Shown here: positions 1 to 64,000 of the stretch, in pieces
Layout: each line of letters opens with the position of its first letter
How positions within the stretch are numbered: the first letter of the stretch is position 1
Assembly: GCF_014083985.1 (NCBI RefSeq)
Contig: NZ_CP046907.1
Location: 5,962,501 to 6,026,500 of the forward strand
Reading direction: 5' to 3'
Length of the DNA stretch: 64,000 bases
Source: Streptomyces sp. SCUT-3
Lineage (GTDB): Bacteria > Actinomycetota > Actinomycetes > Streptomycetales > Streptomycetaceae
The notes under the pieces: generated by a model
Database searches by the model: none
What the model was told of the DNA's origin: nothing
The model's input: the letters and a program-made list of their open reading frames with translations, nothing else
Made by a program: the position numbers and the translations under genes

Positions 1-2421
1 GCGCCGACCTCCTGCTGAACGTGCTGAACGCGCCGTGGCGCACCGGCGGCCGGTACGGGGGCAACACCGCTCCGCCCGCCCGGCGGCTCGCGGACGAACC
101 GCTGGACGACGCGGCCCCCGAGTGGGCCGAGGGCATGGTTCGCGCCGGCCTCCTGGACCCCGCCGCGCTCGTGCACCCGGCCCGCCCCGCCGCCCGCGCG
201 GCCGGCGCCCTGGCCGCCCTGGCGGAGCGCGGCCTGCTGACCGACGACGCGCGCCGCGCCCTGCACTCCGCGGTACGCGACCACCTGGCGGGCCGCCCCG
301 ACGCCTGGGCGGCACTGCTGCGGATGCTCCCCGGCTTCACCGGCAGCTTGGCCGAGCTGGTCGCCGCGGCGGGGCAGGCCGCCGCCCCCACCCCGCCCGC
401 CGCCCCGCCCGCCGCCCCGGACTCCGCCGCCCCGGACTCCGGCGCCCCCGCAGGCCGGCCGCGGCGCCCCGGCCCCGCGGCCGTGCGTGCCCAAACCCCC
501 GGGACCCCCGAATTCCCCGGCGAGCCGCGCGGCGAGCGCCAACGGGCGGCGCTGGGCGCACTGGACCTGCTGATCCGTCTCGCCCCGGGCGACGCGCCCC
601 TGCCCGACGACCCGGGCAGCCTGCGCTACCTCGCCCGTCACCACCCCGCCGACAACCCCGGAGGGGAGTCCCCGGCCTGGCTGGTCAAGGCGTGCGAGGC
701 CGCGGGCATCGCCCCCGAGGACGGCTGGCACACCCCGCCGCCCCGGGCTCAGGCACTGGCGGAACCGGCCCGCGCGCGCGACGCCGGCGCGGCCGGGCAC
801 ACCCTCGAGACCGCCTACCTGCACGGGGTGCTCCGGGCGGACGACCTCCTGCGCACCCTCCCCGCTCCGTGGCTGGTCCGCCGCCCCCACGACTGGTACC
901 GGCTCGCCTTCCCCGTGGCCTGGGAGAACGCCCTGGCCGCCTTCCTCGACCACGAACTGGGCGACGACCCGGACGCCTGGCTGTACCTGGCCGCGGCCGC
1001 CCGCGAGGAGATGCGGACCGAGACCCGGCGCCCGCCGCACGGGGCGACCTGGCCCGAACTCCTCGAACGCTCCCGTACCCGAACCGGCGCCCCGCGCCGG
1101 AGGACTGGGCGCCCATGGCGGACCACGCGACCGTCGATCACGGCCCGTCCTCCCGCAACCCCGCGCCCACCACCCCCGACGAGGCCCTGCGGCTCCTCGC
1201 CCACGGCAACCACCTGTGGCTGTGGCCACTGGGCACCCTGCTGGGCCTGGCGGGGCCCCGCGCCCTGACCGCCGTGCTGCCCCGGCTCGGCCCCGACGGC
1301 CCCTGGCTGCTCGCCGCCCACCTGCTCCGCCACCGGCCCACGCCGCGCGCCGCGTTCGACCACCTCCTGCGGCAGCGCGACCCGCAGGCCCTGCGCGTCC
1401 TCGCAGTGCAGGGGCGGTGGCTCGACGACGGACTGGAGCAGCGGCTGGCCGACCTCCGCGACCCGGACGCCGACCTGGCCCTGCTGCACCACACCCAGGA
1501 CCGCCACGTCCGCCGGCGGATCGTCACCGCTCCCGGGCCGGTGGCGGGCCGCCTCCTCCCCGGACTGCGCGACGACCCGTCAGCCGTCCCTCCCGGGGGC
1601 GCCCTGTGGCTGGAGTCGGCCGAACCCGACCTGATCGAGGCCGTCCTCGTTCGCACCGGTCGGCACCTCGACCTCGCGCAGCAGCTCACCGGATGCCTCA
1701 ACCTCCTGCGCCACGGCGGTCCGCGGCGCCTGGGCGACCTCGTCGGCCGCGGTGTCCTCGGCCAGGCCGCCACCCGGCTGTGCCAGAAGGCACTGGCCGG
1801 ACCGGACCCCGCCGCGGCGCTCCGCGCCCGCCTCGACCGCGAGCTGTCCCCGGCCCGGCTCGCCGCACGGCTGCGCCGCAGCGACCACCCGTGGCGCACC
1901 GCCGAACTCCTCGGAAGCCGGCCCGCCGCATGGGACTGGTACGGGCTGGAGGCCGAGCACCACAAGGACCCCGTCCCCCACTGGGCGGAGGTGGTCCGCC
2001 ACCCCGCCGCCCCGCGCGACCTGGTCCTGCGGCACAGCGAGCACCTCCCGGCCCCGGGCCGGCACCGCACCCCCGCGGACCCCGGCTGACGCGGGCCCGG
2101 CTCCGCCACGGACTGGGCGACCACTTCCACGAGCCGCTCACCGTGCAGCTCGACCACCTCCTGGGCACCGGCCACCTCGGTGGGGCCGATTTGGTCCGGG
2201 AGGTCGCCCCCGCCGCTCTCGTCCTGGACTACCTCAACGGGGCCGGCCGCCGCACGGACGCACCTGCCCGGGTGGGGGCCGCGCTGGCGGAGACCGCGGT
2301 CCTGGTCCGCGACCGGCTGGGCGTCGACGCCGCCGCCTGGCGCCGCGTCGTCGCCCGCCTCAGCGAACGCGATCCCCACTGGGACCCCCTCGCCCCGGTC
2401 GCCTCCCTGCTCGCACCCTGA
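1..2421 (+). pseudogene. Large hypothetical protein, 5' end outside window, two apparent -1 frameshifts
   Basis: Coding signal runs from the window edge to the TGA at 2419 but passes through three frames. Frame 3 is good from base 3 to about 1070, frame 2 from about 1072 to 2083, and frame 1 from about 2084 to the end. The first break is repaired by one extra C in the run at 1072-1074, giving a join through RSPYPNRRPAPEDW. The second is repaired by one extra C near 2070-2083, giving a join through DPRLTRARL. The joined product is over 800 residues, rich in Leu, Ala and Arg, with no signal peptide or membrane segment visible in this part. I do not recognise a domain. It may instead be two genes, the second starting at ATG 1115, but no stop separates them in the first frame before the shift. 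Confidence 0.5.
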
Positions 2422-2480
2422 GCCGGAGCCCTCCGGCCGCGGGCCCGGACCACCGCGCCCGCGGCCGGGGCGCGCACGCG

Positions 2481-2518
2481 GGACGTGACGGCGGGGCAGA
2501 CGCCCCGCCGTCACGTCC
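2481..2518. terminator. Bidirectional hairpin terminator
   Basis: A 17-bp perfect stem (2481-2497 with 2502-2518) and a 4-nt loop lie between two convergent genes and overlap the stop codon of the acetyltransferase. There is no T-tract, as is usual in streptomycetes. Confidence 0.7.
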
Positions 2519-3059
2519 CGCCGGGTTCGGGCGCGCCGCGGAGCTCGCCCTCCAGCAGGCCCATGACGAACATGTCGTGCCACCGGCCGTCGCGCCGGAA
2601 GACCTGGCGCAGCCGACCCTCCTCGACGAAGCCGACCTTCTCGTAGACGCGCCGGGCGGCGTGGTTCTCGGTGACGACGGTCAGCGTGATCCTGTGCAGG
2701 CGCATCTTCTCGAAGCCGTAGCGGCACGCCGTGCGCATCGCGTCCGTGGCGATGCCGCGGCCCCAGTACTCCTTCTCGCCGATGTAGATGTCGATCTCGG
2801 AGCACCCGGTCTCCGGCTCGGCGCCGTGCAGCCGGACCAGGCCGACGAGCTTTTCGCCGGCGAGCACCTCGATCCCGAGGAGCACGTCCCCGTAGGTGTT
2901 GCGCGGTCGTTCCGCCAGCCGCTTCTCGACCTGGGACAGCGGCTGGGCGTAGCCGTCCTCCATCCACCGCATGACGTCGGGGTCGTGGTTCCACCGCCAC
3001 AGCGCCTCGGCGTCCGGCAGCCCCATCGGCCGCAGCCTCACCAGTTCTCCGACCGTCAT
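2511..3059 (-). CDS. GNAT family N-acetyltransferase (RimJ/RimL type)
   Basis: The product is 182 residues with the RimL-like GNAT fold. It has an N-terminal LVRLRPMGLPDAEALWRWNHD segment typical of the family, the acetyl-CoA binding region around the YWGRGIATDAMR stretch (R/Q-x-x-G-x-G/A type), and the ENHAARRVYEKVGF motif near residue 140. It probably transfers acetyl from acetyl-CoA to an amine on a small molecule or protein N-terminus; the substrate cannot be told. The start chosen is ATG 3059, preceded by GGAAAG. The frame is open further upstream, but that extension is Arg/Pro-rich and looks non-coding. It is convergent with the broken gene before it. Confidence 0.85.
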   Translation of the reverse strand: MTVGELVRLRPMGLPDAEALWRWNHDPDVMRWMEDGYAQPLSQVEKRLAERPRNTYGDVLLGIEVLAGEKLVGLVRLHGAEPETGCSEIDIYIGEKEYWGRGIATDAMRTACRYGFEKMRLHRITLTVVTENHAARRVYEKVGFVEEGRLRQVFRRDGRWHDMFVMGLLEGELRGAPEPGGT

Positions 3060-3450
3060 CTCAGCCTGCTTTCCGGTTAGTTCGTGATCGGTGTCCGCGG
3101 GCCCGCAAGCGGTTGCACGGCCCGGAGTCCTCCCCGGTCCGCCCAGGACCGTGTCCTGTGCGGTGGGGCGGACCGGCCGCCGCCGCGCACGCGGCGTCGG
3201 GCGCCCGGTAGCGCTTTCGACGCGAGTCCCGGGGTGCGGCCCGCCGGAGGTGGGCCGGCGGGCCGCGTGTTCCCGCGGCTGTGAAGCGATCGGGAGCAGG
3301 TGACACCATGGCACAGGCGTCTGACAACCCGTCCGCCGCAGCTGTCCGGAAGCCGACGGAGGCCCCGTCCCCGGGGCTACCCTTCCGTCCGACCCCGCGT
3401 GCCGCACGGGTCGGCCGAAGGCGTGTCAGGAACCCCGCCCGGCAGGACCG
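3060..3450. other. Intergenic region, divergent promoters expected
   Basis: About 390 bp lie between the divergent acetyltransferase and MATE genes. A 12-bp stem (3236-3247 with 3255-3266) is visible. I see no convincing gene; the open frames here are shadows of high GC. Confidence 0.4.
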
Positions 3451-4872
3451 GTGACGCGGGACGACGGGGACGGGCGGACGGGGCGGGTGGCGGGAATGAC
3501 GGGCACGGCGGGGAAGAGGAGGACGGCGGGGCGGGCGGAACCCGGTGCCCGCGGTCCGGTGGCGCGGATCGCCTCGGCGGCGCTCCCGCTCTACCTGACC
3601 ATGATCGTCTCGTCGGCCGGCGCGCTCGTGGGAACCGCCGTGCTCGGCAGGCACGCCACGGTCTCCCTCGCCGCCTTCGCCGTCACCACCGCGGTCCACA
3701 CCCCGGCGGTCGCGGCCGTCGCCGGCGCGCTGCGCGGTGTGATGCCCTTCGTCGCCGCGGAGCGCGAGGACCCCGACGCGCTGCTGCCCGTGGTCCGCGA
3801 CGGCATGTGGCTGGGGATCGTCACGGGGCTGCTCGGCGCAGCCGCGGTGGGCGCGGTCCCGCTGATCGGCAGGGCCTCCGGCGTGCCGGAGGAGACCCTC
3901 GCTGAGCTGGGCGCGCTCCCGGCCCTCCTCGCCTGCAGCGTGCTCGTGTCCGCCGTGGGCAACTCCGCCACCTCCACCCTGGTGGGTCTGGGCCGCTCGA
4001 AACCGGTCATGCACGCCGGGACGGCCGGGACGGTGACGGCCGTGGCGCTCTCGCTCCTCCTGGTGGGCGGCGTCGGCCCGTTCGGCGGTCTCGGGCCGAC
4101 CGGCGCGGGTGTCGCGATGCTCGCGTCGAACCTTGTCGGCGCCGCGGTCGCGCACCGGGCGCTGCGCCGTTCCCCGGTCCTGGCCGGGCGGCGGCTGCGG
4201 CCCGGGCGGCCGCACGTGCGCGCGCTGCTCCGCCTCGCCGCGGTCGGGGTGCCGCTCGCCGCCACCGTCCTGGTCAAGTTCGCCGTCCTGGGCGTCCTCG
4301 CCCTCGCCGCCGCCCGGACCGGCAGCGAAAGCGCCGCCGCGCACAGCATCTCCGTCTCCCTGGCCAACCTGGTGTTCACCGCGGCCGTCGCCGTGGGCCA
4401 GGCGACCGTCCCGCTGGTGTCCCCGTACGTCGGGGGCGGTGACGTCCGCGGGCTGCGCGGCGGTGTGCTGGCGGGGGTGAAGGTGGCCATGGGCGCCGTG
4501 CTCGTCCTGGGCGGCGTCCTGGCGTCGGCGGGGGAGCCGGTGGTCTCCCTGTTCACCGGTGACGCAGTCCTGCGCGGCCTGGTGACCGGGCTGCTGCCGG
4601 TGGTCCTGCTGGCGGTCGTCACGGACGCGCTCCAGGCGGTTTTCGGGTTCGGCCTGGTGGCCGTGAAGGACACGGTGCCCGGCCTCGTCGTCTTCGCCGC
4701 CTGCTACGGGGCGCTGGCACTGGTCGCGGTCCCGGTGGCCGCGGCGGGAGGACTGACCGCCCTGTGGGCCGCGCTGGCCTGCGCCAACACCGCGCTGGTG
4801 GCCGGGCAGGCGTGGGCCTTCCACCACCGCAGCGCCCGGCTGCCGTGCGGACCGGCGGGCACTCCCGGGTGA
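3451..4872 (+). CDS. MATE family efflux transporter
   Basis: The product is 473 residues with two repeated halves of hydrophobic helices, about twelve membrane segments, matching the MATE (multi-antimicrobial extrusion) family. Diagnostic pieces are PLYLTMIVSSAGALVGTAVL in helix 1, NSATSTLVGLGRSKPVMHAG before the half-way point and SISVSLANLVFTAAVAVGQA in the second half. MATE proteins export cationic drugs or metabolites using H+ or Na+ gradients from the cytoplasmic membrane. GTG 3451 is the longest start; ATG 3496 (MTGTAG), with a G-rich upstream, is equally possible and would remove 15 residues. The gene stands alone and ends against a strong shared terminator. Confidence 0.85.
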   Translation: MTRDDGDGRTGRVAGMTGTAGKRRTAGRAEPGARGPVARIASAALPLYLTMIVSSAGALVGTAVLGRHATVSLAAFAVTTAVHTPAVAAVAGALRGVMPFVAAEREDPDALLPVVRDGMWLGIVTGLLGAAAVGAVPLIGRASGVPEETLAELGALPALLACSVLVSAVGNSATSTLVGLGRSKPVMHAGTAGTVTAVALSLLLVGGVGPFGGLGPTGAGVAMLASNLVGAAVAHRALRRSPVLAGRRLRPGRPHVRALLRLAAVGVPLAATVLVKFAVLGVLALAAARTGSESAAAHSISVSLANLVFTAAVAVGQATVPLVSPYVGGGDVRGLRGGVLAGVKVAMGAVLVLGGVLASAGEPVVSLFTGDAVLRGLVTGLLPVVLLAVVTDALQAVFGFGLVAVKDTVPGLVVFAACYGALALVAVPVAAAGGLTALWAALACANTALVAGQAWAFHHRSARLPCGPAGTPG

Positions 4873-4938
4873 GCGCACCGGCGGCCCGGCGGAACCGGGA
4901 CACCCGAGGCTCCGTCCTCCGCGGGGACGCCAGACCCC

Positions 4939-5025
4939 GCGACGGCCGCTCCCGCGACGGCCGCCCCTGCGACGGCCGCTCCCGCGACGGCCGCCCCTGC
5001 GACGGCCGCTCCCGCGACGGCCGCC
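4939..5025 (+). repeat. 15-bp tandem repeat, about six copies
   Basis: Six units of the form GCGACGGCCGCTCCC / GCGACGGCCGCCCCT alternate almost perfectly, so the array is also a 30-bp repeat of about three copies. It lies between the MATE stop codon and the terminator hairpin, outside any gene. Confidence 0.85.
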
Positions 5026-5065
5026 GGCCGTGCCGCACCGTGGGGAGACGGTGCGGCACGGCCGG
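5024..5065. terminator. Strong bidirectional terminator
   Basis: An 18-bp perfect stem (5024-5041 with 5048-5065) with loop GGGGAG sits between the convergent MATE and M4 protease genes. Confidence 0.8.
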
Positions 5066-5104
5066 GGCGTGCGGGCTGCCCCCGGGGAGGGGCTCAGCGG
5101 GTCG

Positions 5105-6718
5105 TCACTTGACGTTGACGCCGGCCCAGGCGGCGTTGACCGCCTGGTACTCGGCGCCGGCGGCCCCGTACAGGTCGCTCGCCGCCGACAGGGTGGCGGC
5201 GCGGGCGCCGGCGTAGTCGGTGGTGGAGGTCATGTACGTGGTCAGGGCCTTGTACCAGATCTTCTCGGCCTTGTCCCGGCCGATGCCGGCGACCGCCGTG
5301 CCGTCGTAGGTCGGGCTGTTGTAGCTCACGCCGTTGACGGTCTTGGCGCCGCTGCCCTCGGAGAGCAGGTAGAAGAAGTGGTTGGCGGGGCCGGACGAGT
5401 AGTGGACGTCGACCCGGCGCAGGTTCCTGGACCAGTAGTCGTGGGACGAGCCGTCCTTGGAGGGCTTGTCCATGTAGCGCAGCGGGGTGCCGTCGCCGTT
5501 GATGTCGACCTTCTCGCCGACGAGGTAGTCGCCCGGGTCGGAGGAGTTGGCGGCGTGGAACTCGGCGGCCGCGGCGAAGATGTCGGAGGTGGCCTCGTTG
5601 AGGCCGCCGGACTCGCCGCTGTAGCGCAGGCCGGCGGTGTTGGAGGTGACGCCGTGGGTCATCTCGTGCGCCGCGATGTCCAGCGAGGTGAGGGGGGCGG
5701 CGTTGTTCGCCCCGTCGCCGTAGGTCATGCAGAAGCAGGAGTCGGACCAGAACGCGTTGACGTAGGCGTTGCCGTAGTGGACGCGGGTGTAGGCGGCCGC
5801 GCCGTCGTTGCGGATGCCGTTGCGGCCGTGGACGTTCTTGTAGTAGTCCCACGTGACCGCGGCGCCGTAGTGCGCGTCGACCGCGGCGCTCTGGCGGCCG
5901 CCGCCCCACACGTCGTCGGCGTCGTTGAACAGGGTGCCCGTGCCCGTGGTGCCCTGGTTCATGTCGAGGGTGCGGTGGCCGCCGCGGGCCCCGTCCTTGA
6001 GGTCGAAGGTGCTGCCGTTGGGCGTGGTGGTGAGGGAGACCGTGCCGTTGTAGTCACCGGTGCCGGTGCCGGTGTGGACGGTCTCGTAGGAGAACAGCTC
6101 CTTGCCGGTGGCGGCGTCGGTGACGACGTGCATCTCGCTCGGCGTGCCGTCGTGCTGCACCCCGGTGACGACGGTCTCCCAGGCCAGGACCGGCTTGCCG
6201 TCCGCGGCCCAGACCACCTTGCGCGGGGTCTTCGCCGCCGCGGCCCCCTCGGTCTCCTGCGCGGCGGCCTTCAGCGCGGTCTTCTTCGCGGCGGACGCCG
6301 GCAGCCCGGCGTCCGTGCTCGGCACCGAGATCCGGGCCTTCGTGGCCCGGGTGACGGTCCGCTCGCCGTTCTTCCGCTCGTGCACGACGAGGTCGCCGCC
6401 CAGGACGGGCAGCCCGGCCCAGGTGCGCTCGTAGCGGGTGTGCACCGAGCCGTCGGCGTCCTTGACGACGTCGCGGACGACGAGCTTCTCCTCGCTGCCC
6501 AGGTTGAGGAGTTCGGCCTCGGCGGCCGCGTCGGCCTGCGCCGCCCTGATGGCGGATGCCCGCTCGGAGGCGGACAGGGCGACCGCCGTCGCGCCGGACT
6601 CGCGGTCGGCCTGCGCGTTGGCCGTTCCGGACTGCACGCCGACGACGAGCATCGCGGCCGAGGCGGCCAGGGCGGCGGCGCGGACGGTGGCCTTGCGGGG
6701 GGTGGTGCTGGGTATCAC
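5105..6718 (-). CDS. Secreted M4 (thermolysin-like) neutral metalloprotease
   Basis: The product is a 537-residue pre-pro-enzyme. A Sec signal peptide (residues 1-36, Ala-rich with an ANAQA cleavage region) is followed by FTP/PepSY propeptide segments (about 60-200) and the M4 catalytic domain. The zinc motif HEMTH is near residue 352 and the third ligand lies in GGLNEATSD about 20 residues on; a C-terminal helical domain ends AWAGVNVK. It hydrolyses proteins outside the cell and is matured by removal of the propeptide. GTG 6718 has an ideal upstream GAGGAG at 6 nt. Long upstream DNA and the lone position suggest its own regulated promoter. Confidence 0.93.
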   Translation of the reverse strand: MIPSTTPRKATVRAAALAASAAMLVVGVQSGTANAQADRESGATAVALSASERASAIRAAQADAAAEAELLNLGSEEKLVVRDVVKDADGSVHTRYERTWAGLPVLGGDLVVHERKNGERTVTRATKARISVPSTDAGLPASAAKKTALKAAAQETEGAAAAKTPRKVVWAADGKPVLAWETVVTGVQHDGTPSEMHVVTDAATGKELFSYETVHTGTGTGDYNGTVSLTTTPNGSTFDLKDGARGGHRTLDMNQGTTGTGTLFNDADDVWGGGRQSAAVDAHYGAAVTWDYYKNVHGRNGIRNDGAAAYTRVHYGNAYVNAFWSDSCFCMTYGDGANNAAPLTSLDIAAHEMTHGVTSNTAGLRYSGESGGLNEATSDIFAAAAEFHAANSSDPGDYLVGEKVDINGDGTPLRYMDKPSKDGSSHDYWSRNLRRVDVHYSSGPANHFFYLLSEGSGAKTVNGVSYNSPTYDGTAVAGIGRDKAEKIWYKALTTYMTSTTDYAGARAATLSAASDLYGAAGAEYQAVNAAWAGVNVK

Positions 6719-7099
6719 TGGGGTCTCCTCGGCACGGGACCGCGAGGTGGCCGCGGTCCGTCAAAGCCGGGCGGATCAGTGGTGGGCCGCCCGGAGTTGT
6801 CGGGAAGTCCCTTCGGGCGTCCGGAACCGCGCCCCGGGGTGCACGAGGTGGAGACAGGTGCGCAGGGGAACGCGGACCCCTGGTGCGCCCGCGGGGAACC
6901 GGAGCAGAGACTGTCATCAATCGGTCACTTAGCAACAGGGGTTGAACAGAAAATGATTTGTTGTGTTCCCGACATGCCGATCTCCGTCACCCTGGGTGAC
7001 CGTGCCCCGCCTCCCGCCCTGCCGGTGCTCGGCCCGCCGCCCCCACTGCCTCCGCCGCCCCCACTGCCCCGCTGCGTCCCATCACCCCGCAGTGCCCCG
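6719..7099. other. Upstream region of the M4 protease
   Basis: About 380 bp without a gene. The stretch 6925-6965 is unusually AT-rich for this genome and is the likeliest promoter area for the protease on the minus strand; I cannot fix the -10 and -35 boxes. A duplicated CCGCCCCCACTGCC unit lies near 7036-7068. Confidence 0.35.
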
Positions 7100-7663
7100 T
7101 TACTCCGCGGTCCCCCCGCGGTGACGCACGACGGCCTCGAAGATCTGCGCCAACTCGGCCGCGTCCTCACCCGCATGGTGCGTGTGCGGCAGTCCGTCCA
7201 GGCCCAGTGCGTGCTTGACGGTGCCCTTGCGGGTCCCGGCCCACTCGCTCCCGGTCATGCCCATCCAGTAGCTGCGCAGGTCGATTCCCGAACCGGTCGC
7301 ACCGAACGGGCTCTTGCCGGTGAAGCGCATGAAGTACCAGTGCACGAACATCCCGTCCCACACCGCGGGAGCGGCGAGGAAGACCGGGCGCCCGATCCCG
7401 CGCAGGCCGTCGACCCAGCGCGCGGCGGCCGACATCGCATCCTCGGCGGCCGGTGCCTCCCGCAGCAGCCGTTCCCGGTCGAGGCCGGAGACGGCCAGCG
7501 CCTTGGGGTCGAAGTCGTCGGAGATCGGGCGCAGTTCGGTGTAGAACGACAGGTCGGGACGGCCGGCCACGGCCATGCCGAGGGAGATCATGCTGTACGG
7601 ACCGGGGATCGGTCCGTCCGCCTCGACATCGACGGCGACATAGAGTTCGGGAAGACGGGACAT
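7100..7663 (-). CDS. DEDDh-type 3'-5' exonuclease domain protein
   Basis: The product is 187 residues. The N-terminal VAVDVEADG gives the D-x-E of the exonuclease I motif. WDGMFVHWYFMRFTG resembles the central motif, and HTHHAGEDAAELAQIF supplies the His and Asp of motif III. This fits the RNase T / epsilon-subunit DEDDh superfamily, which removes 3' nucleotides from DNA or RNA using two metal ions. Substrate unknown. ATG 7663 is chosen; a GTG 9 nt upstream (7672) is also possible. It is on its own and not clearly in an operon with the protease downstream. Confidence 0.75.
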   Translation of the reverse strand: MSRLPELYVAVDVEADGPIPGPYSMISLGMAVAGRPDLSFYTELRPISDDFDPKALAVSGLDRERLLREAPAAEDAMSAAARWVDGLRGIGRPVFLAAPAVWDGMFVHWYFMRFTGKSPFGATGSGIDLRSYWMGMTGSEWAGTRKGTVKHALGLDGLPHTHHAGEDAAELAQIFEAVVRHRGGTAE

Positions 7664-7742
7664 GGTCGGCACTGTAGGTGCCTGGCTCTTCCCGGTGCCA
7701 TGCGGTTTCCCGCGGCGTGCGCCGCGGGCCGGCCGGCCCGGC

Positions 7743-8768
7743 TCAGCGGCGGGTGCGGTCCCGGAAGGCGCGGTCCCGGAGGGCGCGGGGTCGGAGCCTG
7801 CGTGCCGCCGGCAGCAGCGCCGTGCCCGCAGCCAGCGCGAGGGCGCCGACGCCGGCGGTGACGGGGGCCCGGCCGCCCGGGCCGGTCTCCGCCAGCGCGC
7901 CCGCCGCCGCGGCGTCCCGTCCGTCCGCGGGTGCCCGCCCCGCCGAGGCGTCGAGGATCAGCCGGGCGACCGCCTCGGGGTGGGTGATCATGGCGAAGTG
8001 CGGCGCGTCCACCTCGACGGTGCGGGATCCGGCCCGGTCGGCCATGAACCGTTCGAGCCGGGGCGGGACGGCACGGTCCTCGGTGGCGACCAGGTACCAG
8101 GACGGGACGGTCCTCCAGGCCGCCGCGCGGGACTCCTCGGCCAGGGCGGCCTGCGCGATCGGGCGCTGGCCGGCCGCCATCGCGGCCGTCGTCCGGGCCG
8201 GGGCGCCGGCCACGAGGACCTCGCGGAACCTGTCCGGGGCGACGGAGAACTCGACAGCCGTCCCGCCGCCGGGCAGCGGGTAGCGCGCCGGCACGACGGC
8301 GGTCCCCAGCCGGCTGCCGGGGAACCGCCCGTTCAACTCCTCCACGCTCTCGCCCCTGTCGGGCACGTGGGCCGCGATGTAGACCAGGGCCTCGACGTCG
8401 GGGTCCGAGGCGGCGGCGTTGCCGATCACCGCGCCCGCGTAGGAGTGGCCGACGAGCACGATCGGCCCCTCGATGCGTTCCAGGACCGAGGCGAGGTACG
8501 CCGAGTCCCCGGAGAGCCCGCGCAGCGGGTTGGCCGGGGCGACCACCCGGTGGCCGAGCCGCTGCAGGCGCTCGGTGACGCCCCGCCACGCGGAGGCGTC
8601 GGACATGGCGCCGTGCACCAGGACCACGGTGGGCCCGGCGCCCGCCCCTTCCCGCCCGTCGCCGTCGCCGGGAGCGGCGGCGGCCGGGGACACGGCGGTG
8701 AGTGCGGCGACGGCCAGCGCGACCGGGCCGCGGGCGAGGAGGGTGCGGACGCTCGGGAGGGAAGGCAC
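7743..8768 (-). CDS. Exported alpha/beta hydrolase with LAETG cell-wall sorting signal
   Basis: The product is 341 residues. The signal peptide (about 1-32) is followed by an alpha/beta hydrolase domain: VVLVHGAMSD (oxyanion region, about 47), nucleophile elbow GHSYAG (about 106), a late Asp in ATEDRAVPP and the catalytic His in APHFAMITHPE (about 253). The C-terminus is a complete sortase substrate tail: LAETG (about 294), then a hydrophobic stretch VTAGVGALALAAGTALL and an Arg-rich end. LAxTG is the motif recognised by class E sortases in Streptomyces, so I infer an enzyme covalently anchored to peptidoglycan. The EstA-like hydrolase family acts on esters or amides; the substrate is unknown. 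The start is GTG 8768. Confidence 0.8.
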   Translation of the reverse strand: MPSLPSVRTLLARGPVALAVAALTAVSPAAAAPGDGDGREGAGAGPTVVLVHGAMSDASAWRGVTERLQRLGHRVVAPANPLRGLSGDSAYLASVLERIEGPIVLVGHSYAGAVIGNAAASDPDVEALVYIAAHVPDRGESVEELNGRFPGSRLGTAVVPARYPLPGGGTAVEFSVAPDRFREVLVAGAPARTTAAMAAGQRPIAQAALAEESRAAAWRTVPSWYLVATEDRAVPPRLERFMADRAGSRTVEVDAPHFAMITHPEAVARLILDASAGRAPADGRDAAAAGALAETGPGGRAPVTAGVGALALAAGTALLPAARRLRPRALRDRAFRDRTRR

Positions 8769-8893
8769 AGCGGTTCTCGCTTCCGGAGGACGGGGCGACA
8801 GTCAACGAGCCTGTACGACCCGGGATCCCCGGGCTCCCCAGGAGGGCCGGAAGAGTGACGCGCGCGGCGGCGGCCCGGCGGCGGTCGCCCGCG

Positions 8894-9436
8894 TCAGGTG
8901 TTGGCGGCCCAGATGCTCAGATTCAGCGCGGCCGCGAACGCCACCCACAGCAGGTAGGGGACCAGCAGGTACCCGGCAGCCGGCCGGACGCGGCGGAACA
9001 GCACCGCCGTCGCGCCGGCCGTGAGGAGCAGCAGGCAGACGTCGGCGAAGGCGAGCCCGTACTGCCGCGCGCCGAAGAACAACGGCGTCCAGGCCGCGTT
9101 GAGCAGCAACTGCACACCCCACAGGCCCAGTTCGGTACGGGCCCGCCGACCCCGGGCACGCTGCACCAACCATGCGGACGTGCCCACGAGCGCGTAGAGC
9201 ACCGTCCACACCGGGCCGAAGAGCCACGACGGCGGCGCCCACGAAGGACGGTCCAAGGACGCGTACACCGCTCCGGAGCCGGAGGAGGAGAGCGCCCCCA
9301 CCGCGGCGGCGGCAAAGCTGAGGGCGAGGAACAGCAGCAGCGAGGGCCAGGCGGCCCGTCCGGACGCGGCGGCCCGTTCCTGCCGGGCGGTCCGCCCCTG
9401 CCCGGTGCCCTGCCGGGGGCCGTGGACTGTCGGCAT
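8894..9436 (-). CDS. TspO/MBR family membrane protein
   Basis: The product is 180 residues with five hydrophobic helices. TspO hallmarks are visible: SLDRPSWAPPSWLFGPVWTV near residue 65, LNAAWTPLFFGARQYGLA near 115, and the C-terminal LLWVAFAAALNLSIW. TspO proteins bind porphyrins and other hydrophobic ligands and are linked to tetrapyrrole handling and stress. An Arg/Gln-rich 30-residue N-terminal tail precedes helix 1. ATG 9436 is supported by GGGAGAG; an upstream start at 9499 lacks such a site. Confidence 0.85.
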   Translation of the reverse strand: MPTVHGPRQGTGQGRTARQERAAASGRAAWPSLLLFLALSFAAAAVGALSSSGSGAVYASLDRPSWAPPSWLFGPVWTVLYALVGTSAWLVQRARGRRARTELGLWGVQLLLNAAWTPLFFGARQYGLAFADVCLLLLTAGATAVLFRRVRPAAGYLLVPYLLWVAFAAALNLSIWAANT

Positions 9437-9491
9437 CGTGACTCTCCCTGTTCCCGCCCGCCGTCGTGCCGATCGCCTACCCGCCCGCGCC

Positions 9492-9530
9492 CGGTTCACC
9501 GGGCGGTTCGCCGGGCGGTTCGCCGGGCGG
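9492..9530 (+). repeat. 12-bp tandem repeat, three copies
   Basis: Three copies of GGTTCGCCGGGC (the first with A for G) lie in the divergent gap upstream of tspO. No gene reads through them convincingly. Confidence 0.6.
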
Positions 9531-9681
9531 CCGGTCCGGGAGGCCGCGGCGAACCGCGCTCCGCGACCCCGCTTCCGCGGTAGGATCCGCGAGAACCCTT
9601 CGGACGCTCCCGGCCGTGATCACCGGCACGGGACGTCCGCCGCGGCGGAGGCCCCGATTCCCGCCGCCCGCCCCGCACTTC

Positions 9682-9711
9682 AGGCTCCAGGTCACCGACC
9701 TGGAGCCTTTT
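9682..9711 (+). terminator. Rho-independent hairpin with T-tract, upstream of the S9 peptidase
   Basis: An 11-bp perfect stem (9682-9692 with 9698-9708), 5-nt loop and TTTT immediately after form the most canonical intrinsic terminator in the window. It faces the plus strand, where no gene lies upstream, so it either ends a small RNA from 9440-9680 or attenuates the peptidase transcript. Confidence 0.65.
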
Positions 9712-9820
9712 CGCCGTTCCGGGACCGCTCCGGGACCGGTTCATGAACGAAACCGTCCGGGGACGCCGCGGCCACCCGCCGCGGCACCCCGGCGTCCCAC
9801 CAGGAAAGGCAGCAGAGCCC

Positions 9821-11997
9821 ATGGACCTCGACGGATTCCCCCGGCAGTTCGCCCGCACCCGCCGCTTCTCCCTCGGGGTGCCCCGGTCGTTCACCGTCTC
9901 CCCGGACGGCGAGCGCGTGCTGTTCCTGCGCTCCGCCTCCGGCACCGACCCGTGCGGCCTGCTGTGGCTGTACGGGAACGGCCGGGAGCGGGTCCTCGCC
10001 GGCCCGGCGGAGGGCGGCCCGGTGGAGGGCGGCGGGGCGTCGGCGGGCGTGACGGAGTACGCGGCCGACCGGGAGGCGCGCACGGTGGCGTACGTCCTGG
10101 ACGGCTCGCTGTGGACCGTGCGCACCGACGGCGGCGCGCCGCGCCGCCTCCCCGTCCCCGGCCCGGTGGCCGACCCGCGCCCCTCCCCGGACGGGACCCT
10201 GGTCGCGTACGTCACCGGCGGCTCCCTGCGCGTCGTGCGGACCGACGGGACGCAGGACCGGCCGCTGGCCGAGCCCGAGGGCCCCGACGTGACCTACGGG
10301 CAGGCCGACCACGTCGCGGCGCTGTCCATCGGCAGGTCGCGCGGCCACTGGTGGTCGCCGGGGAGCGACGCGCTGCTCGTGGCCCGCGTCGACACCTCGG
10401 CGGTGGAACGCCGGTACGTCGGCGACCCCGCGGAACCCGGCCGCCCGCCCGGCCGGTGCCCTACCCGGCGGCCGGAACGCCCAACGCGGAGACCTCGCTG
10501 CACCTGGTCGCCGTCACGGGCGGACGCACCCCCGTCCGGCTGCCGCGTACCGCGCACGAGGAGGTGAAGCGGCACGGTGGGGCGGGCCCGCACGGGGGCC
10601 CTTCCCCGCGCGGGGAGTGGAGCGACCCGGCCTTCGAGTACCTCGTCACCGCCGATTGGCAGGGCGCCCGTCCCGTCGTCGGCCTCCGCACCCGGGACCA
10701 GCGCACGGTGTGGATCGTCTCCGTCGACCCGGTGACCGGCGGGGTCCGGCTGCTGTCCGCCGCGACCGACGAGGCCTGGGCGGACCTGCGGCCGGGCACG
10801 CCCCTGCACACGGCATCCGGTGTGCCGGTGCTGTCGTGCCCGCGCGGTGACGCCCGGGGGATCCGCATCGGGGACGTCCCCTCCCCGGACGGGCTGCACG
10901 TGCGCGAGGTGCTGGGCGCGGTGGGGGAGAGGGTCCTGTTCACTGCGGGGGAGGAGCCCACCGAGGTCCACGTGTGGTCCCACGAGCCGGGGCGCGGCTT
11001 CACAGTGCTGACCCGCGGGCCCGGGGTGCACACGGCCGTGGCCGGCGGCGGCACGGTCGTCCTCGACAGCCGGACCCCGGACGGGCACGAGGTGACGGTG
11101 CTGCGCGACGGCAGGCCCGCCGGACGGATCGCGGTCCTCGCCGAGGAACCCCTGGTCGCACCCCGGCCGGTCCACCTGGTGCTCGGGCAGCGGGAGCTGC
11201 GCGCCCGGATCCACCTGCCGTCCTGGTACGAGCCGGGCTCGGGCGGGCTGCCGGTGCTGCTCAGCCCCTACTCCGGGCCCGGGCTCCAGGTCGTGACCCG
11301 GGCGCGGGGGTGGTGGACCGCCGTGTGCCAGTGGTTCGCCGAGCACGGCTTCGCCGTGCTGACCGCGGACGGCCGGGGAACCCCCGGCCGCGGGGCGTGG
11401 TGGGAACGCGCGGTCCTCGGCGACCGGCTCACGCCCGTCCTCGAGGACCAGGTCGACGCGCTGCACGCGGCCGCCGAGCGGTACGAAGGCGCCCTGGACC
11501 TTGGCCGGGTGGGCATCCGGGGCTGGTCGTTCGGCGGCTACCTGGCGGCCGGCGCGGTGCTGCGCCGCCCCGACGTGTTCCACGCTGCGGTCGCGGGGGC
11601 GCCGCCGGCCGACCGGCGGCTGTACGACACGTACTGGGAGGAGCGCTTCCTCGGGCACCCCGGCGTCCTGCCCGGCAACTACGAGCGCTCCTCGCTGCTC
11701 CGGCACGCCGCCCGGCCCGCGCGTCCGGACCGTCCGGCGCGTCCGCTGATGCTCGTCCACGGGCTCGCCGACGACAACGTCCTCCCGGCCCACACGCTGC
11801 GCCTCTCGGCGGCGTTGCTCGCCGCGGGCCGGCCCCACACGGTGCTGCCGCTGTCCGGGACGGGCCACCTCGTCGCCCGGGAGGGGACGGCGGACGCCCT
11901 CCTGCGGCTCGAGCTGGACTTCCTCTCGAAGGCCCTGGGCCCGCAGCGGCCGGGTCCCGCCCCGGGACCCGCCCCGAGGCCCGCTCCGGGTCCCTGA
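9821..11997 (+). pseudogene. S9 family prolyl oligopeptidase (DPP IV-like), apparent -1 frameshift
   Basis: The reading starts at ATG 9821 (AGGAAAGG upstream) in frame 2, with a DPP IV N-terminal beta-propeller (FTVSPDGERVLFLRS). It shifts to frame 1 at about 10436-10460, continuing PYPAAGTPNAETSLHLV. One extra C in the run at 10436-10438 restores a 725-residue protein. The catalytic half is complete: GWSFGGYLAAG nucleophile, Asp in HGLADDNV and His in SGTGHLV. The family cleaves dipeptides or oligopeptides after proline; there is no signal peptide, so it is probably cytoplasmic. Because both halves are well conserved, a sequencing contraction is more likely than decay. Confidence 0.75.
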
Positions 11998-12028
11998 CGG
12001 GCCGTCCTGCGGCCCGGCCCTCGTGCCC

Positions 12029-13021
12029 CTACTCGGCCTCGATCACGAAGAGCTGGTCGTCGCGGCCGGTGCACTGCTCCTCGACGATCTCGGCCCCCGC
12101 GTCCCGGCCGTCGCCACGCACCCCCAGGCACCGCCCGCTGTACTCCGGGTGCAGCAGGTACCGGCCCGGTCCCGCGTCCCGGGCCGGCTCGATGCGGAAG
12201 ACCTGGGCGAGGCGGTCCTTCCGGCAGTCCTCCCAGGGCTCCAGCAGCCCTTCGCCGATGACCGTCAGGCAGCCGTCCCCGAGTTGGGGATGCCGCCAGA
12301 CGACGAAGAAGGCCCCGTCCCCGGCACGTGTCAGACGGGTGCGGGGAGGGACCGCCCCGGAGCAGGCACGCTGGACGGCGACGGCCCGGTTCGGGTCGCC
12401 CCCGCGTTCCCGCCCCTCGGTCACGCACAGGGCGGGGGAGCGGACCGGGCGGATGCGGGACCAGCCGGGGGACGGCGCGCCGGCCGCGGCCCCGGCCCCC
12501 GCGTCCTCGCCGGCTCCCGCCTTCGCCCCCGCGGCCGCCGGGGGGCGCGCGGACGCCCGGCCGTCCGTGCGCGGGGAGAGCAGTCCCCAGGCGCCGAGGG
12601 CCAGCAAGGAGATGCCCAGTGCGCCGGCCAGGAGCAGCGCGGCACGGCGCCGCACGCTACCCCCGGGGCCGGAGGCGGCCGGGAGTCCGGAAGGCGGCCG
12701 CCCGTCCGCGCCGTCCGCGGACTCCTGCGGCCGGACGGGGTCCTTCCCGAGCCGCTCCGCGGCCCGGACCCACTCCTGTGCCCGTTCCCGGTCGCCGCCG
12801 CAGGCGCGCACGAATGCCTCGATGACGTCCGGGCGGGGAAGCGCCCCGCGGCGCAGCGCGTCGGACAGGGTGCTGCGTGCCAGGAAGCGCCCCTCGCCGG
12901 CGGCCCGCTGTTCGAGCTGCCGGAACGTCAGTCCGGAACTCTCCTTCAACCGCCGCATCCGGGCCACGTACTCCGCCGCGGTGCGGACGTCGCCGATACG
13001 GGTTTCCTCGTGGGGCGTCAT
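12029..13021 (-). CDS. HTH - transmembrane - ricin-type lectin protein
   Basis: The product is 330 residues. The first about 85 residues are an XRE-like helix-turn-helix (RTAAEYVARMRRLKESSGLT, then TLSDALRRGALPRPDVIEAFV). One transmembrane helix follows (AALLLAGALGISLLALGAWGLL, about 130-152). After an Ala/Gly-rich linker comes a ricin B-type beta-trefoil (SPALCVTEG, GDGCLTVIGEG, YSGRCLGVRG, DDQLFVIEAE) with paired cysteines. The layout places a DNA-binding domain inside and a carbohydrate-binding fold outside, which suggests a one-component sensor; this is inference. The start is ATG 13021, or ATG 13030 nine bases earlier. It is divergent from the I36-type inhibitor gene. Confidence 0.75.
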   Translation of the reverse strand: MTPHEETRIGDVRTAAEYVARMRRLKESSGLTFRQLEQRAAGEGRFLARSTLSDALRRGALPRPDVIEAFVRACGGDRERAQEWVRAAERLGKDPVRPQESADGADGRPPSGLPAASGPGGSVRRRAALLLAGALGISLLALGAWGLLSPRTDGRASARPPAAAGAKAGAGEDAGAGAAAGAPSPGWSRIRPVRSPALCVTEGRERGGDPNRAVAVQRACSGAVPPRTRLTRAGDGAFFVVWRHPQLGDGCLTVIGEGLLEPWEDCRKDRLAQVFRIEPARDAGPGRYLLHPEYSGRCLGVRGDGRDAGAEIVEEQCTGRDDQLFVIEAE

Positions 13022-13293
13022 GGCAGCCATGCTGGTGCGGGGCCGGGGGCTGGACAAGACGCACCTCGGCCACTCGCCGCCGCCACTCCTGCCCCTGCTC
13101 GCGTCCGGGGTGTCCGGGGTGTCCGGGACGTGTCCGGCGCCGTCCCGGACACGTCCCGGACGGCGGGACCGATTGCCGGCCGCGGACCGGCGGCCACAGC
13201 CTGGGGCGAGCCGGTACCCCCGGCGGCCGGAGAGCCGGTCCACCCCGCCGTCGGCGAAGACCCGACGGCCCGTCATGTCCTGGGAGCGCCAAC

Positions 13294-13659
13294 GTGGCAG
13301 TCAAGAAGTTCGTTCCGTCCGTCCTCCTCGCCGGCGGCCTCGTCGCCGCGAGCGTGTTCGCCGCCGTCCCCGCCCAGGCGGCCGTCTCCGACTGTCCGTC
13401 GGGGAACTTCTGCATGTGGACCGCGACGGACTACCGCGGAACGATGGGCAAGTACAGCTGGCACAAGGAAGTCCTGTCCGACGCCCTCCGCAACAACGAC
13501 GAGTCCTCCTTCAACAACATGTCGAGCGCCGGCATGGAGCTGTACTCGGGGAGCTACTACAGCGGCTACATCGGGTGCTCCAGGCCGAAGGCGCAGTGGC
13601 GGTCGCACTCGCCGGCCAACACCACCGAGTCCCTGAAGAGGGTGAGCTCCACCTGCTAG
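13294..13659 (+). CDS. Secreted small protein, peptidase inhibitor family I36-like
   Basis: The product is 121 residues with a signal peptide (about 1-29, ending PAQA) and a mature part of about 90 residues. It carries DCPSGNFCMWTATDYRGTMG, the CPxGxxCxW signature of the I36 / SMI-like beta-gamma crystallin fold, then SSFNNMSSAGMELYS, IGC and a C-terminal SSTC. The four cysteines would form two disulfides. Members inhibit metalloproteases or simply carry the fold; inhibition here is not proven, although an M4 protease is encoded 7 kb away. GTG 13294 has GGGAG upstream. Confidence 0.75.
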   Translation: MAVKKFVPSVLLAGGLVAASVFAAVPAQAAVSDCPSGNFCMWTATDYRGTMGKYSWHKEVLSDALRNNDESSFNNMSSAGMELYSGSYYSGYIGCSRPKAQWRSHSPANTTESLKRVSSTC

Positions 13660-13661
13660 GA

Positions 13662-13696
13662 GGTGCACCGACGGCCCGACGGGCCGTCGGCGCACC
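13662..13696 (+). terminator. Hairpin terminator after the I36-like gene
   Basis: A 16-bp stem with one mismatch (13662-13677 with 13681-13696) begins three bases after the stop codon. Confidence 0.65.
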
Positions 13697-13750
13697 GGGT
13701 GCGGGGGCCGGCCGGCCCCCGCACCTCCCCCTCGCCGACATGGAGGCCCC

Positions 13751-14728
13751 GTGCTTCACCGCCGCAGTACCGCGCACAAGGAAAGAGGAAGAGGCGGACG
13801 GGCAGCCCTGCTCGTCCTCGTCGCGCTGTCCGCCGGGGCCTGCTCGCCCTCCGGGGTGAGCGGGCAGGCCCCGCCCTCCGGGCAGCGGCCGCCGGCCCGT
13901 GAGGTCGTGGAGGCGCCGACCCTGCCGCCCGGGGTCAGGGGCGTCCTCGCGAACGCGGAGGCGGAACTGGTGGAGGAGTGCATGGAGCAGCGGGGCTTCC
14001 GGTTCTTCCACGACCCCGTGGACCCGGACGAGCCTGCTCCTTCCGAGCGGGCCCTGGAGGCGGAACTGCACCTGGACGACGTCGAGCGGGCGCGCCGCGA
14101 GGGATTCGGCCTGCCCGGGCCGTCGGTACCGACCCGCGCGGAACGCGCGGAGGCGGCCTACCTGGCCTCCCTGAGCCCGGCCCGGAGAAAGGAGTGGGAC
14201 CGGGCGCTGGGGGACCTGGGGCCGGGGGCGGAGAGGATCACGGTCACGGTGCCGGGTGCGGGGACCATGGAGATGCCGGCAGAGGGGTGCTTCGCCGAGG
14301 CGCGCGCCGAGCTCTACGGCGACTACCCGCGGTGGTTCCGGGCGGACACCTTCGTCAACACCCGCTACCTGGCCGTCCGCGAGGCGGTGCGGAAGGCCCC
14401 GCGGTTCGCCCGGGCGACGCAGGAGTGGAGCGCGTGCATGCGCGGACGCGGATACGCGTACGCCGACCCCGAACAGGCCCGCGCGGAGGCCGCGGCGCCC
14501 GCGCGGGGCCGGGCTGGGGGCCGGGCGGGGGGCGAGGGGCGAGGGCACCGCACGGCGGTCGACTCCGCCGAGTGCGACCTCGCGGTGGGACGGTCGAGGA
14601 CCCACCGCGCACTGTGGGAGGAGCAGACGCGGCGGTGGGCCGCCGCGCACCGGGACGAGGTCGCCGCCTACCGGGAGCTCAACGCCGCCGCACTCGTCCG
14701 TGTCGGGGCCGACGGTTCCGGCAGGTGA
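13751..14728 (+). CDS. Putative lipoprotein of unknown function
   Basis: The product is 325 residues. A basic N-terminus and hydrophobic core end in the lipobox LSAGAC (Cys 31), so the mature protein should be lipid-anchored on the outer face of the membrane. The rest is acidic and helical, with scattered cysteines (EECMEQRGF, EGCFAEARAEL, WSACMRGRGYAY, SAECDLAV), a pattern typical of extracellular streptomycete lipoproteins built on C-M-x-x-x-G-Y/F units. I recognise no enzyme motif. GTG 13751 is preceded by GGAGG. Confidence 0.7.
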   Translation: MLHRRSTAHKERGRGGRAALLVLVALSAGACSPSGVSGQAPPSGQRPPAREVVEAPTLPPGVRGVLANAEAELVEECMEQRGFRFFHDPVDPDEPAPSERALEAELHLDDVERARREGFGLPGPSVPTRAERAEAAYLASLSPARRKEWDRALGDLGPGAERITVTVPGAGTMEMPAEGCFAEARAELYGDYPRWFRADTFVNTRYLAVREAVRKAPRFARATQEWSACMRGRGYAYADPEQARAEAAAPARGRAGGRAGGEGRGHRTAVDSAECDLAVGRSRTHRALWEEQTRRWAAAHRDEVAAYRELNAAALVRVGADGSGR

Positions 14729-14778
14729 GCCGGGAGCGCCGGCCGGGGAGCGGCCCGCGGCCCACCGGGCCGCTCGGC

Positions 14779-14784
14779 TAGCCT
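14779..14784 (+). promoter_or_regulatory. -10 box of a leaderless promoter
   Basis: TAGCCT ends 10 nt before the ATG at 14794 and there is no Shine-Dalgarno sequence, so transcription probably begins at or within 3 nt of the start codon. Confidence 0.5.
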
Positions 14785-14793
14785 GAGTGCACG

Positions 14794-15954
14794 ATGAACC
14801 GTTTGACGACGTCATGGGGCGAGTACGGCCTCACCCGCTTCCCCGAGGACCGGCGCGACCCCTTCCGCGCGTGGGACGCCTCCGACGAGTACCTGCTGAA
14901 GCACCTGCGGGACACCGGGGCCGGGCCGGTCGACCTGTCCGGCACGGTGGTCGTGGTGGGCGACCGGTGGGGCGCCCTGACGACCGTGCTCGCGGCCCAC
15001 GGCCACGACCCGGTGCAGATCACCGACTCCTTCCTCGCGCAGCAGGCCACCCGGGCGAACCTGGCGCGCAGCGGGAGCGACCCGGACGCCGTGCGGCTGC
15101 TGTCCACCCGCGACGCCCCGCCCGCGCGGATCGACGTGCTGCTGGTCAGGGTGCCCAAGAGCCTCGCCCTCCTGGAGGACCAGCTGCACCGCCTCGCCCC
15201 GGCGGTCCACGAGGGCACCGTCGTCGTCGGCACCGGCATGGTCAAGGAGATCCACACCTCGACGCTGAGGCTGTTCGAGAGGATCATCGGGCCGACCAGG
15301 ACCTCCCTGGCGGAGAAGAAGGCGCGCCTGATCCACTGCACGCCCGACCCGGGCATCGCCCGCACCCCCAGCCCCTGGCCGGTCGCCTACGCACTGCCCG
15401 GCGGCATCGGCCCGGTCTCCGGACGCACCGTCACCAACCACGCCGGGATCTTCTGCGCCGAGCGCCTCGACATCGGCACCCGTTTCCTCCTGGAGCACCT
15501 TCCCCGGCCCGCGGGCGCGGCCCGCATCGTCGACCTCGGCTGCGGGAACGGGGTCGTGGGGACCGCGGCGGCCCTGGCCGCCCCCGGGGCGGCGGTCACC
15601 TTCGTCGACGAGTCCTACCAGGCCGTCGCCTCCGCCGAGGCCACCTTCGCGGCGAACGCCGGACCGGACCGCGAGGCCGACTTCGTCGTCGGCGACGGCA
15701 TGGCGGGCACGCCGCCCGGGAGCGTCGACCTCGTGCTGAACAACCCGCCCTTCCACTCCCACCTGGCCACCACCGACGCCACCGCCCGGCGCATGTTCAC
15801 CGGGGCCCGCGACGCGCTGCGTCCGGGGGGCGAGCTGCTGGTCGTCGGCAACCGCCACCTCGGGTACCACGTGCTGCTGCGCCGGATCTTCGGCAACTGC
15901 GAAATCGTCGGCAGCAACGCGAAGTTCGTTCTCCTGCGGGCCGTCAGGCGGTAG
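14794..15954 (+). CDS. Class I SAM methyltransferase, RlmG/RsmC-like
   Basis: The product is 386 residues arranged as in RsmC/RlmG: a degenerate N-terminal methyltransferase-like half and an active C-terminal half. SAM motif I is VDLGCGNGVVG near residue 250. The catalytic tetrapeptide NPPF near residue 312 is characteristic of enzymes methylating exocyclic amino groups of guanine (N2-G) in rRNA, using S-adenosylmethionine. The closest functional model is 23S rRNA m2G1835 methyltransferase RlmG, but the target in this organism is not established. A leaderless promoter appears to drive it. Confidence 0.8.
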   Translation: MNRLTTSWGEYGLTRFPEDRRDPFRAWDASDEYLLKHLRDTGAGPVDLSGTVVVVGDRWGALTTVLAAHGHDPVQITDSFLAQQATRANLARSGSDPDAVRLLSTRDAPPARIDVLLVRVPKSLALLEDQLHRLAPAVHEGTVVVGTGMVKEIHTSTLRLFERIIGPTRTSLAEKKARLIHCTPDPGIARTPSPWPVAYALPGGIGPVSGRTVTNHAGIFCAERLDIGTRFLLEHLPRPAGAARIVDLGCGNGVVGTAAALAAPGAAVTFVDESYQAVASAEATFAANAGPDREADFVVGDGMAGTPPGSVDLVLNNPPFHSHLATTDATARRMFTGARDALRPGGELLVVGNRHLGYHVLLRRIFGNCEIVGSNAKFVLLRAVRR

Positions 15955-16100
15955 CCGCCGGCCGCCGTCCCGGAGCGCGCGCGGATGCCTCCGGCGGCGC
16001 CGTGCGGCGCGCGGCGCCGCCGCGAGGGCGACGGTCCGGCCGGGCGAGGCGTCGGCGGCCGTTCCCCCGGTTGCCCGCTCTTCAGCTGGTTACCCCGCGT

Positions 16101-16128
16101 GGAGTAATAATCACACTTCGCATACTCC
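16101..16128. promoter_or_regulatory. AT-rich promoter region with GGAGTA/TACTCC inverted repeat
   Basis: A 6-bp inverted repeat (16101-16106, 16123-16128) lies in an AT-rich island unlike its surroundings, 60 bp before the hemerythrin start. It is a plausible operator; the factor is unknown. Confidence 0.4.
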
Positions 16129-16187
16129 AATCCTCCTAATGTGGACATCGTTCGATCGGGGGCATGTCCAGCAGTAGGAGTCCCGGA

Positions 16188-16844
16188 ATGAGATTTCCCA
16201 AGGTCTACGCGGTCGTGGCCGCGGTGGTCGCGGCGATCGTCGGCATGACGACCTGGGCGTGGGCCGGCACCACGACCGGAGCCGAACCGCGGCCCCCGGC
16301 GCCGGCGCAGGCGAACGGCGGCAGGGTGACCGCGCCCCTGCGCGCCGAGCACCGCGAACTGCTCCCGAAGATCGAGGCGCTCGCCTCGGCGGCCGAAGCG
16401 GTCGGCACCGCCCCGCCGCAGGAGCAGCGCAAGAAGGTCGACGAGTCGTACGCGTTCCTGACGCGGGAGCTGATCCCGCACGCCGTGGCGGAGGACGAGG
16501 TGCTGTACGCGAAGGTCGACAGTCTGATCGGCACCGCCGACAGGACCCGCCCGACCGACACGATGCGCCGCGACCACGCCGAGGTCGTCGCCCTGACCGA
16601 AGACCTCGGCAGGCTCCGCGACCGGCTCCGCGCGGGCACGCTGCACCCGGCGGACCAGAAGGAGCTCCGCCGGGTCCTCTACGCGCTCAACGCCGTCGTG
16701 GACCTGCACTTCGCCAAGGAGGAGGAGGTCTACCTCCCGCTCCTCGACCGCAGGCTGACCGCCGAGGAGGCCCGGCGGATGTTCGAGCGGATGGACAGGA
16801 TCGCGGAGGAGGAGACGGCGGGCGCGGGCGCGGCCCGGCACTGA
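16188..16844 (+). CDS. Exported or membrane-anchored hemerythrin domain protein
   Basis: The product is 218 residues. An N-terminal hydrophobic segment (VYAVVAAVVAAIVGMTTWAWA) acts as signal peptide or anchor. The hemerythrin four-helix bundle follows, with all expected metal ligands in order: H in LRAEHREL, H and E in LIPHAVAEDEVLY, H in MRRDHAEVV, and H and E in DLHFAKEEEVYLPLL. Hemerythrins bind a di-iron centre and sense or carry O2, NO or peroxides. ATG 16188 is chosen because AGGAG stands 7 nt upstream; ATG 16164 would add 8 residues. An extracytoplasmic location is unusual and inferred from the N-terminus. Confidence 0.8.
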   Translation: MRFPKVYAVVAAVVAAIVGMTTWAWAGTTTGAEPRPPAPAQANGGRVTAPLRAEHRELLPKIEALASAAEAVGTAPPQEQRKKVDESYAFLTRELIPHAVAEDEVLYAKVDSLIGTADRTRPTDTMRRDHAEVVALTEDLGRLRDRLRAGTLHPADQKELRRVLYALNAVVDLHFAKEEEVYLPLLDRRLTAEEARRMFERMDRIAEEETAGAGAARH

Positions 16845-16928
16845 CCCGCACCGCTCCTCCCGCCTCCTGCCTCTCACCCCCGTCGGCGCGCCGGTGACGC
16901 CCTGTGTGCGCGCCTCGGCGGGACCCCG

Positions 16929-16960
16929 GCCCTCCGCGCCGTCACGACGGCGCGGAGGGC
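16929..16960 (+). terminator. Hairpin terminator after the hemerythrin gene
   Basis: A 14-bp perfect stem (16929-16942 with 16947-16960) with a CACG loop. Confidence 0.7.
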
Positions 16961-16990
16961 CCGGTGCGAGGTCCCCGACTCGGGAATCCG

Positions 16991-17009
16991 ATACCCCCCG
17001 GGGTATGAT
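16991..17009 (+). promoter_or_regulatory. CsoR/CstR-like operator overlapping a -10 box
   Basis: ATACCCCCCGGGGTAT (16991-17006) is a near-perfect palindrome with 7-bp arms of the A/T-rich-flanked C-run/G-run type bound by CsoR-family repressors (copper or persulfide sensing). The -10 hexamer TATGAT (17004-17009) overlaps its right arm, so a bound repressor would block RNA polymerase. No CsoR-family gene is in the window. Confidence 0.6.
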
Positions 17010-17055
17010 TCCGGTACGGGTCCGCGGAGGACCGTTCCACGAGAGGGTGAGTGCC

Positions 17056-17226
17056 ATGTGCCGACGCGTTGCCTGCCGTACCTGCGGCAAGGCCACCTAC
17101 GCCGGGTGCGGCATGCATGTCGACCAGGTCCTGGCCGGTGTGCCGGCCTCCGGGCGCTGCACCTGCAAGGAGGGCCGGGACAAGCCCGCCCGCAAGTCGT
17201 GGAAAGCCCTGTTCGGCCTCCGCTGA
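17056..17226 (+). CDS. Small Cys-rich protein (56 aa)
   Basis: A 56-residue protein beginning MCRRVACRTCGK. It has seven cysteines, including CRTCGK, YAGCG and RCTCKE pairs, one His and a basic C-terminal tail, consistent with a zinc-ribbon or metal-binding fold. Short proteins of this shape are common in actinobacteria and have no assigned function as far as I know. It is the first gene after a CsoR-like operator, which suggests a role in copper, thiol or persulfide stress; this is inference. ATG 17056 has GAGGG upstream. Confidence 0.7.
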   Translation: MCRRVACRTCGKATYAGCGMHVDQVLAGVPASGRCTCKEGRDKPARKSWKALFGLR

Positions 17227-17309
17227 CACACCGCGCCGCGGCGCCGCACCGCCGCGCCGCCCGTATCGGGCGCGGCCCGGCGGCCCGGCCCCGGCCGGCC
17301 CGCGCGGAG

Positions 17310-17375
17310 CCCCGTTCCGCCGCGTGCCTGCGGCCCTTGCCATGATGGTCCCCGCAGGCACGCGGCGGAACGGGG
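17310..17375 (+). repeat. Perfect 24-bp inverted repeat in the leader of the DUF2228 gene
   Basis: The arms 17310-17333 and 17352-17375 are exact reverse complements separated by 18 nt. The right arm ends 8 nt before the ATG at 17384 and contains the CGGGG part of the ribosome-binding site, so the mRNA hairpin would hide it. Confidence 0.8.
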
Positions 17376-17383
17376 ACGGATCG

Positions 17384-18358
17384 ATGGGCGAAGACAGGGG
17401 CCGGGACTCCGGGACCGCGGTCGAAGAGCGCTTCCTGCGGGACTGGGGCATCGAACTGCCGGACTCCCTGATCCGGTTCCGGGCGTTCCTCGACGCCCTC
17501 GGCCCGGAGGAGCGGGAGGCGCTCGCGGAACTGTCCGTGGCCCCGGCCGGCGTCATGGACCTGTTCGCCGACCCCGGCCGGCAGCCCCGCGACGGCCTCG
17601 ACGTGCGGGTGCACGGCCGCTTCTACCTCGACCCGCCCGAGTTCGTCACCTTCATGCACAGCGGCTCCGACGGACTGCACCACGGCCTGTGGTCCGACGA
17701 CGGCCGCACCTGCGACTCCGTCGCCTCCTACTGGACCAATGACGGCTGCGGGATCACCAGGAAGCGGGAGACCCCCCTGGAGGCGGTACGCGCCCTCCTC
17801 GAGCGCCACTGGCGCGACCTGGACGACTACGGGGCGGCGGGGGACGACGTGTCCGGGGAGCGCCGCCGCGCGGGCCTGCTCCGCGAGGCGCTGACCGCCT
17901 TCGCAACCGGCGACCGGACCGAGGTCGGCCTCGCCTACTCCCGTGCGTACGACTTCGTCGCGGAACCCGTGGACCCCGGCCGGATCACGACCCTGGACGG
18001 GGCGGGGGCGCTGGTGTCGGGCGGCACCGCACTGGACCGCCCAGCGCACAACGGCGCCGACGAGTACGCGTTCGCGACGCACGTGAACTCCCTGTTCGAG
18101 GACCCCGCGACCCTGGAGACGTGCGTGGACGAGGCCCGGCGCCGCCTCGCGGCGGGCGATCCGGCGGAGGCCCTGGTCCTGGGACGCGACCTGCACCGGG
18201 CGTCGTCCGGCGACCCGGTCCGCGAGGCGTACGCCAACGAACTCCTCGTGGCCGCCTACCGGGCGCTGGGCCGGCCGTCGCTGGCGGGGATCGCCGAGGC
18301 CCACCACCGCCACCGCTCCCTGCCGCACGTGGACGTCCTCGGGCCGCGCGGGAAGTGA
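17384..18358 (+). CDS. DUF2228 (HPF1-like, ADP-ribosylation-linked) family protein
   Basis: The product is 324 residues. The N-terminal 150 residues match the DUF2228 pattern: ELPDSLIRFRAFLDAL, then RDGLDVRVHGRFYLDPPEF, then HSGSDGLHHGLWSDDGRTCD. In animals DUF2228 is HPF1, the partner that completes the PARP active site; the role in bacteria is not established. The C-terminal half is helical (TLETCVDEARRRLAAGDPAEAL), TPR-like. ATG 17384 is fixed by the conserved N-terminus and by the hairpin that ends just before it. It is followed by an IS remnant, so its downstream context has been disturbed. Confidence 0.7.
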   Translation: MGEDRGRDSGTAVEERFLRDWGIELPDSLIRFRAFLDALGPEEREALAELSVAPAGVMDLFADPGRQPRDGLDVRVHGRFYLDPPEFVTFMHSGSDGLHHGLWSDDGRTCDSVASYWTNDGCGITRKRETPLEAVRALLERHWRDLDDYGAAGDDVSGERRRAGLLREALTAFATGDRTEVGLAYSRAYDFVAEPVDPGRITTLDGAGALVSGGTALDRPAHNGADEYAFATHVNSLFEDPATLETCVDEARRRLAAGDPAEALVLGRDLHRASSGDPVREAYANELLVAAYRALGRPSLAGIAEAHHRHRSLPHVDVLGPRGK

Positions 18359-18365
18359 CGGCCGG

Positions 18366-18650
18366 GCGTACTCCTTCTGCAAGAACTGCGCCTGCCTGCG
18401 CCGCCGTGGAATCCGCTGCACCGTCCCGTACAGGGCCGGCCGGGCCCGCAACCGCGGGAAGCTCGGCTCCCGTGGCGGCCGACCGCCGCGTTTCGATGGG
18501 GTGGGTCACCGCGAGCACCATGCGGTCGAGTGCCGGATCAACCGACTCAAAAGGCCCGGGGCAGTGGCCACGAGGCACGCCAAGCCCTCCGTCCGCCACG
18601 AGGCGACGGTGCCGGTCGCGGCCGTGGACGAGCGGCTGTGGCCGGCACTG
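18366..18650 (+). pseudogene. IS5-family transposase C-terminal remnant
   Basis: The in-frame translation reads AYSFCKNCACLRRRGIRCTV, then GGRPPRFDGVGHREHHAVEC and RINRLKRPGAVATRHAKPSV. This follows the conserved C-terminal pattern of IS5/IS427-type transposases (YLRRRGI, GGRPP-FD, RN-VER-INRLK, RA-ATRY-K). About 95 residues survive. The catalytic Glu of the VERxINRLK block is kept (AVECRINRLK), but the N-terminal two thirds and the terminal inverted repeats are absent. It lies between the DUF2228 and VOC genes and marks an old insertion or rearrangement. Confidence 0.75.
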
Positions 18651-18662
18651 CCGCAACGTCCC

Positions 18663-19118
18663 TCACACGACGTCGAATTCGTTGCCCTCGGGGTCCTGCA
18701 TGGCGGCGGCGTAGAGCCCCGTGTCCGGCTCGTCCTTGATCCGCAGCACGGTGGCACCAGCAGTGACCAGCCGTTCCACCGTGGCCTTGACCCGCTGTGC
18801 GCGGACGTCCGGCGGGACGTCACGGCCCCCACCGACCTTCAGGTCGAAGTGCCACCTGTTCTTGGCGGCCTTCGGCTCGGGAACCTGCTGGAACCACACC
18901 CTCGGTCCACGTCCCGCGGGATCGACGATCGACTCCGGAACATCCCCGGCACCGGCCGGCAACTCTGCCTCGGGCACTCCCGTCGCCGCCCAGTAAGCAC
19001 GCCACGTGGCGTGCCCGCCCGGCGGAGGCTCAGGCACGTAGCCCAGGGCCTCGGCCCAGAAAGTCACCATTCTCTGCGGATCGGAGCAGTCGATCGTCAG
19101 CTGCACTGTCATCTCCAT
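18663..19118 (-). CDS. VOC superfamily (glyoxalase-like) protein
   Basis: The product is 151 residues with two beta-alpha-beta-beta-beta modules: VQLTIDCSDPQRMVTFWAEA at the start, HFDLKVGG in the middle and MQDPEGNEFDVV at the end, the last carrying the Glu ligand typical of VOC metal sites. VOC proteins include glyoxalases, extradiol dioxygenases and antibiotic-binding resistance proteins; the substrate is unknown. The start is ATG 19118 (or ATG 19112). It is divergent from the LysR gene with 67 bp between starts, making it the likely LysR target. Confidence 0.8.
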   Translation of the reverse strand: MEMTVQLTIDCSDPQRMVTFWAEALGYVPEPPPGGHATWRAYWAATGVPEAELPAGAGDVPESIVDPAGRGPRVWFQQVPEPKAAKNRWHFDLKVGGGRDVPPDVRAQRVKATVERLVTAGATVLRIKDEPDTGLYAAAMQDPEGNEFDVV

Positions 19119-19171
19119 GCCCGGAGCGTCCCAGGCAGGTCCGACAGACGATCCGACCTCGCAGCAGGCCC

Positions 19172-19177
19172 TAGCAT
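19172..19177 (+). promoter_or_regulatory. -10 box of a leaderless promoter
   Basis: TAGCAT ends 9 nt before ATG 19186, with no ribosome-binding site between, indicating a leaderless LysR transcript. Confidence 0.45.
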
Positions 19178-19185
19178 GACCGGCC

Positions 19186-20193
19186 ATGGAGTTGCGTCAG
19201 CTGGAGTACTTCGTGGCCGTGGCGGAAGAGGCCAGTTTCACCCGTGCGGCCGCGCGGCTGTACGTGACCCAGCCCGGGGTGAGCGCACAGGTCCGCAGGC
19301 TGGAGCGCGAACTCGGACAGGACCTGCTGGACCGGTCGGGGCGCACGGTGCGGCTCACCGAGGTGGGGGCCGCGGTGCTCGCACACGCCCGCACCGTGCT
19401 GGACGGGGTCGCCGGGGTGCGGCTCGCCGTCGACGAGTTCACCGGACTGGTGCGCGGCCGCGTGTCCATGGGAATGGTGCGCTCGTGCTCGTCGGTCGAC
19501 CTGCCCGTCCTGCTGGCGGACTTCCACAGGGCCCACCCCGCCGTGGAGATCACCCTGGCCGAGGAGAACTCCGACCTCCTGCTGGAGGGCGTCCGGAGCG
19601 GGCGGTTCGACGTGGCGATCGTCGCCCTGACGTCCGAGACCCCTTCGGGCGTCGGGATCCAGGTCTTCGTGGACGAGCCGCTCGTCGTCGCCGTCGGCCC
19701 CGGCGACCGGCTGGCCGGACTGTCCGCCGTCCCCGTCGACGCACTCCGCGACCGGGAACTGATCAGCCTCCCCCGGGGCACCGGCATGCGGACCTGCCTC
19801 GACGAGGCCTGTGCCGCGGCGGGGTTCGAACCGCGCGTCGCCTTCGAGGTCAGCGACCCGAACGTCCTCGCGCAGCTCGCGGCCCGCGGCCTCGGACCGG
19901 CCGTCGTCCCCGAGTCCCTCGCCGCCGAGTACTCCGGCGAGCTCCACGCGCTCACGGTCACCGACCCCCCGCTGCGCGGGCGCATGGCCCTGGCCTGGCG
20001 GACGGAAGGGCCCGTCGGCCCGGCGGCCCGGGCCTTCGCCGAACACGCCCGGACCGTCCTGGCGCCCCCGGTCGGCCGCCGGGAGCCCTGCGACGGGGCC
20101 GGACCCGCAACCGCTGCCCCGGCGGTGGGAAACAGCGGCTCCCGAACTCCTGATCCGGGCCTGCTCGGGACGGACCGGGCGGGGGACCGGTAG
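19186..20193 (+). CDS. LysR family transcriptional regulator
   Basis: The product is 335 residues. The winged helix-turn-helix is at residues 1-60 (MELRQLEYFVAVAEEASFTR, then AARLYVTQPGVSAQVRRLER). The periplasmic-binding-like effector domain spans 90-295, starting GRVSMGMVRSCSSVDLPVLL. A 40-residue Pro/Gly/Ala tail is unconserved and may be a late-stop extension. LysR proteins normally activate a divergent gene in response to a small molecule, here the VOC gene. Confidence 0.88.
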   Translation: MELRQLEYFVAVAEEASFTRAAARLYVTQPGVSAQVRRLERELGQDLLDRSGRTVRLTEVGAAVLAHARTVLDGVAGVRLAVDEFTGLVRGRVSMGMVRSCSSVDLPVLLADFHRAHPAVEITLAEENSDLLLEGVRSGRFDVAIVALTSETPSGVGIQVFVDEPLVVAVGPGDRLAGLSAVPVDALRDRELISLPRGTGMRTCLDEACAAAGFEPRVAFEVSDPNVLAQLAARGLGPAVVPESLAAEYSGELHALTVTDPPLRGRMALAWRTEGPVGPAARAFAEHARTVLAPPVGRREPCDGAGPATAAPAVGNSGSRTPDPGLLGTDRAGDR

Positions 20194-20241
20194 CGGGAGC
20201 GGGATCCGGATCCGCCGCGGTCCGGGACCGCGGCGACGCGT

Positions 20242-20616
20242 TCAGCCGCGGTCGAGCCGCAGCCGCACGGCGCGCGGGAGACCGGCCACCACCAGGTCGT
20301 ACGAGTCCTCGATCAGCTCCCGGACCATGCCTTCCGGGAGCGAGCCGTCCAGGGTGACGGTGTTCCAGTGGCGCTTGTCGAGGTGCCAACCGGGCGCGAT
20401 CGCCGGGTGCGCGGCACGCAGCTGCACGGCCAGTTCGGGGTCGCACTTCAGGCTCACGGTCGGCGGCTCGGCGTCCTGCGGGACGAACGCGAAGACCTTG
20501 CCCTCGACCTTGCAGGTGACCAGACCCGGGCTGCCCGGGAAAGGGGTGTCCTCGTAGGCGCCGTTCATGTCGAGGCAGCAGTTCCGCAGCTCTTCCGGTG
20601 TCATGCCGTCCAGCAT
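20242..20616 (-). CDS. MmcQ/YjbR family DNA-binding-fold protein
   Basis: The product is 124 residues. It opens MTPEELRNCCLDMNGAYEDT, then KVFAFV, SLKCDPELAVQLRAAHPAI, HLDKRHWNTVTLDG and LIEDSYDLVVAGLP, the signature run of the MmcQ/YjbR (double wing) family. Function is poorly defined; the fold resembles nucleic-acid-binding modules. ATG 20616 or ATG 20604 (MTPEE) can start it; the second matches the usual family N-terminus. It is convergent with the LysR gene. Confidence 0.8.
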   Translation of the reverse strand: MLDGMTPEELRNCCLDMNGAYEDTPFPGSPGLVTCKVEGKVFAFVPQDAEPPTVSLKCDPELAVQLRAAHPAIAPGWHLDKRHWNTVTLDGSLPEGMVRELIEDSYDLVVAGLPRAVRLRLDRG

Positions 20617-20762
20617 GGCACCGCGCCCGGGCCGCCGGTGCTGCCGCAGGCGGCCCGGCAGGGCCCCGTCCCCATAACTTCCTGTTCTGGCGGCGATACC
20701 CAGCGTCTATTGGACTCCCACTCCGCGTTGCCGCAGGGTGAGGGCGGAGAAAGGAGTCGATC

Positions 20763-21131
20763 ATGACTGACATCCGTGAGGGCGCCGCCGAGCCCGAGGA
20801 CCTGGCGAGGCTGTTCGTGGAGCGGGCCAACGCCCGAGACGCCGACGGACTGGCCGCGCTCTACGCGCCCGACGCGGTGATGGCCTACCCGCCGGGGTCC
20901 TCGACGGTCGGCCGGGAGGCGATCCGCGCGGTGCTCGCGGAGATGCTCGAGCACGTGCCGCTGCCGTTCCCGGTGGAGGAGCCCCTGCCGACGGTCCGCC
21001 ACGGCGACCTCGCCCTGACCTCGACCCGCCCGTCCGACGGGACGGGCGGCCGGGTGCAGGTGGCGCGCCGTCAGCCGGACGGGACCTGGCTGCGCATCAT
21101 CGACCGCCCCGAGGTCCCGGGCGGGCAGTGA
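20763..21131 (+). CDS. SnoaL-like / NTF2-fold protein
   Basis: The product is 122 residues. The motif LARLFVERANARDADGLAALYAPDAVM followed by GREAIRAVLAEML is the standard NTF2/SnoaL-like cone fold found in polyketide cyclases, isomerases and stress-related binding proteins. The ending VARRQPDGTWLRIIDRP fits the family. No catalytic residue can be assigned with confidence. AAAGGAG stands 8 nt before ATG 20763. Confidence 0.82.
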   Translation: MTDIREGAAEPEDLARLFVERANARDADGLAALYAPDAVMAYPPGSSTVGREAIRAVLAEMLEHVPLPFPVEEPLPTVRHGDLALTSTRPSDGTGGRVQVARRQPDGTWLRIIDRPEVPGGQ

Positions 21132-21360
21132 CCGCCGGGGCCGCCCGCCCCCGGCCACCGGGCCGGCCGTGACCGAGCCCGAGCCGGTCCGGTGCCGGGA
21201 GCGGCGCGAGGCCGACGGAATGCCGTCGCTCGCGGGAAGGCGGTTCACCACCGGCGCCCACTTTCCTGCCGAGGCTCTCCGAACGGAGCTCCGCCCGGGT
21301 TCCGTGAACGATCCTGAGCCTGGTGCAATGCCGGGGTGGTGCTGAGCGCCGGGGATCGTC

Positions 21361-22041
21361 GTGTCCCGGTGTGCGGACGGGGCGGGTGGAGAGATGGCGG
21401 CAGCAGAGCTTCGGGGGGCCGTGCAGGGGGCGGCGCGGGCGGACTGGGAGCTGACGCCTCTGGAAGGCGTCGGTCCGTTGTGTTTCGGCATGCGCGTCGC
21501 CGAGGTCGCCGCGGCGCTGCCGGGCATGACCGAGACGCGCCGGTTCCAGGCCGACCCCTCGTTCCACGAGGTCCGCGGCGTGGAGTTCGGCACGGGGCGT
21601 GCGGAGCCTGCCGTGTACGCCTACTTCGTCGACGGCCGGTTGTTCTGCGTCGCGGTCGACGCGGTCCGCGGACCCCGTGTGACCCTCTGGGGCAGGGAGT
21701 TGACCGCCTGCGTCCCGGCCGATCTGGGGAGGTTCCTCCTGCACGCCGACGGGTGCGGGGTGCTCGACGTGTCCTACGGCCCGCGGGGGAATCCCGGAGT
21801 CAACGGCCTCGGTCCGGTCGTGCGGGTGCAGGAGGTCGCCCGCGGCGTGGTGACCCGGCCGGTCATGGTGGGCCGGGCCTGGGCCGACCGGTGCACCGAC
21901 GACTGGGAAGGCGCGGTCCCGGAGTGTGAATGGGCGGGCCGCCCGTGGCCCCGTCCCACGGGCGGTGGCGGTGCTTGCCCGTCGGTCCCCACAGGCCGGA
22001 CACTGGGGCGCTCGGTTTCCGACCGCTCACGGACGCAGTGA
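21361..22041 (+). CDS. Hypothetical protein
   Basis: The product is 226 residues. The core (about 30-185) has a regular alpha/beta composition with LTPLEGVGPLCFGMRVAEVA near the start and VYAYFVDGRLFCVAVDAVRG in the middle. I do not recognise a named family, although the GPLxFGM..EV layout recurs in streptomycete hypothetical proteins. The last 35 residues are Arg/Gly/Pro-rich and run up to the next gene. Start: GTG 21361 with GGGGAT upstream, or ATG 21394. No signal peptide or membrane segment. Confidence 0.6.
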   Translation: MSRCADGAGGEMAAAELRGAVQGAARADWELTPLEGVGPLCFGMRVAEVAAALPGMTETRRFQADPSFHEVRGVEFGTGRAEPAVYAYFVDGRLFCVAVDAVRGPRVTLWGRELTACVPADLGRFLLHADGCGVLDVSYGPRGNPGVNGLGPVVRVQEVARGVVTRPVMVGRAWADRCTDDWEGAVPECEWAGRPWPRPTGGGGACPSVPTGRTLGRSVSDRSRTQ

Positions 22042-22099
22042 TGAGGTTTTCCGGCCCGTGGAGCCCCACCAGTGCGGTCCAACACCACAGGAGGAACAG

Positions 22100-22744
22100 A
22101 TGGCTCAGCTCTTGAGGGTCCAGAACTTCAACGTCTCGAGCGACGGCATCGGTGCCGGTGAGGACCAGAGCTTCGAGAACCCGTTCGGCCATGTCGATCC
22201 CGGGAGGCTGTTCGCCTGGGCCGGTGCCACGGCGAGTTGGCCCATGCGCACCGACCCCGGGGGGAGCAGGGGCCTCGACGACCACTTCACGCGGGACTAC
22301 GCCCGCAACATCGGTGCCGAGATCATGGGGCGCAACAAGTTCGGGCCCCAGCGCGGGCCCTGGCACGACCATGAGTGGCGCGGCTGGTGGGGGGACGAGC
22401 CCCCGTTCCGCACTCCGGTGTTCGTCATGACCCACCACCCGCGTCCGTCGTTCACGCTCTCCGACACCACGTTCCACTTCGTCGGCGGCGACCCGGCCGC
22501 GGTCCTGGAACAGGCGCGGGAGGCGGCGCGGGGCAAGGACGTCCGGCTCGGCGGCGGGGTCACCACCGTCCGGCAGTTCCTCGACGCCGACCTCGTCGAC
22601 ACCCTGCACGTGGCGGTCTCGCCGGTGGAGCTCGGGTCCGGGCTGCGGCTCTGGGAGTCGCCCGACGAGCTGCTCGACCGGTTCCACCTGGAGGTCGTGC
22701 CCAGCCCGAGCGGCGTGACGCACCACCTGTTCTGGCGAAAGTGA
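22100..22744 (+). CDS. Dihydrofolate reductase family protein (RibD C-terminal fold)
   Basis: The product is 214 residues. NVSSDGIGAGEDQSFENPFG at the start, EIMGRNKFGP around residue 76, VFVMTHHPRP around 110 and the GGG-x-T-x-x-QFL block (RLGGGVTTVRQFLDADLVDT) around 150 define the RibD/DHFR-like NADPH-dependent reductase family. Members of this stand-alone group are mostly uncharacterised. ATG 22100 has a perfect AGGAGG upstream. Confidence 0.85.
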   Translation: MAQLLRVQNFNVSSDGIGAGEDQSFENPFGHVDPGRLFAWAGATASWPMRTDPGGSRGLDDHFTRDYARNIGAEIMGRNKFGPQRGPWHDHEWRGWWGDEPPFRTPVFVMTHHPRPSFTLSDTTFHFVGGDPAAVLEQAREAARGKDVRLGGGVTTVRQFLDADLVDTLHVAVSPVELGSGLRLWESPDELLDRFHLEVVPSPSGVTHHLFWRK

Positions 22745-22853
22745 CCGGGTTTCAGGCCTGTCGGGCCGAGCCTCCGGCGACCGCGCCGTCGAACGCCGGC
22801 CGGTCGGCGACGGCCGCGCGGAAAACCGGTTGGAGGGCCCGGCGGTAGCCCCC

Positions 22854-22859
22854 TAGCCT
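22854..22859 (+). promoter_or_regulatory. -10 box of a leaderless promoter
   Basis: TAGCCT ends 7 nt before ATG 22866, placing the predicted transcription start exactly on the A of the start codon. Confidence 0.5.
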
Positions 22860-22865
22860 CCCGGC

Positions 22866-23663
22866 ATGGACGTGACCTTCTCCACCCTGGCCGAGCGTCC
22901 CGAGCTGGCCGCCTCGCTGTGGTTCCCGGACACCTGGCCGGAATTCGTGCTCAACGACCTCGTGGGATGGGCGCACTTCGGCAGGGTCGCCGCCACCTTT
23001 CCCGAGTTCACCGTGGTCGGCACCGACGGGGACGGCGAGGTCGTGGTGCGCGGGCACAGCGCTCCCTTCGCGTTGGCCGCGCCGGGCCGCGGCGCGCTCC
23101 CGGCCGGTGGCTGGGACCAGGTCCTGCTGTGGGCCTTCTCCGACCACCGCCGCGGCGTCCTGCCCGACACGGTGAGCGCGCTCGAGGTCGCGGTCCGGTC
23201 CGATCGCCTCGGCCGTGGCCTGTCCGCCGCCGCGCTCGACGCGCTCCGGGAGAGCGTGCGGGCACGCGGCTTCCGGGAACTGGTCGCGCCGGTCCGGCCC
23301 ACCGGGAAGCACCGCGAACCCGCGACCCCCATGGCGGAGTACGCCTGGCGCACCCGTGAGGACGGGCTGCCGGCCGACCCGTGGCTGCGCACCCACGTCC
23401 GCGCGGGCGGGGTGATCGCCTCGGTGGCGCCGGCCTCGATGACGGTCGCCGGATCCCTGGCGCAGTGGAGGGAGTGGACCGGGCTGCCGTTCGACGAGGA
23501 GGGACCGGTGGAGGTCCCCGGAGGGCTCGTCCCGGTCCGCTGCGAGCCGCGCCACGACCACGCCGTCTACGTGGAGCCGAACGTCTGGGTCCGGCACGTT
23601 CTGGCCCCGGAACCCCGGGGCGCGCGCGAGGGCGACGCGGACGTTGCGCACAGGGCGACCTGA
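22866..23663 (+). CDS. GNAT-fold N-acetyltransferase-like protein
   Basis: The product is 265 residues. The central part resembles an acetyltransferase: DRLGRGLSAAALDALRESVR is a motif A-like Q/R-x-x-G-x-G/A stretch and is followed by GFRELVAPVRPTGKHREP. The N-terminal and C-terminal parts (WPEFVLNDLVGWAHFG, and MTVAGSLAQWREWTGLPFDE) recur in a streptomycete family usually annotated as acetyltransferase. The substrate is unknown. It has a leaderless start and ends at the shared terminator before arsR. Confidence 0.65.
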   Translation: MDVTFSTLAERPELAASLWFPDTWPEFVLNDLVGWAHFGRVAATFPEFTVVGTDGDGEVVVRGHSAPFALAAPGRGALPAGGWDQVLLWAFSDHRRGVLPDTVSALEVAVRSDRLGRGLSAAALDALRESVRARGFRELVAPVRPTGKHREPATPMAEYAWRTREDGLPADPWLRTHVRAGGVIASVAPASMTVAGSLAQWREWTGLPFDEEGPVEVPGGLVPVRCEPRHDHAVYVEPNVWVRHVLAPEPRGAREGDADVAHRAT

Positions 23664-23705
23664 CACCCCGACGGCTTCAGCAGGTGCCCGCCCCCGCGGG
23701 CACAC

Positions 23706-23738
23706 CGCCGCCCCGACCGTTCGACGGTCGGGGCGGCG
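23706..23738. terminator. Bidirectional terminator
   Basis: A 15-bp perfect stem (23706-23720 with 23724-23738) with a TCG loop between convergent genes. Confidence 0.75.
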
Positions 23739-23742
23739 GCCG

Positions 23743-24159
23743 TTACGGGGCCGTGCCCGGAGCGGTGTCCGGTTCGCCGTCCGCTCCGGCGTCCGGCCCC
23801 GCGGGCGTGTCGGTGAGGCCGAGGCGCAGGTGCTCGACGTGGTACAGGGCCTGGTCGAGGAGTTCGGCGACGTGGTTGTCGTACAGCGTGTAGACCACGG
23901 AGCGGCCCTGCCGGGTGCCGGTGACCAGGCCGAGGTTGCGCAGCAGGCGCAGCTGGTGCGAGCAGGCCGACTGCTCCATGCCGACCGCGGAGGCCAGTTC
24001 GGTCGCCGCGCAGGGCCCCTCGCGCAGCCGGGCCAGGATCAGCAGCCGGGACGGGGTGGCCAGTGCCTGCAGTGTGGCGGCGACCTTCGGGGCGTTGCCC
24101 GGGTCCAGGCGGGTGCGCGGGGCGGCGTGCTGTGCGGGGGTGCTGACTCCGTGGCCCAT
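23743..24159 (-). CDS. ArsR/SmtB family metal-sensing repressor (CzrA/NmtR type)
   Basis: The product is 138 residues. The winged HTH is ATELASAVGMEQSACSHQLR followed by LLRNLGLVTGTRQGRSVVYT. The last helix, YDNHVAELLDQALYHVEHL, carries D-x-H-x10-H-x2-H, exactly the alpha-5 site of CzrA (Zn/Co) and NmtR (Ni/Co). The alpha-3 ELCVC cysteines of SmtB/CadC are absent. Metal binding should release DNA. It is divergent from the ATPase gene with an operator between them, so it very probably represses that ATPase. A leaderless start (-10 TAGGAT 7 nt upstream) is visible on the minus strand. Confidence 0.88.
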   Translation of the reverse strand: MGHGVSTPAQHAAPRTRLDPGNAPKVAATLQALATPSRLLILARLREGPCAATELASAVGMEQSACSHQLRLLRNLGLVTGTRQGRSVVYTLYDNHVAELLDQALYHVEHLRLGLTDTPAGPDAGADGEPDTAPGTAP

Positions 24160-24165
24160 GCTCCC

Positions 24166-24200
24166 ATCCTACGGACCTCGAAAAATGAATAGCTGTTCAT
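24166..24200. promoter_or_regulatory. ArsR operator and leaderless -10 box
   Basis: ATGAATAGCTGTTCAT (24185-24200) is the TGAA-n-TTCA dyad of the ArsR/SmtB 12-2-12 operator class. The minus-strand -10 TAGGAT (24166-24171) for arsR lies beside it, so one repressor dimer could control both directions. Confidence 0.7.
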
Positions 24201-24261
24201 GTATTCCTGTATGTTGGGCGGGACGGACCTCGCCTCCCATCACGAAGGGCCTTCCGCTGCC

Positions 24262-26321
24262 ATGGTTTCCACCCTCACCCGGCCCGATCCGGCCGGCACA
24301 CGGGGCGCGCCCGCGCCCGGGCGCCGCACACGGGCCCTCGCGCTGCCCGAAGTCCGCTGGGCGGCGGCCGCGCTGGCACTGTTCCTGACCGCGCTGCCGC
24401 TCCACCTGCTCGGCGCCCCCGCGTGGGCGTGGGGGCCGCTGTACGCCCTCACCTACGCCGCCGGCGGCTGGGAGCCGGGATGGGAGGGCCTGAAGGCGCT
24501 GAAGGACAGGACGCTGGACGTCGACCTGCTGATGGTCGTCGCCGCACTGGGCGCCGCGTCGATCGGGCAGGTCCTGGACGGCGCGCTGCTGATCGTCATC
24601 TTCGCCGTCTCCGGCGCCCTGGAGGCCGTCGCCACCGCCCGCACCGCCGACTCGGTGCGCGGCCTGCTCGACCTCGCCCCCGCCACGGCCACCCGCGTAC
24701 TGCCCGGCGGGGCCGAGGAGGACGTCCCCACCGGGAGCCTCGCCGTGGGCGACACCGTCCTGGTCCGGCCGGGGGACCGCGTCGGCGCCGACGGCCGGGT
24801 CCTGGACGGCGCGAGCGAGGTCGACCAGGCCACCATCACCGGTGAGCCCCTGCCGGTGGCCAAGCAGCCGGGCGACGAGGTGTTCGCCGGCACCCTGAAC
24901 GGCACCGGCGCCCTGCGCGTGCGGGTGGAGCGGGACCCGTCGGACTCGGTGATCGCCCGGATCGTCCGGATGGTCGAGGAGGCCGCGGAGACCAAGGCCC
25001 CGACCCAGCTGTTCGTCGAGAAGATCGAGCAGCGGTACTCGATCGGCATGGTCGCGGCCACGGTGGCGCTGTTCGTGCTGCCGCTGGTCCTCGGCGACGA
25101 CCTGCGGTCCGCCCTGCTGCGGGCCATGACCTTCATGATCGTCGCCTCGCCGTGCGCGGTGGTGCTCGCCACCATGCCGCCCCTGCTGTCCGCGGTGGCC
25201 AACGCCGGACGGCACGGCGTGCTGGTCAAGTCCGCCGTGGTCATGGAACACCTCGGGCAGGTCGACCGGGTCGCACTGGACAAGACCGGAACCCTCACCG
25301 AGGGCACCCCCCGCGTCACCGAGGTGCGCCCCCTGGCGGCGGCCGGCCGGGAAGGCCGTCCGGACGAGGACGCCCTGCTGGCCCTCGCGGCCGCGGCCGA
25401 GTACCCGAGCGAGCACCCGCTGGGCCGGGCCGTCGTCGCCGCCGCCCGCCTCCGCGGCCTGCGCCCCCCGCAGGCGGAGGACTTCGCCTCCACCCCCGGC
25501 CTCGGCGTGACCGCCACCGTGCAGGGGGCGAAGGTCGCCGTCGGGACCCCGGAGCGGCTGCTGGACGGACTGACCGGCGAGCGCGCCGCGGCGGCCCGCG
25601 GCGCGGCCTCCGCCCTGGAGGCGGAGGGCCGCACCGCCGTGCTGGTCCTGCGCGACGGCGACCCGGTCGGCGTGCTCGGCGTCGCCGACCGCCTGCGGCC
25701 GGACGCCGCCGCCACCGTCGCCGCCCTGACCGCGCTCACCGGCACGGGCCCGGTGCTGGTCACCGGGGACAATCCGCGGGCCGCCGCCCGGCTGGCCGCC
25801 GAGGCCGGCATCACCGACGTCCGCGCCGGCCTCCTGCCCCAGGACAAGGTGGACGCGGTCACCCGCCTCCAGGCCGCCGGGCACAAGGTGCTGGTGGTCG
25901 GCGACGGCGTCAACGACGCCCCCGCGCTGGCCGCGGCCCACACCGGCATCGCCATGGGCCGGGCCGGCTCCGACCTCGCGCTGGAGACCGCCGACGCGGT
26001 GATCGTCCGCGACGAACTCGCCGCCGTCCCCGCCGTCGTGGCCCTGTCCCGCCGTGCCCGCCGCCTGGTCGTCCAGAACCTGGTCGTCGCGGGCGTGTTC
26101 ATCGCGGGCCTGGTCGTCTGGGACCTGGCCGGCACCCTGCCGCTGCCCCTGGGCGTGGCCGGGCACGAGGGCTCCACCGTCATCGTCGGCCTCAACGGCC
26201 TGCGCCTGCTGCGCGACAAGGCATGGGACCGGGCCCGCGACGAGGCCGTCCCCACCGGAACCCCGGGTGCGGCCGCCGCCGACGCGTCGGCGGCCGGCGG
26301 CGGGGGCGGGGCGGCCGGTGA
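24262..26321 (+). CDS. P1B-4-type heavy-metal P-type ATPase (Co/Fe/Ni/Zn export), likely -1 frameshift at its 3' end
   Basis: The product is about 686 residues after repair. It has the actuator TGEP (TITGEPLPVAKQ), transmembrane SPC motif (MIVASPCAVVLATMP), phosphorylation site DKTGTLTE, nucleotide-domain SEHPLGRAVV and hinge GDGVNDAPALA. The last helices contain GHEGSTVIVGLNGLRLL. SPC plus HEGxT is the P1B-4 signature (CtpD, CtpJ, CoaT), whose members export Co, Fe, Ni or Zn ions. There is no N-terminal CxxC domain. As written the frame stays open to 26838 over the whole next gene. One extra G in the run at 26299-26312 gives TGA at 26319 and a GTGA overlap with it. ATG 24262 is chosen; ATG 24199 lies inside the operator. 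Confidence 0.85.
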
Positions 26322-26731
26322 GCCGCCGCACGCGGAGGGAGAACGCGCGCCCGCCGGCGGGCGGGGCCGACCGCTGCACGGTCACCGTCTGCCGGGGCTG
26401 CTGCTGCGGGACCGCCAAGGTCCCCGGCACGGACCACGCCGAGCAGCTCTCCCGGCTCCGCGCCTCCCTCGACGGCGAGGCGCAGGTCCGCGTCACCGGA
26501 TGCCTGGACGCCTGCGAACAGGCCGACGTCGTGGTCGTTCAGCCGTCGGCGGAGGGCCGCGGGGCCGGCGGCCGCCCGGTCTGGCTCGGCCTGGTCAACG
26601 ACCCCGGCGCCGTCGACGACATCGCAGCCTGGATACGGCAGGGCGGCCCCGGCCTCGCCGACCCGCCCGGCGTGCTGGACCTGTACGCCTTCACCCCCTC
26701 CCGCCGCGTCCGCCGGGCCGCGGAGCAGTGA
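26318..26731 (+). CDS. Thioredoxin-like [2Fe-2S] ferredoxin domain protein
   Basis: The product is 137 residues. CTVTVCRGCCCGTAKVPGTD near residue 20 and VTGCLDACEQADVVVVQPS near 65 give the C...C and C-x3-C ligands of thioredoxin-like [2Fe-2S] ferredoxins (the DUF1636-like group). WLGLVNDPGAVDDIAAWIRQ completes the fold. The GTG start at 26318 overlaps the repaired ATPase stop as GTGA, so the two are probably translationally coupled. A role in sensing, redox control or assembly linked to metal export is inference. It ends before a strong terminator. Confidence 0.75.
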   Translation: MSRRTRRENARPPAGGADRCTVTVCRGCCCGTAKVPGTDHAEQLSRLRASLDGEAQVRVTGCLDACEQADVVVVQPSAEGRGAGGRPVWLGLVNDPGAVDDIAAWIRQGGPGLADPPGVLDLYAFTPSRRVRRAAEQ

Positions 26732-26733
26732 AA

Positions 26734-26789
26734 CGGCCCGCGCCCCCGGCACCGCCCGCGTCGGCGGGTCGGACCGGGGGCGCGGGCCG
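26734..26789. terminator. Bidirectional terminator
   Basis: A 16-bp stem (26734-26749 with 26774-26789) between convergent genes. Confidence 0.65.
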
Positions 26790-26827
26790 GTGGAGGGGCG
26801 CGGGCCGGGGCCGGGGAGGGGGCGGCG

Positions 26828-27412
26828 TCAGCCGGTGAAGAGCTCGGCCAGGGTCCAGACGGCCAGGCCCAGCATGCACAGGCCGCCGATGCGCTGGACG
26901 GTCTTGAGGGGGACCCGCTTGGCGATGAAGCGGCCCGCGAGCAGGGCGAGGGCCGAGACGCTCATGAGCGCGGCGGCGGAGCCGACCGCGGTGGACCAGG
27001 GGTCGTTGGCGGCGGCCAGGTTGGCGGTGGTGATCTGGGTCAGGTCGCCCCACTCGCTGATGAACACGGCCGTGAAGGCGGTGGAGTACACCGGCCAGAA
27101 CCCGGTCACGGGTGCGCCGCCGGAGTCCTCCTCCCCGTCGGCGCCACCGCCGCGCAGCAGCATGAACGCGCCGAAGGCGAACAGCGAGGCGGAGACCAGC
27201 TTCACGCTCCAGTCGGGCAGCAGGCCCAGCAGCCCGCCGGCGCCCACCGCGATCGCGACGTGGACGACGAACGCGGTCGCGGTGCCGAACCAGACGTACA
27301 GGGGGCGCATGCGGGTGCCCATGGCCAGCGACGCGAACATCGTCTTGTCGGGGAGTTCGGCGAGGAAGATCAACCCGAAGGCGGTGACGGCCGCAAGGGG
27401 CGCGAAAGTCAT
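26828..27412 (-). CDS. TMEM165/GDT1 (UPF0016) family divalent cation transporter
   Basis: The product is 194 residues with six membrane helices in two repeats. Each repeat carries the family motif E-x-G/P-D-K/L-T: FLAELPDKTMFASLAMG in helix 1 and FISEWGDLTQITTANLAA in helix 4. GDT1-family proteins move Mn2+ (and Ca2+) with H+ exchange; bacterial members (MneA, Mnx) export manganese. A yybP-ykoY riboswitch stands upstream, which makes Mn2+ the most likely substrate. The start ATG 27412 lies 128 nt after the aptamer. CorA is encoded upstream on the same strand. Confidence 0.9.
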   Translation of the reverse strand: MTFAPLAAVTAFGLIFLAELPDKTMFASLAMGTRMRPLYVWFGTATAFVVHVAIAVGAGGLLGLLPDWSVKLVSASLFAFGAFMLLRGGGADGEEDSGGAPVTGFWPVYSTAFTAVFISEWGDLTQITTANLAAANDPWSTAVGSAAALMSVSALALLAGRFIAKRVPLKTVQRIGGLCMLGLAVWTLAELFTG

Positions 27413-27540
27413 TCCGGTGGCTTTCTGTCGGGGCCGGGCCCGGGACTTCGCGCAACACCCGGAGGGCGGCGGGAGGACCACTCGGCCCGGCACGATGGGG
27501 TGGTTGCCGCCCACCCGGGGTGGGCATGCCGTGCCGTGGC

Positions 27541-27644
27541 CGAAGGTCTCGTCCACCGCCGCGCTCCGCGCGGCGGCCCGGCGGCCGGGCCCCCTGAGGG
27601 GCCAGTATGTCGACCGGCCGGTGTTTCGGGACTACTCCCCTTCG
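27541..27644 (-). ncRNA. yybP-ykoY manganese riboswitch
   Basis: Read on the minus strand, the three conserved blocks of this aptamer occur in order: AAGGGGAGUAG (27632-27642), GACAUACUGG (27602-27611) and GAGACCUUCGG (27540-27550). CGAAGG (27644-27639) pairs with CCUUCG (27546-27541) to close P1, and GC-rich hairpins fill the space between. The class senses Mn2+ by cross-helix docking of the two loops and usually turns expression on. A GCCCACC/GGTGGGC hairpin lies downstream at about 27512-27528. The controlled gene is a GDT1-type transporter, a known partner of this riboswitch. Confidence 0.85.
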
Positions 27645-27756
27645 CTCCGGCAAGGGTACCCGACCCCGCCACCCGGCCCCATCGTCGGCCCTGCCACCCC
27701 GCCACCCCGCCACCCCGCCCCGGCGCCGTCGGCGGGATCCGCCCGCCGGGGCGCGC

Positions 27757-28779
27757 TCAGAGCCAGTTGCGGCGCTTGAACACCACGTAGAGCGAGACGA
27801 CGAGCACGGAGATCACGACGGTGCTGGCGAGGAAGCCGGACGTCCTGCCGATCCCCGGGTAGGCCACGTTCATGCCGAACCACCCCGTCACCGCCGTCGG
27901 CACCGCGATGATCCCCGCCCAGCCGGTGAGCTTCTTCATCACGGTGTTCAGCCGGGCGTCCTGCAGGGCGAGGTTCGTCTCGAAGACCGTCGTCACCATC
28001 TCGCGCAGCGACTCCGTCCACTCCCACGCCCGCAGGGTGTGGTCGTACAGGTCGGCGTACCAGCCGTCGAGCTCGCCGCCGAGGCCGTGGAGGTCCGCGC
28101 GGTGCCGCACCACCGCGCCGACCACGTCGCGCATCGGCAGCACGACGCGGCGCAGCCCGACGAGTTCCTTGCGCAGCCGGTAGGTGCGCTGCTGCAGCAC
28201 GCGGGGGGAGGAGGTCTCGTCGAACAGGCCGTCCTCGAGCGACTCGATCATCTCGTCCATCACCCGGACGGTGTCGAGGTGCCCGTCCACGACGACGTCG
28301 AGGAGCCCGTGGAGCAGCGCTCCGGGGCCGTTCTCCGGAAGGTAGCCGTGGTCCTGCCAGCGCCGCACCACCTCGTCCGTGTCGAAGCGGTCGTCGTGGC
28401 GGACGGTCACCACGCCGTTGGGCAGGACGAACGCGGAGACCCGGCTGGTCTCCAGCCGCGACTCGATCCTGCCGGGCCCCGGATCGCCGTCGGCCTCCAG
28501 TCGCGTGGCGTACACGGTGACGAACGTGTGCGACGCGTGCCGCGTCGCCTTCGGCCGCTCCGTGGAGGCCAGGGCGTCCTCGACCGCGTGCCGGTCCAGC
28601 GAGAGCTCGTCGGCCAGGGCGCCCAGCGTCCTGCCGTCCGGGGCGCACAGGTCGACCCAGACGAGCGCGCCCTCCTCCTGGAGGCAGTCGGAGACCTTCT
28701 CCAGGGGGAAGCCCTCGACGACCTCCCCTCCGCGGCGCCACATCATCGTGCGCACGCCGCAGGAGACCTCATTGCTCAT
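27757..28779 (-). CDS. corA: CorA family magnesium/cobalt transporter
   Basis: The product is 340 residues. A long cytoplasmic funnel domain is rich in charged helices (residues 1-270). Two C-terminal helices follow, the first ending with the signature GMN (VTGWFGMNVAYPGIG, about 303), the second VVISVLVVSLYVVFK before KRRNWL. CorA pentamers import Mg2+, and some move Co2+ or Ni2+. ATG 28779 begins MSNEVSCGV. It lies upstream of the riboswitch-controlled GDT1 gene, so both may be partly co-transcribed. Confidence 0.9.
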   Translation of the reverse strand: MSNEVSCGVRTMMWRRGGEVVEGFPLEKVSDCLQEEGALVWVDLCAPDGRTLGALADELSLDRHAVEDALASTERPKATRHASHTFVTVYATRLEADGDPGPGRIESRLETSRVSAFVLPNGVVTVRHDDRFDTDEVVRRWQDHGYLPENGPGALLHGLLDVVVDGHLDTVRVMDEMIESLEDGLFDETSSPRVLQQRTYRLRKELVGLRRVVLPMRDVVGAVVRHRADLHGLGGELDGWYADLYDHTLRAWEWTESLREMVTTVFETNLALQDARLNTVMKKLTGWAGIIAVPTAVTGWFGMNVAYPGIGRTSGFLASTVVISVLVVSLYVVFKRRNWL

Positions 28780-28879
28780 ACCGGCAAGTCTGCCCCATGC
28801 CCCGGTACTACCCTCGGGCGCCTCCGGGGCCGGGCCGGGCCGGGCGCCCGCGGCCGCCGGGCGCCCCCGTCGTGCGCCG

Positions 28880-29005
28880 TCAGGCCTCGGTGCCTCCGGG
28901 GCCGGCCCAGTCGGTGCCGGTGCCGTCGGCCGGCTCTGCGGCCGTCTCCCGCTGCTCCTCCTCCGGGGCGTCGGAGTCCGTGGTGTTCATCCGGTCTGCG
29001 TCCAT
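28880..29005 (-). CDS. Small acidic ORF (41 aa)
   Basis: ATG 29005 is preceded by GGGGGAG at 6 nt and opens a 41-residue frame (MDADRMNTTDSDAPEEEQRE, and so on) ending WAGPGGTEA. It is strongly acidic with no cysteines. Third-position G/C bias and the good ribosome-binding site support translation. I recognise no family. It fills an otherwise empty 325-bp gap between corA and the MarR gene. Confidence 0.45.
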   Translation of the reverse strand: MDADRMNTTDSDAPEEEQRETAAEPADGTGTDWAGPGGTEA

Positions 29006-29104
29006 CGTCGTCTCCCCCGTGCGCGGGACCACCGGTTGGTCCCTCCGTACATCAGGGCGGCCGACCCCGGCCGAAGGTTGCGCCGGGCGCTCCCGCCGTG
29101 CGCC

Positions 29105-29578
29105 TCAGTCCACGTCGACGTGGTCGAAGAGCTCGAGCATCCGGCCGAGCACCCGGGTGCAGGCCGCCACGTCGGATTCGGTGAGGTCGCCGCCGGTCTG
29201 CCGCAGCAGGGCGTGCTCGCGGGCGGTCAGCGCGTCGATGGCGGCCCTGCCGTCGTCGGTCAGCCGCACCAGCGGGGACCGTTTGTGGGCGGGGTTGGGG
29301 ACGGTCTCGACCAGGTTCCGCGCCGCGGCGTCGTTGACCGTGCGCTGCACGAACTGCCGGCTCAGCGCCTGGGCGCGGCCCATCTGGGGGACCGTCATGG
29401 GGCCGTTCCCGCGCAGCAGGTCCAGTACGGCCCGCACGCCCACGGACAGCCCTTCGGTCGGCGCGTTCCGCTCCACCGCGCGCAGCACCCGCCGGTACAG
29501 CGGGCCCACGAGGGCGAAGACGTCCGTGAGCCGGTGGGCGAGCTCGTCGGGAGGGAGGGGAGGCTCTGCGTCGTTCAC
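29105..29578 (-). CDS. MarR family transcriptional regulator
   Basis: The product is 157 residues. The winged helix is GVRAVLDLLRGNGPMTVPQM followed by QALSRQFVQRTVNDAAARNL and the wing VPNPAHKRSPLVRLTDDG. Long flanking helices form the dimer interface. MarR proteins are repressors released by phenolics, oxidants or drugs. Divergent from an alpha/beta hydrolase gene with two related 17-bp dyads in the 57-bp gap, so it probably represses both. Confidence 0.87.
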   Translation of the reverse strand: MNDAEPPLPPDELAHRLTDVFALVGPLYRRVLRAVERNAPTEGLSVGVRAVLDLLRGNGPMTVPQMGRAQALSRQFVQRTVNDAAARNLVETVPNPAHKRSPLVRLTDDGRAAIDALTAREHALLRQTGGDLTESDVAACTRVLGRMLELFDHVDVD

Positions 29579-29588
29579 CCCACCAGGA

Positions 29589-29636
29589 TGACACCCCGGT
29601 TGCCAACCCGGCGCAAGAATGACACCTTGGTTGTCA
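29589..29636. promoter_or_regulatory. Two MarR-type operator dyads
   Basis: Site 1 (29589-29605, TGACACCCCGGTTGCCA) and site 2 (29620-29636, TGACACCTTGGTTGTCA) share 14 of 17 bases and are 31 bp apart, three helical turns. Site 2 reaches the first base of the hydrolase ATG. Confidence 0.6.
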
Positions 29637-30463
29637 TGAATGCTGTTTCTGACGTGTTCTCACTCGAGACCGGAGACGCCGTCCTCGCCTACCGCGACGT
29701 CGGCACGGGTCCGCTGCTGGTGCTGCTGCACGGCGGTTTCCTGGACCACGGCATGTGGGACGACCAGGTGGCCTCCCTCGCCGAGGACTTCCGGGTGGTC
29801 GCGCCGGACGCCCGCGGGCACGGTGCGTCCTCCAACGCGGACGGACCGTTCCGCTTCACCGACGACCTCGCGGCGCTGCTGCGCCACCTCGACGCCGGCC
29901 CCGCGGTCCTCGTCGGGCTGTCGATGGGCGGGGGCACCGCGGTGGACACCGCGCTGGAACACCCCGACCTGGTGCGGGCGCTGGTCGTCAGCGGCGTCGG
30001 GACCAGTGAACCCGAGTTCCGGGATCCCTGGTCGAAGGAGGTGCTGGCCAGTTGGGGCCGCGCACTGGCCGCCGGTGACGTCGAGGGCTGGGTCGAGGCG
30101 TTCCTGCTGATGGCGGCGGGGCCGCACCGCACGCTCGACGACGTCGACCCGGACGTCGTGCGGCGACTGCGGGAGGCGGCCGTGCGGACGATCACCAAGC
30201 ACACCGCCGACGAGCCGGTGTGGTCCGTGCCCGTGACCGGCACCTGGGAGCGGGCGCGGGGGATCACGGTCCCGGTGCTGGCGGTCAACGGCGGCCTCGA
30301 CAGCGACGACCACATCGGCATGGCCGAACGCCTCGTGCGCACCGTCGCCGACGGCCGGGCGGCGACCGTCGAGGGCACCGCCCACTACCCCAACATGGAG
30401 CGCCCGGACGCCTTCGACGCGATCCTCCGGGACTTCCTGCAGGCCGTCCTCCGGGAGGAGTGA
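29636..30463 (+). CDS. Alpha/beta hydrolase
   Basis: The product is 275 residues. Features: LLVLLHGGFLDHGMWDDQ (oxyanion hole), APDARGHGASS, the nucleophile elbow GLSMGGG (about 95), the Asp region AVNGGLDSDDH (about 220) and the catalytic His in EGTAHYPNMERPD (about 250). This is the usual order for haloperoxidase-like or lactonase-like hydrolases. No signal peptide. The start ATG 29636 lies directly on operator site 2, so repression by the divergent MarR protein would be tight. Substrate unknown. Confidence 0.87.
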   Translation: MNAVSDVFSLETGDAVLAYRDVGTGPLLVLLHGGFLDHGMWDDQVASLAEDFRVVAPDARGHGASSNADGPFRFTDDLAALLRHLDAGPAVLVGLSMGGGTAVDTALEHPDLVRALVVSGVGTSEPEFRDPWSKEVLASWGRALAAGDVEGWVEAFLLMAAGPHRTLDDVDPDVVRRLREAAVRTITKHTADEPVWSVPVTGTWERARGITVPVLAVNGGLDSDDHIGMAERLVRTVADGRAATVEGTAHYPNMERPDAFDAILRDFLQAVLREE

Positions 30464-30470
30464 CGCCCGG

Positions 30471-30515
30471 CTGCGGTCCCGGACCGGCCGACGGCCGACC
30501 GGTTCGGGACCGCAG
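30471..30515 (+). terminator. Hairpin terminator after the hydrolase gene
   Basis: A 17-bp stem with one G-U pair (30471-30487 with 30499-30515). Confidence 0.65.
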
Positions 30516-30570
30516 TCACAACCGCAGCCGCAGCCGCAGCCGCTCCCCGCCTCCTCCGTCGTCGCGCTCT

Positions 30571-30663
30571 TGGAGCATTGCTCAAGTAGTGCATCCCCAA
30601 AAAAGATGGGGATGCACTCAGTCCCGGCCTCCGTTTAGAGTGGTGCTCAAACAGGAGGTGTGG
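30571..30663 (+). promoter_or_regulatory. Urease promoter region with AT-rich hairpin
   Basis: A 12-bp perfect inverted repeat (30588-30599 with 30607-30618) has an A-rich loop. Next to it lies the dyad GAGCATTGCTC (30573-30583). A TAGAGT -10-like box is at about 30636, and AGGAGG (30653-30658) precedes the GTG at 30668. The hairpin is either an operator or a terminator for incoming transcription. Confidence 0.5.
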
Positions 30664-30667
30664 TGAC

Positions 30668-31351
30668 GTGCGACTGACCCCCACGGAACGCGACAGGCTG
30701 CTGCTCTTCGGCGCCGCCGAGCTCGCCCGGACCCGCCGGGCCCGCGGGCTGCGGCTCAACGTCCCCGAGGCGACCGCCCTGATCGCGGACACCGTCTGCG
30801 AGGCGGCCCGCGACGGCCGGCGGCTCGCGGAGGCGATCGAGGCGGCCCGCTCGGTCCTCGGCCCCGGCGACGTCCTGCCCGGGGTCGCCGACATCGTGAC
30901 CGAGGTGCAGGTGGAGGCCGTCTTCGACGACGGCACCCGGCTCGCGGTGGTCACCGACCCGATCGGCGGCGGCGGGGGAGAGGACGCCCCGGGCGCGCTG
31001 TTGCCGGGCCCCGCGCACGCCGAACCGGAACCGGCCCTCGTGCTGACCGTGCGGAACACCGCCGCCGTGCCCGTCGGCGTCACCTCGCACTTCCACTTCT
31101 TCGAGGCCAACCCGCGCCTGCGGTTCGACCGCGCGGCGGCCTACGGCATGAGGCTGTGCGTCCCGGCCGGCTCTTCGGCGCGCTTCGACCCGGGCGGGGA
31201 GACCGAGGTCGGGCTCGTGCCGATCGGCGGGGACCGGGTCGCGGTCGGCTTCGCGGGCCTGGTCGACGGCCCGCTGGACGCGCCCGGCGCGAAGGAGGAG
31301 GCGCTGCGCAGGGCGGCGGCCTGCGGCTACCTGGGCGCGGAGGAGGCGTGA
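30668..31351 (+). CDS. ureA: Urease gamma-beta fusion subunit
   Basis: The product is 227 residues. The first 100 are UreA/gamma ([20 protein letters not shown], then [12 protein letters not shown]). The last 110 are UreB/beta ([20 protein letters not shown], then [20 protein letters not shown]). The two are joined by a Gly-rich linker (GGGGGED). Such fusions occur in actinobacterial ureases. With UreC it forms the nickel enzyme that hydrolyses urea to ammonia and carbamate. AGGAGG precedes GTG 30668. Its stop overlaps the UreC start as TGATG. Confidence 0.9.
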
Positions 31352-33033
31352 TGGACCCGTACGCGTACGCCTCCGTGCACGGCCCCCGCGCGGGCGACCG
31401 GGTCCGGCTCGGCGACTCCGGGCTGGTCGTGCGGGTCGAGTCCGACGCGCAGCTGCCGGGCGACGAGTTCCTGGCCGGATTCGGCAAGACGGCCCGCGAC
31501 GGCCTGCACCTGAAGGCCGCCGCCGTGCGCGAGACCTGCGACGTCGTGATCAGCAACGTGCTCGTCCTCGACGCCGTGCAGGGCATCCGCAAGATGTCGG
31601 TCGGCATCCGCGAGGGGCGCATCCACGCCCTCGGACGGGCCGGGAACCCGGACACCCTCGACGACGTGGACGTGGTCGTCGGCACGGGCACCTCGATCGT
31701 CTCCGGCGAGGGCCTGATCGCCACCGCCGGCGCCGTCGACACCCACGTGCACCTGCTGTCGCCGCGCGTCATGGAGGCGTCGCTCGCCTCCGGGGTCACC
31801 ACGATCGTCGGCCAGGAGTTCGGCCCTGTGTGGGGCGTCGGCGTCAACTCGCCCTGGGCGCTGCGCCACGCCTTCAACGCCTTCGACGCCTGGCCCGTCA
31901 ACATCGGCTTCCTGGCCCGCGGTTCGTCCTCGCACCCCGCCCCGCTGGTGGAGGCGCTCGCCGAGGGCGGCGCCTGCGGTTTCAAGGTCCACGAGGACAT
32001 GGGCGCGCACGCCAGGGCACTGGACACGGCGCTGCGGGTCGCGGAGGAGCACGACGTGCAGGTCGCCCTGCACAGCGACGGACTGAACGAGTGCCTGGCC
32101 GTCGAGGACACCCTGCGCGTGCTGGAGGGCCGCACCGTCCACGCCTTCCACATCGAGGGCTGCGGCGGCGGCCACGTCCCCGACGTGCTCCGGATGGCCG
32201 GGGTGCCGAACGTCATCGGCTCCTCCACCAACCCCACCCTGCCCTTCGGGCGCGACGCGATCGCCGAGCACCACGGGATGATCGTCTCCGTCCACGGACT
32301 CAAGCCCGACCTGCCGGGCGACGCGGCCATGGCCCGCGACCGGATCAGGGCCGGGACGATGGGCGCCGAGGACGTCCTGCACGACCTCGGCGCGATCGGC
32401 ATCACCTCCTCGGACGCCCAGGGCATGGGGCGGGCCGGCGAGACCGTGCGCCGCACCCTCGCCGTGGCGGGGAGGATGAAGGCCGTACTGGGCCCGCTGG
32501 AGGGCGACGGGGACTGCGACGACAACGCCCGCGTCCTGCGCTACCTGGCGAAGCTGACGATCAACCCGGCGATCGCCCACGGCCTCGCGCACGAGATCGG
32601 CTCGATCGAGGTCGGCAAGCTCGCCGACATCGTGCTGTGGCGCCCGGAGTTCTTCGGCGCGAAGCCGCAGCTCGTCCTGAAGTCGGGCTTCCCGGCGTAC
32701 GGGGTGACCGGCGACCCGAACGCCGCCACCGACACCTGCGAACCGCTCGTCCTCGGACCGCAGTTCGGTGCGCACGGCGCGACGGCGGCCGACCTGTCGG
32801 TGGCCTTCGTCTCGGACGCGGCCGCGCAGGCGGGCGCCGACGCGATGCCCACCCGCCGCCGCAGGGTCGCCGTGCGCGGCACCCGCGGCATCGGCCCGGC
32901 CGACCTGCACCTCAACTCCCGCCTCGGCGACGTGGCCGTGGACGCCCGCACCGGGCTGGTCACCCTCGACGGCGAACCGGTCCGCTCCGACCCCGCCGAC
33001 ACCGTCCCCCTCAACCGCCTCTACTTCCTGTGA
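31351..33033 (+). CDS. ureC: Urease alpha subunit (divergent, no accessory genes nearby)
   Basis: The product is 560 residues. Nickel-site residues are present: H-x-H in [10 protein letters not shown] (about 131), the carbamylated Lys in GFKVHEDMG (about 211), His in ALHSDGLNE and GGGHVPD, and Asp in [10 protein letters not shown] (about 353). The active-site flap differs from the usual MVCHHLDP: here it is VSVHGLKP, so the flap Cys is Val and the second His is Gly, while the catalytic His is kept. No ureD, E, F or G is in the window, so maturation must use genes elsewhere. This matches a second, divergent urease type seen in streptomycetes; urea hydrolysis is likely but not certain. Confidence 0.88.
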
Positions 33034-33044
33034 GGAACCCCTCC

Positions 33045-34072
33045 ATGACCCCGCCCGCCTTCCGCATGCCCGCCGAGTGGGAACCGCACGAGCGCACCTG
33101 GATGGCCTGGCCCCGCCCCAACCCCACCTTCGCCGGAGCCGGGGAGCTGGCCGCCGCCCGTGAGGCCTGGGCCGCGGTGGCCCGCGCCGTGCGCCGATTC
33201 GAGCCGGTGACGGTGGTCGCGGCGCCCGGGACTCCGCGTCCGCCCGCGAACTGCTCGGCCCCGGCGTCGACCTGGTCGAACGCCCCCTGGACGACGCGTG
33301 GATGCGCGACATCGGCCCCACCTTCGTCACCGACGGCGACGCACTCGCGGCCGTCGACTGGACGTTCAACGGCTGGGGGGCGGCCGACTGGGCGCGCTGG
33401 GAGCACGACGCGGCGATCGCCCGCGAGGTCGCGGGCCTCGCGGAGGTCCCCGTCCTCTCCTCCCCGCTCGTCAACGAGGGCGGCGGCATCCACGTCGACG
33501 GCGAGGGAACCGTCCTGCTCACCGACACCGTCCAGCTCGGCCCCGAACGCAACCCGGGGTGGAGCCGCGAGGAGGTCGAGGCCGAGATCCACGCCCGTCT
33601 CGGCACGACGAAGGCGATATGGCTGCCGCGCGGGCTGACCGCCGACTACGGCCGGTACGGCACGCGCGGCCACGTCGACATCGTCGCCGCCTTCGCCCGC
33701 CCGGGCGTCGTCGTCGCCCACACCCAGCCCGACCCGTCCCACCCCGACCACGAGCCCTGCCGGGCCAATGTGGAACTGCTGCGGTCGCAGACGGACGCCC
33801 GCGGCCGCCGCCTGGAGGTGGTCGAGGTCCCTGCCCCCACGGTCCTGCGGGAGGACGGGGAGTGGGTCGACCACTCCTACATCAACCACTACCTCTGCAA
33901 CGGCGGCGTCGTGCTGTGCGCCTTCGGCGACCCGCGCGACGAGACCGCGGCCGGCGTCTTCCGCCGCCTCTTCCCGGACCGGGAGGTCGTCCAGGTCGAC
34001 GCCCGCCCGATCTTCGCCGGAGGCGGCGGCGTCCACTGCATCACCCAGCAGCAGCCCAGGGTGCGCGGGTGA
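33045..34072 (+). pseudogene. aguA: Agmatine deiminase, single-base deletion in a G run
   Basis: From ATG 33045 the frame gives [17 protein letters not shown], the family N-terminus, up to VTVVAAPG. It then breaks at GGG 33228-33230. One extra G restores the join [15 protein letters not shown] and the rest: [41 protein letters not shown] and the catalytic Cys near the end in GGGGVHCITQQQP. The repaired protein has 342 residues, the normal length. The enzyme turns agmatine into N-carbamoylputrescine and ammonia. It follows ureC by 11 bp with its own GAGG site, so it is probably co-transcribed with urease. Confidence 0.85.
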
Positions 34073-34089
34073 TCGGGTAGAACGTAGGG

Positions 34090-34242
34090 GTGAACCCACC
34101 GCTTCCCGCCCACGGCATCCCCACCCCCGGGGCCCGTCACCACATGAACCACGGCCACAGCCACGCCCACGGTCACGGCCACGGCCACGGATCCGGCGCG
34201 TCCCGGGGCGGCGCCCTCCCGGACGGGGAGGCCGCCGCGTGA
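34090..34242 (+). CDS. Histidine-rich 50-aa ORF, possible metal-binding peptide
   Basis: GTG 34090 opens a 50-residue frame with ten histidines. The core is MNHGHSHAHGHGHGHGSG (residues 19-36), an alternating His/Gly-Ser-Ala array like the Ni-storage tails of UreE, HypB and SlyD. The stop overlaps the next gene as GTGA, a strong sign of translational coupling. A TAGAAC box lies 7 nt before the GTG, so it may be leaderless. Position after urease genes suggests nickel or zinc binding; this is inference, and the frame is short enough that chance cannot be excluded. Confidence 0.55.
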   Translation: MNPPLPAHGIPTPGARHHMNHGHSHAHGHGHGHGSGASRGGALPDGEAAA

Positions 34243-34862
34243 CTCCGCCCGCACGGCGGCGCACCCCCGCGCCGCCCCGGGAGAAGGTCTTCGCCGCAGC
34301 CATGGCGACCGTCGCCGAACGCGGGCTCGACGGGCTCACCATGGCCGGGCTCGGCCGCGAGGTCGGGATGAGCAGCGGCCACCTCCTCTACTACTTCCGC
34401 ACCAAGGACGAGCTCCTGCTGCAGACCCTGGAGTGGAGCGAGGGCCGCCTGGGCGCCGAGCGCGGTGCGCTGCTGTCCCGGCGGGCGCCGGTGCGGGAGC
34501 GCCTGGACGCGTACGTCGGCCTCTACGTGCCCGACGGGCCCCGCGACCCGCACTGGACCCTGTGGCTGGAGGTCTGGAACCGGTCGCAGAACGCCGGTGA
34601 CGACGCGCGCGCCCGCCAGGCCGCCATCGAGGGGGCCTGGCACCGCGACCTGGCGGCCCTCCTCGCCGAGGGCGTCTCGCGCGGGGAGCTGCGTGCCGTG
34701 GACCCGGACCGCTCCGCCACCCGGCTGCGCGCCCTGCTGGACGGCTTCAGCGTCCACGTCGCGGTCGGCCTGCCGGGCACCGGGCGGGCGCAGGCCCTCG
34801 CCCACGTGCGGGAGTTCGTCGAGGAGACGCTGCTGCCCGCCGGCACGTCCGCCGACCGGTGA
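34239..34862 (+). CDS. TetR family transcriptional regulator
   Basis: The product is 207 residues. The HTH is at 18-60 (VFAAAMATVAERGLDGLTMA, then GREVGMSSGHLLYYFRTKDE). The C-terminal ligand domain has LYVPDGPRDPHWTLWLEVWN, the layout of the TetR subgroup (BetI/YjdC-like C domain) common in actinobacteria next to amine or polyamine genes. The GTG 34239 start overlaps the His-rich ORF by 4 bp. Target probably the urease/agmatine deiminase transcript; inferred from position. Confidence 0.85.
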   Translation: MTPPARRRTPAPPREKVFAAAMATVAERGLDGLTMAGLGREVGMSSGHLLYYFRTKDELLLQTLEWSEGRLGAERGALLSRRAPVRERLDAYVGLYVPDGPRDPHWTLWLEVWNRSQNAGDDARARQAAIEGAWHRDLAALLAEGVSRGELRAVDPDRSATRLRALLDGFSVHVAVGLPGTGRAQALAHVREFVEETLLPAGTSADR

Positions 34863-34935
34863 CGCACCCGTTGCGCGGGCCGGGGAGCAGGTCCGCCGCC
34901 GCGGGGTAGGGGAGGGCGGAGGGCAGGAGGGGCCG

Positions 34936-35892
34936 ATGGGAACGGCGGTGCACGTCCCGCAGACGCGGGACATGGCCGGGGACGAGCTGTCCGGCGACGA
35001 GGCGTGGGCGGCGCTGCGCCACTACGGCGGCCGCAAGCTCGTCCTGGACGCCTTCTCGCGCTTCCGCTACGCGGACGGCTTCAGCCATGCCCGGGCGCTC
35101 GCCCTGCAGCTGGTGCTTGCCCTGGTGCCGCTGGCCATCGGCCTGGTGGGCGTGGCGACCACCCTCCACACCGAGAGCGTCGGGCACGTGGTCGAGCTGA
35201 CGCTGGGCCGGATCGCCCCCGGTGCGAGCAGCGGCCTGATCGAGGAGGCGCTCGACGAGACGCGGCGCAGCGCCGGCGACGTCGGGGGAGCGGTCGCGAT
35301 GTGGCTGGGCCTGGGGTTCGCGGTGGTGAACCTGGGGTCGGCGACGGCCCAGATCGAGCGCGGCGCCAACCGCATCTACGGCATCGAGCGAGACCGGCCG
35401 TTCCTGCGCAAGTACCGGCGCAGCACGGTGCTGTCGGTGGCCGCCGGCGCCCCCATGGCGGCGGGTTTCCTGGTGCTGGTGGCCGGTGAGGCAGTCGGCG
35501 GTTCGCTGGCGGAGGTCTTCGGCTGGGGCGAGGGTCTGCGCAGCGCGTGGCAGTGGCTGCGGATCCCGGCCGGGGTCCTGCCGGCCTGGGCGGCCTCGGC
35601 GGCGATCTTCCGCTGGGCCCCGCGCCGCCGTCAGCCCGGCTACACCTGGCTGGCCTTCGGCTCCGCCGTGCACCTGACCCTGTGGGTGGCGGCCACCTGG
35701 CTGCTGGCCCTGTACGTCGAGCGCAGCGGCTCGTTCGGCGCGGTGTACGGGCCGCTCACCGCGTTCGTCGCACTCGTGCTGTGGGCGAACCTGGCGGGGG
35801 TGGCGCTGTTCCTGGGCCTGGCCTTCGCGGCGCAGCTGGAGGCCGCGCGCGCCGGCGTCGTCGAGCCGGTGCACCCGGACCCGGGGGCATGA
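34936..35892 (+). CDS. YihY/BrkB-like inner-membrane protein
   Basis: The product is 318 residues with about six hydrophobic helices. Segments that fit YihY/virulence factor BrkB are FSHARALALQLVLALVPLAI, NRIYGIERDRPFLRKYRRST, and GSFGAVYGPLTAFVALVLWA near the end. These proteins sit in the cytoplasmic membrane and have no proven role despite the old RNase BN label. ATG 34936 has AGGAGG 6 nt upstream. It ends directly at a terminator. Confidence 0.85.
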   Translation: MGTAVHVPQTRDMAGDELSGDEAWAALRHYGGRKLVLDAFSRFRYADGFSHARALALQLVLALVPLAIGLVGVATTLHTESVGHVVELTLGRIAPGASSGLIEEALDETRRSAGDVGGAVAMWLGLGFAVVNLGSATAQIERGANRIYGIERDRPFLRKYRRSTVLSVAAGAPMAAGFLVLVAGEAVGGSLAEVFGWGEGLRSAWQWLRIPAGVLPAWAASAAIFRWAPRRRQPGYTWLAFGSAVHLTLWVAATWLLALYVERSGSFGAVYGPLTAFVALVLWANLAGVALFLGLAFAAQLEAARAGVVEPVHPDPGA

Positions 35893-35928
35893 GCGGCCCG
35901 TCCGGAGGGGCCTTCCGGGACGGGCCGC
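35893..35928 (+). terminator. Hairpin terminator
   Basis: An 11-bp perfect stem (35893-35903 with 35918-35928) begins at the base after the stop codon. Confidence 0.65.
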
Positions 35929-36056
35929 CCGCGGTGCCGCCTCGCCGCGCCGGGACGGCGGCCGCCGTCCCGGCGCGGACGAAACCGGTCCGGTGGGCGC
36001 GGCGGGCGGACGCTGCTCACCGGCCGTCGGTTCATCTTCTGCCGCCCGGACCCTTG

Positions 36057-36090
36057 TTGACGGATCGTCTACTGGTTACTTTCTAGTAGC
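36057..36090 (+). promoter_or_regulatory. Promoter region of the beta-propeller gene
   Basis: TTGACG (36057-36062) is a good -35 box. CTACT...AGTAG arms (36069-36073, 36085-36089) flank the region where the -10 should be (around 36080-36086), suggesting an operator. It is AT-rich compared with the surroundings. Confidence 0.45.
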
Positions 36091-36328
36091 CGGATCCGGG
36101 CGCGGGCGTTTTCGGATTCGGGGCGAAGGCTGCTCGGCCCGCGCCGCACGCCGGGTCCGGCGCACCACCGGCCGTGCCCCGGTCCCGCGGGTGCCGGCCG
36201 TCCCGTCGGCGCGGGGCGCGCGCCGCACCGCACCGTGATTTGTCATGATCCTCTCAAAAACGGCACGGCTCGCCGCGGCGGCGGCAGTGCGCCCCGGCGA
36301 CCGGGCCGTCCACACGGAAGGAACACGG

Positions 36329-37669
36329 ATGTCCGTTCCCAGCACCGGCCGTGCCCGGCCGCCCGCGCCCGCGCGGGGCCGCCGGCATCCCCTGTACCTG
36401 CGGGCCGCCGGCTCCCTCGCGGCCGCCCTCGCCCTGACCGCCGCGGCCGGCGTCCCCGGGGCCGCCGCGACGGCGGACACCGGCGCGCCGGCCGCGGCGC
36501 CGGCGAGCACGGGGGCCGCCGGGCAGCGGGAGGTGATGTTCGTCGGCAACAACTGGGACGGCACCGCCGACGTCATCGAATCCACCGGCGACTTCGCCCG
36601 GATCGGCCGCATCAACGTGATCCCGGACAAGGACCGCAGGCTGAAGGAGATCTACCTCAACCCGGTCAGGCTCGCCTTCTTCCTCGGCATCCGCCAGGGC
36701 CCCGGAGAGGGCCACGACCAGTTCGTGGACGACATGTACTCCACCCCGGACGGATCGGCCGTGGTCGTCTCCCGCCCGAGCTTCGCCGACGTCGTCTCGA
36801 TCGACCTCGCCACCGGGGGGATCAACTGGCGTTTTCCCGTCTCGGGCTACCGCTCCGACCACATGGCGGTCTCCCCCGACGGAACCCGCGTCGCCGTCTC
36901 CGCCTCGACGTCGAACACCGTGCACGTGCTCGACATCGGCACCGGCGAGCAGGTGGGATCGTTCAAGACCGGGGACAAGCCCCACGAGAACGTCTTCACC
37001 GACGGCGGCAAGTACCTGTGGAACATGTCGATCGGCGAGGTCAACACCGCGCTCGACGCCCCGTCGATGGACTGGACGAAGGGCGACCGCCGCATCACCG
37101 TGGTCGACGCGAAGACCTTCGAGCAGGTCAAGGTCATCGACATGCGCGAGCGGCTCGACGCCTTCGGCCGCAAGGACCTGTCCGACGCGGTCCGGCCCGT
37201 CGCCCTCACCCCCGACGAGTCCAAACTGTACTTCCAGGTGTCGTTCTTCAACGGCTTCCTCGAGTACGACGTGCCCTCCGACACGATCACCCGCGCGAAG
37301 ACGCTCCCGAAGAACCCCGCGACCAGCGAGGACCGCACCACCTGGGTCAACGACTCGCGCCACCACGGCATGTCGACGAGCCCGGACGGCGACAAGCTGT
37401 GCGTCGCGGGAACGATGGACGACTACGCCACGATCGTGGACCGCGACACCCTGCAGGAAGGGCCGCTGGTGACCGCGTCCAAGCCGTACTGGGCGACGGT
37501 GAGCGGTGACGGCAGGTCCTGCGTGATCTCCGAGAGCGGCGCCGACCAGGTCACCGCGATCGACTTCGCGACGGGGAGGAAGGTCGTCTCCGTACCGGTC
37601 GGCGACCACCCGCAACGCGTGCGCATCGGTCACGTGCCGGCCGGCTGGACCGGGCCCGCCGCGGGCTGA
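36329..37669 (+). CDS. Secreted YncE-like beta-propeller protein
   Basis: The product is 446 residues. The signal peptide (about 10-50, RAAGSLAAALALTAAAGVPG) is followed by repeated beta-propeller blades with typical phrases such as SPDGTRVAVSASTSNTVHVL, TPDESKLYFQVSFFNGFLEY and SGDGRSCVISESGADQVTAI. This is the lactonase/YncE 7-blade type. Such proteins bind or hydrolyse small ligands; no catalytic residue can be assigned. ATG 36329 is supported by GGAAGGAA; an earlier ATG at 36245 has no site. Confidence 0.8.
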   Translation: MSVPSTGRARPPAPARGRRHPLYLRAAGSLAAALALTAAAGVPGAAATADTGAPAAAPASTGAAGQREVMFVGNNWDGTADVIESTGDFARIGRINVIPDKDRRLKEIYLNPVRLAFFLGIRQGPGEGHDQFVDDMYSTPDGSAVVVSRPSFADVVSIDLATGGINWRFPVSGYRSDHMAVSPDGTRVAVSASTSNTVHVLDIGTGEQVGSFKTGDKPHENVFTDGGKYLWNMSIGEVNTALDAPSMDWTKGDRRITVVDAKTFEQVKVIDMRERLDAFGRKDLSDAVRPVALTPDESKLYFQVSFFNGFLEYDVPSDTITRAKTLPKNPATSEDRTTWVNDSRHHGMSTSPDGDKLCVAGTMDDYATIVDRDTLQEGPLVTASKPYWATVSGDGRSCVISESGADQVTAIDFATGRKVVSVPVGDHPQRVRIGHVPAGWTGPAAG

Positions 37670-37731
37670 CCGGGGCCCGGACTCCGGAGCCGGGCGGCCC
37701 CGCCCCCGTCGGGCTCCGGAACCCCGGTCAG
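37666..37731. terminator. Bidirectional terminator
   Basis: Outer arms CTGACCGGGG / CCCCGGTCAG (37666-37675, 37722-37731) enclose a second 9-bp stem TCCGGAGCC / GGCTCCGGA. It overlaps the stop codons of both convergent genes. Confidence 0.6.
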
Positions 37732-38027
37732 CCGGTCGTTCGGCCGTCCGGTCGTTCGGCACGCCGGTAGGTGCTTCCGTCCCTGGTCCGGATCAGCAGC
37801 CCCGCCTCGACCAGGTGGCGGCGCAGCGCCGGGAAGTCGTCGTGCACGGTGAGCAGCGCCTCGTCGACCTCGCGCTCGCTGTAGGCGCGATCCCGTTCGA
37901 ACAACGTCTCCGCCAGGTGCACGAGCAACTGCTCACGACGCGCGGCCCTGCGCGGGATCGTGGTCGGACGCCCCCGGGAGAAGAGGGCTGTCACCCCGTG
38001 CGAACCACGGGAATCGTCGTCGGACAT
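37728..38027 (-). CDS. DUF2087 domain protein
   Basis: The product is 99 residues. The sequence FSRGRPTTIPRRAARREQLL followed by RAYSEREVDEALLTVHDDFP and ALRRHLVEAGLL(I)R is the DUF2087 signature, a winged-helix-like fold often fused to ArsR-type regulators and probably DNA-binding. The ending RDGSTYRRAE fits the wing. ATG 38027 begins MSDDDSRGSHG. Confidence 0.82.
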   Translation of the reverse strand: MSDDDSRGSHGVTALFSRGRPTTIPRRAARREQLLVHLAETLFERDRAYSEREVDEALLTVHDDFPALRRHLVEAGLLIRTRDGSTYRRAERPDGRTTG

Positions 38028-38371
38028 GGACGGGAGTCTCCCGGCCGGCCGGTCGCCGTGCAACGCATTTCCACTGCCGGGGCGACGGCCCCTACGCGCC
38101 CGCGCCGTCCGGCAGGGCGCCGGACCGGTGTTCCGCGGCGCGCCGTTCCGGGCTGTCCGCAGCCCCTGCTCTACCGTCTTCCTCGGCCGCACCGTGCCGG
38201 GAGGCGGGAGCTGCCGGGACGGTACTCACCCCGGGCCGTCCGGCGGCACCCGCCTCCCACCTTCCGGGACGCGCCGCCCCCCGGGGGCTTCCCCGGAGAC
38301 CGCGTCCCCGCCCGGTACCGCACCTCGTCGACGGGGGACGGGGGACGGTGCACGAGAACGGATGCAGGGCG
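38028..38371. other. Intergenic region without a recognised gene
   Basis: About 340 bp between two minus-strand genes. Open frames here are Arg/Pro/Gly-rich shadows. I see no RNA gene or strong terminator. Confidence 0.35.
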
Positions 38372-38977
38372 TCACAGCAGCCAACGCCTGCCCCGCACCA
38401 GCTTGGCCCATGTCCGGCCCAGGCCCCAGACGTTGCCGGAGTACGTCAGCGCCAGAGCGACGAGAACCAGCGCGTAGATCACGTGGTAGTCGACGAGGGG
38501 ATTGGTCGACATGCTCGGCGCCCCGTCGGACGTGTACCGGTCCGGCGGCCACTCGGCCACCCACATCAGGGCCAGCATCACGATGCCCGCGACCGCGGCG
38601 AGCCGCAGGGCCACCCCCGCGACCAGGGCGACGCCCACCCCGAGCAGCCCGAGCATGAACAGCCAGTCGGCCCAGGCGGCCCCGGCCCAGCCGCGCAGGG
38701 CGGACTGCATCGGCCCCACGGACACGCTGCTGAGATAGCCCTCGGTGGGTGATCCTCCCCTGACCCAGGCCCGCTCGGAGGGAGTGGCGTATCCCCACCC
38801 GAACGTCTTGTCCAGGAAGGCCCAGAGGAAGACGAAGCCGAGTGCCAGCCGCAGGACGGCCATCGTCCGGCCCGCCGCCGGGGTCATGACCGCGCCGTGC
38901 TCGGAGGCCGTGACGGCCGCCCACCGTCCGGGCACCTGCGTGCGGCCGGGCGTCCCGGGTTCCTGTTCGGTGGTCAT
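38372..38977 (-). CDS. DoxX family membrane protein
   Basis: The product is 201 residues with four hydrophobic helices. VLRLALGFVFLWAFLDKTFG in helix 1, LFMLGLLGVGVALVAGVALR in the middle and NPLVDYHVIYALVLVALALT near the end follow the DoxX/SURF4-like pattern. Related proteins associate with quinone-linked oxidation or thiosulfate dehydrogenase; the function here is open. ATG 38977 has GAGGAGGG upstream. Confidence 0.85.
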   Translation of the reverse strand: MTTEQEPGTPGRTQVPGRWAAVTASEHGAVMTPAAGRTMAVLRLALGFVFLWAFLDKTFGWGYATPSERAWVRGGSPTEGYLSSVSVGPMQSALRGWAGAAWADWLFMLGLLGVGVALVAGVALRLAAVAGIVMLALMWVAEWPPDRYTSDGAPSMSTNPLVDYHVIYALVLVALALTYSGNVWGLGRTWAKLVRGRRWLL

Positions 38978-39335
38978 GAGGTTTCCCTCCTCACCTGCCG
39001 TTCTCTCGGCAGCAAGTGGCGCCCCTGCCCATTAGGCACCGCCCGGTGGCCGGACGCGAGCGGGAAGCGGCGCCCCTGCGCCGGGTACGGAGCGCTTCCG
39101 GACCGCTTTCCCGGCCCGGTCGCCGAAGGCTCGCGGCCCCGGCGGCGGGGGAGTGGGCCGCCGGCCGCGCGGGGAAGGGCGCGTCCGCGTGAAGGACCGG
39201 GCCTGCGCGGGGCCGGCGCCCGCCGCGCGGCAGGTGCCGGCTGCCCGACCGGCACAGGTTCGGGAACACTGCGGCCCGCCGCTCGGCAATCACCCGTTCG
39301 GCTCAATGAGGCGCCGACGGGCCGCCGCGCACGGT
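38978..39335. other. Intergenic region without a recognised gene
   Basis: About 360 bp between the Nudix and DoxX genes, both on the minus strand. It contains long GC-rich inverted segments but no convincing gene. A minus-strand CCTAAT box at about 39030-39035 could be a doxX -10. Confidence 0.3.
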
Positions 39336-40535
39336 TCACCCCTGCAGCCCGCCGCCTGCCGGACCGGGGCCGGAATCCCCGGCGGGCAGACCGCCCCCGG
39401 CGGGGATCTCGGTCACGGGGACGGGAGGAGCAGGGGGGATGCCCCAGCGCTCGGCCGCGGTACGGGCGGCCAGCTCGGCCTGCCGGTGGCCCCGGTCGCC
39501 CCAGCCCAGCAGATCCGCAGCCTGGGCGGGGGTCGCCAGCAGCCGGGCGAAGGTGCGGCCGGTGGCCGGATCGGGCGCTGCCGGGCCGACGGCGGTGACC
39601 GGGGCCGCCAGGCGCAGCCGTGCGCAGGGGCCGGTGCCGCCGTGGACGGCTCCCGTCGCGTCGTACGACCATCCCAGGCGCAGGGGAGCGCCGATGCGCA
39701 GTTGCGCCTCCTCGGCGACTTCCCGGAGCAGGGTGGCCTCCGGGTCGGCGTCGTAGGCCTCCACGGTGCCGCCGGGCAGCTGGACCAGTGCCCCGTCCGG
39801 GTCGACGACCAGCACCACCCTGCCGTCGGGGACGAACAGCCAGCCCCAGGCCTGCGTGACGCGCAGCCGGCCGGGCACGGGCTCCGGGTGCCAGGGCCAC
39901 GTCCTCCCCGCCCGGGGCCGGGTGTGCACGGCGTGCCGGTCCAGCGCGGGGACGGGCCCCGTGTGCCGGCCGTCCTCGAGGTGCGCGGTGCCGGTGCCGC
40001 CGAGCCGGGCCCGCAGCGCGGCGAGCGCGGTCCGTGCCTCCACCGGCACCATGCACGAGGCCACCGCGGCCGAGTCGTGGAAGGAGTAGCCCTTCAGTTC
40101 GCCGCCCGGCAGCCGGATCGCCGCCGTGTCCTCCTCGTCCAGGACGCCGCCGTCGAAGACGTAACGGACCTCGCCGGGGAAGGGCATGTCCCCGGGGACC
40201 GCCTCGTGCCCGGGGCCGATCCAGTTGACCGCCAGCAGCGCGCCCGGCTCCCGGTCCAGCCCCAGCTCTTCGCGCACCTCCCGCCGGCACGCCTGCCGCG
40301 GGCCCTCCCCGGGCTCGGCGCCCCCGCCGGGCAGGAGCCGGCGGCCGTCGCGGTGGTAGGACGGCTCGACCAGCAGTACCCGGCCGAGCCGGTCGGTGAA
40401 CAGGGCTGCGGCGCTCAGCCACACCGCGTGCCGGGAGCGGGCGTACTCCGGGTTCGGCATGCGCGGCGGCACGGGGGCGGCAGTCGCCGGATCGGGCGTG
40501 CCGTCGGGGGACGGGACAGGTCGGGCGGTGCTCAA
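39336..40535 (-). CDS. Protein with two Nudix hydrolase domains
   Basis: The product is 399 residues. The first Nudix box, GGGAEPGEGPRQACRREVRE followed by ELGL (about 70-93), is a full G-x5-E-x7-REUxEExGU match. The second, GGTVEAYDADPEATLLREVA followed by EEAQL (about 255-279), is complete except for the final Gly. Nudix enzymes hydrolyse nucleoside diphosphate-linked compounds with Mg2+; two domains suggest duplication with divergence. The start is TTG 40535, chosen because GAGGAGG lies 5 nt before it and no later ATG or GTG has such a site. Confidence 0.82.
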   Translation of the reverse strand: MSTARPVPSPDGTPDPATAAPVPPRMPNPEYARSRHAVWLSAAALFTDRLGRVLLVEPSYHRDGRRLLPGGGAEPGEGPRQACRREVREELGLDREPGALLAVNWIGPGHEAVPGDMPFPGEVRYVFDGGVLDEEDTAAIRLPGGELKGYSFHDSAAVASCMVPVEARTALAALRARLGGTGTAHLEDGRHTGPVPALDRHAVHTRPRAGRTWPWHPEPVPGRLRVTQAWGWLFVPDGRVVLVVDPDGALVQLPGGTVEAYDADPEATLLREVAEEAQLRIGAPLRLGWSYDATGAVHGGTGPCARLRLAAPVTAVGPAAPDPATGRTFARLLATPAQAADLLGWGDRGHRQAELAARTAAERWGIPPAPPVPVTEIPAGGGLPAGDSGPGPAGGGLQG

Positions 40536-40666
40536 GAGGGCCTCCTCGGGTAGGCCGGGCGGGCGGTGTTCCAGGGGCGTGCGGCCGGGCGGGCGGTGTG
40601 TCCACTCCTCTCCGGTGCGGCCGACCGGAAATCAACTCGCCTCGAAAAAAGGGTAGTTCGCCCCGT

Positions 40667-40672
40667 TAGGAT
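40667..40672 (+). promoter_or_regulatory. -10 box of a leaderless promoter
   Basis: TAGGAT ends 9 nt before ATG 40681 and no ribosome-binding site is present. Confidence 0.5.
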
Positions 40673-40680
40673 CGCCGGTC

Positions 40681-40965
40681 ATGGACATCGTGCTGCTCAT
40701 CCCCATCACTCTGCTCGCGTTTGTGGTCGGGGGCTACGAGCACAAGCTCCGCCGCATCGAACGCCGGGCGGCGCGGACGGAACGCAAGGTCGACCTGCTC
40801 CTGGAGCACCTCGGTGTCGCCGGAACCGAGGAGGCGCCGGACCGGGTCCGCGCGCTCCTGCGGGAGGGGAAGAAGATCCAGGCGGTCAAGGCCTACCGCG
40901 AGATCACGGGCGCCGACCTCAAGGAGGCCAAGGACGCGGTCGACCGCATGGAGACCGTGCTCTGA
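40681..40965 (+). CDS. Membrane-anchored protein with ribosomal L7/L12 C-terminal-like domain
   Basis: The product is 94 residues. A single N-terminal helix (VLLIPITLLAFVVGGYEHKL) is followed by a basic coiled segment (RRIERRAARTERKVDLLLEH). The end, REGKKIQAVKAYREITGADL then KEAKDAVDRM, closely matches the L7/L12 C-terminal domain (K-x-x-A-V-K-x-Y-R-E-x-T-G-x-x-L-K-E-A-K). Such short proteins are common in actinobacteria and have no known function. Leaderless start. Confidence 0.75.
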   Translation: MDIVLLIPITLLAFVVGGYEHKLRRIERRAARTERKVDLLLEHLGVAGTEEAPDRVRALLREGKKIQAVKAYREITGADLKEAKDAVDRMETVL

Positions 40966-41002
40966 CCCCGTGTCACCGGGACCCTCCGGTTCCGCCGGGT
41001 GG

Positions 41003-41650
41003 TCAGGCGCGCAGGTGGGCGAGGACTGCGAGGACCCTCCGGTGCCCCCGGCCGTCCACGTGCAGGTCGAGTTTCCGCAGGATGCCGCCGACGTGCTTGT
41101 TGACCGCCGCCTCGGTGACGAAGAGCTCGCGGGCGATCGAGGCGTTGGAGTGCCCCTCGGCCATGAGGGAGAGCACCTCGCGCTCGCGCGGGGTGAGCCG
41201 CTGCAGGGGGTCGTGCCGGCGGCGGAGCAGCTGGCGCACCACCTCCGGGTCCATGACCGTCGCGCCCGCGGCCACCCGGGCGACCGCGTCGACGAACCGG
41301 GCGACGTCGCCGACACGGTCCTTGAGCAGGTAGCCGATGCCGCTGTCACCGCCCAGGTCGAGCAGGTGCGCGGCGTAGGACTGCTCGATGTACTGGCTGA
41401 GTACCAGAACGGGCAGGGCGGGACGTTCCCTGCGCAGGGCGATGGCGGCGCGGAGGCCGTCGTCGCTGTTGTCCGGGGGCATGCGCACGTCGGTGACGAC
41501 GATGTCGGGGGAGTGCTCGCGGACAGCGGCGACCAGCGCGCCGGCGTCGCCGACGGCGGCCGGCACGCGGTGGCCGAAGCGGGTCAGCACGCCGATCAGC
41601 CCGTCCCGCAGCAGCGGCGAGTCCTCGGCCAGCACGACGTTCAGCGGCAC
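41003..41650 (-). CDS. LuxR/NarL family response regulator
   Basis: The product is 215 residues. The receiver domain has acidic pocket LAEDSPLL, phospho-Asp in DIVVTDVRMPP (about 55) and Lys in YLLKDRVGD (about 106). The output HTH is LTPREREVLSLMAEGHSNAS followed by ARELFVTEAAVNKHVGGILR. GTG 41650 overlaps the kinase stop by 10 bp, so the pair is translationally coupled. It probably binds the 18-bp palindrome upstream of the kinase gene. Confidence 0.9.
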   Translation of the reverse strand: MPLNVVLAEDSPLLRDGLIGVLTRFGHRVPAAVGDAGALVAAVREHSPDIVVTDVRMPPDNSDDGLRAAIALRRERPALPVLVLSQYIEQSYAAHLLDLGGDSGIGYLLKDRVGDVARFVDAVARVAAGATVMDPEVVRQLLRRRHDPLQRLTPREREVLSLMAEGHSNASIARELFVTEAAVNKHVGGILRKLDLHVDGRGHRRVLAVLAHLRA

Positions 41651-42861
41651 GGGATCTCCACGTGCAGCAGGGTGGGGCCGCCCGCCGGGCTGGACAGCCG
41701 CAGCCGGCCGTCGGCGGCGGCGACGCGGTCGGCGAGCCCGACCAGCCCGGTGCCCCCGGCCGGGTCCGCTCCGCCGGCACCGTCGTCGCCGACCGTCAGC
41801 ACCAGGAGGTCCGTCTCCAGCCGTGCACCGACCTCGGCCCGGGACGCCCGGCTGTGCCTGGTGACGTTGGCCAGGGCCTCGGCGACGACGAAGTACGCCG
41901 TGCTCTCCACCGCCGCGGGCAGGCGGTACGGAAGGCGGACGTCGACGGTGACCGGAACGGCGGACCGGGCGGTGAGGTTGCCGACGGCCGCGGCCAGCCC
42001 GTGGTCGGTGAGGGCCTTCGGATGCACACCGCGGGCCAGTTCGCGCAACTCGTCCACCGCCAGCGCGACCTCCCCCCGGGCAGCGGCGAGCTGCCTGCCG
42101 GCCGGCGAGCCCGGATCCGTGTCCAGCAGGGCCATGCCGAGCATGACGCTGACCGAGACCAGCCGCTGCTGCGCCCCGTCGTGCAGGTCCCGCTCGATCC
42201 GCCTGCGCTCGGCGTCGAAGGCGTCCACCAGGCGGGCCCGGGAAGCCCGCACCTCGGTCAGCTCGGCCCCCGGCTCGCCGTCGCGCGGCGCGAGCGCCGA
42301 CCGGGTCAGCGCGGCCCGGGCACCGGCCCAGGCGGTGACGGTGTACGGCGCGGCCGGCAGCAGGAACAGGCCGACGACCAGCCACGGCCAGGCGCCGGGG
42401 TCGCCCGCCGGCGACGTCATGAGGAACACGGGGAGGACCAGGGCGAAGCCGAGGACGAGCAGGTCCATCCACCACAGGGCGCTCAACGACACCGCGGTGA
42501 AGCCCAGTTCCCGCCAGGTCGCCGGCTCCCGCAGCCGGGTCTCCAACCAGCCCCGCAGGCCGGGCCGCCCGGGCCTCCGGTGCGGATCCGGCGCGGGGTC
42601 CAGGTCCACCAGCCGCAGCCGCCGGCGTTCGACCCGGGCGACGAAGACGCCGGACAGGGCCACGCCCAGGAGGGGAACCGCCCCCACGGCCACGGCCAGG
42701 GACACCAGTCCGGCCGCGGCCAGGAACAGGAGGACGACGCCGGCGACCGCGCCGAGAGCGACCCCGGACAGCAGGTAGGCCAGTGCGCGCCAGGGCCACT
42801 GCGAAGCGAGGAAGCCCAACGGATGCCGTGCCAGGGCGTGCCAGGCGGTTCGGGAAGGCAT
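41641..42861 (-). CDS. Sensor histidine kinase (HisKA_3, NarL/DesK-type)
   Basis: The product is 406 residues. Four or five membrane helices (PWRALAYLLSGVALGAVAGV and others) lie in the first 200 residues. The dimerisation/phosphorylation helix ERRRIERDLHDGAQQRLVSV carries the phospho-His. The ATPase domain has N-box EALANVTRHSRA and GDDGAGG...GTGLVGLADRV. There is no large external domain, so the signal is probably read in the membrane. ATG 42861 is chosen; the frame extends upstream to 42972 over the palindrome, where coding looks poor. Confidence 0.88.
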   Translation of the reverse strand: MPSRTAWHALARHPLGFLASQWPWRALAYLLSGVALGAVAGVVLLFLAAAGLVSLAVAVGAVPLLGVALSGVFVARVERRRLRLVDLDPAPDPHRRPGRPGLRGWLETRLREPATWRELGFTAVSLSALWWMDLLVLGFALVLPVFLMTSPAGDPGAWPWLVVGLFLLPAAPYTVTAWAGARAALTRSALAPRDGEPGAELTEVRASRARLVDAFDAERRRIERDLHDGAQQRLVSVSVMLGMALLDTDPGSPAGRQLAAARGEVALAVDELRELARGVHPKALTDHGLAAAVGNLTARSAVPVTVDVRLPYRLPAAVESTAYFVVAEALANVTRHSRASRAEVGARLETDLLVLTVGDDGAGGADPAGGTGLVGLADRVAAADGRLRLSSPAGGPTLLHVEIPCR

Positions 42862-42894
42862 GGGCCGACCGTACCGGGCCGCCGTCCTCCGGTC

Positions 42895-42912
42895 GGTAGT
42901 GCGCGCACTACC
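42895..42912. promoter_or_regulatory. Perfect 18-bp palindrome between kinase and serine hydrolase genes
   Basis: GGTAGTGCGCGCACTACC reads the same on both strands. It lies 33 bp before the kinase start and 58 bp before the hydrolase start, the expected place for a response-regulator site controlling both directions. Confidence 0.65.
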
Positions 42913-42970
42913 TCTTTCCTCCTGCGCACACCGGTGCGGTGCCCACCGGTGTCCGGGTGGAATGCCGGTC

Positions 42971-44542
42971 ATGCGGATTCACACGGACACAAGAACGACC
43001 GGGCCTGCGGTGCGACGGGTCCTCCGGCGCGTGCCCCCGGCCCGCGGCGGCGCCCGCCGCCGGCCCGCCAGGACGGTGATCGCCCTGATGGGGGCCGTGG
43101 CGGCGTTGTGGCTGCCCCCGACGGCACTCGCCGCCCCGCCCGCGGCCGCACCGGACGCCGACTCGATCGACCGCTACGTCAGGGACTACATGGAGGAGAC
43201 GGGCCTGCCCGGCGCCGTGGTCGCGGTGACCAGGGGCGACCGGGTCGTCCGGGCGGCCGGGTACGGGCGCACCGCGGCGGGGAAGCGCATGACCGCGCAC
43301 ACGCCGGTGCCGGTCGCCTCGCTCTCCAAGGCCATGACCGCGATGGCCGTCCTGCAGCTGGTCGAAGCGGGCAGGGTCGACCTGGACCGGCCGGTCCGGC
43401 ACTACCTGCCCGAGTTCACCATGGCGGACCGGCGTGCCCGGAGGATCACCGTCCGGCAGCTGCTCAACCAGACGTCGGGAATGGCGGACTCCGCCCACCC
43501 CGACCTGACGCTCCCGCAACCGCGCACCCTGCGGCAGGCGGTGGCCGGCATGCGCCGGGCGGAGCTCGCGGCCGACCCGGGAAGCGAGTGGAACTACCAC
43601 AACCCCAACTACTTCGTCGCCGCCAGGCTGGTGGAGGTCGTCGGCGGACGGCCCTTCGCGGAGCACCTGTCCGCCCGCGTCCTCCGCCCGCTGGGCATGT
43701 CCGGCACCGAGTCGGTCGGCTCCACCACCGACATGCCCGAGCAGGCCCGGGGGTACGTCCGCGCCTACGGCCTGACGGTCGAACGCCCCCACCCCCGCTG
43801 GTTCGCGGCCGGAAGCTTCGGGGTCGTCACCACGGCGGACGACCTGACCCGGTGGCTCGTCGCGCAGAACAACCACGGCGTCTCCGCGGACGGTCGCCGT
43901 GCCGTCTCCGCCCTGAGTATCAGGACCATGCACACCCCGCCGGAGGGCGGCAGCTACGCGATGGGCTGGGCGGTGAGCGGGCCGGGGGAACGGCCCCGGA
44001 GGATCGAGCACACCGGCTGGCTCCTGACCCACAACGCCGTTGCGACACTGCTGCCCGACAGCGGGCTCGGCATCGCGGTCGTCACCAACACGGGAATGGT
44101 CTCCGGGGACGACGCCCCCGCCCTGGCCCGGGGCCTGGCCGACCTCGCCCGGGGCGGGAACCCCGCGGTGACCAGGCCGTTCACCATGACGGCCGACCAC
44201 GTCCTCGCCGCCCTCACCCTGCTGGCGGCCGCCCTCGGCGCGCTCGGCGCCGTCCGGGCGCCCCGCTGGGCCGGGCTCACCGCGCACCGCCCGCCGTGGA
44301 GGACGGGTCTGCGCATGCTGCCGTACGGCCTTCCCGTTCTCCTGCTCGTCTGCCTCGCCGACGTGTTCGGCCTGTTCATGAACCGGGCCGGAACCCTCTG
44401 GCAGGCCGCCCACGCCTGGCCCGCCCTCGCCGTCTGCTCGGCGACCGCCGCGCTGGCCTCCACCACGGTGATCACCGCACGGGCGCTCACCGCGTTCCGT
44501 GTCCGCCGCGCCCGCCCTCCCCGCGGCCGTTCCCGGGGGTGA
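42971..44542 (+). CDS. Membrane-anchored serine hydrolase (class C beta-lactamase / DD-peptidase family)
   Basis: The product is 523 residues. After a signal segment (TVIALMGAVAALWLPPTALA) comes a penicillin-binding/beta-lactamase domain with S-x-x-K in PVASLSKAMTAM (about 120), Y-x-N in SEWNYHNPNYF (about 212) and HTG in IEHTGWLLTHN (about 345). Three membrane helices close the protein. Such enzymes act on cell-wall peptides or esters outside the cell, and some are true beta-lactamases. It is divergent from a two-component system and shares the palindrome, so cell-envelope stress control is likely. ATG 42971 has GGTGGA upstream; ATG 42962 is an alternative. Confidence 0.85.
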   Translation: MRIHTDTRTTGPAVRRVLRRVPPARGGARRRPARTVIALMGAVAALWLPPTALAAPPAAAPDADSIDRYVRDYMEETGLPGAVVAVTRGDRVVRAAGYGRTAAGKRMTAHTPVPVASLSKAMTAMAVLQLVEAGRVDLDRPVRHYLPEFTMADRRARRITVRQLLNQTSGMADSAHPDLTLPQPRTLRQAVAGMRRAELAADPGSEWNYHNPNYFVAARLVEVVGGRPFAEHLSARVLRPLGMSGTESVGSTTDMPEQARGYVRAYGLTVERPHPRWFAAGSFGVVTTADDLTRWLVAQNNHGVSADGRRAVSALSIRTMHTPPEGGSYAMGWAVSGPGERPRRIEHTGWLLTHNAVATLLPDSGLGIAVVTNTGMVSGDDAPALARGLADLARGGNPAVTRPFTMTADHVLAALTLLAAALGALGAVRAPRWAGLTAHRPPWRTGLRMLPYGLPVLLLVCLADVFGLFMNRAGTLWQAAHAWPALAVCSATAALASTTVITARALTAFRVRRARPPRGRSRG

Positions 44543-44554
44543 GCGGGCCCGGGA

Positions 44555-44845
44555 TCAGTGGTGCGCCTCCTCGACCCTTCGGCGGACGTCCCCGAGGTGC
44601 TCGAGGGCCACGGTCACCAGGGCGGTCATGATGACGTGCTTGGGCCGGCGGGTGGTGAAGTGCAGTTCCTCGACGGCGGACGCCAGGGCGTCGGCGACCT
44701 CCCGGGGCATGTACCAGGACCGGCGGTCCATGGCCCGCCCCCGGGCGGCGGCCCGCGCCGCGTCGGCCGCGGCAGCGTCGGCCGCGGCGCCGGCGGTGGT
44801 TTCCGCGAGGGGGCCGGCCTCCGGGGGCGGCTGCTCCCCGCTCAC
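44555..44845 (-). CDS. Small DNA-binding-like protein (RHH or ParB-accessory type)
   Basis: The product is 96 residues. An Ala-rich N-terminus (ETTAGAAADAAAADAARAAA) precedes a compact domain MDRRSWYMPREVADALASAV followed by HFTTRRPKHVIMTALVTVAL. That is a YxP-x-x-x-A-x-x-L helix pair much like the small partner proteins that accompany ParA-type ATPases in actinobacterial plasmids and chromosomes. No ParA gene is present here, so it is an orphan. GTG 44845 has GGAGG at 7 nt and overlaps a tiny upstream frame as GTGA. Confidence 0.6.
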   Translation of the reverse strand: MSGEQPPPEAGPLAETTAGAAADAAAADAARAAARGRAMDRRSWYMPREVADALASAVEELHFTTRRPKHVIMTALVTVALEHLGDVRRRVEEAHH

Positions 44846-44928
44846 CGGGCGGCCTCCGGCGGCCCGGTGAGCGGGCCGAACCGGTCTCTCCGGCCCGTCA
44901 CGGCGGTGACGTGGTTGCGGGTGTTCAC
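44842..44928 (-). CDS. Tiny ORF (28 aa) overlapping the orphan DNA-binding gene
   Basis: GTG 44928 opens VNTRNHVTAVTGRRDRFGPL and stops in the GTGA that starts the next gene. It could be a leader peptide or the stub of a lost ParA gene. Evidence is limited to the overlap and a weak G-rich upstream site. Confidence 0.25.
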   Translation of the reverse strand: MNTRNHVTAVTGRRDRFGPLTGPPEAAR

Positions 44929-45114
44929 GGCTGCGGCCCCTGTCCGTCGTTTTCGTACGGAAAAACAAGGCAACTGGCGAGGCGCCAGAACCCGGCAGTA
45001 CCAGTACTCGCACGGGTGCGAGAGGGGGAGGTGCGACAGGTGCGACGCACACGGCGGACCGACTCGCGGACATGCGAGGCGTCAAATCTAGTCCCACCAT
45101 GAGACGTGGAAAGC

Positions 45115-45147
45115 GTGGGGATGGGCCGTACGGCCCATCGTCCCCAC
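45115..45147 (+). promoter_or_regulatory. Leader hairpin before the secreted 120-aa gene
   Basis: ATGGGCCGTACGGCCCAT (45121-45138) is a perfect palindrome extended by GTGGGG / TCCCCAC arms. It lies 26 nt before the start codon, in the expected leader or operator position. Confidence 0.5.
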
Positions 45148-45172
45148 TCTCTCGATGAAGGGAACAGCACCC

Positions 45173-45535
45173 ATGTCTGCTGAACGGCGTACCCCCAGGA
45201 GCAGGCGTCTGCTCAGGGCGTTCGGTCCCGCGCTGCTCGCCGGCGCGCTGGCGATCTCCCCGGCCGTCGCCTCCCAGGCCTCGGCCGCCACCAGCACAGA
45301 GACGTCCCAGGCAGCCACGCAGAGCACGTCCGTGCCTCGCGAATACCGTCAGGGCTATCGGGACGGCTTCGCGTTCGGCCTCGCGGACGCCGCGGACAAC
45401 TGCCGCAAGGACGGGTCTCCCGTCTACGGCCTGTTCAGGACGGAAACGTCCCGGACCAACCTGTACGAGAGGGGATTCGTCGCCGGGTACAACGCGGGCT
45501 TCCGTGTGGGGTACCGGGCCAACTGCTGGATCTGA
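45173..45535 (+). CDS. Small secreted protein of unknown function
   Basis: The product is 120 residues. The signal peptide is residues 1-38 (twin basic RRTPRSRRLLRAF, hydrophobic core, ASQASA cleavage). The mature 80 residues contain a repeated aromatic/Gly pattern: YRQGYRDGFAFGLADAADNC, then YERGFVAGYNAGFRVGYRAN and CWI, with two cysteines likely paired. The G-[FY]-x-x-G-[FY] repeats recall short surface-associated proteins. I recognise no named family. ATG 45173 has AAGGGAA upstream. Confidence 0.75.
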   Translation: MSAERRTPRSRRLLRAFGPALLAGALAISPAVASQASAATSTETSQAATQSTSVPREYRQGYRDGFAFGLADAADNCRKDGSPVYGLFRTETSRTNLYERGFVAGYNAGFRVGYRANCWI

Positions 45536-45544
45536 CGACCGGCC

Positions 45545-45583
45545 GGTGCTCCCCGCCCCCGCTCTGCGGGGGCGGGGAGCACC
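45545..45583 (+). terminator. Strong hairpin terminator
   Basis: An 18-bp perfect stem (45545-45562 with 45566-45583) and a TCT loop directly after the secreted gene. Confidence 0.8.
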
Positions 45584-45766
45584 GCTGTGCCCCGGCCGGG
45601 CGCCCCGCGGCGCCGTCGCGCGGCGCCCCCGCGCCGCCCCCGGCCGCCCGCCGGCCCGCCCCCGGCCGCGCCCGCCCTGCCGTCCGCGCCCGCCCGTCCG
45701 TCCCCGGACGGGCGGGCGCCCTCGTCCGGCCGGGTCCGGCCGGTAGCCCGGCCCGGGAGGAACGTC

Positions 45767-46219
45767 CTAGCCTCCTTCGGGCTCTCCCCGTTCAGGACGG
45801 GGGACGCCGGCCCGCTCGGTGGGCAGCAGCTCGCGGATGTCGTGCGGGAGGTCGTGGCTGAGCTTGTCCATCAGCCCGGGGGAGAGCGCGGCGTCGAGTA
45901 CCTCGAAGACCGCGCTCGCCTCCCGCAGCGCGGCGTCCTCGGCGACACCGCCGCGCCAGGAGATCCGGGCGGCGAAGGACGTCAGGTCGAACTTCTCCCC
46001 GCTCCCGCGCTGCTCGGCCCCGGGGGCGTGCGCGGCGACCACTCGGCGCAGGTGCTCCCCGACCTCGTGCGGCAGCTGCGCCGCGATGTGCTCGGCCAGG
46101 CCGTCCGGTACCCGCTCGGCCACCGTCTCCAAGGTGGCCCGCACCGCGCGTTCGGCCGCGCCCCGGTCGGGGAGCGCGGCCCGTGCCTGCACCAGTCCCA
46201 GGAATTCGTCGATGTTCAT
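45767..46219 (-). CDS. DUF2267 family protein
   Basis: The product is 150 residues. It shows two copies of the DUF2267 helical module: MNIDEFLGLVQARAALPDRG with AAERAVRATLETVAERVPDG, LAEHIAAQLP, then FAARISWRGG and AFEVLDAALSPGLMDKLSHD with LPHDIRELLP. Function unknown; members are often stress-linked. ATG 46219 starts the conserved MNIDEFL. It is divergent from the erythrin-like gene. Confidence 0.85.
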   Translation of the reverse strand: MNIDEFLGLVQARAALPDRGAAERAVRATLETVAERVPDGLAEHIAAQLPHEVGEHLRRVVAAHAPGAEQRGSGEKFDLTSFAARISWRGGVAEDAALREASAVFEVLDAALSPGLMDKLSHDLPHDIRELLPTERAGVPRPERGEPEGG

Positions 46220-46606
46220 GGTCTGTCGCTTTCCGTGTACCGGCAGGTCGTGACGGCCCTCCGGCCGCCGTACGTCCGCGGTCGCGAGCGCGGCCCGCGG
46301 CCGGGGGGGGCCTCCTGCCGTGCCGGCGCCTTCGAACAGGCGGCTTGCCGTACCGCCCGCGCCGAAACCTGACGGACACGGGGCCGGCCGGGGCGGCCCG
46401 GAGGCGGCCCGCCGTCCGGCGCACCGCGGAGGAACGCGGGTCACGCCACGTATCCGACCTGCAACTGTGCGGCATACGGCCGCATCGTTGTCACTCCTCC
46501 GCAGGACTGTATGCGTGTCGCCGTATGACTTCCCGGATCGGGGTGAGAGTGCGGGCGGGGGCACACGGCTCCGGCGCTTCCACAGCGCCGTGAAAGGAAG
46601 CTCAAG
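46220..46606. promoter_or_regulatory. Divergent promoter region with CATACGGC/GCCGTATG inverted repeat
   Basis: This 387-bp gap has no gene. Two 8-bp arms, 46473-46480 and 46520-46527, are exact inverted copies 39 bp apart, with another TATGCG element between them. They are candidate operator or sigma-factor elements for the ferritin-like gene. Confidence 0.4.
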
Positions 46607-47680
46607 ATGTCCATCCGTCCTGTCCGCGCGCTCGCGGTGCTCACTCTCGCCTCGGCCGCGGTGGCCGGCGGCACCCTGCCCGCCGTCCTCGCCTCTCCCT
46701 CCACCACCGGTGGCGTCCACGCGGACGCCTCCCCGGTCCTGCCCGGCGCCGGTGCGGCGGACGGTCAGCTCACGCCCATGGCGCCCGGGGCGCTCGCGGG
46801 GCCCGACGTGCTGGGAGGGATGGAGTCGGACCTCACGCCGGCCGCCGCCCGGCGCACTGTGGCCGACCTCAGGACCGCGATGCGCGGTGAGGCCTTCGCC
46901 CACGCCTCGTACCAACTCTTCAGCCTGCAGGCCGCCCGGGAGAACCTGCCGCGCACGGCGGAGCTGTTCGCCGACACCTCCCGCGAGGAACTGGGCGACC
47001 ACTTCGCCAAGCAGGCCGCCCTGGTCGCCCTGGTCGGAGGCGGGGAGGCCAACCTGCGCCGGGTCCTCAACGATCAGGACCGCATGATCGAGGACTACCT
47101 CGTCTTCGCCGACGAGGCCCGTCGCGACGGCGACAACCCCGCCGCCGAGCTGTTCGCCGAGATCGCCCGCAACAAGGAGGCCCACCGCAAGGCCGTGGTG
47201 GCCGCCCTGAAGGCCGTCGCCGAGGGCAAGGACGTCGACGTTCCCGCGCTGCCGGCCGTCCGGCACGAGGCCGTCGTCGCCGGCCTGCCCCAGGTCACCT
47301 CCCCGCACACCCTGCTCCGCCTGCACGCCGCCCTGCACGACGAGGCGCACTCCCACGCGGCTCTCCTGCTGTTCGCCGAGCACGCCAAGAACCACGGACA
47401 CCCCAAGCTGGCCGCCATGCTCAACGGTCTGGCCGAGGTCGAGTTCAACGACCACTTCGCCCGCCTGGCCCGCATGGCCGGTCTGGTCGGCACCACCGAG
47501 GACAACCTGCGCGCCGCCGTCGGCGGTGAGCGCTACGAGTCGAAGGTGGTGTACCCGGCCTTCGCCGAGCGCGCCCGCGCCGCCGGCGAGTCCCGGGCGG
47601 CCGAGGTCTTCGCCGAAGCCGCGGCCGACGAGACCAAGCACGCCGCCGCCTTCGAGAAGGCACTGAGCAACCGCGGCTGA
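46607..47680 (+). CDS. Exported protein with two rubrerythrin/ferritin-like domains
   Basis: The product is 357 residues. A signal peptide (about 1-30, ending VLASP) precedes two homologous four-helix domains. Domain 1 has AMRGEAFAHASYQLFSLQA, REELGDHFAKQAALVALVGG and FAEIARNKEAHRKAVV. Domain 2 has LHAALHDEAHSHAALLLFA, VEFNDHFARLARMAGLVGTT and FAEAAADETKHAAAFEKAL. The E-x-x-H pairs in each domain are rubrerythrin di-iron ligands. Rubrerythrins reduce peroxides; location outside the membrane is unusual and rests on the signal peptide. ATG 46607 has AAAGGAAG upstream. Confidence 0.82.
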   Translation: MSIRPVRALAVLTLASAAVAGGTLPAVLASPSTTGGVHADASPVLPGAGAADGQLTPMAPGALAGPDVLGGMESDLTPAAARRTVADLRTAMRGEAFAHASYQLFSLQAARENLPRTAELFADTSREELGDHFAKQAALVALVGGGEANLRRVLNDQDRMIEDYLVFADEARRDGDNPAAELFAEIARNKEAHRKAVVAALKAVAEGKDVDVPALPAVRHEAVVAGLPQVTSPHTLLRLHAALHDEAHSHAALLLFAEHAKNHGHPKLAAMLNGLAEVEFNDHFARLARMAGLVGTTEDNLRAAVGGERYESKVVYPAFAERARAAGESRAAEVFAEAAADETKHAAAFEKALSNRG

Positions 47681-47722
47681 CCCGCCCTGCCGGCCCGCTT
47701 AGCCGGCCCGCTCTGCCGGACA

Positions 47723-47761
47723 GGACGGTCCGGCCCCGCCGGTACCGGGGCCGGACCGTCC
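47723..47761 (+). terminator. Hairpin terminator after the erythrin gene
   Basis: A 15-bp perfect stem (47723-47737 with 47747-47761). Confidence 0.75.
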
Positions 47762-47893
47762 TCCCGACGGTATTGCCCAACCGGGGAGAAGCCCGCGCGG
47801 ACACGAGCGCGCCTCTGCCGGCGCCCCCGGCACGAAGCGCGCTGCCGTGAGGGCGACGCCGGGGAGTGCCCCGGCGCGCCGACAGACGTTTTC

Positions 47894-47929
47894 GACGAAG
47901 CCCCGGGGCCGGTGCCCCGGGGCTTCGTC
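47894..47929. terminator. Hairpin terminator facing the pirin gene
   Basis: A 16-bp perfect stem (47894-47909 with 47914-47929) with a CGGT loop, 30 bp past the pirin stop codon. Confidence 0.7.
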
Positions 47930-47958
47930 CTGCGGTCACCGGCCCCGCGGGCGGGCTG

Positions 47959-48720
47959 TCAGCCCGTGGAGACGGCGGCGTGCATCTCCCACATCAGCAC
48001 CTCGGCGCCGTCGGGGCCGCCGGTGATGCGCCGGCCGTCGGAGGCGGTGATGCGGACGGCGTCGCCGGTGGCCAGCGGGCCTGCGCCCTCGAGCTCGGCG
48101 GTGCCGCGGGCGACGAAGAGGTGGACGAAGGGGGCGGCGGCCAGCTCCAGGGTCTCGGCGGGACGGATGCGGGCGACGTGCAGGGCGGCGTGCTTCTGCC
48201 GGATGCCGATCGCGCGCCGGTCGCTGTGCCTGGGCATGCCGGAGGCGAGGGTGGTCCAGCCGCCGCGGGCGAGTTCGTCGTTGATGTCGAGCTGCTCGTA
48301 GCCGGGGCGGATACCGGCCTCGTCGGGAATGGTCCACATCTGGACGAAGTGGACGGGGTCCTGGTGCGCGGGCTCGCCGGTGAGGGTCCACGAGTCGTTC
48401 TTCTCACTGTGGAGGATGCCGGTGCCTGCGCTCATCCGCTGGGCGAGGCCGGGGTAGATCACCCCGTTGTGGCCCTCGGAGTCCTGGTGGACGAGGCCGC
48501 CGTCGAGGACCCAGGTGATGATCTCCATGTCCCGGTGGGGGTGGGTCTCGAAGCCGGTGCCGGGCGCGACGACGTCGTCGTTGGAGACCAGCAGCAGTCC
48601 GAAGTGGGTGTTCTTCGGGTCCCAGTGGCGGGAGAAGGAGAAGGAGTGACGGGAGTCGAGCCAGCCGGCGCGGGTGTGGAAGCGCTCGTCCGCGCGGCGG
48701 ATGTCGAGGATGGAGACCAT
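47959..48720 (-). CDS. Pirin family protein (quercetinase-like, YhhW type)
   Basis: The product is 253 residues with the bicupin pirin fold. The metal site of the N-terminal cupin is seen in GFETHPHRDMEIITWVLDGG (H-x-H) and in GTGILHSEKNDS (H-x-E). DSRHSFSFSRHWDP at the start and VQMWTIPDEAGIRPGYEQLD are family markers. Bacterial pirins oxidise flavonols or act as redox-sensitive regulators. ATG 48720 begins MVSILDIRRAD. It is divergent from a WrbA-type quinone reductase with operator-like dyads in the gap. Confidence 0.9.
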   Translation of the reverse strand: MVSILDIRRADERFHTRAGWLDSRHSFSFSRHWDPKNTHFGLLLVSNDDVVAPGTGFETHPHRDMEIITWVLDGGLVHQDSEGHNGVIYPGLAQRMSAGTGILHSEKNDSWTLTGEPAHQDPVHFVQMWTIPDEAGIRPGYEQLDINDELARGGWTTLASGMPRHSDRRAIGIRQKHAALHVARIRPAETLELAAAPFVHLFVARGTAELEGAGPLATGDAVRITASDGRRITGGPDGAEVLMWEMHAAVSTG

Positions 48721-48764
48721 GGGGGAGTCCTTGTCGTCCGTGCGGCCGGGCTGCCGGACCGCGC

Positions 48765-48857
48765 TTGTAGTTGAATATTATACAAAAAGCCGGGCCGAAT
48801 CATTCCCTGCTCGTCCGGGCGGTCCGATCGCCTCGAAAATGGTTTAAGGTTGAACCA
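48765..48857. promoter_or_regulatory. Operator dyads between pirin and WrbA genes
   Basis: An AT-rich 21-bp imperfect dyad with TTGTA / TACAA ends (48765-48785) and a second dyad TGGTT-n8-AACCA (48840-48857) lie in the divergent gap. They resemble sites of MarR/HxlR-type redox repressors. No such repressor gene is adjacent. Confidence 0.5.
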
Positions 48858-48900
48858 GTGCCCGGTCGACGGGCGCGGAGCGCAAGGACGAAATCTGTCA

Positions 48901-49577
48901 TGGGCATCTTTAGCCGCAACCGCACGAACACCCCCCACGGAACGGAGAACCCCGCTGTGAGCACCCCGACCAAGGTCGCCGTCGTCTACTACTCCTCCAC
49001 CGGTACGATCGCCGAGGTCGCCCGGGAGATCGCCCAGTACGCGGAGAAGGCCGGTGCCGAGGTCCGCCTGCTCAAGGCCGCCGAACTGGCCCCGCAGGCC
49101 GCGATCGACTCCAACCCCGCCTGGGCCGCCAACGCCGCCGCCACCGCCGACGTCCCCCACGCCACCCCGGCCGACATCGAGTGGGCCGACGCCGTGGTCT
49201 TCGGCTCGCCCACCCGCTTCGGCAACATCGCCTCCCAGCTGAAGCAGTTCATCGACACCCTCGGCGGCCTGTGGGCCCAGGGCAAGCTGGCCGACAAGGT
49301 CTACAGCGGCTTCACCTCCTCCGCCACCACCCACGGCGGCCAGGAGTCCACCCTGCTCGCCCTGTACAACTCCTTCCACCACTTCGGCGGCATCGTCGTC
49401 GCCCCCGGCTACACCGACCCCGCCAAGTTCGCCGACGGCAACCCCTACGGCACCTCCCACGTCGACGCCCAGGGCAACAATCCCGTCGACGACACCACCC
49501 GCGCCGCCGCCCGCGTCCAGGCCGAGCGCGTCGTGAAGATCGCCTCCGCCCTCAAGGCCGGCCTCGCCGCCGCCTGA
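48901..49577 (+). CDS. wrbA: NAD(P)H:quinone oxidoreductase, WrbA type
   Basis: The product is 225 residues. FMN-binding loop VVYYSSTGTIAEVAREIAQY near the start, FGSPTRFGNIASQLKQFIDT near residue 100, FTSSATTHGGQESTLLALYN at about 138 and VAPGYTDP define type IV WrbA flavoproteins, which reduce quinones by two electrons and so avoid semiquinones. ATG 48901 adds a basic 19-residue lead (MGIFSRNRTN); GTG 48958 gives a standard 206-residue WrbA and also has GGAG upstream. It is divergent from pirin, a pairing that fits quinone stress. Confidence 0.9.
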
Positions 49578-49786
49578 GCCGCACCCGGCACGGAAGCACG
49601 GGCCCCGGGCCGGCCGCACGACGGAGTACAACGGAGTGCGACGGAGTGCGGCCGGCCAGGCCCGGACTGACGCCGCCCGGCCCGGGCCCCGCCCGGTACA
49701 AGGGCTCGCCGGGGGCGCCGCGGGAGGCCCCGGGCGAACCACGGGACCCGGGCCCCGCCCCGACCGCGCGCGAGAGGATACGGAAC

Positions 49787-50755
49787 ATGAGCAACCTCGA
49801 TCTTCGACCGGTGCCGAGCGCCTGCGGCGGCCGTGGCGACGTCTCCGCCGCCCCCGTGCACGAGCTCCTGCCTCCCCGCAGAGTCCCGCTCGGCGAGAGC
49901 ACCGTGGTACGGCGCCTGCTGCCCAACCTGGGCCGGCGCATGGTCGGCGCCTGGTGCTTCGTGGACCACTACGGCCCCGACGACATCGCCGACGAGCCGG
50001 GCATGCAGGTCCCCCCGCACCCGCACATCGGACTGCAGACGGTCAGCTGGCTGCACGAGGGCGAGGTCCTGCACCGCGACAGCCTGGGCAGCCTGCAGAC
50101 CGTCCGCCCCCGCGAGCTGGGCCTGATGACGGCAGGCCGGGCGATCTCGCACTCGGAGGAGTCCCCCCGAGAGCACGCCCGCCTCCTGCACGGCGCCCAA
50201 CTGTGGGTCGCCCTTCCCGACGCACACCGGCACACCGCGCCGGCCTTCGAGCACCACGCGGACCTCCCCGTGGTCACCCACGGCCCGGGACTGCGCGCCA
50301 CCGTGATCCTGGGCGAACTGGACGGCGCGGCGTCCCCGGGGACCGCGTACACCCCGATCGTCGGCGCCGACATCGCACTGACCCGCGGCACGGAGGCACG
50401 GCTGCCGGTCGAGCCGGACTTCGAGTACGCGGTCCTGACCATGTCCGGTTCCGTCGAGGCCGACGGAGTGCCCCTGGAACCCGGGTCCATGCTCTACCTC
50501 GGCTGCGGCCGCACGGAGCTGGCGCTGCGGGCTGACACCGACAGTGCCCTGATGCTCCTGGGCGGCGAACCGTTCGAGGAGAAGATCATCATGTGGTGGA
50601 ACTTCGTCGGCCGCTCCCACGAGGAGATCGAGACGGCGCGGGCGGACTGGGCGGCGGGCTCCCGCTTCGGCGAGGTCAAGGGCTACGACGGCGCCCGCCT
50701 CCCCGCCCCCCAACTCCCCCCAGTGGCCCTGAAACCCCGGGGACGGGTGCGCTGA
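49787..50755 (+). CDS. Second pirin family protein
   Basis: The product is 322 residues, longer than the first pirin. Cupin metal site: VPPHPHIGLQTVSWLHEGEV (H-x-H) and GRAISHSEESP (H-x-E). GAWCFVDHYGPDD at about 50 and ALPDAHRHTAPAFEHHADLP belong to the larger pirin branch (YhaK/PirA type). An IIMWWNFVGRSHEEIETARA ending is diagnostic for this branch. GAGAGGA precedes ATG 49787. It probably shares transcription with wrbA, 209 bp upstream. Confidence 0.88.
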   Translation: MSNLDLRPVPSACGGRGDVSAAPVHELLPPRRVPLGESTVVRRLLPNLGRRMVGAWCFVDHYGPDDIADEPGMQVPPHPHIGLQTVSWLHEGEVLHRDSLGSLQTVRPRELGLMTAGRAISHSEESPREHARLLHGAQLWVALPDAHRHTAPAFEHHADLPVVTHGPGLRATVILGELDGAASPGTAYTPIVGADIALTRGTEARLPVEPDFEYAVLTMSGSVEADGVPLEPGSMLYLGCGRTELALRADTDSALMLLGGEPFEEKIIMWWNFVGRSHEEIETARADWAAGSRFGEVKGYDGARLPAPQLPPVALKPRGRVR

Positions 50756-50888
50756 CCTGAGGTTTTCCGCGGCAACCCCGTTGTCGGGCGGCGTGCTGCG
50801 GGGCTCCTCCGCACGGCCCGCCCGAAGGCGGATGCCGGTCGCAAGTGTCGGCAGGTGTGACCAGCTCTCGTCGGACACTTGCTGACCT

Positions 50889-51755
50889 TCACGGTGGCTG
50901 CCGTGTCCGGCTGCTGGGCGGCCGGGTGCAGGCCCAGCAGGTGCCGCCAGGACAGGGGGTGCCGGCGAGCGGGCGGACGGCGAGGCCGGGTGTCGGCGGG
51001 AAGGTGGCCCGGCACAGGCCGACCGCCCGGCCCACCTGCACCAGGTGCACACAGGACGCGGTGTCCGTCTCGTACATGCGCCGGGGCGTGAAGCCGGCCC
51101 GGGCGCAGGCCGCGGTGAAGCAGTCCGCGAAGCAGCCGTCGCCGGGGACGCACGCCCATTCCTCGTCCGCGAGCGCGGCCGGGTCGACCTCGCGCCCGCG
51201 GGCCGGCCGGTGCCGGTCGGCGAGCATCACGCAGACGGGGTCGACGGCGATCTCCTCCCAGAGGACGTGCGGGCACTGCGGCGGCGGCGCCGAGCCGCAG
51301 GTGCCGGTGAGAACGTAGTCCAGGCGGCCCTCGGCCAGCAGCTCCGCCAGTTCCCGCTCCGACCAGGAGGCGCAGGTGGACACGGTGGTGCCGGGCACCG
51401 CGTCGGCGAGCCGGTCCACCAGGGCACCCAGCAGCGGTCCGTGCGTGGCGCCGAGCCGCAGCCGCTGCCGCTGCCCGTCCGGCCGGGTCCGCGCGAACAG
51501 GGCTGCCTCCCGCTGGAGGTCGCTCACCGCGGGCAGCACGATCCGGGTACGTTCGAGGACCAGTTCACCGAGGGCGGTGGTGGTCACTCCGTGCCGCCCG
51601 CGTTCGAACAGCGCGCCGCCCAGGGCCCGTTCGATGCGTCTGAGCTGCGCGCTGAGCGCGGGCTGGGTAAGCCCCAGTACGCTCGCCGCCCTGGTCAGGC
51701 TGCCCGCGTCGGCGATGGCCCGGATGGTCTTCAGATGCCGCAACTCCAGCTCCAT
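50889..51755 (-). CDS. LysR family transcriptional regulator, C-terminus possibly frameshifted
   Basis: The product is 288 residues as written. The HTH is at 1-62 (ELRHLKTIRAIADAGSLTRA, then SVLGLTQPALSAQLRRIERA). The effector domain includes RLRLGATHGPLLGALVDRLA. Near the end the frame reads LAVRPLAGTPCPGGTCWACT; adding one C in the run complementary to 50955-50959 would instead give LAGTPLSWRHLLGLHP, the usual LysR ending. So the last about 20 residues are doubtful. It is divergent from the AraC gene (102 bp), and may control it or the dioxygenase. Confidence 0.82.
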   Translation of the reverse strand: MELELRHLKTIRAIADAGSLTRAASVLGLTQPALSAQLRRIERALGGALFERGRHGVTTTALGELVLERTRIVLPAVSDLQREAALFARTRPDGQRQRLRLGATHGPLLGALVDRLADAVPGTTVSTCASWSERELAELLAEGRLDYVLTGTCGSAPPPQCPHVLWEEIAVDPVCVMLADRHRPARGREVDPAALADEEWACVPGDGCFADCFTAACARAGFTPRRMYETDTASCVHLVQVGRAVGLCRATFPPTPGLAVRPLAGTPCPGGTCWACTRPPSSRTRQPP

Positions 51756-51857
51756 GAGGGGAGCTTGCGGTCCCGGAGGACGACGGGCAAGGGGTTGGTA
51801 CAGACCTGAACGGGAACGGATGTGCCCGACCAGGTCGTGTCCCCGAGAGGAGTACGA

Positions 51858-52799
51858 GTGACGCGCAGCACCACCGTCCTGCCGGGAGTCCCCGCCCTGC
51901 CGGCCGGCCCGGGGGACGTGCCGCTGCACCGGCTGGAGGTGCCCTCGCCCACCGCCCTGCCCTTCGCGGTGGGCTCCTTCGAGGAGGTTGGCCCGCTGTC
52001 GCGGTGGGACCGGCCGCACCGGCACACCTTCTACGAGATCGTCCACGTCCGCGCCGGTTCGGGCACCCATGCCGTCGATCTCGTCCGGTGGCCGGTCGAG
52101 CCCCCGCAGCTGGCCGTGATTCTGCCCGGCCAGGTGCACCACTGGGAGGGCGGGCAGGGACCCGAGGGCTCGCTCGTGCTGTTCACCGACGACTTCCTGG
52201 TGGACCACCCCGGCGACCGTGAGCTGCTGCGGGAGCTGGGAGCGCACTGCCGGTACGGGCTGGACGCCGGGCAGGACCGGTCGATCGGGGGCCTGATCGC
52301 CGAGCTGGCCGCCGAGTACCGGCAGCGCGCCCCGGGGCACGAGAGCGTCCTGCGGTCCCTGCTCCACATCCTGATCGTGCGCGCCGCCCGGCTACCGTGC
52401 CGCACGGGACAGGGCCGCGAGCCGCGCGCCCACGGCCGTACGGCCGCCGTGGCGGAGGCCTTCGCGGAGCTGATCACGCGGCCCGGGGCGGCGGGCCGGA
52501 CGGTGCGGGAGTGCGCCGATCGGTTGGGTGTCTCACCCGGCTACCTCACCCAGGCGGTCCGGGCGGCCACCGGCCGGCCGCCCGGACGGCTCCTCATCGA
52601 GGCCCGCGTGTACCAGGCCCAACAGCTGCTCGCTCACACCGAGTTGACTGTACGACAGGTTGCCGCCCGCACCGGATTCGACGACCCGGCCTACTTCGGG
52701 CGGTTCTTCCGACGCGAGACCGGCAGCAGTCCCGGCGCCTTCCGAAAACACCACAGCCGCCACCACCAGTCCCTCGAAGCGCCGTCGGCACCCGCCTAG
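51858..52799 (+). CDS. AraC family transcriptional regulator
   Basis: The product is 313 residues. An N-terminal cupin ligand domain (RPHRHTFYEIVHVRAGSGTH, LAVILPGQVHHWEGG) precedes two C-terminal HTH motifs: RECADRLGVSPGYLTQAVRA and VRQVAARTGFDDPAYFGRFF followed by RRETGSSPGAFRK, the AraC signature. The cupin half recalls regulators of aromatic-compound use. GTG 51858 has GAGAGGAG upstream. The dioxygenase gene starts 33 bp after its stop and is its likely target. Confidence 0.88.
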   Translation: MTRSTTVLPGVPALPAGPGDVPLHRLEVPSPTALPFAVGSFEEVGPLSRWDRPHRHTFYEIVHVRAGSGTHAVDLVRWPVEPPQLAVILPGQVHHWEGGQGPEGSLVLFTDDFLVDHPGDRELLRELGAHCRYGLDAGQDRSIGGLIAELAAEYRQRAPGHESVLRSLLHILIVRAARLPCRTGQGREPRAHGRTAAVAEAFAELITRPGAAGRTVRECADRLGVSPGYLTQAVRAATGRPPGRLLIEARVYQAQQLLAHTELTVRQVAARTGFDDPAYFGRFFRRETGSSPGAFRKHHSRHHQSLEAPSAPA

Positions 52800-52832
52800 T
52801 TTCGGTGTCCACCACCCCCACGAGGAGGAGAC

Positions 52833-53693
52833 ATGGACGAGGCAGGCACGTACGGCGCGGGTCCGGACGACCCCGGCACCGGCCGTGAGCCGGCATCTCC
52901 CCGGCTCGTCCGCCGCAAGACGGTGCTGCGGGCCGCGCTCGCGGCCACCGCCGCGATTCCAGTCGCCCTGGCCGCCGGACCGGCCCTCGCCCGCACTGCG
53001 GCGGCGAGCGGCACCGCGCCGCAGCTCACGCCGTCCTGCGACGACGGCGACGACCCCACCCCGGAGCAGATGGAGGGCCCCTACTTCAAGCCGAACTCAC
53101 CGCAGCGCACCAGCCTGCTGGAGCCAGGCATGCCGGGCACCTTGCTGACCGTGACGGGTCATGTCTTCGGCCGCACCTGCCTGCCCCTGTCCGGGGTGCT
53201 GCTGGACTTCTGGCAGGCTGATGCCAACGGCGCCTACGACAACACGGGTTTCCGGCTGCGCGGGCACCAGTACACCGATTCCCGCGGCTCCTTCACGCTC
53301 ACCACGATCGTGCCGGGCCTGTACCCGGGGCGCACCCGCCACCTCCACGTCAAGCTGCAGGCGCCCGGCCGTCCGGTCCTGACCACGCAGCTGTACTTCC
53401 CGAACGAGCCGCGCAACAACACCGACACGATCTTTGATCCGCGGCTGCTGATGACCGTGCGCGACGGGGGCGGCGGCCGGGAGGCGGCGTTCGACTTCGT
53501 CCTCGACGTCCCGCAGAGCCCGGGCCCCGGCCCCACGCCCACCCCGCCGGGCGGGACCTGGGCGGTGGGCGTCACCTATCGGGCGGGCGACCGGGTCACG
53601 TACGCGGGACGCGCCTACGTCTGCCTCCAGGCGCACACCGCACAGCCGGGCTGGGAGCCGCCGGCGGTGCCGGCCCTGTGGCGGGCGGCGTGA
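52833..53693 (+). CDS. Secreted intradiol ring-cleavage dioxygenase with C-terminal CBM5/12
   Basis: The product is 286 residues. The twin-arginine-like signal (VRRKTVLRAALAATAAIPVA) is followed by an intradiol dioxygenase domain (about 62-230): EGPYFKPNSPQRTSLLEPG, GVLLDFWQADANGAYDNTGF, and TRHLHVKLQAPG with the iron-binding His-x-His. A Pro-rich linker leads to a short carbohydrate-binding module, YRAGDRVTYAGRAYVCLQAH then GWEPPAVPALWRA, the CBM5/12 fingerprint. The arrangement matches the secreted catechol dioxygenase of Streptomyces sp. SirexAA-E (SACTE_2871), which opens catechols and binds lignin-like material. It follows an AraC gene closely. Confidence 0.92.
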   Translation: MDEAGTYGAGPDDPGTGREPASPRLVRRKTVLRAALAATAAIPVALAAGPALARTAAASGTAPQLTPSCDDGDDPTPEQMEGPYFKPNSPQRTSLLEPGMPGTLLTVTGHVFGRTCLPLSGVLLDFWQADANGAYDNTGFRLRGHQYTDSRGSFTLTTIVPGLYPGRTRHLHVKLQAPGRPVLTTQLYFPNEPRNNTDTIFDPRLLMTVRDGGGGREAAFDFVLDVPQSPGPGPTPTPPGGTWAVGVTYRAGDRVTYAGRAYVCLQAHTAQPGWEPPAVPALWRAA

Positions 53694-53696
53694 GCC

Positions 53697-54341
53697 GGCG
53701 GCGCCGTGCGGGGGGACGGCGCCGCCGGCTGCCCGGCCGTGCGGGCCCGCCCACGCCGATCCGGTCGCGGGCCAGCGGTGGAACAGGGTTCCGAGCTTGT
53801 CCGAGAACTCCTGCCGCCGCTCGGCACGGTACTGCCGGCGAGCCTGGGCCACGGCCTCTTCCGCGGCCTTCCGCGCCGAGCGGACCTCAGCCTCGACCTC
53901 CCCGGCGGGCACCCGCACGATCGTCCCGCCCAGCCGCTCGGCGACGGCGTCCGCAGGCCCGGGGTCGTCCTCCTCCGCCCCGGCGACCAGGACGTTGCTG
54001 CCGTTGTCCACGCCGCGGCTGAGCACGGTCAGCGCGTCCATCGACCCGGCCGCGTCGTCGGCGTCGGAGGCCATGCCGACGAGCGTTCCGGCACCCCGGC
54101 CGAGAAAGACGCCCATGGGCCCGCCGAGCAACCCGATCAGCGCGCCGACGATGCCGCCGACCGCCGTGGTGCTGCCGGCGCCGGGTTCGTAGCTCTCGGG
54201 CACGGACAGGGTGCCGTCCTCCGCGCGCTCCAGGATTGCCGCCCGGCCCACCGACGGCAGTTGCTCGACCTCGGAGAAGGCCTGGTAGGTGCGGGCGGGG
54301 CCGGGGAAGCGGAAGAACATGACCTTGGCGTTCCAGGCCAT
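53697..54341 (-). CDS. DUF1269 (general stress-like) membrane protein, 3' end uncertain
   Basis: The conserved part is about 190 residues: MAWNAKVMFFRFPGPARTYQ, then AAILERAEDGTLSVPESYEP, a Gly-rich hydrophobic segment VGGIVGALIGLLGGPMGVFLG and the charged helix RKAAEEAVAQARRQYRAERR. The frame has no stop until 53097, running over the whole opposite dioxygenase gene. The family normally ends just after this helix (around 53770), so the true stop has been lost or displaced by an indel near 53765. ATG 54341 has AAGGAG upstream. A shorter copy lies at 55893-56004. Confidence 0.7.
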
Positions 54342-54662
54342 GGCGGACTCCTTGCACGACTGCGGGTGGGCAGGGCCCGGCTGCGCGGGCCCGCCGAGTT
54401 CCGGCGACAGGAGAAATCGCCACGAACCCACAGTGGGCCGTATGCCTCCGCATCGCCGCGGGGGTCTGTGAAGATGAGCGATGCGGCCGCTGAGGAGAGG
54501 CTGTCCGCAGAGGCCGGGGCGACGGAACGGCAGCTTCAGGTCCCGGGTTCCGACTGATTCTTTGGACCTTGTGCGGCGTTGTGCCGAGGGCCCCGGTGAG
54601 CCGTCATGAGGGTTTTCAAGATCGTAGGCATCTCTGGCTCGGCCGTTGAGACTCCGCTGCCG

Positions 54663-55802
54663 TCACTTCTGTGATCCACCGGCCTGCGGTGCGACGGAGG
54701 GGGCCCGTCCCACGCTGCCGACCGGGACATGTGTGACCGCGAGGGCTGCGGCATCGTCTTCGAGTTCTTCGGTGTGCCGGAACAGAGCGGCGAGCATGGC
54801 GTCCAGTACGGCCCCGGGGTCCAGAGGGAGGGGGCCGGTCAGCGGGGGGACGGGGTCGAAGAAGACGCCGTTTCGGTCGCGGGCCTCGATGATGCCGTCG
54901 GTGAACATCACGAGCGTGGCGCCGGGGGGCCACTCGAACTCGTCCACCGGGACGTCGGGCCCGGCCAGGTCGCCCATGCCCAGCGGCAGTGACGGCTCCT
55001 CCGGTTCCAGGGGAGTCACCTTGCCCTCGTGGACCATCAGCGGCGCCGGGTGGCCCCGGTTCGCCATGCGCAACACGGAACGGTCGGGGGAGATCTCGGC
55101 GATGACGGCGGTGACGAAGGCTTCGTCCGGCGCATCGGCCTGGCGGCTCTTGACGTCCTGCAGCTGCACTTCCACGCCGCGGACGATGGTGGGCAGGTCC
55201 GGCAGCTGAAGGGCCGCCGCGTGGAAGGCGCCCAGCAGGGTGTTGACCATGGTGACCGCCTGCATGCCCTTGCCGCGGACGTCGCCGACCACCATGCGGA
55301 GGCCGTAGGGGGTGTCGTGGACCGCGTAGAGGTCGCCGCCGATCAGGGCCTCTTCCTGGGCAGCCCGATACCGGGCGGCGACGGCCAGCCCCCGGACACG
55401 GTCGGGCACGGCCGGCAGTACCGCGCGCTGGACCGCCTCCGCCACCTCGCGGGACGTTCTCAGCTGTTCCCGCTCGCGTGCGAACATCCGGTTGAGGAAC
55501 GCCGCGACGACGGTCAGGACGCCGATGCTTGCGAGCGCAACGAAATCCGAACGGGTGGAGAAAGTACGGCCTTCGCGAAGAGCCAGAAGTGTCCCGACCA
55601 GGCAGGCCGCCACACCACTGGTGATCGTCCAGGCCAGAGAGAGCATCGGTGCCGCGATCACGGAGACAGCCGCCAGGAGGGGGAATGTGCTGAATTCCGG
55701 CCAGGCGAGATCAATGACGACCGCAGTGAGGAGCACGGCGGCAGGCAGGCACCGGGACCACCGCACCCTCCTGGAGGCGCGCTTGTGCTGGTACCGCTCC
55801 AT
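54663..55802 (-). CDS. Membrane-bound SpoIIE-type PP2C protein phosphatase
   Basis: The product is 379 residues. Four or five helices in the first 110 residues (PAAVLLTAVVIDLAWPEFST, ASIGVLTVVAAFLNRMFA) precede the PP2C/SpoIIE domain. It contains EEALIGGDLYAVHDTPYGLR, VVGDVRGKGMQAVTMVNTLL, LRMANRGHPAPLMVHEG and FTDGIIEARDRNGVFFD, with the metal-binding Asp residues conserved. Such phosphatases dephosphorylate anti-sigma antagonists in sigma-B-type networks; partner genes are not adjacent. ATG 55802 begins MERYQHKRASRR. Confidence 0.88.
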   Translation of the reverse strand: MERYQHKRASRRVRWSRCLPAAVLLTAVVIDLAWPEFSTFPLLAAVSVIAAPMLSLAWTITSGVAACLVGTLLALREGRTFSTRSDFVALASIGVLTVVAAFLNRMFAREREQLRTSREVAEAVQRAVLPAVPDRVRGLAVAARYRAAQEEALIGGDLYAVHDTPYGLRMVVGDVRGKGMQAVTMVNTLLGAFHAAALQLPDLPTIVRGVEVQLQDVKSRQADAPDEAFVTAVIAEISPDRSVLRMANRGHPAPLMVHEGKVTPLEPEEPSLPLGMGDLAGPDVPVDEFEWPPGATLVMFTDGIIEARDRNGVFFDPVPPLTGPLPLDPGAVLDAMLAALFRHTEELEDDAAALAVTHVPVGSVGRAPSVAPQAGGSQK

Positions 55803-55892
55803 CCCTGTCGTCCTTAATTCGTCCTGTGCCGATCCGCTCCCCAGTTTCTGGTGGATCCTTGTTCAAGGCGACCGCTGGGCCGTCTCGGTCTG

Positions 55893-56004
55893 TGCGCCGA
55901 CGACGCCGCCGACCGCCGTGGTGTTGCCGGCGCGGGTTCGTAGCTCTCGGGCACGGGCAGGGCGCCGTCCTCCGCGCGCCCCAGGATCGCCGCCCGGCCC
56001 ACCG
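55893..56004 (-). pseudogene. DUF1269 gene fragment (duplicate of the 54-kb gene)
   Basis: About 110 bp are nearly identical to 54141-54260. The translation is VGRAAILGRAEDGALPVPES then YEP, and in the next frame AGNTTAVGGVVGA. One G missing relative to the intact copy breaks the frame. No start, hydrophobic segment or C-terminal helix remains. It is a remnant of duplication or recombination. Confidence 0.75.
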
Positions 56005-56180
56005 GGACGCTTCGCCGGGTGATTGCGCTCAAATTCCACGGGTTCACACGCGTGTGCCCGTAAGCCTGTACGCCGCACCGTGGCCGTGGTGGCGCCTGGA
56101 CAAGCAGAAGGGCCCCAGGCCCTGTTCTCCCGAAGTCACGGCGAAGTGACAGCAGCTCTCCGTTGGCCGTGGTGCGATGC

Positions 56181-56709
56181 TCAGTGAGCGAGGATTTTGA
56201 TGGCGATGACGAACACGCACAGGAGGGTTTCGACGGCGACGATGGGAATTCGGCGGCCACCGCTCATTGGCGATCGGGTCACGGCGAAAACCATGACCAG
56301 GATCTGTGTGACAACCAGGAGGCCGGCCGCGATAACAAGTCCCGTCCTGAGCGTCCACGGCCCGGCGGCGCCCAAGGACACCGCAATGACCGGCCCCAGA
56401 GCGGTTTCCAGCGCCTGCCCAGCCATGAACAGGATGCGCTTGAGCCGCTTGCCTCGCGGAGCGGCAGTTATGAAAGGCGGAATGGGCAACCAATTCGGCA
56501 ACCAGACCGGCCGCCCACAGCCCGTCCATGGTGACGCCGATGCTGACAGCCGCCGAAACAGCTGTGAAGCTCTCCGCCTGGCCAAGGACGATCAACACAG
56601 CGGACAATCCACTCAGCGTGGCATGCACCCGTTCCCGTAACGCCGAGGAAAGAGTCTCCAGATCAGGCAATGCGGAATCGGCCGGGCCGTTTGGATCAGG
56701 TGAACTCAA
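56181..56709 (-). pseudogene. Small membrane protein, frameshifted
   Basis: TTG 56709 has GGGAGG 8 nt upstream and opens SSPDPNGPADSALPDLETLS, then LSGLSAVLIVLGQAESFTAV and GLWAAGLVAELVAHSAF. At about 56470-56490 coding moves to another frame: ITAAPRGKRLKRILFMAGQA, then GPVIAVSLGAAGPWTLRTGL, VIAAGLLVVTQILVMVF and VAVETLLCVFVIAIKIL. Four or five helices in total. The shift is +1, unlike the other breaks in the window, which supports true decay. No family recognised. Confidence 0.5.
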
Positions 56710-57412
56710 GAGGTTTACCTCCCCGGTCAGGTGTCACCGCCCCCGGATCGATCCGGCCGTATCCCGCAACGGAGACGTCCTCGGGAGCAACCGGGTGCGG
56801 CGGCACGGCCCGCCACTTGCTGCAGGTCGTCACCGCCGGCATGCCCTCCCGCCCGAGCGGCACGAACCACCGCCCCGGCTCCCGGCGGGCCGCAGCAGCC
56901 GTGCTCTGCTCTGCGCGTCACCCGCGCCGGTCGGACGCGCGCGGCTCGATGGCGTTCGGCTCCGGCACGTCGGCCCCGGCCTGCGCCGAGGCGACCAGTG
57001 AGGCGACCAGTGAGGGGTCGCTCGTGTCGACGACCACGGCGACGCCCTGCCGGCAGCAGGCTGAGCGGCGGCAGCAGGCTGCCGGAGCACACCAGCACCG
57101 CGCTGAGGGTTTCCCGGATACCGGCTGTCCTCCTGCACCGCCCAGGCCGGCCGGTCAGTGTCTGCGGGCCGGACGGACTGCGCCGGGTCGCCCGTACGGC
57201 GGCACTGGAACAGCTGTGCTTCAGGTACCTCACTCCCGGGCGGAGCCCTGCCGCACGGGCTGCCCGCAGGAGAGGCCGATGACCCACAGCGCCGACTGTG
57301 TGCGGCAGCGTCTGCGCGAGGTTGCATGCGAGCTCTGCGCGCCTCGGCGGGAGCCGCCCGATCAAGGCGGGACCTTCCTGTCCGTCCCGGCGATCGGCGT
57401 GCGAGTGGTGAG
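56710..57412. other. Long region without an intact gene
   Basis: About 700 bp with no gene I can support. A minus-strand stretch at 56936-57040 translates as VVVDTSDPSLVASLVASAQA and ends at a stop after EPRASDRRG, so it may be another gene tail. GCAGCAGGCTG repeats occur near 57050-57085. It separates two broken genes and is probably debris. Confidence 0.3.
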
Positions 57413-58830
57413 ATGAGCGGAGCTTTTGAGCGGATGGTGCTGCCGGTTCCGGAACGGCGACCGGCCGGACCTCCGGCGTTCGACATGCAGCACGGGGAGG
57501 TGTCGTTCGAACCGATCAGGCCGCCGCGGCCGCCGGCGGGTGCGCCGAACGTCCTGCTGGTGATGCTGGACGACGCCGGGTTCGGGTCGAGCAGCGCTTT
57601 CGGCGGTCCGTGCCGGGCGCCGACATTCGAGCGGCTCGCAGCGAACGGCTTGCGCTACACCCGTTTCCACACGACGGCGATGTGCTCCCCGACCAGACAG
57701 GCGCTGCTGACCGGGCGCAACCATCATGCGGTGGGGATGGGCGCGGTGTCGGACATGGCGACGGCTGCGCCCGGATACACATCGCTGCGGCCGAACACGG
57801 CGGCGACGATTGCGGAGGTGCTGCGCCTGAACGGCTGTTCGACGTCCCAGTTCGGCAAGTGCCACGAGGTCCCGACATGGGAGTGGAACCCGATGGGCCC
57901 GTTCGACAGGTGGCCGACGGGCAGTGGGTTCGAGTACTTCTACGGGTTCATCGGCGGGGAGAGCAGCCAGTTCTACCCGAGCCTGGTGGAGGGCACCGCA
58001 CCGGTGACGCCGGACCGGTCGCCGGAGGCGGGGTACCACCTCAGCAAGGACATCGCCGACAAAGCACGGCGCTGGCTGGGCCAGCAGCGGGCCCTGGCCC
58101 CGGACAAGCCGTTCTTTCTGTGCTTCGCCCCGAGTGCGACGCACGCTCCGATCCACGTCCCCCACCACTGGCTGGACCGCTACGCCGGCGAGTTCGACCA
58201 GGGGTGGGACGCCGTCCGTGAGGAGACCTTCGCCCGGCAGAAGCGGCTCGGTGTCGTCCCTCCGGACGCCGAGCTGACCGCTCGCCACGAGGGCATCCCC
58301 GCGTGGTCGGAGATTCCGGACGGGACGAAGCCGGTGCTGGCCAGGCAGATGGAGCTGTATGCGGCCTTCCTCGAGCACACCGACCACTGCATCGGGCAGG
58401 TGGTGGACGCGGTCGAGGAACTGGGGGTGCTCGACGACACGCTCATCCTCCTGATCACCGGTGACAACGGCGCCTCCGGCGAGGGCACGGTGAACGGCAC
58501 CTGGAACGAGGCGCTGACCATGACCGGCATGAGCGACATCGAGACCCCGGAGTTCCTCCGGGACCGGCTGGACACGTTCGGCACCCCGCACTCGTATCCG
58601 CAGTACTCGCTCGGCTGGGCGCACGCCATGGACACCCCCTACCAGTGGACCAAGCGGATCGCGTCGCACTGGGGCGGTACCCGTAACGGGCTGATCGTCC
58701 ACTGGCCGCGCGGCATCACGGCCCGCAACGAGCTGCGTCACCAGTTCCACCATGTCGTCGACACCGCGCCCACCTGCCTCGAAGTCGCAGGCCTGCCCGA
58801 ACCGCACACCGTGGCGCCCACGGTGTCCCG
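57413..58830 (+). pseudogene. Arylsulfatase, C-terminal third missing
   Basis: From ATG 57413 the product is a clear type I sulfatase: NVLLVMLDDAGFGSSSAFGG (metal site), MCSPTRQALLTGRNHHAVGM with the CxPTR formylglycine motif, PFFLCFAPSATHAPIHVPHH, DTLILLITGDNGASGEGTVN and [18 protein letters not shown]. Homology stops at about 58820. The frame then runs on over the opposite UvrA-like gene until 60085. Normal proteins of this group are about 750-780 residues, so roughly 300 residues, including the C-terminal domain, are lost. The break coincides with the 3' end of the UvrA-like gene. Confidence 0.8.
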
Positions 58831-58855
58831 CGCACCACCGCCCCGCCCCGAGCAC

Positions 58856-61348
58856 TCAGCCGTCGTCCCGCCCGTCCAGCAGCGGCAGGCCCGCCGCGTA
58901 CTGGCGGAAGAAGCCCGCAGTCGGGGTGTCCGCCGCTGCGACGGCCTCCGGAGTGCCCTCCGCCACCACGGCCCCTCCGGCCGGGCCCGCTCCCGGCCCC
59001 AGGTCGATCACCCAGTCCGCGGACGCGGCGACGGGGATGTCGTGCTCGGCCACGACGACGGTGTTGCCCGAATCGAGGAGGACGTCGAAGGCGTCCACCA
59101 TGCGCTGGATGTCCGACGGATGCAGACCCGAGACGGGCTCGTCGAGAACGACCAGCCCGGCCTTGCGGCCCGCCGCGCCGCGCTGCACGGCGGACGCCAG
59201 CCTCAGCCGCTGCGCCTCCCCGCCGGAGAGCTCCGTGGCGCTCTGGCCGAGCTGCAGGTAGCCGAGGCCGACCCGGTCCAGCGCCTCCAGCGTCTCCGCC
59301 AGCTGCCGGGGCTTCGGGAACCGCTCCACGGCCTCGGCGACGGTCAGCTCCAGCACCTCGTCGATGCTCAGCCCCTCGTAAGTGATCTCCAGGGCCTCCG
59401 GCTTGTACCGCCGGCCCTCGCACTCGTCGCAGACCACCCACACGTCCGGCAGGAAGTGCATGTCCACCAGCCTGCGGCCGTACCCGGTGCAGGTCTCGCA
59501 GCGGCCGCCGTCGGCGGTGTTGAAGGAGAACCAGGAGGCGTTGATCCCGCGCTTTCGGGCCTCGTCGGTGCCGGCGAACAGCTTGCGGACGACGTCGAAC
59601 GCCTTGCTGTAGGTCGCCGGGTTGGACCGCGGGGTCCGCCCGAGCGGTTCCTGGTCGACGACGGCGACCCAGCTGAACCTCTCCGCGCCGCTCACCGCAC
59701 GCACCGTGCCGACCGCCGTTCCGTTCAACGCGGCCTCCACGCCGACCCCCAGTGCGCCGAGCAGGCTGCTCTTGCCGCTGCCGCTCACCCCGGTCAGGCA
59801 GGTCAGCCGGCCGACGGGGAAACGGACCAGGTCCATGGTCACGTTGTGGGCGGAAAGCCCCCGCAGCTCCACCCACTCGGTGCGGTCGCCGACCGGGCGG
59901 CGGGCCCGTTGAAGGCGCGGCCCGTTCCCGCCCAGGTAGCGTCCGGTCAACGAGCGGGGATGCGCGGCGACCTCGGCCGGCCTGCCCGACACCAGCACCT
60001 CGCCGCCCTGCCTGCCCGCACCCGGGCCCATGTCGATCACCCAGTCGGCACGGGCGATCAGCTCCGGATCGTGCTCGACCAGTAACACGGTGTTCCCGGC
60101 CGCCCGCAGTTCCAGCGCGATGTTCAGCAGATGCGCCTTGTCCGCCGGGTGCAGACCGGCCCCGGGCTCGTCCAGGACGAAGATGATCCCGCTGAGCTCG
60201 GTGCTCAGCTGCGCGGCCAGCCGGGTCCGCTGCAACTCGCCCCCGGAGAGCGTCACCACGCTCCGGGACAGCTGCAGGTGGGCCAGGCCGAGCCGGTCCA
60301 GTATCCCGAGCCTGCGGTCCAGGTCCTGGAGCAGCGGCTCGCCCACCTCGCGCTGCGCGGTGCTCAGCCCGCCCGCGACCTTCTCCGCCCAGCCCCGCAC
60401 CGCGCGCACGTCCACCCCGAGCAGTTCCGGGTACGCCATCCCGCCCAGCAGGACGGACCGGGCCACTTCGCCGTATCCGCTGCCGTCGCAAGTGCCGCAG
60501 GACACCTTGCGCATGTACGGCAGGTAACGCTGCTTGGCGCTCGGCGTCCCGGCGTTCCCGAAAACCCGTTCCACTTCCGCCAGCGCGCCCCGCAGCGGCT
60601 GGCTGGAGGTGTAGGTCCACGAAGCCGTCTCGTTCTTGTTCGGCATGTCGACCGTCGCCTCGACCTTCTCGTCACCCGTGCCGTGGAGCACGCAGTGACG
60701 GAACTCCTCGGGCAGCGACTGCCACGGCAGGCCGAGATCAACGCCCCGCTTTTCGGCCAGGGCCGGAACGAAGGCATGCTCGCCCGAACGCCACTTCGCG
60801 TACCAGGGCGACGCCCCCTCGAAGAGCGGAAGCTCCGGATTCGTGATGATCAGGTCTTCCTGCGCCTGCCAGTACCCACCCACTCCGTGGCACTCGGAGC
60901 AGCTTCCCTCCGGCGAGTGCTGGTCGAAGTCGGCACTGCTCAGGGAATCCTTCGGAGCGGCCGAACCCGCTCCGAGCCCGGGGAGCCGCGAGTACAGCAA
61001 CCCCAAGTGCCCGTCGATGCCGGTGATCGTCGCCACCGTGGACCTGGGGTTGCGGTTCAGCCGGCGCTGGTCCACCGCAAGTGTCGCGCCGAGCCCCAGG
61101 ACACGGTCCACCTTCGGCCGGTTGCGCTGGGTGATGTACTGCCGTACGAACGGCGAAAGCCCCTCCAGGTAGCGCAGTTGCGCCTCGCTGTGGATCGTGT
61201 CGATCGCCAACGAGGTCTTGCCGCTGCCGCTCACCCCGGTGAACGCGACAACCCGGCCCTTGGGGATGCTCAATGAGACGTTGCGCAGGTTGTTGGTGCG
61301 CGCTCCCACTACTTCGACGGTCTCGACGTGCTGTGCGGATTCAGTCAT
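58856..61348 (-). CDS. UvrA-like ABC protein (UvrA2/DrrC type)
   Basis: The product is 830 residues with two ABC ATPase modules. Walker [15 protein letters not shown] (about 40) and [14 protein letters not shown] (about 505). Signatures: [17 protein letters not shown] and [17 protein letters not shown]. Zinc-type cysteine pairs occur in [31 protein letters not shown] and CDECEGRRY. It is shorter than housekeeping UvrA (about 950) and fits the UvrA2 class, including DrrC, which protects producers from DNA-binding drugs. ATG 61348 has GAGGTGG upstream. It lies between broken genes, which suggests arrival by transfer. Confidence 0.87.
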
Positions 61349-61359
61349 CCATTCCACCT

Positions 61360-61369
61360 CTACCGGTAG
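61360..61369. promoter_or_regulatory. CTACCGGTAG palindrome before the UvrA-like gene
   Basis: A perfect 10-bp palindrome 12 bp before ATG 61348 overlaps a TACTAC-like -10 region on the minus strand and could be an operator. Confidence 0.35.
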
Positions 61370-61560
61370 TAAGTGGCCATGGTCCGGGGCTCATTGTGCT
61401 CGGAACCGCCGCGGAGCCGGGCCGGTGCCCGTCGGAGTCGGGCCAGACCCTCCGGGTTGAGCGTGGTGTCGGTGGCGGACGCGGAGGCACGGACGGTCTC
61501 CGGCCGGCCGAAGCCGGGGATCACGACGACGTTCGGGGAAGGGCGCAGGTGCCGGACCGG
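61360..61560 (-). pseudogene. Possible aldo/keto reductase C-terminal remnant
   Basis: The minus frame ending at 61360 reads PSPNVVVIPGFGRPETVRAS, then ASATDTTLNPEGLARLRRAP. This resembles the cofactor-binding C-terminus of aldo/keto reductases (x-V-x-x-I-P-G-x-x-x-x-x-x-x-E-N-x-x-A). No upstream part is present; the DNA to 61690 is only GC-rich shadow. Low certainty. Confidence 0.4.
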
Positions 61561-61698
61561 ACGGGAGGGCGCCCCGGGGGTGGGGGCGCCCCGGGGCGGG
61601 GCGGAGGCCGGCGAAGGCGTCGCCGAGCCGGGTGTCCTGCGCCCGCGCGGGCTCCCGCGCCGACCGCCGGGTGAAGGACCCGGTCCGGACTTTGAATG

Positions 61699-63175
<1,477 letters not shown>

Positions 63176-63197
63176 GCACCTCGCCCGAGGATTCACA

Positions 63198-63237
63198 GGC
63201 CTTGTGCGCGGACCGCGGCCGGTCCGCGCACAAGGCC
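63198..63237. terminator. Strong terminator after argG
   Basis: A 17-bp perfect stem (63198-63214 with 63221-63237), convergent with the next gene. Confidence 0.8.
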
Positions 63238-63301
63238 GTGCCGAGCCGCTCTGCCGAGCCTCGCCGTGCCCCTTTGCCGAGTGCGCCCCGGCGCCCGGCC
63301 G

Positions 63302-63577
63302 TCAGCCGACGTCCCCGTACTCGGGCGGGGGCTGGGCCGGCCCGGGGTGCTCCACCGCGTACCGGTCACCGTGGATCGCCAGCATCGCCCAGTGCCAGGC
63401 CTCGTCGTGGAAGACGAGCCCGCGGTACGGTGCGCCGTCCGGCTCGTACGGGTAGTGCTCCAGGGCCGCTTCCCGGGCTTCCTCCGGCGTGGAACCGCCA
63501 TAGCGCTCCATCACCCATGCGTAGCAACGCCGCTCGGACCGCAAATATTCGAGGTACTCCGCCTCGCTCCACGTCAT
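63302..63577 (-). CDS. Small conserved actinobacterial hypothetical protein
   Basis: The product is 91 residues, beginning MTWSEAEYLEYLRSERRCYA, then WVMERYGGSTPEEAREAALE, GLVFHDEAWHWAMLAIHGD and PPEYGD. This pattern (WS-x-AEY, ERRCYAWVM-x-RYGG, YRGLVFHDEAWHWAM) is a recurring streptomycete family of unknown role, acidic and soluble. ATG 63577 starts the conserved part. Confidence 0.75.
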   Translation of the reverse strand: MTWSEAEYLEYLRSERRCYAWVMERYGGSTPEEAREAALEHYPYEPDGAPYRGLVFHDEAWHWAMLAIHGDRYAVEHPGPAQPPPEYGDVG

Positions 63578-63701
63578 GACGAATACTTTAGGAGCCGCGC
63601 CGGAGGGGCCTGGTCCGTGCGGTGTCCGGCCCGCCGCAGGCCGCCGCTGTGACCCCGGCCCGGCGCCGCGCACTCCATGAGCCCGCCCGCCCCCCGTCGG
63701 A

Positions 63702-64000
63702 TCAGCCGAAGGGGACGGTCAGCACGGAGCCCGTCTCCACCTGGACGGTGGAGGGGGCGTCGCCGATCGCGTTCCAGATTTCGACGCGGATCGTGCCCCC
63801 GTCGAGGTCGCCGAGGCTCCCGGAGGCGGAGTGGAGGCCGGAACGGGACCCGGCGTACTCCTCGTGGCCGGGGACGGGGTCGGAGGCGAAGTAGCGGAAG
63901 GTCTCGACCCGTTCGAAGGTGCCGTCGCCGGTCAGGTCGTACGACACCCGGGCCTGCTGCCCGACGCCGACGGCCGTCCCCGCGTCCACCCAGAAACGGA
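63702..64000 (-). CDS. C-terminal end of a secreted protein (partial, 5' end outside window)
   Basis: About 99 residues are visible from the window edge to the stop: FWVDAGTAVGVGQQARVSYD, LTGDGTFERVETFRYFASDP and VEIWNAIGDAP. It is a beta-rich domain of the kind found at the C-terminus of streptomycete secreted carbohydrate-active enzymes. Catalytic parts lie outside the window, so the enzyme class cannot be named. Confidence 0.55.
   Translation of the reverse strand, partial: RFWVDAGTAVGVGQQARVSYDLTGDGTFERVETFRYFASDPVPGHEEYAGSRSGLHSASGSLGDLDGGTIRVEIWNAIGDAPSTVQVETGSVLTVPFG

Follow-up and report, generated by a model that had tools for sequence, protein, structure and literature searches.

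Both leaderless transcription and translational coupling have been described before. In Streptomyces coelicolor, where TANNNT is the -10 motif, leaderless mRNAs arise from 21% of the primary start sites, and the leaderless genes that are named include TetR-family regulators (PMC4895711). Leaderless short open reading frames (ORFs) upstream of genes are described in mycobacteria (PMC4633059) and in S. coelicolor (PMC4895711), and PMC9094748 cites a mycobacterial class of polycysteine leaderless short ORFs that act as attenuators (Canestrari et al. 2020). Of 14 overlapping gene pairs tested elsewhere, 13 showed strict coupling (PMC6728339).

The locus analysed here resembles each of these systems in part. 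As with the leaderless short ORFs, a short ORF stands upstream of a gene, with its start codon at the predicted 5' end of the mRNA; in contrast to them, the ORF varies freely, several lineages replace it by direct fusion, and the 5' end is predicted from sequence. The polycysteine short ORFs, as PMC9094748 cites them, are likewise enriched in one residue and lie upstream of a gene, but the enriched residue is not conserved in the present case and no attenuation structure was found at the locus. With ATGA/GTGA coupling the locus shares a stop-start overlap of exactly 4 nt, whether or not an internal Shine-Dalgarno (SD) sequence is present; the upstream partner in that system is usually a full gene, in the present case a short ORF whose content varies and for which we infer the coupling. 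The features below lie in the window, the whole 64,000-nucleotide stretch of Streptomyces sp. SCUT-3 DNA that was analysed.

34076..34092 (+): promoter-like element GGTAGAACGTAGGGGTG, shared upstream of 121 of 158 tetR orthologues
34090..34242 (+): upstream ORF of the coupled class with a His-rich middle, from its translation and from relatives
34149..34190 (+): seven imperfect CCACGG hexamer copies that encode the His array, from Tandem Repeats Finder
34225..34231 (+): SD-like GGGGAGG for tetR, 7 nt before its GTG
34239..34242 (+): GTGA overlap of the upstream ORF stop and the tetR start; ATGA/GTGA in 52 of 52 coupled loci
34239..34862 (+): TetR-family regulator with a BetI-type C-terminal domain, from Pfam TetR_N and TetR_C_6

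The upstream ORF opens with GTG at 34090, contains 50 codons, reads VNPPLPAHGIPTPGARHHMNHGHSHAHGHGHGHGSGASRGGALPDGEAAA, and ends at TGA 34240-34242, which shares bases with the tetR start GTG 34239-34241. Ten of the 50 residues are histidines, seven of them alternating with Gly, Ser or Ala. The sequence-only reading had drawn attention to this His-rich ORF and its GTGA overlap with tetR, and both are present exactly as described. The start and end of the ORF resemble those of short and long ORFs in relatives, and the middle is found in this genome alone.

Orthologues of tetR were gathered by family, genus-level and named-genome searches and from further regions, giving 158 loci after removal of duplicates, with that of the window included; all are from Streptomycetaceae. 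The element TCNGGTAGAACGTACGNGTGA recurs in 121 of them and closes with a start codon, GTG or ATG, at the position that corresponds to 34090; in the other 37 it is missing. The search pattern fixed the core GTA.AAC and the start codon and left the flanking positions free; these free positions are also conserved (TC at -17/-16, GTACG at -6 to -2, and A after the GTG). The pattern TANAACNTANGNGTGA has a single match in this genome. Within the window, a -10-like TAGAAC at 34078-34083 is followed by a 6-nt spacer and then by GTG 34090. This element with its 6-nt spacing predicts a leaderless transcript, even though the hexamer ends in C rather than the T of TANNNT and a sigma-70 scan gave no match. 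An SD-like motif precedes the GTG of the element in only 14 of the 121 loci, and the window has only an AGGG directly abutting GTG 34090, with no SD sequence at the usual distance.

The 121 loci fall into three arrangements. In 68 the GTG lies in the TetR reading frame, so that it is most simply the TetR start, and the fused extensions comprise anything from a few residues to about 120 (e.g. VSQSSSPPHHPRRRNQ). It begins a gene of 158-166 codons in 24 further loci and a shorter ORF of 10-108 codons in 28, the window among these. All 52 loci with the long gene or a shorter ORF overlap tetR by ATGA or GTGA. Relative to tetR, the GTG is in phase 0 (fused) in 68 loci, in phase 2 in 53 and in phase 1, where neither fusion nor overlap coupling is possible, in none of the 121, a raw count that overstates the number of independent cases because the loci are related by descent. 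Among the phase-2 loci, 52 of 53 have the -1 overlap. The sole exception, L041, is a fused-type locus whose frame is shifted by one base within a C run, possibly through a sequencing error.

These counts bear on the alternative that the frame is open by chance, with GTG 34090 unused and translation of tetR depending only on its own SD sequence. Long stop-free frames are common in GC-rich DNA, and GGGGAGG stands 7 nt before the tetR GTG. This explanation is nonetheless unlikely, given that element and GTG are kept in 121 loci, that phase 1 never occurs, that the overlap survives truncations (see below), and that the same GTG would begin TetR itself in the fused loci. Additionally, an SD-like motif is missing before tetR in 28 of the 52 coupled loci. 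In the window the SD-like GGGGAGG belongs to the codons for ...GEAAA in the upstream ORF, with GGAGG in the equivalent position in L010, L038, L108 and others; since tetR has this SD-like sequence of its own, coupling in the window may be loose or partial. The predicted RNA fold is no better than that of shuffled sequences (z 0.22), and this lack of unusual structure gives no sign of a hidden tetR SD.

It is considerably less probable still that a one-base error hides a fused form in the window, in which the His-rich segment would be an N-terminal extension of TetR. The nearest orthologues (L009, L011, L118) are fused, the agmatine deiminase gene upstream is itself frameshifted, and L041 resembles such a case; on the other hand, the end of the window ORF, GGAGGCCGCCGCGTGA, agrees with the coupled loci L010 and L108, and the fused L009 has ACG in place of the start, with no SD sequence there.

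The product of the long gene (VNVLLCAACGRRLTEPV...LPDAVRVEAAA, 158-166 codons) has no Pfam or NCBIfam name. Its family is Cys-rich, with 158-166 residues, and stands upstream of tetR in L033, L036, L097, L098, L101 and others. Relatives of the gene occur at many other places across Streptomycetaceae, and before tetR it has been shortened repeatedly. In a tree of tetR DNA the long gene is confined to one clade of 43 loci. Within this clade it was truncated separately at least nine times (L079, L166, L194, L199, L168/L175, L159, L100, L087 and L155), and the overlap was retained each time. With deletion lengths unconstrained modulo 3, retention by chance would have a probability of about (1/3)^9 = 5e-5 by our calculation on this tree.

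Whether the window ORF is itself a remnant of the 158-166 codon gene was also considered. Deletion from the long gene is an attractive origin, but by eye the two share only VN... and ...EAAA, and this origin was not adopted. The best match of the long protein in this genome (E 0.046) is at another place. The window lies outside the clade, on weakly supported branches near the fused L009, L011 and L118. The SD-like GGAGG of tetR explains the C-terminal EAAA that both have, and L025 and L085 have a homologue of the long gene on the upstream side of the element instead. For these reasons we do not claim that the window ORF derives from the long gene; change may have run in either direction.

The His array coincides with the seven hexamer copies and is absent from the loci of all 157 relatives, a comparison set that includes one genome of the window's genus, its own. 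The array is lineage-specific within this set. Short leaders of relatives, such as VNEMLRAPAAA and VKPPPPEAAA, have no His run, and L072, L094, L163 and L196 have weaker clusters (six His in 20 residues) before tetR in one frame or another. A whole-genome search with a pattern of seven alternating CAY codons gave six matches at four distinct places, compared to nine for the reversed control pattern, and at least ten His per 50 stop-free codons are also found at two other places in the 64-kb window, in other frames. Together with the hexamer repeat, these findings show that the array is not exceptional for GC-rich DNA here. The same segment is expanded in some fused loci, where the N-terminal extension of TetR contains repeat-like GGASAPTGGASAQ... 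(L141) or EARAPEARA... (L030, EARAP units) at the place of the His array; judging from these, the segment can accommodate expansions that differ in sequence. The histidines are best read as a side effect of a short repeat in the DNA, with expansion of CCACGG as the presumed cause.

The genes upstream of the element had suggested other roles for the histidines.

30668..31351 (+): fused urease gamma/beta subunit gene (ureAB), from Pfam and NCBIfam
31351..33033 (+): ureC, urease alpha subunit, with the start placed at a TGATG overlap; named from its sequence and neighbours
33045..34072 (+): agmatine deiminase gene (aguA), frameshifted near 33221-33232, from a family scan and the protein of relatives

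The protein of relatives aligns with aguA in frame +1 before 33221-33232 and in frame +3 after it, which points to decay of the gene or to an error in the assembly. Among the titles and abstracts listed by a literature search there was no paper on a urease-agmatine deiminase cluster in Streptomyces. The urease had been said to lack accessory genes, and in a search of the whole genome UreD and UreF genes were not found and UreG had only a weak UreG-like match, whereas UreF is present in 175 of 200 genomes of the family. The urease encoded at 30668-33033 may or may not mature to an active enzyme in such a genome. As a separate observation, the flap Cys of MVCHHL, a Cys-His motif that we take to be conserved in classical ureases, seems to be replaced in the UreC encoded at 31351-33033.

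A functional nickel or zinc buffer, or a metallochaperone for this neighbouring urease, would fit ten His in 50 residues next to urease genes in a genome where UreD and UreF were not found. Such a role is very improbable, since no relative with the same cluster has the His-rich frame, the hexamer repeat accounts for the array, and the array is no commoner than its control pattern. The peptide also has no family match in Pfam or NCBIfam, and the ORF shows neither the conserved His-rich stretch nor the family domain that marks proteins of the UreE, HypB and Hpn type. The buffer and the chaperone fragment that the sequence-only reading had offered both fail on the absence of the array from all 157 relatives and on the missing family match; conservation of the His codons in related loci, on which that reading had staked the frame, was looked for and not seen.

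A third suggestion, a leader peptide that controls tetR, survives in altered form. The start signal and the stop-start overlap recur in relatives, which favours a leader; action through the His codons is not borne out. A histidine-responsive leader, in which ribosome stalling at His codons would control tetR as in amino-acid attenuators, has in its favour a His-rich frame directly before a regulator and the precedent of polycysteine leaderless short ORFs, which work in this way in mycobacteria according to the citation in PMC9094748 (Canestrari et al. 2020). We give it hardly any weight, because the leaders of relatives have no His run, the fold does not rise above shuffles, no terminator-like structure was found, and TetR is not a histidine gene. 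A conserved run of controlling codons followed by alternative hairpins or a terminator, as in attenuators, was not found.

We therefore favour an upstream ORF that is translated leaderless and passes its ribosomes on to TetR by termination and reinitiation, its histidines stemming from CCACGG expansion, and give this reading a probability of roughly two in three. It is preferred to a role for the histidines because the start signal and the tetR overlap alone recur in relatives and the His array does not. The element at 34076-34092 would be the promoter, with the transcript beginning at or next to GTG 34090, from which the upstream ORF would be translated leaderless. The ribosome would terminate at TGA 34240 and reinitiate on the overlapping tetR GTG 34239, helped in the window by GGGGAGG at 34225-34231. 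The ORF would then serve as a device for ribosome entry and hand-over, with hardly any constraint on the sequence and length of its peptide. Among relatives this GTG is instead fused in frame to TetR or opens a gene of about 160 codons, and in the window the middle of the ORF would have been lengthened by expansion of the hexamer repeat, giving the histidines.

The His feature itself appears to have an ordinary explanation, and the pattern behind it, from comparison of the loci, is a conserved start, phase and overlap with an unconstrained peptide. The case is a caution that function should not be read into amino-acid-rich short ORFs of GC-rich genomes. More tentatively, with the odds a little below even, selection may keep the reading phase alone: peptide and length would be irrelevant as long as ribosomes that start at the GTG reach TetR by fusion or by overlap, and lineages could switch between these solutions and whittle a full gene down to 10-24 codons while keeping the hand-over. 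About 120 natural variants of one leader separate what is conserved (start signal, phase and overlap) from what is free (the peptide), and with this set termination-reinitiation from leaderless mRNAs can be put to a direct test in streptomycetes.
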